Shown: in pieces, positions 1 to 35,301 of the stretch | How the letters are laid out: each line of letters starts with the position of its first letter | Numbering within the stretch: position 1 is the first letter of the stretch | Assembly (NCBI GenBank): GCA_030620115.1 | Contig: JAUXFG010000026.1 | Coordinates: 1-35,301 of the forward strand | Direction: 5' to 3' | DNA: 35,301 nucleotides | Source: Candidatus Fermentibacterota bacterium | GTDB taxonomy: Bacteria; JAFGKV01 | The notes under the pieces: model-generated | Told to the model about the DNA's origin: nothing | The model's input: the letters and a program-made list of their open reading frames with translations, nothing else | The model's database searches: none | Made by a program: the position numbers and the translations under genes

Positions 1-400
1 CAGGAAGCGAAGAATCTCGCCTTGCTTCTTGCTCCATCATCTCAACGCTGCACGCTCAACGCTCAACGCTCTCCTCTTCCCATTCCCCCATTCCCCCATT
101 CCCCCAATCTCCTCTCCCAATCTGTGTAATCTGTGGTTCCCCCCACCGGCCCAGATTCCTCGGTCGCGCTGCTCCCTCAGAATGACACATGGCAACACAT
201 CCTTCTGCGCATTACCCCTGTCATTCTGAGCGCCTGAAGGAAGCGAAAAATCTCTCTTCATTCTTTCCGTCTTTGCGCCTTTGCCTGAGGCCTATCCTAA
301 ATCCCATTCTTCCAGATTGACAGATTATAGATTCCAGATTCTACATTCTTTTTCCCCCATCCAGTGCCCCAAATGCGCAGCGAAGCGCATCCAAAGGGGG

Positions 401-2197
401 CTAATCCTCATCCGTCTTGAGAACCGCCACGAACGCGCTCTGAGGAATGACCACATTCCCTACTACTTTCATCCGTTTCTTTCCCTTCTTCTGCTTCTCT
501 AAGAGCTTGCGCTTCCGGCTTATGTCACCACCGTAGCACTTGGCCGTGACATCCTTGCGAAACGGTCGAATCGTGGAGCGCGCGATAATCTTGCCGCCAA
601 TGGCTCCCTGTATGGCAATACGAAACTGATGACGCGGAATTTCTTTCTCGAGCCGCTCGCAAGCATGAAGCGCCCGCTCCCTGGCGCGATCCCGGTGAAC
701 GATCAACGAAAGCGCATCAACCTTCTCCCCATTGATGAGAATATCAACCTTCACCACATCACTGTCGCGATACCCTATCACCTCGTAGTCAAACGATCCA
801 TAGCCCTGGGTGATACTCTTCAGTCGGTCATAGAAATCGAACAGCATCTCCGCCAACGGCATCTCCGCCGTCAATTCGATTCGCCCCGGAGAAGGATAGG
901 TGAACGTAGTATCCATCGCACGACGATCGAGGCAGAGCTTCATCACCACCCCGAGATAGCGCTCAGGAAGAAGAAGCGACGCACGAATGTACGGCTCCTT
1001 GGTTCCGAGAATATCGATAGGATCGGGGAAATGGGCGGGATTATCTACTGCAATGGATCGCCCGTCCTTCAGTGTAAAATGGTACTCAACGCTGGGAACG
1101 GTCATGATAATGGATTGGCCGAACTCACGCTCAAGGCGTTCCTGTACGATTTCCAAGTGAAGGAGCCCCAAGAAACCGCAGCGGAACCCCTGACCGAGTG
1201 CAGTGGAGGAATCCTTCTCATAGGTCAGGGAAGCATCATTGAGCACGTACTTCTCCAAGGAATCTGCCAGGGATCGGTAGTCATCGGAGGTGATGGGATA
1301 GAGCGACGAGAAGACCATGGGCTTCGCCACCTCGAAGCCGGGGAGGGCCTCGGACGCGGGAGAGGAGTCTAATGTAATGGTATCACCGATCCTAGTGTCA
1401 CCCACGGTTTTGATCCCGGCAAAAAGATAGCCGACTTCGCCTGCGGAAAGCGCCTTCCGGGGTTGCTTCGGAAGCTGGTAGACCCCAACCTCTTCCACCC
1501 GGTGGGTCAGGCCATTCGACAAGGTTCGGATCACATCACCGGGCCTCACCACGCCATCATAGAGCCGTATACTGACCACGGTGCCCCTGAAAGAGTCGTA
1601 CTGCGCATCAAAAATAAGCCCTGACAACGGGGCCTTAGGACTGCCCGTAGGGGGAGGAATGCAGCGTACCACTGCTTCCAGAACATCCTCGATCCCGGTA
1701 CCGACCTTTGCGGAACAGAGTACGACCTCTGAAGTATCGAGCCCCAGCTCTGATTCGATCTCCTTCTTGGTCATCTCAATGTCTGCGGAAGGGAGGTCGA
1801 TCTTGTTGATCACCGGGATAATCACAAGATCATGCTCCATGGCGGCGTATAGATTCGCCACGGTCTGCGCCTCAACGCCCTGTGCGGCATCCACGAGCAA
1901 TAGTACGCCTTCACACGAGGCCAATGCGCGAGACACTTCATACGAGAAATCCACGTGCCCCGGGGTATCGATGAGATTGAGGGAATAGGTCAGGCCTGAA
2001 TGAGCGGTGTATGGAAGCGTCACTGTCTGGCTCTTGATGGTAATGCCACGCTCCCGCTCAATATCCATAGAATCCAGAATCTGCTCTCGAAAATCCCGAT
2101 CCGCCACGAGCCCGGCATGCTGAATCAATCGATCAGCCAGGGTCGATTTCCCATGATCTATATGCGCAATAATACTAAAATTCCTGATTCGATTCAT
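401..2197 (-). CDS. lepA: Elongation factor 4 (LepA), translational GTPase
   Basis: Begins MNRIRNFSIIAHIDHGKSTLADRLI (G1), then DTPGHVDFSYEVSRALASCEG (G3) and NKIDLPSAD (G4); LepA C-terminal region YGGDISRKRKLLEKQKKGKKRMK. 598 aa full length. Confidence 0.98.
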   Translation of the reverse strand: MNRIRNFSIIAHIDHGKSTLADRLIQHAGLVADRDFREQILDSMDIERERGITIKSQTVTLPYTAHSGLTYSLNLIDTPGHVDFSYEVSRALASCEGVLLLVDAAQGVEAQTVANLYAAMEHDLVIIPVINKIDLPSADIEMTKKEIESELGLDTSEVVLCSAKVGTGIEDVLEAVVRCIPPPTGSPKAPLSGLIFDAQYDSFRGTVVSIRLYDGVVRPGDVIRTLSNGLTHRVEEVGVYQLPKQPRKALSAGEVGYLFAGIKTVGDTRIGDTITLDSSPASEALPGFEVAKPMVFSSLYPITSDDYRSLADSLEKYVLNDASLTYEKDSSTALGQGFRCGFLGLLHLEIVQERLEREFGQSIIMTVPSVEYHFTLKDGRSIAVDNPAHFPDPIDILGTKEPYIRASLLLPERYLGVVMKLCLDRRAMDTTFTYPSPGRIELTAEMPLAEMLFDFYDRLKSITQGYGSFDYEVIGYRDSDVVKVDILINGEKVDALSLIVHRDRARERALHACERLEKEIPRHQFRIAIQGAIGGKIIARSTIRPFRKDVTAKCYGGDISRKRKLLEKQKKGKKRMKVVGNVVIPQSAFVAVLKTDED

Positions 2198-2342
2198 AGG
2201 GGTTCAGCTTCTATCTAAGGGTTCGCTCAGGGCCATGAGGTCAGTCGCCAAAACGAGGGCCGCAAGCTTACCTCCCCGCGCAACGCGCGTCAACAATGGG
2301 TCTATTGCATCACCAGCAATAGCGATTCCGTCTCTCACAGAC

Positions 2343-2377
2343 AATGTAGGTCGGGTTAGCCCCGCGTAACCCGACAT
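2343..2377 (+). repeat. REP-like palindrome, copy 1
   Basis: aatgtaGGTCGGGTTAgccccgcgTAACCCGACat: 9-bp perfect stem GTCGGGTTA/TAACCCGAC with 8-nt loop; same family at 2617, 3666 and 3906. Confidence 0.85.
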
Positions 2378-2572
2378 CTCCGCTCCGTCCCAAACTTCGT
2401 CTCGAACTTTGCTTGCCACGCCGACTCGTCACGGCGTATCCACCAGGAGAAGACGGAAGCCATCCGACGAAGGCGGGTCTCGAACTCTATCCTGATTCTC
2501 ACCCAGTGCGGGAAAAGCCACAGGCAGGGGAAGATCGCAGGCAGGGACGCCTGCGCCACTGACATGCGCCAC

Positions 2573-2614
2573 TTGCCGCTTTGTCTTCTGCTATGGGAGA
2601 AGACAAAGCGGCAA
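2573..2614. repeat. Perfect 17-bp stem hairpin (8-nt loop)
   Basis: TTGCCGCTTTGTCTTCT-gctatggg-AGAAGACAAAGCGGCAA; the arms are exact reverse complements. Confidence 0.9.
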
Positions 2615-2616
2615 AA

Positions 2617-2651
2617 ATGTCGGGTTACGCTGGGCTAACCCGACCTACGTT
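2617..2651 (-). repeat. REP-like palindrome, copy 2 (inverted relative to copy 1)
   Basis: atGTCGGGTTAcgctgggcTAACCCGACctacgtt; reverse complement of the copy-1 type. Confidence 0.85.
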
Positions 2652-3612
2652 ACTTCGTCCCAAATTCTAGCGGGTGCCTGGGCTTCTCCACCAATACGCT
2701 TTTCTCCAGGGGAATGTCGGCCGTTGGGAATCTGGCCAAGGCTTCCCTTGTCTCCTGTGTCACAGGAATCCTGAACATCTCCATGAAGGGGAGCAGGTTC
2801 TCTCCCACAGCCTCTGAGAGAAACCGGACCAACACGGAATTGGCTTGAAGTGAATCTGCTTCAGGGAAAGTCAACTCCCCCTCTTGAATTGCCCGATATG
2901 TTGCTTGGAAAAGAGGCCATCCGTACTCAGCCCAAAGGCTTTGAAGCAAGACGTGGCAGACCGCTCCCGGGTCGTATTTCTCTCCTTCGAGATATCTATC
3001 AGTATGCTTAAGGGCTCCTTGGTACTCACGCACCTGCTCTACGGGCCAACCGCAGTCCACCATGGCATGCTGGCGCAGGAATCCCGCGTGACCCTCAGCA
3101 GCAAACCACCATGGCGCATGAGTGCCTTTTCCCTGATAGTCCACGTACACATTAGCCCAACCATTGGCCAGTTCGTGCCAGATGATTGAAAGCGTTGGAT
3201 CCCCCCTCTCGATCTCTTCGAGTTCCAGCCCGGGGAGAAGCGTGGCGGTAACCTGGGTATTGTTCCACGAGGTGAGTCCACCAGCCCATCCCTTACGCCA
3301 CATGTCCTCGGGCTGGTAGAACATGAAATAGTAGCGCGGATGGTGCACATCCGGGTTGTCCTGAATCCAATTCATCAAGTCATTCAAAGCATAGCCCGTG
3401 TAGGTCCGGTAGATGTGGTATCCTTCTTCCAGATACTCCTCAACCATGGGCCGGTACGAAGCGTATTGTTCCGCAATCTCCACATCAAAGTGCTCCGTGC
3501 TGAAAACAACCAAAGTATCATCTCGGGATTCCGCGCCGCTGCAATCAAAGACCCCCGGACTCAGTAACAACGTCAGGATGAATGAGAGAAGCCTGTTCTT
3601 CGAAACGTTCAT
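2650..3612 (-). CDS. Secreted protein of unknown function with a metallopeptidase-like HExxN motif
   Basis: The ORF is open to 3660, but AAGGAGG lies just upstream of the ATG at 3612 (MNVSKNRLLSFILTLLLSPGVFDCSG, signal peptide). Contains SIIWHELANGWANVYVD and WWFAAEGHAGFL. Confidence 0.75.
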   Translation of the reverse strand: MNVSKNRLLSFILTLLLSPGVFDCSGAESRDDTLVVFSTEHFDVEIAEQYASYRPMVEEYLEEGYHIYRTYTGYALNDLMNWIQDNPDVHHPRYYFMFYQPEDMWRKGWAGGLTSWNNTQVTATLLPGLELEEIERGDPTLSIIWHELANGWANVYVDYQGKGTHAPWWFAAEGHAGFLRQHAMVDCGWPVEQVREYQGALKHTDRYLEGEKYDPGAVCHVLLQSLWAEYGWPLFQATYRAIQEGELTFPEADSLQANSVLVRFLSEAVGENLLPFMEMFRIPVTQETREALARFPTADIPLEKSVLVEKPRHPLEFGTK

Positions 3613-3665
3613 CGAATCCTCCTTGTTGATCAGAACAACCTTCCTTGAACCCTGCACCAATAGAC

Positions 3666-3702
3666 AATGTAGGTCGGGTTAGCCCGGCGTAACCCGACAT
3701 TT
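3666..3702 (+). repeat. REP-like palindrome, copy 3
   Basis: aatgtaGGTCGGGTTAgcccggcgTAACCCGACatt; same family as 2343. Confidence 0.85.
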
Positions 3703-3707
3703 CTCCA

Positions 3708-3890
3708 TCATTCGTTTCCCACATCCTCCGGCAACGTCATCGCCACCGTGCCCCAATCCTCCGAGTACACACCTGCATCCACGTATCGCCGCATGCTCGA
3801 GTAGGGCCAATCGATCGGTCGATAGACATACGCATGTTTGACCGGGTTGTAGTGGATATGATCTACAACGAATGCGCGTCGGTATTCCAT
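3708..3890 (-). pseudogene. REP-associated tyrosine transposase (RAYT / Y1_Tnp) C-terminal remnant
   Basis: MEYRRAFVVDHIHYNPVKHAYVYRPIDWPYSSMRRYVDAGVYSEDWG has the characteristic HIHYNPVKH...DWPYSS..RYV..G.Y..DWG signature. Only ~60 aa remain, with no N-terminal catalytic HUH half. Confidence 0.85.
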
Positions 3891-3905
3891 GTCTACTCCG
3901 GTCGG

Positions 3906-3941
3906 AATGTCGGGTTACGCTGCGCTAACCCGACCTACGTT
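3906..3941 (-). repeat. REP-like palindrome, copy 4 (inverted)
   Basis: aatGTCGGGTTAcgctgcgcTAACCCGACctacgtt. Confidence 0.85.
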
Positions 3942-3952
3942 ACTCCGTTACT

Positions 3953-3989
3953 CTGAACCCTGAACCCTGAACCCTGAACCCTGAACCCC
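3953..3989. repeat. 7-bp tandem repeat (CTGAACC)n, ~5 copies
   Basis: ctgaaccctgaaccctgaaccctgaaccctgaaccc, abutting the stop codon of the 3990..5258 gene. Confidence 0.9.
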
Positions 3990-5258
3990 TCAACCAATAG
4001 CCTTCTGGAAGATGGTGTAGGTCTTGGAAAGCCTACTTCCCATCATCTCAATGAGGCGGATGGCCATGACATTGTCCTCGAGAACCCACCCCATGTCGCC
4101 ATACTCATAGCCGGCAGCTTGGGTGTAGCATTTCTGCTTCCAGAGCATTACGCCATCCAGACCAAGACGCCGATACTTCTTCTTGACGCCAAGATAGCCC
4201 ACTCTGAACCCCTTGATCTGTCTTCTGGTGAGAAGCATCTTCGCGGCACGCAGTAGTTCGCACCTTCGACACCATGGAATAGGCTTCAGCCGTTCGAGGA
4301 TATTTGGAATTCCTCCGAAAAACGCCACTGGTTCATCTTCGATATACAAAAAGACAAACAGCTTCTTGTCGAATATCAGCATCATATCTTTGATTATAGA
4401 AGCGAATTCATCATATTCAAATGGTACGAATCCATAATTATCGCTCCATTCCTCATTATAGATTCCGAACATCTCATTGATGCGTTCCTCAAGACTGCGC
4501 TGGTCCCATGACTCGATCGTGATACCATAGCGCTCAACGACCTTGCGTGCGACTCGTTCAAGCTTCTCTTCCATTGGGTTCATCACGGGGACTTCCCACG
4601 AGAACACACGTTTGATGGGCTCGAATCCGGCCTCGCCGGCCAACCGCGGGTAGTATGGTTTGGTATAGGCATAGTAGATCACGGGGCGCGAATCGAATCC
4701 GTCGGTCATGAAGCCGGGAGTTGCTTCATTGACGGGCAGATCTTGTGGTCCCCGCATGGTATCCATACCCTGTTCGCCGAGCCAACGCTCCGTGCTGTCC
4801 CACAATGCCTTGGCTACCTCGATGTCATCAGTGGATTCGAATTGACCGAAAAAGCCGACCTTGTCGTTCCAGTGCCGGTTATGGTTGTGATTTACAAACG
4901 CAGTACATCGGCCGACGATCTCATCACCTTTGAATGCCAGGAGCCATCTCATGTCGGCATGCCGAAAAAAAAGATTGCCGGGTTCGAAAAATCCCTTTAT
5001 GCCTATCGCCTTGAAGCCAAGATACTCGTAGTCGAGAAGCGGAATATGCAGTGCATCATCCCGGTAATGGTCCCAATGAAACCCCACAAACCTCTTCAAT
5101 AACTTCCTGTCATTGCTCGATCTATTCGAGAATGTGACAATCCGTACTGTTTGTCGGACCGGATCGTGAGAATCCATCCCTTCCTTGCGTGATGCTTTCT
5201 CCATTCTTCCCGCCTTCCTGCAATTCAAACGCATTCTGCCGCCATATCGCCACGCCAT
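3990..5258 (-). CDS. GNAT-like acyltransferase family / conserved hypothetical protein
   Basis: 422-aa ORF; FVFLYIEDEPVAFFGGIPN and GFRVGYLGVKKKYRRLGLDGVMLWKQ...GYEYGDMGWVLEDNVMAIRLIEMMGSRLSKTYTIFQK resemble GNAT-fold C-terminal motifs. The start may be internal (ATG at 5204). Confidence 0.65.
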   Translation of the reverse strand: MAWRYGGRMRLNCRKAGRMEKASRKEGMDSHDPVRQTVRIVTFSNRSSNDRKLLKRFVGFHWDHYRDDALHIPLLDYEYLGFKAIGIKGFFEPGNLFFRHADMRWLLAFKGDEIVGRCTAFVNHNHNRHWNDKVGFFGQFESTDDIEVAKALWDSTERWLGEQGMDTMRGPQDLPVNEATPGFMTDGFDSRPVIYYAYTKPYYPRLAGEAGFEPIKRVFSWEVPVMNPMEEKLERVARKVVERYGITIESWDQRSLEERINEMFGIYNEEWSDNYGFVPFEYDEFASIIKDMMLIFDKKLFVFLYIEDEPVAFFGGIPNILERLKPIPWCRRCELLRAAKMLLTRRQIKGFRVGYLGVKKKYRRLGLDGVMLWKQKCYTQAAGYEYGDMGWVLEDNVMAIRLIEMMGSRLSKTYTIFQKAIG

Positions 5259-5720
5259 TGCGGGTTCACCCCGAGCACGCAGCTCTTAGGGTTCGCAGCC
5301 TGAACCCATACGTCAAGTCGGTTCCGATATAGGATCAATGAATAAGCGTGGAGGTTCGGGGAATGACAAATGAGCTGGTGAGCTATTGAGCTGGTAAGCT
5401 GATGAGTTGGAGGGTGAGAGGCTCGGATCGCAGGCAGGGAAGATCGCAGGCAGGGACGCCTGCGCCACTAACCTGCGCCGCTGACCTGCGCCACTGACCC
5501 TGTGGCGAACTGGGGCTCGCGAGAAATGCGGGCTGGATCCCCGCCGACTCAAATCGGAAGTGGCAGTATACTTGCTATGAGCCATAATTGTAGTATATTC
5601 TGTTTGCCGTGACAGCCAATGGAGCGCCCGATCCTGGCTCATTGCGGTTCATCAGTGCGAGCATCTGGGATCTCGCAATCCTCTCGCCCGATTACTCATG
5701 CATGAAAGGGGGCCGGTTAC

Positions 5721-6941
5721 ATGGTAGGCATTGGAATCGGCCGGGACTTGAATGCGACGGCAGCAGTCTCACAGGCCACACAAACCGCACTCCACCAACT
5801 CCCGGACACGGCCCGACCAGCGTGGGCTCTGGTCTTCTGCGGAGGTCGCCATTCCAAGGAAGACGTTTTGCAGGGTCTTCGATCTGAGTTGGGAGACCTC
5901 CCGGTAGTTGGAGGAACCTCCATAGGAATCATTGCCGGGGATACGGTTGGCTATGTAGGCTACGATTGTGCAGTAGCAGTCTTCCCGGATTCAATCGGGA
6001 AACCGAGAATCGTATCTGTCTGTGATATGGAAAAGAAGGGAGAGTTCGAGACAGGGCAGGAGCTGGGCCGCAAACTTGATGAGAGTATCCAGGATGGGGA
6101 TGTTGTCCTCATCCTCTATGACGCCATCCGGTCTTCGCTTCCGCCAAAACTGAATGTTGGCAGTCTTTTGCTCGACGGTCTGTACGAAGTCCTGGGACAG
6201 CGACACTTCCACATGATAGGTGCGGGTGTGACGGGAGACCCGGCTCTTTCGACGGGCTACGTTATCGACGGTCAAAAGATCAGGAAAAACGCGGTGGTAG
6301 CCGCCGTATTCCCTTCCCAGATTCGCGCCCGGACCACGATTATGCACGCATGCGTCCCCGTGAGTTCCTTTCTCGAGATCACCAAGATCGAGGGCCAGAA
6401 GCTCTATGAATTAGACGGACGACCGGCCCTTGAGGTAATCTACGAAAAACTTGGCCTCGACGATTCCAAGAACAGCCTCCCCAATCTCTCTCTGAATACG
6501 ACCCTGGGAGAGAAGCACGGCGATCTCTTTGCGACGTATGATGAATCAGCCTACGTGAATCAACTCATCATTGACATCGATCAAACAGAGGGCTCGGTGA
6601 GTCTTTTCGAGGCGGACTTCGAGCAGGGGACGAAGATCCAGATCATGTCACGCGATAACAAGCTCATGCTGCAATCTGTCGGCCAAAGAACGCGCGAGCT
6701 CCTGGAGGCGACCAAAGATTGGGATCCTTTCTTCGCACTCTATATCGATTGTGGCGGGCGTACAAGCGCTTTCAGCGGCTCAGAACGGGAAGAGGCCTCT
6801 GCCTTGCAGGAGGCACTTCCCAAGGAAATCCCGCTGATGGGCTTCTATTCTGCCTTGGAGATTGCACCGGTTCTGGGGAGAAGCCGGCCTCTCAATTGGA
6901 CAGGCGTTCTCACGCTTTTCGGCATGCAAGATAGTACATGA
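5721..6941 (+). CDS. FIST N-/C-domain sensory protein
   Basis: MVGIGIGRDLNATAAVSQATQTAL...ALVFCGGRHSKEDVLQGLRSELGDLPVVGGTSIGIIAGD...MGFYSALEIAPVLGRSRPLNWTGVLTLFGM matches FIST architecture. RBS-like AAGGGGG upstream. Confidence 0.88.
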   Translation: MVGIGIGRDLNATAAVSQATQTALHQLPDTARPAWALVFCGGRHSKEDVLQGLRSELGDLPVVGGTSIGIIAGDTVGYVGYDCAVAVFPDSIGKPRIVSVCDMEKKGEFETGQELGRKLDESIQDGDVVLILYDAIRSSLPPKLNVGSLLLDGLYEVLGQRHFHMIGAGVTGDPALSTGYVIDGQKIRKNAVVAAVFPSQIRARTTIMHACVPVSSFLEITKIEGQKLYELDGRPALEVIYEKLGLDDSKNSLPNLSLNTTLGEKHGDLFATYDESAYVNQLIIDIDQTEGSVSLFEADFEQGTKIQIMSRDNKLMLQSVGQRTRELLEATKDWDPFFALYIDCGGRTSAFSGSEREEASALQEALPKEIPLMGFYSALEIAPVLGRSRPLNWTGVLTLFGMQDST

Positions 6942-8659
6942 ACTCGTCGAACAAGGAACTCGACTTCTACCGCCGACAGACCGATGAATTGGGTGCACAC
7001 GTGCTCCGCCTTCAGGAAGAACTCACCAGGGTTCGCAGAGAGGAACACCGAAGCCGAGTTGCTGCGGAACTGATTCGCGAGGGCTACCTTCTCGTGAATG
7101 CGCATGCAAGCGAGTCCGGGATAGCAACCCGGCTCCTTGAGATAACAATGCCGATTTTCAACGCGCAACGCGCCGCCATTTTCCGCTACCTGCCGGGCGA
7201 GGAAACCATGACGTTCCGTTATGGTCTCGGATTTGACGAGAGCGTCTCAGAATCTTTCACTGTTTCTCCGCCGATTCCCGACTTTGCTTTCAAGAGTTCT
7301 TCCTCTTCGTCAACTCCCTTTGCACGCGCCCTCGAAGAGCAACTTGCAACGCCTTTCTTCTTATGGGCCAATGACGAGCGAACGAATACCGGGTTATTCA
7401 TCGGCAGCACTCTTGATGACCGTCGTGTGCAATTGCCCTTCCGAATACAGGATCGAGACGTGGTGGAAGGTGCGTTGGGCGTGTTCGTGGAAGTCTTGGA
7501 GCGGAGGCGACTCGAGGATGAGATACTCAAGGCAAGCAAGCTGGAGACAGTAGGCTTGCTGGCCGGTGGGATTGCCCACGACTTCAATAATCTGCTCACC
7601 GCCACCTTGGGGAACCTGACTCTAGCGCGCATCTATGGGGCTGAAAATGAACGGATCAGCATGAGACTCACCGAAGCCGAGAAGGCCATCGATCGTGCGA
7701 GGGCTCTCACTTCCCAGCTGCTCACCTTTTCCAAGGGCGGCGCGCCAATAAGGAAGGCAATGTCAATCAATCAGCTCCTTCGGGAATGGGCGGCATTCGC
7801 ACTGCACGGATCCAATGTCCGCTGCCGGTATGGAATTGCTGAAGATCTCTGGTCAGTCGAAATCGACAGCGGACAGATCGGTCAGGTCATGCACAATCTC
7901 GTCATCAATGCCGACCAAGCCATGCCTGAGGGGGGCAAACTCTCCATCGAAGCGAAAAATTATGTAGTGGGGCCTGAAGACAAGATGCCACTCGAGAATG
8001 GCCGCTATGTCCACATCACGACTCGTGACCATGGCGTAGGCATCCCCCAGCATCTCCTGAGCAAGATCTTTGACCCCTTCTTTACCACGAAACAGAAAGG
8101 AAGCGGTCTGGGACTCACGATGTCCTATGCCATCATAAAAAACCACGAAGGCCTCCTTTCCGTGGAATCGGAGATGGGAAAAGGAACCGTATTCCACATA
8201 TACCTCCCGGCTTCCTCCATTACCAAGCCCGAAAAACGCGGCAAGAGAGAGCAGCTCATTTCCGGGAAAGGCCGAGTTCTCATAATGGACGACGAGGAGA
8301 CCGTGCGAGCCGTGGCCAAAGACATGCTTGAGTTCCTGGGCTACCATGCTGTGCTTTCCAGCAGCGGAGAAGAAGCCATTGAGAAGTTCGTCAAGGCAAA
8401 GGCGCTTGGCGAACCATATGACGCCCTGATTCTCGATCTCACCGTGCCGGGCGAGATGGGTGGGAAGGAGGTAATCGCCAAGCTTCGCGAGATCGACCCA
8501 CACGTGAGAGCCGTGGTGTCAAGCGGCTATTCCGCCGATCCGGTGATGGCGGAATACCAGCGATACGGCTTTGCCGCCGTGATCCCCAAGCCCTACCAGC
8601 TCAGCACCCTCAGCCACGTAATGGACAAGGTGGTACGCCATCGGGAACCCATAGAATAG
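6938..8659 (+). CDS. Hybrid sensor histidine kinase (GAF-like N-terminus, HisKA, HATPase_c, C-terminal receiver)
   Basis: H-box GGIAHDFNNLLTATLGNL; VMHNLVINADQAMP (N-box); GSGLGLTMSYAIIKNHEG (G-box); receiver VLIMDDEETVRAVA...LILDLTVPGEMGG...PKPYQLSTL. ATGA overlap with the FIST gene. Confidence 0.95.
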   Translation: MNSSNKELDFYRRQTDELGAHVLRLQEELTRVRREEHRSRVAAELIREGYLLVNAHASESGIATRLLEITMPIFNAQRAAIFRYLPGEETMTFRYGLGFDESVSESFTVSPPIPDFAFKSSSSSSTPFARALEEQLATPFFLWANDERTNTGLFIGSTLDDRRVQLPFRIQDRDVVEGALGVFVEVLERRRLEDEILKASKLETVGLLAGGIAHDFNNLLTATLGNLTLARIYGAENERISMRLTEAEKAIDRARALTSQLLTFSKGGAPIRKAMSINQLLREWAAFALHGSNVRCRYGIAEDLWSVEIDSGQIGQVMHNLVINADQAMPEGGKLSIEAKNYVVGPEDKMPLENGRYVHITTRDHGVGIPQHLLSKIFDPFFTTKQKGSGLGLTMSYAIIKNHEGLLSVESEMGKGTVFHIYLPASSITKPEKRGKREQLISGKGRVLIMDDEETVRAVAKDMLEFLGYHAVLSSSGEEAIEKFVKAKALGEPYDALILDLTVPGEMGGKEVIAKLREIDPHVRAVVSSGYSADPVMAEYQRYGFAAVIPKPYQLSTLSHVMDKVVRHREPIE

Positions 8660-8798
8660 AGGTAACCGTCGCGAAACGGAGAAGATGGTTGAGGCTGCGA
8701 GGCTTGCGACCGAGGACGACGCAGGCGTATTCTCTGCGATACGCCGAGGAGGAGAAGGAAGCGTAACGAAGCAGGCGCTTCCAGATGCGGCGTTGCAG

Positions 8799-8817
8799 TC
8801 CCGCGTCGGACGCGGGA
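8799..8817. repeat. Palindromic repeat TCCCGCGTCNGACGCGGGA, copy 1
   Basis: tcccgcgtcggacgcggga, followed by ttggtgaggagttcgggg. Confidence 0.85.
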
Positions 8818-8850
8818 TTGGTGAGGAGTTCGGGGTAGGACTGAGGAAAC

Positions 8851-10302
8851 ATGCAGGCACGAGTCGCCTATATCCATCCCAGCCCCCATGGAGGGGTCCC
8901 AGGTTCACACATCCCACTGGATGCGTTTCAGAATCAGCCCGCCGGCATTGTGGGCGCCCTGAACCTCATGCGCAAACAAGGCGTGGACCTCTGCGGAGTG
9001 AATGAGGCCGTGGAGCGGAGAATCGACTCCGGCTTCTCGCTGGAAAAATGGCTCTCCGATCATAGACCCAACATGGTTCTCATCGAGCTGCACTGGTACG
9101 TCCACACCCACGGTGCATTGGCCGCGGCGAGAACCGCCAAGGAGATGCTTCCGGATAGCCTTGTGGTCCTCGGGGGCCTCACCGCCAGCTCATTCCCTCA
9201 AGAGATTCTCAGCCGATTTCCTCACGTGGATACGATCATCGCAGGAGAGGCCGAATATCCGCTTCAGTTATTGGCAACACGTCTAGTGACCGGAGCCGGG
9301 GATCTGGCTCGTTTTCCGAATCTCTGGACGCGGGGGCCAGACGACGAATTGCGCCCTCCAACCCTAAGATGGGTCGCAAATTCGCTTGATGAGATAGATG
9401 AGGTAGAGATGTCTTGGTTGGAGAACCTCACAGAATTCGAAAAATCAGACTTCCCCTATCGTAATCGTTGGCTTCTTGTGGGGCGTGGTTGTGCCAATGC
9501 CTGTTTCTTCTGTGGGGGCTCAGCCCCATCGTTGGCCAAGATCTGGGGGCGAGAGCATGTGCTCGTGCGGTCTCCCGAGAAGGTTGCCGCCGACGTGATT
9601 CGTCTCGCTCGTTCAGGAGTTCAGGCGGTTCATCTCACCCACGACCTTCTTTCACTGGGAAGGGGCTTCTGGGCGCCCTTCTTCCGGAAGATCACCGAAT
9701 CCGGCGTCAGTGTGGGATTGGGAAACGAGTCATGGGGTCCACTGCCGGACCGCGAGTTCCTCGACGCATGGGCTTCAACGTTTGACGTCAGCACGTCATA
9801 CATCGCGCTCTCCACGACCTCGGCCTGGTCAGGGTTGCGGAAGTTCGCCTCACGGGGCAAAGACGACGAACGTCTGCTTGCCGTACTCGCCGACCTCGCC
9901 GCGCGTGGATTCCCCTTGCACATGTTCTTTCTTCTCAACATCCCGGGCGAGACCGCTGAAACGCTCCAACGAACTATAGATCTGGCGTGGGCGGTGGTGG
10001 ACAGCTACCCCAAAAACCTTCTACGCATTGAAGCACAAACCGCGTCAATCGACCCTTTCAGCCCTGCGGCTCTGGGACGGACTCCACAGGTCCGCTTTGC
10101 TCGACCATCGTTCGACGACTACCTTGCCGTTTCCCACGGCGCCCATGTACCCGCGTTGAACTGGCCCATCCACACCGGAGAAATCGATCCTGGTTGCGCC
10201 ATCCCAGTGCCCAGAGCACACCCAAAAGACGTGATGGCCCTCGGCAGCAGATGCCCATCCCTCATTCACCGCTGGAAGGAGCTCCTGAAACCTTCTGAAT
10301 AA
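8851..10302 (+). CDS. B12-binding-domain radical SAM protein
   Basis: N-terminal Rossmann-like region with VVLGGLTASSFPQEILSRFPHVDTIIAGEAEYPL (typical B12-binding/radical SAM architecture), then a CX3CX2C cluster motif GRGCANACFFCGG. RBS GAGGA before the ATG. Confidence 0.9.
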   Translation: MQARVAYIHPSPHGGVPGSHIPLDAFQNQPAGIVGALNLMRKQGVDLCGVNEAVERRIDSGFSLEKWLSDHRPNMVLIELHWYVHTHGALAAARTAKEMLPDSLVVLGGLTASSFPQEILSRFPHVDTIIAGEAEYPLQLLATRLVTGAGDLARFPNLWTRGPDDELRPPTLRWVANSLDEIDEVEMSWLENLTEFEKSDFPYRNRWLLVGRGCANACFFCGGSAPSLAKIWGREHVLVRSPEKVAADVIRLARSGVQAVHLTHDLLSLGRGFWAPFFRKITESGVSVGLGNESWGPLPDREFLDAWASTFDVSTSYIALSTTSAWSGLRKFASRGKDDERLLAVLADLAARGFPLHMFFLLNIPGETAETLQRTIDLAWAVVDSYPKNLLRIEAQTASIDPFSPAALGRTPQVRFARPSFDDYLAVSHGAHVPALNWPIHTGEIDPGCAIPVPRAHPKDVMALGSRCPSLIHRWKELLKPSE

Positions 10303-10342
10303 CCCACATATTTCAGAAGCTTCCCAAGAACTTCGTCCCGAA

Positions 10343-10361
10343 TCCCGCGGCGGACGCGGGA
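10343..10361. repeat. Palindromic repeat TCCCGCGNCNGACGCGGGA, copy 2
   Basis: tcccgcggcggacgcggga, followed by tgagaaatacgggct. Confidence 0.8.
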
Positions 10362-10446
10362 TGAGAAATACGGGCTAGAACGCTTGCATCCGAATAGGCC
10401 ATATTCCCGATTCGCCCTTGACTCAGGGTACAAGATTGATTATCTT

Positions 10447-10462
10447 GTGAATAGTTATTCAC
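10447..10462. promoter_or_regulatory. Putative TetR operator (16-bp palindrome)
   Basis: GTGAATAgtTATTCAC lies just upstream of the RBS of the TetR gene; a related GTGAAttggctTTCAC precedes the MMPL gene. Confidence 0.65.
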
Positions 10463-10474
10463 TTGGAGGCCAAG

Positions 10475-11074
10475 ATGGCAACTCAAAGAATGCATACCGA
10501 GGCGCGGCGGGAGCAGATCGCCCGAGCAGCCCTCGATCTTTTGATTTCGCGTGGTATCGAGGAATTCAATATCACCGACCTCGGAGAGAGTGTCGGATTG
10601 GTTCCTTCGGCGATCTACCGCCATTTCCGTGGGAAGGAGGAAGTCCTCAACGCGGCGTTGGATGTCTTCCGGGATAAGCTCTTTGGCCTGGTGGAAGTCG
10701 CGCGCGACGAGGCCGACAACCCTCTCGAAACCCTCGAGGTCTTGCTCTCTCATCACGCCAAGCTGATTGCAAAGGGAAAGTTTATGCCGCATGTCATGTT
10801 GTCTTCAGATATGGCGAGCGACCAGACGTCCCGGCGCGCAAAGATCCTGCGTATTCTCGCGGGTTACCTGCGAAAAATCGAGGCAATCGTGCGAGAAGGC
10901 CAGAAGGAGGGTGTCATTCGGCAGGATGCTGATCCGCAAACGATTGCGCTTCTGTTCATAGGCATGATTCAGCCGGCCGCTCTCCTTCGTCATGCCGAGG
11001 GCGTGAACCTGGATATCAGCGCGCATGTGGCCAGGGTCTGGAAGCTTTTCAACAAGGCTATAGCAAGTGAATAG
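10475..11074 (+). CDS. TetR/AcrR family transcriptional regulator
   Basis: MATQRMHTEARREQIARAALDLLISRGIEEFNITDLGESVGLVPSAIYRHFRGKEEVLNAALDVF is a TetR_N HTH. The ORF is open from 10463 (TTG), but GGAGG + ATG at 10475 is the better start. Confidence 0.93.
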   Translation: MATQRMHTEARREQIARAALDLLISRGIEEFNITDLGESVGLVPSAIYRHFRGKEEVLNAALDVFRDKLFGLVEVARDEADNPLETLEVLLSHHAKLIAKGKFMPHVMLSSDMASDQTSRRAKILRILAGYLRKIEAIVREGQKEGVIRQDADPQTIALLFIGMIQPAALLRHAEGVNLDISAHVARVWKLFNKAIASE

Positions 11075-11096
11075 ATCGCATTTTTTTCACAACAAA

Positions 11097-11112
11097 GTGA
11101 ATTGGCTTTCAC
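11097..11112. promoter_or_regulatory. Putative second TetR operator upstream of the MMPL transporter
   Basis: GTGAAttggctTTCAC; same 16-bp span and half-site (GTGAA/TTCAC) as the palindrome at 10447. Confidence 0.55.
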
Positions 11113-11124
11113 AAAGGAGATAAG

Positions 11125-13458
11125 ATGCAGAGATTATTGACCGCCATGTCGACTCGTCCCTGGATCGTGTTTGCGCTCGTCTTCCTTATTTCCATTGCTT
11201 CGCTGATCGCCATCAGGGGTGACATACGGCTCGAAACGGACTTGGATGAGTATATGCCGAAGGACCACCCGGCCTTCGTCTACAGCGACCAGGCCGAGGA
11301 ATGGTTCGATATCAAGGATGGCATCATCGTTGCCATCGAGAATCCCGAGGGGATTTACAATTCCAGGACTTTGCGCAAGATCAAGGATCTGAGTCGTGAA
11401 CTGCAGAAGCACGACCTCATCGAACGCAGCGACGTGACCTCTCTCTACTCGGCCGATAACATCAGCGGTTCCGAAGATGGATTGGATGTTCGGCCTTTCT
11501 ACCGTAAGGTCCCTGAAACGATTGGCGATCTCGAGGCCCTCCGATTGAAAGTCCACCGCAACGGGATGGTGAACGGCAGGCTCGTTTCCGAAGATGAGAC
11601 TGTTGCTCTGGTTATCGCGAGGCTCGCTGACGGCGTTTTTACGCAGACCTTCTATCACGAGATCAAGGAACTCGTTGCCTCTTACGAAGGTCCTGAAAAA
11701 CTCCATGTGGCGGGCAGACCCATCGTTGAGGGTACTATGGCCTATCTCGCCCCCAAGGACATGAAGCGTATGGTTCCCCTCGTCCTGCTCATCATCATCG
11801 TGGTTCTGATGCTGGTGCTTCGAAGCTTCAGGAGCACCATCTTCACGCTGTTGGTCGTGGTTCTCAGTACACTCTGGACTTTTGGATTGATGGCGACCTT
11901 GCGTATACCGGTCTACGCCGTCACGACCATGATCCCGGTCATGCTGATCGCGATTGGAGTCGCCGACGGAATCCATCTCTATAGTCACCTGAAACTCTAT
12001 CGCCAAGCCACCCCTTTGACCGACACCCGCGATGCCGTCTCCGATTTGATTCGTAGCATGTGGAAGCCCGTGGTTATGACCTCAGTGACGACGGCGATCG
12101 GTTTTGTCTCGCTTCTGACTTCCGAGGTCTACCCGATCAAGTATTTTGGGCTTTTCACCGCTTTCGGCGTATTGACCGCCATGCTCCTCTCCCTCGTCTT
12201 GGTACCTGCCGGCATCGTGGCCTTTGGGGAGTCGAAGAAAAAGGCTACGCGGCGCGGGGATGGGTCCGGCGATTCCCTTGCCCGGTTCTCTCTATTCGTG
12301 TTGTCACATCGCCGCCCGGTCATCCTGGCCACGGTGATTCTGATCGCCATATCCACAGTCGGCGCCAGCAAGGTTTGGATCAACTCCAGCTTCCTCGAGA
12401 AGTTCGAGCAAAACAGTGACATCGTGCTCACCGACAAGTTCATCAACGAGCACTTCGGCGGCACCTCAACGCTGAATGTCATTTTAGAGGCCGACCATGA
12501 TGGCGCCTTCAAGGATCCCGAAGTGCTGCGCACCATGGATGAAATGAAATCAGCCTGCGAAAACCTGGAGATCGTTGGCGATAGCTTCGGTCTCTCGGAT
12601 TACCTGCGACAGATCAACAAGGCGATGCACGCGGACGACGATGTTTTTGATGCTATCCCGGATTCTAGGGAATTGGTGGCGCAGTATCTTCTTCTCTACG
12701 AAATGTCGGGCGATCCCGAAACCCTGTGGGAAACCGTTGATTTCGATTTCGCAAGGTCGAACGTGACGCTACAGCTCAAAGGTGACGACTCGAAGACCAT
12801 CAATCGTGCCATAACAATCGTCGAGGGCTACAAACCGCTCTTCGAAAAGCAGGGTATCGAAGTCAATTACGCCGGCTCCGGCTACAAGAGCTTGATCTTC
12901 ACGGATCTGATTCTGAAAGGCCAGATCACCAGCCTGCTTCTGTCTCTTGGGATCATCATCCTCCTCTTGGCCTTGATGTTCAAACAGTTCTTGGTGGGGC
13001 TGATCGGCGTGATCCCCATCGCCGTCACCGCTGTCGTCAACTTCGGAATCATGGGTCTCCTGGGGATTCCTCTCAGCACGACAACTGCTCTTATCTCGAG
13101 CATCGCCATCGGCGTCGGGATTGACTACGCAGTTCACTTCATTGAGCGTTATAGAATCTACGCCCGAGAAACCGGCGATATGAAAAAAACCATCCAGAAA
13201 ACCATGGCCCATTCTGGAAGGGCGATCATGTTCAACGCGGCTGTAGTGATCGCGGGGTTCCTCGTGCTTCTCTTCTCCGCCTTCCCTCCCAACCGAGCGC
13301 TGGGGGCCCTCGTCTCTTTCAACATGTTCATGAGTTTCCTGGGCACGATCACCATCATGCTCGTGGTCATGACCATGACGAGAATCCACTTCAGAAATCG
13401 ATACTCAGGCCAAATCCTTGATCAAATCTTGGGATTTGCAGAAGAAAAGGAAGATTGA
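11125..13458 (+). CDS. RND superfamily (MMPL/SSD-type) exporter
   Basis: 777 aa with two repeated transmembrane blocks; ETDLDEYMPKDHPAFVYSDQAEEWF; TTMIPVMLIAIGVADGIHLYSHL and TTTALISSIAIGVGIDYAVHFIERYR motifs typical of MMPL/RND exporters. Confidence 0.93.
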   Translation: MQRLLTAMSTRPWIVFALVFLISIASLIAIRGDIRLETDLDEYMPKDHPAFVYSDQAEEWFDIKDGIIVAIENPEGIYNSRTLRKIKDLSRELQKHDLIERSDVTSLYSADNISGSEDGLDVRPFYRKVPETIGDLEALRLKVHRNGMVNGRLVSEDETVALVIARLADGVFTQTFYHEIKELVASYEGPEKLHVAGRPIVEGTMAYLAPKDMKRMVPLVLLIIIVVLMLVLRSFRSTIFTLLVVVLSTLWTFGLMATLRIPVYAVTTMIPVMLIAIGVADGIHLYSHLKLYRQATPLTDTRDAVSDLIRSMWKPVVMTSVTTAIGFVSLLTSEVYPIKYFGLFTAFGVLTAMLLSLVLVPAGIVAFGESKKKATRRGDGSGDSLARFSLFVLSHRRPVILATVILIAISTVGASKVWINSSFLEKFEQNSDIVLTDKFINEHFGGTSTLNVILEADHDGAFKDPEVLRTMDEMKSACENLEIVGDSFGLSDYLRQINKAMHADDDVFDAIPDSRELVAQYLLLYEMSGDPETLWETVDFDFARSNVTLQLKGDDSKTINRAITIVEGYKPLFEKQGIEVNYAGSGYKSLIFTDLILKGQITSLLLSLGIIILLLALMFKQFLVGLIGVIPIAVTAVVNFGIMGLLGIPLSTTTALISSIAIGVGIDYAVHFIERYRIYARETGDMKKTIQKTMAHSGRAIMFNAAVVIAGFLVLLFSAFPPNRALGALVSFNMFMSFLGTITIMLVVMTMTRIHFRNRYSGQILDQILGFAEEKED

Positions 13459-13459
13459 A

Positions 13460-14239
13460 ATGAACAAGCACCTTGTAATCTTTGCCGTACTCCTGGTCCT
13501 TCTTGCCATCCCGCTCCTGGCCGCGGAACCCACGGGGCTCGAGTTGGTCGAGAATGTTTATGACAGGCCCGAAGGCGAGGGCATGCAGTCCAACCTTAAA
13601 ATGATCCTCATCAACTCCAGAGGCAGCCAGCGCATCCGCGAGATTCGCCAGTTCCGCAAGACCTTCGAAAACCTGGAGAAGAAGGTCATGTACTTCCGCT
13701 CCCCCGCGGACGTCCGAAACACGTCTTTCATGAGCTGGGACTATGACGAAGCCGGCAGGAACGACGACCAGTGGATCTATCTTCCCGCGCTGAATAAAGT
13801 GAAGAGAATCTCCAGCGACAGCAAGGGAGACTACTTCATGGGATCTGACTTCACCTACGATGACCTGGGCGATCGGCATCCGGGCAGTGATGTCCACAAG
13901 GTAATCGGCCAAGAAGAGCTGAGCGGAGAGCTCTGTTTCGTAGTCGAGAGCCTTCCAAGGGAAGATGATTACATCTATTCCAGGACGGTCAGCTGGATCG
14001 TCGAGGGAAAGTGGTTTGCGCTGAAAAAGGATTTTTACGATGAAGATGGCGAGCTATTAAAAACCCTCAGCGTCGAGAATTATGAAAACATCGATGGCTA
14101 CTGGATCGTGACAGGATCGACAATGTTCAACCTGCAAAGAGACCACAAAACCATCATGACCCTTGACGAAGTAGAACTAGATCAAGACATATCGAGCAGC
14201 ATGTTCTCCGAAAGGATGATGGCAAGGGGTCTCAAATGA
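13460..14239 (+). CDS. LolA-like outer membrane lipoprotein-sorting protein
   Basis: Signal peptide MNKHLVIFAVLLVLLAIPLLAAEP; KKVMYFRSPADVRNTSFMSWDYDEAGRNDDQWIYLPALNKVKRISSDSKGDYFMGSDFTYDDL is typical of the COG/DUF LolA-like family encoded next to MMPL exporters. Confidence 0.85.
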   Translation: MNKHLVIFAVLLVLLAIPLLAAEPTGLELVENVYDRPEGEGMQSNLKMILINSRGSQRIREIRQFRKTFENLEKKVMYFRSPADVRNTSFMSWDYDEAGRNDDQWIYLPALNKVKRISSDSKGDYFMGSDFTYDDLGDRHPGSDVHKVIGQEELSGELCFVVESLPREDDYIYSRTVSWIVEGKWFALKKDFYDEDGELLKTLSVENYENIDGYWIVTGSTMFNLQRDHKTIMTLDEVELDQDISSSMFSERMMARGLK

Positions 14240-15471
14240 GACGTCTAATCCTCCTTCTTGCATTGATTTCGGTGAATCTCGTAGCGCTTCCAGCGCTTGC
14301 CAAAGCGCCGCGGATCGGTGGTTATCTCCGTCAACACACTTCGGTACTGCTGGAAAGTGGCGATTTCGCGTTGATCCAGAACACGTTCAACATCAACGTA
14401 GAGCATTCTCTGGAAGAAGCCGCTTTTCAGGTCGATCCCTACGTCTACCAGACCCCGGGCGAGGACCTCGAGTGGGGGCTTCGCCGGGCCTATATCGACC
14501 TGTACTGGAGCAGTATCGATCTTCGAATCGGCAGGCAACAAATCGTATGGGGCAAAGCCGACGGAATGTTCATCACCGACCTGGTCTCCCCCAAGGATCT
14601 GCGTCGGTTCTTGCTGCCGGATTTCGAGGAAATCAGGATAGGGGTCGATGCCGTAAGACTGAACTACTACAGGGCCACCTCTACCCTGGAGCTCGTGTGG
14701 ATTCCAGTATTCACCCCGACTCGTTTCCCTGAGAGCGGTTCCATCTGGGAAAAAACCCACACATTTCCGGTTCCCTCAGCTTTCGACCTTTCATCCAAGG
14801 AGATCGACGAGTCCCTGGAGAACAGCGAGGTTTTCGGAAAATATTCGCTGCTGTCCTCGACAATCGATCTCGAGCTGATGGCGGGCTATGCCTGGAACGA
14901 CGACCCCACGCTTCACCTCGACACCCAGCTCGATCAGGAGACAGAGGAGCTGGATTCCCTGATCGTCCGTCCGGAGCATCATCGCCTCACGGTCGCGGGT
15001 GGGAGTTTCAGCACTCAGTTCGGTGGGTTCGTTCTTCGCGGAGAGGGAGCCTACTACCGGGGAAAACGTTTCGGCACTGAGGATCCCCTGCCGGGAGACG
15101 GCGTGCTGAAGCACGACTCCGTCCACTATCTCTTCGGCATCGATCGTTCTCTTCTTGGACTGAGGATGAGCGCTCAATTCTCCCGGGAGACGATTCTTGA
15201 CTATGTCGATCGCCTGGCAGCGGACCGAAACACTGACGTGATGACATATCTCGTGAGTGACGACTACCTAAACGAGACTCTGCACATCGAGCTATTCTCA
15301 TACATTGGATTGGCCCACGGCGACGCGCTGGTCCGCTCGAAGATCAGCTATGATATGGCGGATGGCTTCGAGGTTCTGTTCGGTGCTGATCTATTCAGTG
15401 GGAAGGACGGCATGTTCGGCGTCTTTCACGAGAACGACTTGGTCTACGCCAAAATCAAGTACAGCTTCTGA
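14236..15471 (+). CDS. Outer membrane beta-barrel protein (DUF1302-like)
   Basis: Signal peptide; LRRAYIDLYWSSIDLRIGRQQIVWGKADGMFITDLVSPKDLRRF; terminal ...NDLVYAKIKYSF with C-terminal Phe. ATGA overlap with the upstream gene. Confidence 0.8.
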   Translation: MRRLILLLALISVNLVALPALAKAPRIGGYLRQHTSVLLESGDFALIQNTFNINVEHSLEEAAFQVDPYVYQTPGEDLEWGLRRAYIDLYWSSIDLRIGRQQIVWGKADGMFITDLVSPKDLRRFLLPDFEEIRIGVDAVRLNYYRATSTLELVWIPVFTPTRFPESGSIWEKTHTFPVPSAFDLSSKEIDESLENSEVFGKYSLLSSTIDLELMAGYAWNDDPTLHLDTQLDQETEELDSLIVRPEHHRLTVAGGSFSTQFGGFVLRGEGAYYRGKRFGTEDPLPGDGVLKHDSVHYLFGIDRSLLGLRMSAQFSRETILDYVDRLAADRNTDVMTYLVSDDYLNETLHIELFSYIGLAHGDALVRSKISYDMADGFEVLFGADLFSGKDGMFGVFHENDLVYAKIKYSF

Positions 15472-15610
15472 TTCCTATCCCTCGATCCGAGGGAGTTCAT
15501 ACTAGAAGACGAGCCACGCTTGGCGTAGCCCGTTTTTCTTCACTCACTTGTCACTCGACCCCTCTGGCCGAGCAAGACCCATCGGTAGGTCAGCCCGAAC
15601 TCCTCACCAA

Positions 15611-15629
15611 TCCCGCGTCGGCCGCGGGA
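15611..15629. repeat. Palindromic repeat TCCCGCGTCNGNCGCGGGA, copy 3
   Basis: tcccgcgtcggccgcggga, preceded by cccgaactcctcaccaa. Confidence 0.85.
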
Positions 15630-15677
15630 CTTCGTTACGCCCCGTCAGCCTCCAAATACTTCGCTCACGCTCACCAA

Positions 15678-15696
15678 TCCCGCGTCTGACGCGGGA
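15678..15696. repeat. Palindromic repeat TCCCGCGTCNGACGCGGGA, copy 4
   Basis: tcccgcgtctgacgcggga, preceded by ctcaccaa. Confidence 0.85.
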
Positions 15697-15721
15697 CAGA
15701 GGATACGCCTGCGGCGTCGAG

Positions 15722-17470
15722 CTACCGCACCAGCACCATCTTCTGCACTGACACCCTATCGCTGGAACGAACCTCGTAGAAGTAGACACCCGCCGCCACA
15801 TCGTTGTCCCCGCCATCCTTCCCGTTCCACACGATCTCTTGATATCCCGCTTGCAGGACGCCGTCCAGAAGCGTGGCGATCTTCCGGCCCATCAGGTCAT
15901 AAACAATCACTGTGACCTGGCCATCCGCAGGCTGCGCGAACCGGATCGTCGTCAGAGAGCTGAACGGATTGGGATAGTTGGCATCAACCTTGAAGGTATC
16001 TGGGACAGGGGCGCCGTCCTCCACGGCCACCGGTGGCGTGCCCTTGGCAATAACCCCCATGACATCCCCCTCCCGGCCTGCCGAGAAATCCTCATAGGTG
16101 AAGGCGACCATGAATTCATTCCGAGCGGCGCTGTGGGCAATACCCATCATGCTCCCCTCGTAGTTCTCCGTCGTAAAGACCGGAGTGTTTTCTGTCTCGT
16201 TGACCACATTCACGCGATCATCATCCAGCCAAATCATGTCCTGGGTCTGCGCCATATCCACGTAGAGACGTTGGTAGTACAAATCGTGTCCATTTACATC
16301 TTCGTTTCTCGGATCACCCCAGCTGACCAGGAACTCATTGTCTGCAACGCTGAAATCGATTTCTGGAGGGCCACACCAACCGTCTTGAATGCTGATGGCA
16401 TGGTTCGAGACCTCGGCGGTGATATCCCCGTTGACATCCACATACTGGGCTTCCCAGTTCTCCATATCCCCAAGGAATCCGATTCTCTGACCCCACACAT
16501 CATTGTCTTCCAATTCCGGGTCTTTCCCCTTCCAAACGACTTCACATTCTATCCACCCTTCAACTGTATCCAACAGCTCGCTATTCGCCTTGACCCTGGC
16601 TTGAAGGCAGTCGGGACCATTCTGGAACTGCTTGGAGACGACAATCGCCGAATTGGTCCAGCCGGTGTCCGGCACTGCAGAGCCGTCGGGGTTGATGAGC
16701 GCACCCAGGCCGTTCACTCGTTGGCCGTGGACATAGCCGGTATTTGTTCCGTAGACGACAAACCACTCATGCGTTCCCATGCAGAAGGTAACATCGGCCA
16801 CACTCTCAAAGATTTCCGGATCTTCGGCAATGGCGAAGTTGGTCGTAGGATCCGCGGGCGTCGGTGGGGGAAGCAGCCTTCCATCGGAATCGACGATCTG
16901 TCCAAAAACATCCGCACCCGTATAACTCGACCCTGTGGGATCGTTTCGATAGTCGCCCCATACAACAAGATACCGCCTGGTATCAAGGTTATATGCCACG
17001 GAACAGGTATAGATTTTCGCTGGATTCGAACAGATAGCGAATGTATGATCCTCGCCGGATGTAGGCGCATCTACAAAGCTCCCATCGCTTGCGATGAAGA
17101 CGCCACATATGTCGCCGTTTGCGGGGTCCCTCCAATCCTCGAACACGATCAGGAATTGATCCAGTTGGGGATCAAAATCCAGCCGCGGCCAGTACTGTTC
17201 CCCTGCTGCCAGGCAGATCGGGAAATCCGTGTCCTTGAGCGTTCCATCCCCATTCAGGAACTGCCCATAGATGTCGGAACCATCATTCCGATAGTCTTCC
17301 CAGACCACGAGATATTCATCCGCATTCGAGTTGTAGCATGCCTGGGGCCAGCCCTCCATGTGGGGATCCACACTGATGTCGAACATGGGACCGTGGCCCT
17401 GAGCAACCACATTCGTGACAAGAAAGGTCATAATGGTAAGAACGATGCAGCAAACCATCATCTTTTTCAT
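15722..17470 (-). CDS. Secreted protein with C-terminal T9SS-type sorting / FlgD-Ig-like domain
   Basis: Signal peptide MKKMMVCCIVLTIMTFLVTNVVAQG from the ATG at 17470 with GGAGG RBS (ORF open to 17524). Repeated EYLVVWEDYRND-type motifs; C-terminus ANYPNPFSSLTTIRFAQ...VYDLMGRKIATL...VWNGKDGGDNDVAAGVYFYEVRSS...QKMVLVR. Confidence 0.88.
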   Translation of the reverse strand: MKKMMVCCIVLTIMTFLVTNVVAQGHGPMFDISVDPHMEGWPQACYNSNADEYLVVWEDYRNDGSDIYGQFLNGDGTLKDTDFPICLAAGEQYWPRLDFDPQLDQFLIVFEDWRDPANGDICGVFIASDGSFVDAPTSGEDHTFAICSNPAKIYTCSVAYNLDTRRYLVVWGDYRNDPTGSSYTGADVFGQIVDSDGRLLPPPTPADPTTNFAIAEDPEIFESVADVTFCMGTHEWFVVYGTNTGYVHGQRVNGLGALINPDGSAVPDTGWTNSAIVVSKQFQNGPDCLQARVKANSELLDTVEGWIECEVVWKGKDPELEDNDVWGQRIGFLGDMENWEAQYVDVNGDITAEVSNHAISIQDGWCGPPEIDFSVADNEFLVSWGDPRNEDVNGHDLYYQRLYVDMAQTQDMIWLDDDRVNVVNETENTPVFTTENYEGSMMGIAHSAARNEFMVAFTYEDFSAGREGDVMGVIAKGTPPVAVEDGAPVPDTFKVDANYPNPFSSLTTIRFAQPADGQVTVIVYDLMGRKIATLLDGVLQAGYQEIVWNGKDGGDNDVAAGVYFYEVRSSDRVSVQKMVLVR

Positions 17471-17520
17471 GACGTCCTCCATATGCAGGAAAGTTCCAAA
17501 GGCGCCGCCGAGACTCAAGC

Positions 17521-18711
17521 TCACGCCGCCACGACGAGGGCAAGCCCTCCTTCAAGATCCTCGATGATGTCTGTGGGGGCTTCTATGCCGATAGACAAGC
17601 GGACGAGCCCGTCAGCGATGCCGGCACGCTCGCGCAGATCCCGCGACATGCCTGCATGGGTCATACTCGCCGGATGTTGAATGAGGGTCTCCACTCCACC
17701 CAAGCTGACGGCCAACTGAGCCAGGTGAACGCTCCCCATGAGCGTGCGCCCCGCCTCGAGACCCCCCTTTAGCTCGAAGCTGATCACCCCTCCATGGCCA
17801 GAGGTCTGTCTCTTGGAAAGCTCATAATGGGGGTGGCTTGGCAACCCCGGGTAGCGCACCCAGGCTACCTTGTCGTGCTTCTCCAAGTACTCGGCTACCT
17901 CTTGCGCATTCTCGCAATGGCGCGCCATGCGAAGCGCCAGCGTCTTGATTCCTCGGTGCACCAGGAAGGCATTGAATGGATCTATGGTGCCGCCTGCCAG
18001 GTTCAGCGCCTGACGCAGACGGTGGTAGTCTTCTTCTGTCTTGGGGATGATGATACCGCCCACCACATCGGCGTGCCCATTGAGAAACTTGGTCAGGCTG
18101 TGCACCACGATATCCGCACCCAGTTCCAAGGGGCGCTGGAGGATCGGACTCAAGAACGTATTGTCCACCATCATCTTCGCGCCATTCTCCTTGGCAATCT
18201 CAGCAATGGCGGCAAGGTCGGAGACCACAAGGGTCGGGTTGCCCGGTGTCTCGATGTGGATCATTCTTGTATTGGGCCGCACAGCGTCTCGCACGGCGCT
18301 CAGGTCTGAACTGTCCACAAAGCTGGTCTGAATGCCAAAGCGTGAGAAAAAACCGCCAAGCAGGCTGGTCACCGGCCCATAGACGGATTCACTAGAGATG
18401 ACATGATCCCCAGTATCAAGGAATGTGGCCAACGCCGTGTGGATGGCGGCCATGCCGCTGGCACAGCCCAATCCCAAAAAACCGCCTTCCAGCGAAGCCA
18501 AGGCCTCTTCCAGGGCGGCTACCGTAGGATTCCCAAGACGGGTATAGATGTAACCCTTCTGTTTGCCGGCAAAAAGATCGGCGCCGTGCTGGGCATCCTT
18601 GAACTTGAAGGTTGATGTCTGATAAATGGGCGGCACCACCGCCCCGTGTACATCATCTCCGACACCGGCATGCACACACCGGGAGTCCATAAGAAGGTTC
18701 TTGTGTGTCAT
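17521..18711 (-). CDS. Trans-sulfuration PLP-dependent enzyme (methionine gamma-lyase / cystathionine gamma-synthase family)
   Basis: IYQTSTFKFKDAQHGADLFAGKQKGYIYTRLGNPTVAALEEALASLEGG; VDNTFLSPILQRPLELGADIVVHSLTKFLNGHADVVGG contains the PLP lysine (SxTKxxxGHxDVxGG). Confidence 0.95.
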   Translation of the reverse strand: MTHKNLLMDSRCVHAGVGDDVHGAVVPPIYQTSTFKFKDAQHGADLFAGKQKGYIYTRLGNPTVAALEEALASLEGGFLGLGCASGMAAIHTALATFLDTGDHVISSESVYGPVTSLLGGFFSRFGIQTSFVDSSDLSAVRDAVRPNTRMIHIETPGNPTLVVSDLAAIAEIAKENGAKMMVDNTFLSPILQRPLELGADIVVHSLTKFLNGHADVVGGIIIPKTEEDYHRLRQALNLAGGTIDPFNAFLVHRGIKTLALRMARHCENAQEVAEYLEKHDKVAWVRYPGLPSHPHYELSKRQTSGHGGVISFELKGGLEAGRTLMGSVHLAQLAVSLGGVETLIQHPASMTHAGMSRDLRERAGIADGLVRLSIGIEAPTDIIEDLEGGLALVVAA

Positions 18712-19059
18712 TCAGTAACCTCGCTGCCTCTTTCTCTTCATTTAGATCAACAATCTCTCACTGGGTGTCAAAGCTCTCAGGAGTGCTAATGCTGGTGACC
18801 TGGTGAGACCTTCGAATCCGCAAACTCGAGCACTCGGCAATGACCGCGGCAAAGCTACCACTGTGCGCGGCTTTTTCAAGTACGCCGCACTGAACGTAGC
18901 TTCGCTTCGCTCCCGTGGGTCGCCTGGAATGACAGGGATACTATTGGACGTGGCGACACGTGTCATTCTGAGGGAGCAAAGCGACCGAAGAATCTATAAT
19001 CTGGGAGCGGGGATTGCGGGTATGGGGGAATGAACATCCCCTCGCCTCTGCTCGGGCAA

Positions 19060-19078
19060 TCCCGCGCAGTACGCGGGA
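19060..19078. repeat. Palindromic repeat, copy 5 (variant)
   Basis: tcccgcgcagtacgcggga. Confidence 0.75.
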
Positions 19079-19144
19079 CTACGCAAGAAGCGTAGATGTG
19101 GGGAGGAGTTCGGGACAAAGTTCGAGACGAGGTTTATGGGAAAG

Positions 19145-19220
19145 ATGGAGGGCCATCCGCCGGTTGTCGGATCTTCGATGCTTGGTCATGGCCGCCGTTT
19201 GAGCTGATACCGCAGACGCG
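19145..19220. repeat. Dispersed ~75-bp repeat (GGAGGGCCATCCGCCGGTTGTCGGATCTTCGATGC...TCATGGCCGCC), copy 1
   Basis: Near-identical text at 34976-35041 and partial copies at 19264-19295 and 25939-25995. Confidence 0.8.
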
Positions 19221-19320
19221 ACGAAGCGCGTCCCTCCACAGACTGATACCTACATATCCCCCTCTGGAGGGCCATGGTCTCTCATGGCCGCCGTCGGTGC
19301 TAACCCGAATTTCTCACCAA

Positions 19321-19339
19321 TCCCGCGTCCGACGCGGGA
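19321..19339. repeat. Palindromic repeat TCCCGCGTCCGACGCGGGA, copy 6
   Basis: acccgaatttctcaccaa precedes tcccgcgtccgacgcggga. Confidence 0.85.
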
Positions 19340-19668
19340 CTACAACAACTGATCCGGCACTCCCTGCTTTCCGCCAGCTGGCGGACTCGGTCGACCGGCC
19401 TTGGTCACAGGCCTTGCAGGCAATACCATCTCAGCCGTTTCGCGACGAAGGCCGGTGAGAAGTCCGGGCTAATCCCGCCCCTTCATATTTCGATATTCGG
19501 ATTTGACGCGTCCACAATCCTCAATTATCCCCAAGATGTGACGTAGGTCCTTGACAGCTTGCTTTTGATATATTATTGTTGAGAGTGTGCAGGCGTATTG
19601 TCCAAGGGTTAAAGAGAATGGATATGGATCAAACGCTGCTGGGGAAAGGAAACAAAGGGAGGTGAACA

Positions 19669-20238
19669 TTGAAACAGCCTATGCTGATCGTCTCAATGGG
19701 ATTTGCGTTGCTGGTAGCGAGTGGTTTTCAGAATCACGCCGATGCCGAACACGTCTTCTGGGATGTCATTGCAGCAGGAGGGACAATAGAGTCGAGCTCG
19801 AGTGGGTACCGGATATCGGCGTCAGTGGGGCAGATCGGCGTTGGTCTGCTGGAAGGTTCGACCCACCGGGTGTATTCGGGCTTCTGGAATCCCGGGCTTT
19901 TTCCGGCCGTTGGCGTTCAAGATCAATATGGCTTCGGGCTGCCGGCCACCTACCAGTTGAGCCAGAATTACCCCAACCCCTTTAGTTCCCAAACGACTGT
20001 CCCGTTCGCTCTGCCCAAGCCGAGCCATGTCTCGGTGGAAATCTACAATCTTCGAGGGCAGATGATGCGACAAATCGTTCATGAGGCCAAGGAATCGGGC
20101 TACCATGTCGTCAACTGGGATGGGAGAGACGACTCCGGCCGGCGAGCCGGTAACGGAGTCTACGTATGTCGGATGATCGCAAGGCCGTCAGACGGCAAAG
20201 CTTTCGTCAAAAGCAGAAGGATAGTGCTTGTAAAGTAG
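19669..20238 (+). CDS. Short secreted protein with C-terminal T9SS-type sorting domain
   Basis: TTG start with GGGAGG RBS; signal peptide; LSQNYPNPFSSQTTVPFALPKPSHVSVEIYNLRGQMMR...VNWDGRDDSGRRAGNGVYVCRMIA...KSRRIVLVK. Confidence 0.85.
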   Translation: MKQPMLIVSMGFALLVASGFQNHADAEHVFWDVIAAGGTIESSSSGYRISASVGQIGVGLLEGSTHRVYSGFWNPGLFPAVGVQDQYGFGLPATYQLSQNYPNPFSSQTTVPFALPKPSHVSVEIYNLRGQMMRQIVHEAKESGYHVVNWDGRDDSGRRAGNGVYVCRMIARPSDGKAFVKSRRIVLVK

Positions 20239-20266
20239 TATTTGTGAACCAGAAGGAGAGAAAACC

Positions 20267-22258
20267 ATGAAGAATTCAATCATCTTCCAGATTGCAGTCT
20301 TCGGTCTTGCGATCTTTGTTGCCCACGGAGCAATCCCGCAGGCCATCACCTACCAAGGATGGCTGACTGACGACACCGGCTCGCCGGTGGCAGACGGCAA
20401 CTACAGTCTGACATTCAAGATCTACGACGCGGCGAGCGGCGGAACGAGTCTATGGTCCGAGACGCATCCGAGCGTAGCCGTTGCGGGCGGGCTGTTCAAG
20501 GTACAGTTGGGCAGCGTCACCCCTATCACGCCGGCATTTGACGCCCCGTACTGGCTCGAGGTCCAGGTGGGAAGCGGTTCACCCCAGACGCCGCGCATCG
20601 AACTAAGCACCGTCCCGTACAGCTTCATGGCGATGGATGCCGATCACGTGGACGGATTCGATGCGAGCGCCACACCAACAGCCAATACACTGCTGCCGCT
20701 GGATGCCACCGGGAAGTTCCCCGAGAGCGCCATCCCATCCGTACCGGCCGGCGGAACCGCAGGTGGAGACCTGACGGGGACGTATCCCAACCCCACTATA
20801 GCCGCCAACGCCGTGAACAGCGCCAAGATCCAGGACGGCCAGGTCCGGACGGCGGATATTCAAAACGACGCCGTGACGGTGGCCAAGATCGCGCCAAACA
20901 TAGTCTCCAGTGTTGACGGGGTTAACAACGACGGCGGCGACATCGACCTGGTTGCCGGCGCAAATGTCACCATCACGCCCAACGACGGCGCCAACACGAT
21001 TACGATTGCTGCCAGTGGGGGCACCGGGGGCGACATCACAGGTGTAGGCGCCGGTCAGGGCTTGACAGGCGGAGGCACGTCTGGAGATGTCTCGTTGGAC
21101 GTGGGCGCCGGCACCGGCATAGCGGTCAGCACTGACGCTGTGGGGCTGACGTCGGCCTACGCCAACGGAGGCGCCTACGACAGCCGATTCGTCAATGAGG
21201 GGCAGAGCAACTCCGTTACCAGCGACATGATCGTGGACGGGACGATCCAGCAGGGGGATCTGGGCTTCTCTGCCGGAGACGTGACGGCGGTGTGGTCGGG
21301 AGAAGGACTCGACGGGGGCGGTGACCAGGGCGACCTTACCCTGGCCGTAGCCAATCCCCTGGAACTGACGGGGAGCTCGAACGGAGTGATCCAAGGCACC
21401 CACACAGACGGCAACTACGGCCTCCTTGGTGACGGCGCCCGGGGAGTCCTCGGCCACGGGGCAAGCGGCAACTGGGGCTACCTCGGCGGCGAGAGCGCCC
21501 GTGGCGCATACGGATGGCACGCCAACGGCCACTCGGGAGGTCTCGGCACGGCCAACTACGGCGTGGAGGGCAAGAACACCAACGGCAACTGGGGCACGCT
21601 CGGCAACAACAATAACGGCGCGTATGGGGAGTACGCCGCCAACGGCAACTACGGGTACCTCGGCAGCGTGAGCCAGGGTGCCACCGGGGTCAACGACAAT
21701 GGCAAGTATGGGGCCCTGGGCAGGGCCAGTTACGGCGTGTACTACTCCGGAGGGCTCGGAGGCACCGGAACAAAGAGTTGTATCGTGAAGACTTCACAGG
21801 GCCCCACGGCTCTCTACTGCCAGGAAAGCCCCGAGGCGTGGTTCGAGGACTTCGGCGAGGGAGCGCTGGTGAACGGCCGGGCCCACATCGAGCTCGACCC
21901 CCTGTTCCTGGAGACGGTCACCATAGATGCAAGCAACCCGATGAAGGTCTTTGTGGAGCTCGGTGGTGACTGCAATGGGGTGTATGTGGCGAAGGGCGCA
22001 ACGGGCTTCGACGTCGTTGAGCTGCAGGGCGGCGCCTCGTCGGCACCGTTCGACTATCGGGTTGTGGCCAAGCGGGCGGATTTCGAAGAGCAGAGGCTGG
22101 AAGTCTGCGAGGAGGCCAGGGACGATCCCTACCTCTATCCGGAGTTGAGAGAGAAGCAGATCCGCGAGCGAGAGCGAATGAAGGCGGCAAGGGAAGAGGA
22201 GGCACGCTTGGAGCGAGAGCACCCTGAGACCGCCGGGAGACTGAGCCCCAAAGGATAG
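20267..22258 (+). CDS. Secreted fibre-like protein with Gly/Asn-rich internal repeats
   Basis: Signal peptide; AITYQGWLTDDTGSPVADGNYSLTFKIYDAASGGTSLWSETH; repeats such as NGNYGYLG/NGNWGTLG...GAYG; conserved tail WFEDFGEGALVNGRAHIELDPLFLETVTIDASNPMKVFVELGGDCNGVYV. GGAG RBS. Confidence 0.8.
   Translation: MKNSIIFQIAVFGLAIFVAHGAIPQAITYQGWLTDDTGSPVADGNYSLTFKIYDAASGGTSLWSETHPSVAVAGGLFKVQLGSVTPITPAFDAPYWLEVQVGSGSPQTPRIELSTVPYSFMAMDADHVDGFDASATPTANTLLPLDATGKFPESAIPSVPAGGTAGGDLTGTYPNPTIAANAVNSAKIQDGQVRTADIQNDAVTVAKIAPNIVSSVDGVNNDGGDIDLVAGANVTITPNDGANTITIAASGGTGGDITGVGAGQGLTGGGTSGDVSLDVGAGTGIAVSTDAVGLTSAYANGGAYDSRFVNEGQSNSVTSDMIVDGTIQQGDLGFSAGDVTAVWSGEGLDGGGDQGDLTLAVANPLELTGSSNGVIQGTHTDGNYGLLGDGARGVLGHGASGNWGYLGGESARGAYGWHANGHSGGLGTANYGVEGKNTNGNWGTLGNNNNGAYGEYAANGNYGYLGSVSQGATGVNDNGKYGALGRASYGVYYSGGLGGTGTKSCIVKTSQGPTALYCQESPEAWFEDFGEGALVNGRAHIELDPLFLETVTIDASNPMKVFVELGGDCNGVYVAKGATGFDVVELQGGASSAPFDYRVVAKRADFEEQRLEVCEEARDDPYLYPELREKQIRERERMKAAREEEARLEREHPETAGRLSPKG
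21401..21760 (+). repeat. In-frame degenerate repeats coding NGNYG.LG....GAYG/GVYG units
   Basis: Translation TDGNYGLLGDGARGVLGHGASGNWGYLGGESARGAYGWHANGHSGGLGTANYGVEGKNTNGNWGTLGNNNNGAYGEYAANGNYGYLGSVSQGATGVNDNGKYGALGRASYGVYY. Confidence 0.8.
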
Positions 22259-22444
22259 CGCGCCGTTCCCGGCCTTTCCACAACGAGCGCCGTGAGGAGG
22301 AGATGCGGGATTTTTTCCTCTTCTCCTCCTCACAAACCTCATCTGGAGCTTCATCAGGAGTCTCATCGAATCCCTCGATCCCTCTTTCTCCCATCCCCGC
22401 CCCAGTTCCCCAATTCGATCCCATATTCCCCATTCCCCTCTGTT

Positions 22445-22496
22445 AGCCCGGACTTCTCACCGGCTTCGCTTCGAAAGCCGGTGAGAAGTCCGGGCT
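22445..22496. repeat. Perfect 22-bp stem hairpin (8-nt loop), possible terminator/REP-like element
   Basis: AGCCCGGACTTCTCACCGGCTT-cgcttcga-AAGCCGGTGAGAAGTCCGGGCT; exact arms. A half-copy, gccggtgagaagtccgggct, is at 19451-19470. Confidence 0.9.
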
Positions 22497-22678
22497 ATAC
22501 TGCGAAGCCTAGTGGAACCAACGTGCCACGGAAAACGTCATCCAAAGGGCCGTCATGACCATCATGATTTTGACACCGTTGCGGGTGTCGTGTAGTTTTG
22601 TCAATGAAGACTGGCAGCCTTGGTTGTGTTGAGGATACGCAGGACATCCCTGCGGCCCCCCCGGGAAGGAGAAGATCG

Positions 22679-24076
22679 ATGAAGAGTGCAAGACTTGTCT
22701 TGATGTCCCTTCTTTGTGTTTTCGCGTTTGAGGCCTACGGCGACTGGCCGATGGTCAATGGCGGAATGCACCGCACATCGTGGGCGCACGAAGAAGGGGA
22801 GCTTCGACCACCGTTCGATGAGACATTTACCTACTCGTGTGACGGGCAAATGCTCGCGGTGAAGGGCGACACCTTGTACATCGGTCGATCCACCGGTCCC
22901 AATTCGGTGGTTGCCGTCGACTTGGAGAGCGGTCTGGAATTCTGGACCTTCGAGATCGAGGGTTCGGGTGCTTCCATGAACTCTGTTCCGGCAATCTCGG
23001 ACTCCTATGTTTTCTGTGGTGGTCAAGGAGGTCTTGGTCTTTTCGCGGTGGATCGTTTCACAGGTGAGGAGGTATGGCGGCAGGAAATCGGGTCGATGTA
23101 TTCCAGAAATCCTGTTACCGACGGTGATCGTGTATTCGTCGTGACGGATGAACTGTACTGCTTTGATGCGGAAACCGGGGCAACTCTTTGGACATTCCCT
23201 GCGAGCGAATCGCTGACGCCTGCGGTAGACGATTCATGTGTCTACGTCAACACGGGCCAGCTTTCCGCACTGGATAGAGTAACCGGCGCCGTGAAATGGT
23301 CTGTCCCGAGTTCAGGAGGGAATCAGACACTCACCATCCATGAAGGCATGCTGTTTCTCCAAGAAGGAGAGGCTATCGTTGCAAGGGATAAGTCGAATGG
23401 TGATCTCGTCTGGTCATACGAGCCTGAGGACGCCTACATTCCTTCTTTCAGCGTAGGAGCGCTGGCGGTGTCGGATCGAGTCCTCTGCTTCGACATCTGG
23501 GAAGATGCAGATCAACGAGCGCAACTTGTTGCGTTGGAGACCGCATCCGGAGAGCACCTCTGGCATGCATCATTCGACACCATCGGGGTCTACACGCCAA
23601 CCATCGCCAATGACGTTGTGTATGTCGTGGAATGGATTCCTCAGGTACTCTGGGGATTCGATATTGACTCGGGCGACGTGCTTCTCACCGATGCGTCCAC
23701 AAGCTATTACAATCAGCCTATCGCGGCTGCCCATTCGCTATTGATCCCAGGGTTTTCGACGGTGACGCGATTCCGGAATTCAGTTCCTACGGATGGAGAC
23801 GGCGATACTCGGATTCAGATACTCCTCCTTTCTGCACATCCCAATCCATGCATGAACAAGGCGAGTTTCTCCTTCTATGCTCCGTCTGGAGGTCCAGCAG
23901 AGCTGAGCGTCTTGGATATGGCGGGCCGCGGTGTTCTGACCATGGGCCTTCAAGTCGTATCTCCGGGGCGCCATGCTCTCTTGCTTCCGACCCTCGATCT
24001 CCCGGCCGGAACGTACACGTGTCGAATGAACGTGGGCGGATGTGTAGCATCTCACCGTCTCGTTGTGCTGCGATAG
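22679..24076 (+). CDS. Secreted PQQ-like beta-propeller repeat protein
   Basis: Signal peptide MKSARLVLMSLLCVFAFEAYG after AAGGAG; repeats VVAVDLESGLEFWTFE, LFAVDRFTGEEVWRQE, LYCFDAETGATLWTF, LSALDRVTGAVKWSV, VALETASGEHLWHAS; C-terminal sorting-like domain HPNPCMNKASFSFYAP. Confidence 0.9.
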   Translation: MKSARLVLMSLLCVFAFEAYGDWPMVNGGMHRTSWAHEEGELRPPFDETFTYSCDGQMLAVKGDTLYIGRSTGPNSVVAVDLESGLEFWTFEIEGSGASMNSVPAISDSYVFCGGQGGLGLFAVDRFTGEEVWRQEIGSMYSRNPVTDGDRVFVVTDELYCFDAETGATLWTFPASESLTPAVDDSCVYVNTGQLSALDRVTGAVKWSVPSSGGNQTLTIHEGMLFLQEGEAIVARDKSNGDLVWSYEPEDAYIPSFSVGALAVSDRVLCFDIWEDADQRAQLVALETASGEHLWHASFDTIGVYTPTIANDVVYVVEWIPQVLWGFDIDSGDVLLTDASTSYYNQPIAAAHSLLIPGFSTVTRFRNSVPTDGDGDTRIQILLLSAHPNPCMNKASFSFYAPSGGPAELSVLDMAGRGVLTMGLQVVSPGRHALLLPTLDLPAGTYTCRMNVGGCVASHRLVVLR

Positions 24077-24116
24077 GAATCCGCAGGGATTACGCTTGCG
24101 GATATTCATTTCACCA

Positions 24117-25700
24117 TCACGGCCGGATTTCGATGCCAACGGCAGCTCCCCGGTTGCGCCATTCGGACTGCATGTAGCCCGTTGTCGCCAAGTCCACCTG
24201 TATGTGTAGGAATCTCTTGCCCCCATCCTCTTCGACCCCCCAGCCCTGCAAGCGATGACGTATGGTCTTGGGCCCGTTGGCCGCTCCGAGTACGCGTACC
24301 GTTGATGGAATCGGGTAGTTATCAGGCAGTTCAACGGATATCAAGGCCCGGTCATTGAACATGTTCTGTTTGAATGCGAGATAATCGTGGAATGTGTCGG
24401 TAAAGATGGCCTTGTACTCGGTATTATTCATGATGGCGCCGACTATCAGCACAGAACCCTTTGCTTCCGTCGTGATCTCCAGAGGAGGGGGCGCATCGAG
24501 GGGTGAGAGAACTCTCAATGACGGATCACCGAAAAGAACCCGCGATCCGGTACCCTTCAGCATGATTTCCGCAGGAGTCCACCGGGGCGCATGCATCCCG
24601 TCGGTGAGGATTTCGAACTCGGGTAACACTCCCCCGTTTCCCAATACGATGCCGTCATGGGTATACTTCATGACCTCGCCCAGGGACGCCCCACGCCAGG
24701 CCATATACTCCATCTCCTGATAGACCGGTATGCCGTGATCCGGGTGGAGGGCGGCGAGGTAGCCGACGACGTTATTGGCCAGCAGTTGAAGAGAGAAGGA
24801 CTCGACAGGATCGATCATCTTTTGGACGATCCTGCCTCCGGGATCAAACATGTCGTATGACCTGCCACACACCCCGGTGTAGCAGACCCCGCTGAAGACC
24901 ACGCAGGGATCCAGTTCCGCCTGGCCGACCTGCGATGCCGTCAGGCCGTCATCGATCCGGTCGGGATGACCGTGTCCGCCCAGGTGGACGATCCCGGCGC
25001 CTTTCATGGCGTCGAGCCACTCGCCCCTATAACCGCCGCTTCCATGCGAGATACCCTGGAGATCCATTGCACTGCCGAGCACTGGTACGAAGTAGGATCC
25101 GGGAAACACATTGAAGAGATCGGCTCCCGCCTGGGAATTGGGCCCCAAATTATCGATCATTCTTGCGGGCAGCGCCAATTCCCCGGAAACGGCCCGGGAT
25201 ATTCGATCGACGAAACGCGCTGCATCTTCGGCAGATGCCCCGGTAATGAAACCGGTTCTCGTATCAACGAAGGGATCACCGTCGACACGGGAAGTCATGG
25301 TCAACCACCGCCAGCCGAAGTTCACATCCAGCTCCTCGGGTATCATGAAGAGTTGAACATAATACGGCTCGTGTTTCTTGAGCAGTCTCTCGGCGGTTGA
25401 GAGATCATCCGGTGAGAACGTCTCTACAGGTGCCTCGGGATGGAGCGCCCGTGTTTCCGCGAGAGCATCGACATACGACGTGGAAGCCTTTTCAGTGACG
25501 AGAATCAGAAACGAATGGGACGTATCGAGCTCAACCTGCAGAACGCCATGTGACTTGCCCTTGACGGTGCTTCGGCACGATGACGTGAGGACGACGGACA
25601 GCGCAACAACCACGGAGATACAGCCGATGATCATTCCTAAGACCGCACCCGTCGGCAGCCTTGTTCTATTTGAAGACTTTGATTCGATTTGGTGAGACAT
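24117..25700 (-). CDS. Membrane-anchored predicted clan-CD (caspase/gingipain C25-like) peptidase domain protein
   Basis: Start MSHQIESKS at 25700 with AGGAG RBS (ORF open to 25778); N-terminal TM segment. GIVHLGGHGHPDRIDDG...LDPCVVFSGVCYTGVCG resembles a clan-CD His-Gly / Cys dyad; GSRVLFGDPSLRVL is typical of a C25-like end. Confidence 0.6.
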   Translation of the reverse strand: MSHQIESKSSNRTRLPTGAVLGMIIGCISVVVALSVVLTSSCRSTVKGKSHGVLQVELDTSHSFLILVTEKASTSYVDALAETRALHPEAPVETFSPDDLSTAERLLKKHEPYYVQLFMIPEELDVNFGWRWLTMTSRVDGDPFVDTRTGFITGASAEDAARFVDRISRAVSGELALPARMIDNLGPNSQAGADLFNVFPGSYFVPVLGSAMDLQGISHGSGGYRGEWLDAMKGAGIVHLGGHGHPDRIDDGLTASQVGQAELDPCVVFSGVCYTGVCGRSYDMFDPGGRIVQKMIDPVESFSLQLLANNVVGYLAALHPDHGIPVYQEMEYMAWRGASLGEVMKYTHDGIVLGNGGVLPEFEILTDGMHAPRWTPAEIMLKGTGSRVLFGDPSLRVLSPLDAPPPLEITTEAKGSVLIVGAIMNNTEYKAIFTDTFHDYLAFKQNMFNDRALISVELPDNYPIPSTVRVLGAANGPKTIRHRLQGWGVEEDGGKRFLHIQVDLATTGYMQSEWRNRGAAVGIEIRP

Positions 25701-26372
25701 CACCGTTACTCCTTTCGCCCTTCCCATGCTCCGCCCTGGAGAAACACGACGAATCCGATCGTGTCTAATTCCTTGCAAATCGCCATTTCCATCTTCGCTT
25801 TACAATATAACTTCTTCAAATGAACCATCAATCCATCGGGTCATGGCTTGCCGAAGATCAGACGTTGGCGCCGATACCGCGGGCGTGATCCGCCAGCTGG
25901 CGGACGTCCCCTCCATAGACAATACGTACACATTCCACGCTGGAGGGCCATGCTCTGTCATGGCCGCCGTTTGAGCCGATACTGCGGACGCAAGCGTATT
26001 TGGGGGATGTTGTTACCGAAGTTACATGACGAAATGGACAGTCTATACACTTATACACGCTGACAGAAGAAGAGCAATGGATGCAACGGGCATTGATAGA
26101 AAAGGGCAAACTATAGCAGACCTAGGTACCGAAGTTACTCAACGGACGACTGAGCGGGGCGATATTGATTGTAAGCATGAAGAGGGAGGGGTCACTCACC
26201 GAGCTGTAGGCTCTACGAGCTGGAAGCCCATCGCGTTATAGGCTGATATCCCTTCGACTTCGCCCTTTGTCCATAAGGCCTCCCAGAGAAGCATCCGTGC
26301 CATACCATGTTCGATTATCTGTATCAGATCTTGAGGACTTGAGTCCCTTGAGCACCAGAATCGATATCTGAG

Positions 26373-26408
26373 AATACTCTAGTAAATCCATGGATTTACT
26401 AGAGTATT
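26373..26408. repeat. Perfect 36-bp palindrome
   Basis: AATACTCTAGTAAATCCATGGATTTACTAGAGTATT; every position pairs about the centre between 26390 and 26391. Confidence 0.95.
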
Positions 26409-26626
26409 ATGCTAATGCCAAAATGCCGGTGGTTTTGAGACGGAATGCAGGCCGTTGGTGCACTGTATCCCGCCGGCGATCGGATCTTTGATCGCGCCGG
26501 TTGTCGGACCTTTGGCATATCATCTTCAACGGAAGTTCCGGGACGCATTTCGCGAGAATGGTTGTGGCGTAAGGAGTTAGAGATTATTTGCGATCATATG
26601 TAGCCACTAAATCCCGACGAAAGGTC

Positions 26627-26655
26627 TTGACAAATAGCAAAGTGCATATTATAGT
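26627..26655 (+). promoter_or_regulatory. Sigma70-type promoter driving the transposase
   Basis: TTGACA (26627-26632), 17-nt spacer, TATAGT (26650-26655). Confidence 0.7.
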
Positions 26656-28320
26656 GTGGCCACTATGTATGTTGATTCATGCTCTACTAGCAGCAACGGA
26701 AGAACCTACACACGCCACCTCCTCAGGAAAAACTACCGTGCGGGGGGGAAGGTCAAACATCATACTATTGCCAATATCTCGGATTGCTCAGATGAAGAGA
26801 TAGCCGCTATCAAGCTTGCGCTGCGCTACAAGAAAGATCTCACCTGTCTGGGTACAGTGAAAGAAGATCTCAGCACCCACCAAGGAAGTTCAGTTGGAGG
26901 GGTGTGGCTTTTGCACTCTGTGAGCAAGAGGCTTGGAATCGTGAATGCGTTGGGGAACAGCCGAGAAGGCAAACTGGCATTGTGGCAAGTGTTGGCGCGA
27001 GTAATCGATCAGGGATCACGACTATCTGCAGTACGATTGGCAGGGCGGACAGCGGCGTGTGACGTTTTGGGATTGGACAGTTTCAACGAGGATCATCTGT
27101 ACAAGAATCTCGAATGGCTGTATGAGAAACAGGAGAAGATAGAAGATAGGTTGTATAGGTTCCGGCGGGGAGAGGAGAAGGGTGAGCTATTCTTATATGA
27201 TGTAACGAGCAGCTACTTGGAGGGGGATCATAACGAGTTGGGGGATTGGGGATACAACCGAGACAAGAAGAAGGGGAAGAAACAGATAGTAGCAGGGCTG
27301 TTATGCGACGAGGGAGGGGCGCCGGTATCGATACAGTTGTATAGGGGGAACACGCAAGATGTGACAACGTTTGGAGATCAGGTGAGGAAGATATCGGAGT
27401 GCTTCGGCGGGGGCACCGTAACGGTGGTAGGAGATCGAGGGATGATCAAGGGGCCGCAGATGGAGGAGCTGAGAGGCGCGGGGTTTCATTATATCACCGC
27501 GATAACGAAAGCGCAGATACGGAAATTACTGAAGGGAGGAGTGCTTCAGCTGGAACTGTTCGACGAGGAAGTGGGGGAAGTGGTAACGGAGGAAGAGGAG
27601 CGCTACATTTTTAGACGGAATCCAGCCAGGGCAGAGGAGATACAGAAGACGCGAGAAGAGAAGATGAGGTCGCTGGTCAAGAAAACAAGAGTCCAAAACG
27701 AATATCTGAAGGAGCATCCCCGAGCGAAAGAGTCGGTAGCTACGAGGAATCTGGAGGCATACGCAAAGAAGGTTAAGATATCGGGCTGGGCGAGGGTGAT
27801 TGGAACAGATCGAGTATTGCGGATTGAGATTGATGCGGAAGAATTGGAGAAGGAATCAGAGTTGGATGGTTGCTATGTTCTGAAGACAGATGTGAACAAA
27901 GAGACGCTGCCGAAGGAGAGAGCGCATGAGAGGTACAAAGATCTGAAACTGGTAGAGGACGCATTCCGGACGAGCAAGACGGAGGTACTGGAGATGCGCC
28001 CTTTGTATCTGCGCAATGAGATACGGACACGAGGGTTCGCAGTAGTAGTCATGCTGGGGTATTCCTTGGTCCGGGAGTTGAAGCGCTGTTGGGTGAACTT
28101 GGAATGCACGGTAAACGAAGGCATAAAGGAATTGCAGACATTGTGCACCACCGAGGTTCGACTTCGAGGCAAGCCGTTATTGCATGAGATCCCGGAAGCC
28201 AACGAGGGGAACAGAGCGTTGTTGGCAGCAGCGGGAGTTCACCTACCCGAGGCGTTGCCGAATCGAGGAGTAAAGGTAGCCACCAGAAAGAAGCTGAGCT
28301 TGAAGCGAATAAGGCGTTGA
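26656..28320 (+). CDS. IS1634-like (IS4-group DDE) transposase
   Basis: N-terminus TYTRHLLRKNYRAGGKVKHHTIANISDCSDEEI; DDE-type blocks LYDVTSSYLEG, VVGDRGMIKGPQMEEL and RYKDLKLVEDAFRTSKTEVLEMRPLYLRNEIRTRGFAVVVMLGYSLVREL. GTG at 26656 or ATG at 26665. Confidence 0.9.
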   Translation: MATMYVDSCSTSSNGRTYTRHLLRKNYRAGGKVKHHTIANISDCSDEEIAAIKLALRYKKDLTCLGTVKEDLSTHQGSSVGGVWLLHSVSKRLGIVNALGNSREGKLALWQVLARVIDQGSRLSAVRLAGRTAACDVLGLDSFNEDHLYKNLEWLYEKQEKIEDRLYRFRRGEEKGELFLYDVTSSYLEGDHNELGDWGYNRDKKKGKKQIVAGLLCDEGGAPVSIQLYRGNTQDVTTFGDQVRKISECFGGGTVTVVGDRGMIKGPQMEELRGAGFHYITAITKAQIRKLLKGGVLQLELFDEEVGEVVTEEEERYIFRRNPARAEEIQKTREEKMRSLVKKTRVQNEYLKEHPRAKESVATRNLEAYAKKVKISGWARVIGTDRVLRIEIDAEELEKESELDGCYVLKTDVNKETLPKERAHERYKDLKLVEDAFRTSKTEVLEMRPLYLRNEIRTRGFAVVVMLGYSLVRELKRCWVNLECTVNEGIKELQTLCTTEVRLRGKPLLHEIPEANEGNRALLAAAGVHLPEALPNRGVKVATRKKLSLKRIRR

Positions 28321-28435
28321 ATCACAAGGAGTTAGCCCTATTGTCGACTACCTACTTCCGCTGGAACTTCCGCTTCAAAGTAATCGACCGGAGGGGGATC
28401 TCTCTGGTTGACGCAGAACACGCCTGCTCTCCCCC

Positions 28436-28663
28436 CAGGAGGCGCAACTCTACAGGGAGTGGATCAACAACCGCCGTCAGCTTGTCGCCATCAAAGATGA
28501 CACGCTGGCTATTTCTGAAGCAGCCAGAAACTGCATCCTGAGCTCCGAAATCCCAAAGGACACAAGAAGAGCAAGGCGTCAAAGAAAAGGGCCACCTAAA
28601 CACGGGGATATTCACCCACACGGACGATATCCCAGGGCTTTCCACTACTTCCTTTCTCCTTGA
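28436..28663 (+). pseudogene. Short coding remnant (unknown family) downstream of the transposase
   Basis: Reads QEAQLYREWINNRRQLVAIKDDTLAISEAARNCILSSEIPKDTRRARRQRKGPPKHGDIHPHG...stop with no start codon in frame; preceded by a C6 run that may mark a frameshift. Confidence 0.4.
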
Positions 28664-28742
28664 CCAACCCAATCTCCTTGGATATCAGGGACTTACGCGT
28701 CGTTCCAAAGTAGCCACACCCGAAAGGAATAGCGTGTGCGGA

Positions 28743-28915
28743 TGGGAGAGGGGAACGAGACCGGACCGGCGTAGTAGAAAGAGTCGAGCGAAAGAAGAAG
28801 TCGTTTTTTCGCGCGGTGTCTCTTGACTTGCCCTCTTGTCTGAGACTCCTGTACTATCACGAGTCTCATTCACGAAGAATCCGGTGGCACGCCGGGGGCG
28901 GGGCTAATGGGTGAC
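28743..28915 (-). repeat. Left arm of ~175-bp imperfect inverted repeat bracketing the KGGVGRS operon
   Basis: Reverse complement reads GGTCAcccATTAGCCCCGCCCCCGGCGTGCCACCGGATTCTTCGTGAATGAGACTCGTGATAGTACAGGAGTCTCAGACAAGAGGGCAAGTCAAGAGA..., matching 34591 onward. Confidence 0.92.
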
Positions 28916-29213
28916 CCCGCAACCTCCAATCTCTCTTCCTGGCGAACCGGGCTTATCCCTGCAAATGCTTTGCACACTCTGCTCCTCAGGCCCGCGCAAC
29001 GGTATCGTTCTCGCGTTAACCATGCTGAGGCCACAACCTTGGGCAGATGTTCCTTGACACTCGCATGCCGTGGAGCTTATTGTTGCATCTCTGCTGTCCC
29101 ATGTGAAAAACTGACCTGCCATGGGATGATGTTAAGATTATTCTTGTAGATTTACTGCAAGGATCATCTGCCCTAGTTGTGATACTTGCTGGTAACACGG
29201 ACACGAGAGGACC

Positions 29214-30203
29214 ATGGACTTCAACAAGGCACTGGAGCCCCTGCCTGAGCAAGATAGGAGCGCGGCGGGGGAGTGGTACAGCGCTCTGATTTCCAGACGG
29301 GACGAGGCGGTCCGGCCCGGTTCCCTCAAGATCAGCGGCGAGACCCCAATCCCCCAAGAGTATCAGTGCGCCGTGAACTGGTACAACGTCCATATCGAGT
29401 CACACCTCACGGATAGTGACCAGTCGACTTTCGCTGATTTCATCGCGAAGGGATGGCACAACACTCCAGATGAACCGCTCAAGTCCATACATTGGCGGAC
29501 TCTCATGGAGATTTGTTGTGAGCAAGAGTACCAAGATGCTCTTGCCGCTCACGGCGAACAAATCGACAATGCGGCCCTCGATGATGAGATCGGGGAGCAT
29601 CTCGTTTCTTTCATTTCGTCCGATAGCCTCAATCAGCGCGTGGATTCCGATGGCGATTCATTTGTTTGCTGGCCGCCTGATCCATCAGTTCCACTTGACG
29701 CGGCCAGGATCGTGCGTGATTTCTTCGAGAATCCGTCTCCGGTCGTCTGGTGCAGTTCGTGGAAACGAATCGAAGGCGACTTGAGCAAAACATGCCGCTT
29801 TGATGAGACTGGTCAAAAGCTCGGTCTGTCGCATGCGTCAACGACGGTCGATCCGCCCGGCGAAAGATTCTATGGAATTCGCTTCGCCACAGCCCTCTTG
29901 AAAAAGGAGTGCAGATTCCCTACAGTGGCGGACGCGCGGATGTTTCACGTTTTCGAGCCCTCTACAGACCGGATCGGACGCACCTTGGATCTCAGAAATG
30001 GAGGCACAGGCCTCCCGGAGGTCGTTCTGAAGAGAACGCATCTAAGCGAAAAGCATCAGCAGAACCCGAGCGTTGCCGATGTGGCGGTGTGTCACGCCCC
30101 TGGTGCTGATGCCCAACAACATACTTGGGTTCTTAGTCGTCCCATCGGATGTGAGCCCCAGCATATGCGCACTCGCCTTGCGCGTGTACGAAACGCACTG
30201 TAA
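29214..30203 (+). CDS. Protein of unknown family (island ORF1, 329 aa)
   Basis: ATG with GAGAGGA upstream; full-length ORF just upstream of two co-oriented genes; no motif recognised. Confidence 0.75.
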   Translation: MDFNKALEPLPEQDRSAAGEWYSALISRRDEAVRPGSLKISGETPIPQEYQCAVNWYNVHIESHLTDSDQSTFADFIAKGWHNTPDEPLKSIHWRTLMEICCEQEYQDALAAHGEQIDNAALDDEIGEHLVSFISSDSLNQRVDSDGDSFVCWPPDPSVPLDAARIVRDFFENPSPVVWCSSWKRIEGDLSKTCRFDETGQKLGLSHASTTVDPPGERFYGIRFATALLKKECRFPTVADARMFHVFEPSTDRIGRTLDLRNGGTGLPEVVLKRTHLSEKHQQNPSVADVAVCHAPGADAQQHTWVLSRPIGCEPQHMRTRLARVRNAL

Positions 30204-30219
30204 TTCGGAAAGAGAAAAC

Positions 30220-31290
30220 ATGTCCAAAGATCCGTATATGGCTCGTATTAAATGGCTCGCCACCCAGACTGAAGCACAATGCCTACAAGTGTTTCGTGAT
30301 CGTCTTGTGTACTCGGCCGACAAAGGTCTTCCCGTCGATGAGGCTCGTGGCGAGAGACCGGAGCAGTTTCTTGTCTGGGCATTTCAGCACAATGATGTCG
30401 CGTTCAGAAAGAAGTGCGGACGCTCGTTGATGCTCCTCATCAACGAGCTCTTGGAGCAGATCAGCAGCGGGCATGAGGACCGTGTCGCCGCACTGTCTGG
30501 GACGTTGCATGTGGCCGCCCAAGCGTACGTTATTCCTGCTGCTGAGCCACTTCAGAAATGGTTGATCGATAAAGGACATCTCTCCGACTTCGCAAGGATG
30601 GGTCTTCTCCGTTCGCGGGGGAGATACTCATGGGATGTGCTTCATCAGGCTCTCATGACCTTGTCCATCCTGGAGTCCATCATCCCGAACCCCTCGAAGC
30701 ATGTTCTCTCACCACCGTTCTGGGAGGACATGTTGATGAAAGACGATCCTGCGGGGTTCCGTGGCCTCGCCGTAAGAGGCCTGGGCTATCTCGATTGGCA
30801 ACGAGGCCTTCGGTGGCTACCGGCCTTCATTGATGAGGTTCTAGGTCCAACTTCGCCACGGCATTCAGACGACGCCGTGCTCAGCATCGCTGCGGCTATC
30901 AGGTTCTTCTTCGACCGTTCTGAGGCCGACAGATCTCTCATCACTGAAACCCGTCTGATCGAGAGGCCAGATCTCCTTTCCGAAGTCCTGCGCGCGGAGT
31001 ATCGGTTTGGGCCTGGCCTCCACGCCGTGCTTGACTTGATCCAGAAAGTCATCGGTTATCTCCTGGCGCGACAGGACGTATTCTCCGACCCGGCCGACAA
31101 AACCAAATGGGAGGAGTTTTCCAAGTACTTCACTGTGACAATCACGCAGCCCGTCCCCCTCAAGCTCGTGAGTTGGGAACAGGAGAAACAAGCGGAACAG
31201 GGCGCACAAGGCTCGTGGCTCACGTATGCGTATGATGATTGGAATGAAGCGCGGCATTTGAAACAGCACAGAGCTCTGGCTGCAATCTGA
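30220..31290 (+). CDS. Predicted alpha-helical protein of unknown family (island ORF2, 356 aa)
   Basis: ATG at 30220 (MSKDPYMARIKWLATQTEAQ) preceded by GGAAAGAG, 16 nt after the ORF1 stop; the ORF is open from 30073 but that would overlap ORF1. The stop overlaps the ORF3 start (TGATG). Confidence 0.75.
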   Translation: MSKDPYMARIKWLATQTEAQCLQVFRDRLVYSADKGLPVDEARGERPEQFLVWAFQHNDVAFRKKCGRSLMLLINELLEQISSGHEDRVAALSGTLHVAAQAYVIPAAEPLQKWLIDKGHLSDFARMGLLRSRGRYSWDVLHQALMTLSILESIIPNPSKHVLSPPFWEDMLMKDDPAGFRGLAVRGLGYLDWQRGLRWLPAFIDEVLGPTSPRHSDDAVLSIAAAIRFFFDRSEADRSLITETRLIERPDLLSEVLRAEYRFGPGLHAVLDLIQKVIGYLLARQDVFSDPADKTKWEEFSKYFTVTITQPVPLKLVSWEQEKQAEQGAQGSWLTYAYDDWNEARHLKQHRALAAI

Positions 31291-34200
31291 TGAAGACGAT
31301 TACTTTCTTCTCATACAAGGGTGGTGTGGGCCGATCGATGCTCCTGGCCAATGTAGCCTGGCACATGGCCTCCCTCGGCAAGCGTGTGGCGATCATTGAC
31401 TTCGACCTGGAAGCTCCGGGATTATCCCTGGTCCCTGAGCTGAATCCCGGATGCCCACAGAGCCCTGACCGGTACGGGCTGACCGATTTGATGCAGGATA
31501 GAATTGATGCTTCGGATGGCAAGAAGCCAGTTCCGAAGGTGGAGAACTACGGCTCGTGGGTGGAAGGTCCCTCTGAGTTTGGAACGCACGGGAGCATTTT
31601 TTTCCTTCCCTGTGGATCCGTCCGATTGCCTCTTGGTCACAATGTCGCGAGTGCTCTCGAAGGCATTCAGACTGACATCAGCGAGATCCTTCACTGTGAG
31701 TACTTGTTCGTCGACTCACGGACTGGTCTGAGCGACGTGGCTGGGATCACAACCGTCTTCCTCCCCGATCTTGTGTTCGTCGTGCTGGGCCTAAATCGTC
31801 AAAACATCGAAGGGACGATGGAGGTGCTGACTCAGCTAAAGGAAACCGACTTGCCTCAGTATGTCTACCTCGTTCCTTCGCTGACCCCGCTTGGCAAGGA
31901 TCAGGAAGTGGCGCAGATCCATACGGCCCTCCGCCAGCGGCTGAAGGAGTTCGGTATTCCAGAGGACAGACTCCTCGCGGATTTCGCTTTGGATTACCAT
32001 CCTCAGTTGGCGATAAGTGACGCTCCTGTCATCGGCAAGGGCGTAGCGCTGGCCACCGAGAGACAATACAGGCGCCTCGCTAACAAGATCATTGCGCTTA
32101 ATGAAGATGATCCGATAACAAGGAAGGAAAGAGCGAAGAAGCTGATGGAAGAGAAGGACTACGTCCAGGCACTGCGCATCCTCGGTTCTGTTGTCAGGCG
32201 TCCCGAATTCGCCGAGGATGTCGAAGTCCTTCGAGCATATGGGCGCGTTTGTGTTGAGACAAAGAACCTGGCCGAAGCCGTGAATGTCTTGGCCAGGGCT
32301 CTGCGCATCGAACAGAAAGCGGGACGAGACGAGGAATCACGTACCATTAATACCGCACTTGTCTATGCTGACGCAATCCAGGACGAGCGAGACGTCCAAA
32401 GTGCTTTCCTTGAGGAGGCCCGCAAGTTTAGAGGTTCGAATGAAGAAAGACGGACCCTTTACCAACGACTATCCGATGCCTACGCAGCTTCGCCCATGGA
32501 CGTTCCTAATCTAATGCGCGCAAACGACGAAATAGCTCGGCTGGACCCGTCCGTCGCATGGATGTCCGCCCAGGGGCGAGCAAGGGTTTACATGCTGTGG
32601 CAAGACAAGAACGCGGCGAGACAGGTGTTTGAACGCGAGATCGATCGCTACCCCACCGGCGAAAAAGGACTGGCCGACTTGCTGATAGGGTATGGCCGGT
32701 TCTTGGAGGAGCTGAAGGAGTCGCAGTCCGCGATTGATCAATACCTCAAGGCCTTGAAAGCCAAACCTGAGGACCCCGTTTGGGTGTGGCTGAGGATCGC
32801 CAATATCCACTGGTTCCATATGCCAGAAGGCAAGAGGACTGCGATAGTCGAACTACGTCGGGCAATCGATTTAGTCGGTGAAGATGAGAGGCTTTGGGAA
32901 GACCTATCCGTGTGCTACGAGCTTGAGAATGATCTGCGGTCAGCGATGGAGTGCCGAAAGGCTCGCATAGCTATTGCACCTTGGGACCGTCTGAACGACA
33001 TATCCATAATCGCGAGATTGGGATCCAAGCTCGGTCTGGATACTCTCAAGGACCACGAGGAGGATCTTTTTGGGGAGATTAAGGCAAACCCGACTTGGCA
33101 CTACGCCTATGTCGCGCTTTCCGTGCTCTATAGCTTCAACTCCAGGTTCGAAGACGCTGCTCACGTCTGTCTGGATGGCGTAGAGGCATGCCGCACCATC
33201 GAAGCCAAAGACGGCTTTGCATCCACCTTGGGCAAACTGAGGGGCTCAGATGAGGCAATTGGCCCGGCGATCGAAGCCCTCAAAGCACCTGGTTTTCGGG
33301 ATGTGCCTCATGCCAGGCTTAATATCACCTACCTCGCAGTTCGGAAAAGGGATTGGGCTCTTGCGGTGGATCAGGCCCTGGAGTACGTGAGGATGGCCTC
33401 TCCGGCTGATGCCAGTGATGCCGCGGCGCGTGCCTCAGATCTCTTGGAACGTATAGGTCGGGTAGACGAAGCCATGGCCCTTCTTGGGGATGAACTCGCG
33501 TCAAGGCCTGAAGACACGCGGCTCTACATGAAACTAGCGGCCCTTCAGGACAGGTCGGGTAACTTCGTCGGGGCATTGAAGACGCTTGAGGAGTTTGAGC
33601 GGAAGACACACGGCTTCCACGCTGATGACATCCTGCCGATGCGAGTACATGTTATAGGAGAGCAGATGGGAGATGTCGAGGGGGCCCGGCGAGCAATCAG
33701 GGAGGCGATCAAGAAATACCCAGACGACCGAGCCCTGAGAAAGCAGGCCGCATATGCTTGGGACAGACTGGGTGATACCACGGAATCGAGGAGGATCTGG
33801 CGTGCTTTCATCGACTATGGTGAGGACAAGCACGTAATGGGGTGCCAGTCCTTACTTGGTCAGTCGTACCTAGAATCAGGAGACCCAACGAAGGCCTTGT
33901 CGGTATTTGAGAAGCTGATCGAGAGTCGTAACAGCAAGTCTCGACCGCTGCTCTTTCTCCGACTCGTTTGCCTTGAAGAACTGCGCAGTCCGGTAGATGA
34001 GGCAATCGATGAACTCAGGACTCTACATAGAGACACGGAATCGGCCAAGACAGATACACAAACTATGGGACGCGTGGTACGTTTGTCGCTTAGGAGTCGA
34101 CCCGACTTGGAGCGCGCGCGGCAGTTCTCTGAATGGATTGATGACTACGATGTTAACCAGGCTAACGCAAAGCTGCGAAGTACCGAGGCGCTCTACTGCT

Positions 34201-34403
34201 TCTGCACAGACCAAACCGAGCAGGGCTTTGCGGCGCTAAAACACGCACTCTCGCTCGGCTACTGTCACGAATGGCGACATGGGTTTCTTCACGATCTCAA
34301 ACTGTTCGCGGCTGAGCATCATCTCGAATCGATCATCGAGGAAATCAGCAGCGTGGTGTTGCATCGAAGGAGCAGTCCAAAATCACGCAAGCCCACCAAG
34401 TGA
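31290..34403 (+). CDS. KGGVGRS-motif ParA/MinD-like ATPase fused to C-terminal TPR-like repeats (island ORF3, 1037 aa)
   Basis: MKTITFFSYKGGVGRSMLLANVAWHMASLGKRVAIIDFDLEAPGLSLVPEL (deviant Walker A and DFDLEAPG), FVDSRTGLSDVAG; the C-terminal ~700 aa is a chain of TPR-like helices, e.g. EAVNVLARALRIEQKAG and SAIDQYLKALKAKPEDPVWVWLRIANIH. Confidence 0.92.
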   Translation: MKTITFFSYKGGVGRSMLLANVAWHMASLGKRVAIIDFDLEAPGLSLVPELNPGCPQSPDRYGLTDLMQDRIDASDGKKPVPKVENYGSWVEGPSEFGTHGSIFFLPCGSVRLPLGHNVASALEGIQTDISEILHCEYLFVDSRTGLSDVAGITTVFLPDLVFVVLGLNRQNIEGTMEVLTQLKETDLPQYVYLVPSLTPLGKDQEVAQIHTALRQRLKEFGIPEDRLLADFALDYHPQLAISDAPVIGKGVALATERQYRRLANKIIALNEDDPITRKERAKKLMEEKDYVQALRILGSVVRRPEFAEDVEVLRAYGRVCVETKNLAEAVNVLARALRIEQKAGRDEESRTINTALVYADAIQDERDVQSAFLEEARKFRGSNEERRTLYQRLSDAYAASPMDVPNLMRANDEIARLDPSVAWMSAQGRARVYMLWQDKNAARQVFEREIDRYPTGEKGLADLLIGYGRFLEELKESQSAIDQYLKALKAKPEDPVWVWLRIANIHWFHMPEGKRTAIVELRRAIDLVGEDERLWEDLSVCYELENDLRSAMECRKARIAIAPWDRLNDISIIARLGSKLGLDTLKDHEEDLFGEIKANPTWHYAYVALSVLYSFNSRFEDAAHVCLDGVEACRTIEAKDGFASTLGKLRGSDEAIGPAIEALKAPGFRDVPHARLNITYLAVRKRDWALAVDQALEYVRMASPADASDAAARASDLLERIGRVDEAMALLGDELASRPEDTRLYMKLAALQDRSGNFVGALKTLEEFERKTHGFHADDILPMRVHVIGEQMGDVEGARRAIREAIKKYPDDRALRKQAAYAWDRLGDTTESRRIWRAFIDYGEDKHVMGCQSLLGQSYLESGDPTKALSVFEKLIESRNSKSRPLLFLRLVCLEELRSPVDEAIDELRTLHRDTESAKTDTQTMGRVVRLSLRSRPDLERARQFSEWIDDYDVNQANAKLRSTEALYCFCTDQTEQGFAALKHALSLGYCHEWRHGFLHDLKLFAAEHHLESIIEEISSVVLHRRSSPKSRKPTK

Positions 34404-34590
34404 GGACCATGGTGACTCGATGTCGCCGGTGGCGGTTAGTCCCTTCAAGTGCGCACGTGGTCCTCCGACTTATCGGCGAATGTCCTGAACACCTCCACAA
34501 GCTGATGAATGCTCTCGCTGCCACCAGCAATCACGCCTCCCGTTAGCCCAAGTTCACCTCTCTGAAAAGCGAATGGGGGGCAGAAATGAG

Positions 34591-34772
34591 GGTCATTCAT
34601 TAGCCCTGCCCCCGGCGTGCCGCCGGATTCTTCGTGAATGAAACTCGTGATAGTACAGGAGTCTCAGACAAGAGGGTAAGTCAAGAGAAAAAGACACCCC
34701 TCCGAGCGAAAGAGCGCCCTCTTCTTTCGCTCGACTCTTTCCACTACGCCGGTCCGATGTCGTTCCCTTCTC
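34591..34772 (+). repeat. Right arm of ~175-bp imperfect inverted repeat bracketing the KGGVGRS operon
   Basis: ggtcattCATTAGCCCTGCCCCCGGCGTGCCGCCGGATTCTTCGTGAATGAAACTCGTGATAGTACAGGAGTCTCAGACAAGAGGGTAAGTCAAGAGA...CTTCTTTCGCTCGACTCTTTCCACTACGCCGGTCCG; inverted match to 28743-28915. Confidence 0.92.
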
Positions 34773-34851
34773 CTCTCTTCGCTCCCGTTACATCGCTTAA
34801 GTTGGGTTGCAATCAGTTCACACTGATCCGCGCCAGGGGGACGGGTTACTA

Positions 34852-34954
34852 GGGGACGTTGGTGCAGAGAGTGCGCAAGTCACCCGGGTACCAAAAACTC
34901 CTGGTATTGTGGCCTTCTCCAGACAGCCTCAGCACTTTCCGCACCAACGTCCCC
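34852..34954. repeat. MITE-like element with ~23-bp terminal inverted repeats
   Basis: GGGGACGTTGGTGCAGAGAGTGC (34852-34874) versus reverse complement of 34932-34954, GGGGACGTTGGTGCGGAAAGTGC; 21/23 identical. Confidence 0.75.
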
Positions 34955-34969
34955 CAAATACCATCCGCT

Positions 34970-35045
34970 GGAGCGCCATCCGCCGGTTGTCGGATCTTCG
35001 ATGCTCCATTATGGCCGCCATTTGTGGCGATACTTCGGACGCGGT
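34970..35045. repeat. Dispersed ~75-bp repeat, second full copy
   Basis: GGAGcGCCATCCGCCGGTTGTCGGATCTTCGATGCtccattATGGCCGCCaTTTGtggcGATACttCGGACGC matches 19145-19220. Confidence 0.8.
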
Positions 35046-35057
35046 TGATGAAAAAAC

Positions 35058-35100
35058 CCAGCCCAGTAACTGATGGTCATTGGGGCAGGTACTGGGCTGG
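35058..35100. repeat. Hairpin with 11-bp perfect stem, 21-nt loop
   Basis: CCAGCCCAGTA (35058-35068) ... TACTGGGCTGG (35090-35100). Confidence 0.8.
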
Positions 35101-35301
35101 AGATCGCGCGCCTCGCGCATGAAGGCGGATAGGCGACGCCGAGGAACAAGTGGGCCTGTTCGAGTGATGATAAAGCACCGCTCTTGGGGTCAGGGTACCA
35201 GGAAGAAGTCAAGGGAAAAGCTTGAGCTCCGATTTTGACAATACTCCTCCGTTGCCGATCGATGTCGGTTTTCGAGAAACGAGTTGATCAGGACCAGACT
35301 G

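Follow-up and report, generated by a model that had tools for sequence, protein, structure and literature searches.

The window, i.e., the whole stretch of DNA analyzed here (35,301 nucleotides, an entire contig), carries three adjacent genes on its forward strand. ORF1 (gene A; 29214-30203, 329 amino acids) is composed of an N-terminal helical region and a C-terminal domain with the sequence RFPTVADA...PEVV, ORF2 (gene B; 30220-31290, 356 amino acids) encodes a predicted helical, adaptor-like protein, and ORF3 (gene C; 31290-34403, 1037 amino acids) encodes a KGGVGR-type ParA/MinD-like ATPase (residues 1-183) followed by an array of TPRs. A gap of 16 nt separates ORF1 from ORF2, and ORF2 and ORF3 overlap in TGATG. 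Rereading of the window ORFs bore out the tight operon, with the same lengths, order, and junctions, described in a sequence-only reading of this DNA. The start of ORF2 was placed at ATG 30220, despite a program call opening upstream at TTG 30073, because the homolog from a Desulfobacteraceae genome begins at the same place (MSEWDPY/MSKDPY). The GC content of the three genes (0.55-0.56) shows no shift from that of the remainder of the window (0.555). Elsewhere in the window, secreted proteins with FlgD/Por-type C-terminal tails (20267-24076) and a C25-peptidase-like protein (24117-25778, E 0.004) are encoded, which suggests that this lineage has a sorting-tail secretion system.

ORF3 belongs to a known class of ATPases. 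Its residues 1-183 match NCBIfam NF047398, the KGGVGR-motif variant AAA ATPases, with 117.9 bits (cut-off, 90), and several Pfam TPR families match the protein after the ATPase domain, so that the ATPase-TPR fusion read from the motifs KGGVGRS and DFDLEAPG holds. The KGGVGRS motif retains the signature lysine (K10) and has arginine (R15) where a P-loop normally has lysine; both residues are invariant among 13 relatives. KGGVGR ATPase-TPR proteins are widespread and their partner genes mostly unannotated; in the open-access literature, we found no paper treating the motif.

ORF1 and ORF2 had been assigned to no recognized family, and in agreement with this neither protein has a match in Pfam, NCBIfam, or PADLOC. 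Two weak hits of ORF1, to PHROGs (E 0.097) and to TRIM16 in a phmmer search (E 0.29), were judged to be at chance level. When ORF1 and ORF2 were searched as single sequences against plasmids, phages, viral contigs, and as many as 386 genomes from the domain, each retrieved nothing other than itself. Relatives were detected via the ATPase. An ATPase alignment used to scan GTDB species genomes yielded 80 loci, and in nearly all of them the ATPase gene has a tightly coupled upstream gene; clusters of these upstream genes include 45 MqsA-like Zn-ribbon/HTH proteins and nine helical proteins of approximately 265-300 amino acids. In one of the loci, from a Desulfobacteraceae MAG (L037), the ORF3 homolog is alignable over its full length (27% identity, E 2e-113) and is preceded by homologs of ORF1 and ORF2 in the order found in the window, the second and third genes again overlapping. 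The nine loci encoding the helical proteins (gene B) have a further gene of approximately 265-280 amino acids in front, present as a fragment in L046, giving the order A-B-C. The three genes are co-directional and closely packed in L038, L043, L044, L050, L058, L061, L069, and L072, and partly so in L046, which lies at a contig start.

These nine wider loci stem from MAGs of Contendobacter and Rhodoferax (both Pseudomonadota), three Verrucomicrobiota, a member each of Lentisphaerota and Rhodothermota, and two unclassified bacteria. Together with Thermodesulfobacteriota (L037) and the phylum of the window itself, A-B-C operons thus occur in at least six phyla. Conserved ORF1-ORF2-ORF3 synteny in unrelated genomes was the key prediction of the sequence-only reading, and it came true in L037 and in the nine more distant loci, as did the co-occurrence of ORF1 and ORF2 homologs with KGGVGR-TPR ATPases. 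The window is itself a member of the new A-B-C family, gene A and gene C being related to it in profile and BLAST searches and gene B strongly related to that of L037 only. Its distribution is sparse. Three genomes of the window's phylum were covered, and ORF3 is absent from the two covered genomes of the same family. Of 291 Verrucomicrobiota genomes and 269 Pseudomonadota genomes, a single one each has a close gene A homolog, namely the genome that supplied the query. Gene A is single-copy in 11 of 11 genomes. Scans of plasmid, phage, and viral-contig collections, which reach close relatives only, returned no copy of gene A or B.

Gene A constitutes a new protein family with the signature [HR]xPT[VI]ADA...PE[VL]V, as judged from sequence comparison. 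ORF1 and its L037 homolog match each other in BLASTP (5e-7). A profile built from seven of the nine wider loci, with the window left out, recovers ORF1 (E 0.0015 for the full ORF and 2.9e-4 for a fragment) as well as the L037 protein (E 0.0016), and profile-profile comparison (hhalign) of ORF1 with the wider gene A set gave a probability of 89% and E 2.6e-6. As a regular expression, [HR]xPT[VI]xD[AS]...G.T...PE[VL]V occurs solely in A-B-C operons among approximately 11,000 ORFs of all loci. An AlphaFold model of ORF1 from two sequences was unusable (pLDDT 34). With AlphaFold2, gene A of L043 together with nine homologs, including ORF1, was predicted well (pLDDT 84.7, pTM 0.82), as an N-terminal helical bundle followed by an alpha+beta C-terminal domain. 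Foldseek searches with this model returned nothing significant (best E 0.6 in the PDB and 0.52 among viral models), which is evidence that the fold is unsolved and does not prove it to be new. In ORF1, conserved polar residues surround the PTVADA/PEVV core.

For ORF2, sequence homology is strong to the L037 protein (phmmer, 2e-8), which has an equal start and position, and weak to gene B of the nine wider loci. With the latter, hhalign aligned 165 colinear columns (P 7.5e-4), and the score of 33.3 compares with a mean of 21 (standard deviation, 2.9; maximum, 32.9) in 80 block shuffles. Since ORF2 reached a nonsignificant E of 7 in a search with the gene B profile of the nine loci alone, the link to these loci relies on the profile-profile score, the block shuffles, and gene position. 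An ORF2 profile searched against 396 genomes from the L037 phylum found L037 alone.

In a tree of 100 ATPase domains, the window groups with L037 (support, 99), and a second clade unites three neighbors with the remaining A-B-C loci (support, 99). Together, the two clades lie on one side of a branch whose support of 68 is not significant, which is compatible with a single origin as well as with separate ones. The L048 locus of the second clade shows that the upstream module can be exchanged: its ATPase and the L043 ATPase are 66% identical, but a single, different gene takes the place of A-B. The gene directly upstream of the ATPase gene in L038, L043, L058, L048, and L072 ends in an S/T-x-KL-C/V-like tail, an ending common to gene B proteins and the unrelated L048 replacement protein, as would fit a shared docking tail. 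Among the 45 MqsA-like partners (e.g., L031:7440-7994, L027, L095, and L101), an F.L[RK]-like motif was seen near the C terminus. Of these 45 proteins, 33 have the looser pattern F/Y-x-L/I, picked after the tails had been seen, within their final 18 residues (shuffled mean, 6.9; maximum, 14; 1000 shuffles). The ATPase-TPR protein may recognize the F.L[RK] tail for docking or cleavage.

Distant gene A homologs were detected in five further genomes among the 269 Pseudomonadota scanned. In each of the six loci from these five genomes, gene A is followed by a gene for a helical or TPR protein, and a KGGVGR ATPase is lacking. By hhalign, gene A is supported for two of the three pairs of loci compared (probability, 95-96%) and receives weak support for the third pair (61%). 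Homology of gene B was supported solely for the L147/L148 pair (P 3.7e-5); for L145/146 and L149/150, the tests back gene A and not gene B. Behind the A-B pair of L148 lies a third gene (L148:10215-12560) encoding an unrelated 782-amino-acid protein, in which PIN-nuclease-like motifs (DTDVII and LTGDRS) were noticed by eye; the protein has no Pfam match and the PIN reading is thus unconfirmed by Pfam.

Within the searches made, the A-B-C operon is a real, conserved, and undescribed unit, and it adds a new partner module to an ATPase class already known. That it is spread patchily over phyla, has changing neighbors, and exchanges partners speaks for an accessory unit that moves horizontally, and the order kept across at least six distant phyla suggests an accessory system that is undescribed and possibly of defense type. 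We therefore consider ORF1-3 most likely to be a rare NTPase-controlled accessory module. That they act together as a functional unit, namely as a nucleotide-controlled multicomponent system of conflict-like character that is rare and has spread horizontally, is in our estimate an evenly balanced proposition. In such a system, ORF3 would bind nucleotide via its KGGVGR domain and serve as a switchable scaffold, its TPR array might hold the helical adaptor ORF2, and ORF2 might in turn position ORF1. The latter could be a sensor or an effector, released or engaged upon a change in the state of the ATPase. The present data establish the operon, its gene order, the homologies, the nature of ORF3, and the predicted fold of the ORF1 family; that the proteins form a complex, which of them senses and which acts, and the biological role are inferred.

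The modular, patchy pattern fits a conflict-type system. Counting against it are the housekeeping neighbors, the lack of copies found on plasmids, phages, or viral contigs, the lack of a toxin or nuclease domain, the unshifted GC content, and the single copy per genome. A neighborhood search had been proposed for conserved synteny in unrelated genomes and in defense islands; synteny was found in unrelated genomes, and an enrichment in defense islands was not, since the 50 neighbors of the nine homologous loci, a small sample, are mainly housekeeping genes with one clear PADLOC defense match, PD-Lambda-2_B. Likewise, no toxin or nuclease domain is recognizable in ORF1-3.

Several of these observations would suit a different role of the operon, namely as a regulatory or localization module of normal physiology, positioning or signaling for a cell structure in the manner of ParA/MinD relatives, which do such work. 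One copy per genome, housekeeping neighbors, and average GC content would be expected of such a module; its very sparse distribution, the lack of fixed neighbors, and the swapping of A-B upstream of ATPases that are 66% identical (L043 versus L048) speak against it, and we consider this role rather unlikely, if credible. We are similarly hesitant about a bolder version of the conflict-like reading, which is possible but improbable: A-B would be an exchangeable core joined to varying partners, which in one branch would be a KGGVGR ATPase-TPR switch and elsewhere another third gene or none, and gene A would provide a new effector or sensor fold, amounting to an undescribed immune or conflict class located outside defense islands.

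It is also conceivable that ORF1 is toxic and is restrained by ORF2, together with ORF3, in a toxin-antitoxin-like arrangement. The close-packed operon would be in line with this, as would the plasmid-borne KGGVGR-ATPase relatives that lie behind MqsA-like genes and near toxin-antitoxin or recombinase genes. However, neither sequence nor structure revealed a toxin fold, and no stand-alone two-gene version was found on plasmids, which makes this arrangement distinctly improbable.

The operon had furthermore been read as the possible passenger of a mobile element, being bracketed by long inverted repeats and located next to an IS. Both features exist. An IS1634-family transposase gene (26656-28320, + strand; NF033559, 280 bits, cut-off 100) adjoins the operon and lies outside it. 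The left (28745-28917, - strand) and right (34590-34790, + strand) repeat arms share 99 nt at 94% and 72 nt at 88% complementarity and match far above chance (E 4e-58). The bracket consists of two inverted copies of a dispersed repeat of approximately 200 bp with at least five copies in the genome. Single copies also lie on three other contigs: a full-length one on C17, one on C291 that reaches the contig end, and a split one on C239. The right arm is more similar to the C17 copy (91% over 247 bp) than to the left arm (85%). In view of these single copies and of the closer relation of the right arm to C17, we do not treat the arms as element ends; those of a TIR transposon are element-specific and as a rule nearly identical, and the arms found here are not. 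A composite or passenger mobile element with terminal inverted repeats, for which the two inverted arms of approximately 175-200 bp around the operon and the adjoining IS1634 transposase gene would speak, is thus highly improbable, given the single copies at three other sites, the lower similarity between the arms than between the right arm and the C17 copy, the different neighbors of homologous operons found elsewhere via their genes, the absence of a transposase gene between the arms, an operon GC content equal to that of the surroundings, and the failure to find a copy on plasmids, phages, or viral contigs in scans reaching close relatives only. The repeat arm folds only slightly better than shuffled sequences (z -1.7), so we claim no RNA element, and an Rfam search over the window returned nothing. 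A second dispersed repeat (34970-35044 and 19146-19220) is 84% identical over 75 bp, and a 23-bp inverted repeat lies at 34852/34954 in the repeat-rich end of the contig, which is reached about 500 bp beyond the right arm.

Returning to the preferred reading of a rare accessory module, its relation to described systems can be specified. We show here that one branch of KGGVGR ATPase-TPR proteins is accompanied by a conserved module of two partner proteins; this module has a family-wide signature and a confidently predicted fold lacking a solved relative. This provides concrete residues and a three-gene unit for testing in phyla whose defense systems are poorly sampled, and A-B-C was found outside defense islands, on which most discovery depends. 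With the relatives in NF047398, ORF3 shares the motifs K-G-G-V-G-R, DxDLExPG, and DSRTG, but it differs in its longer TPR tail (1037 amino acids in total) and in its upstream pair, whereas most of these relatives have a single upstream gene, often of the Zn-ribbon and HTH (MqsA-like) type. The ATPase domain of ORF3 also matches PDC-M28B of PADLOC (6.5e-20). However, it covers just positions 129-194 of the 438 of this profile, part of the P-loop domain, and a full-length example of 438 amino acids from an Enterobacter plasmid has other partners, while ORF1 and ORF2 match no PADLOC model; PDC-M28 systems combine a full-length B protein with its partner genes, a combination not present in ORF1-3. 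On a Sphaerotilus plasmid (L034), a PDC-M28-like KGGVGR ATPase gene was seen within a BREX-2 cluster; on an Enterobacter plasmid (L036), another is flanked by a TIR gene and a tyrosine recombinase gene.

The NTP-dependent ternary conflict systems of Kaur et al. 2020 (PMC7159879), in which VMAP/iSTAND proteins are combined with vWA-MoxR, resemble A-B-C in their three-gene logic and fixed order and also make use of TPR and MinD/ParA-like domains; the latter were reported there as effectors and predicted to be inactive (PMC7159879). ORF1-3 differ in that vWA, MoxR, VMAP-C, and iSTAND domains have no Pfam match in them or in the scanned homologs (for iSTAND, as far as Pfam covers it), which places them outside the VMAP/iSTAND class. 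Effector displacement within a kept operon context is a signature of conflict systems (Kaur et al. 2020, PMC7159879), and the partner exchange and patchy, modular spread of the A-B-C operons correspond to this one signature, which is compatible with defense and not in itself a demonstration of it.
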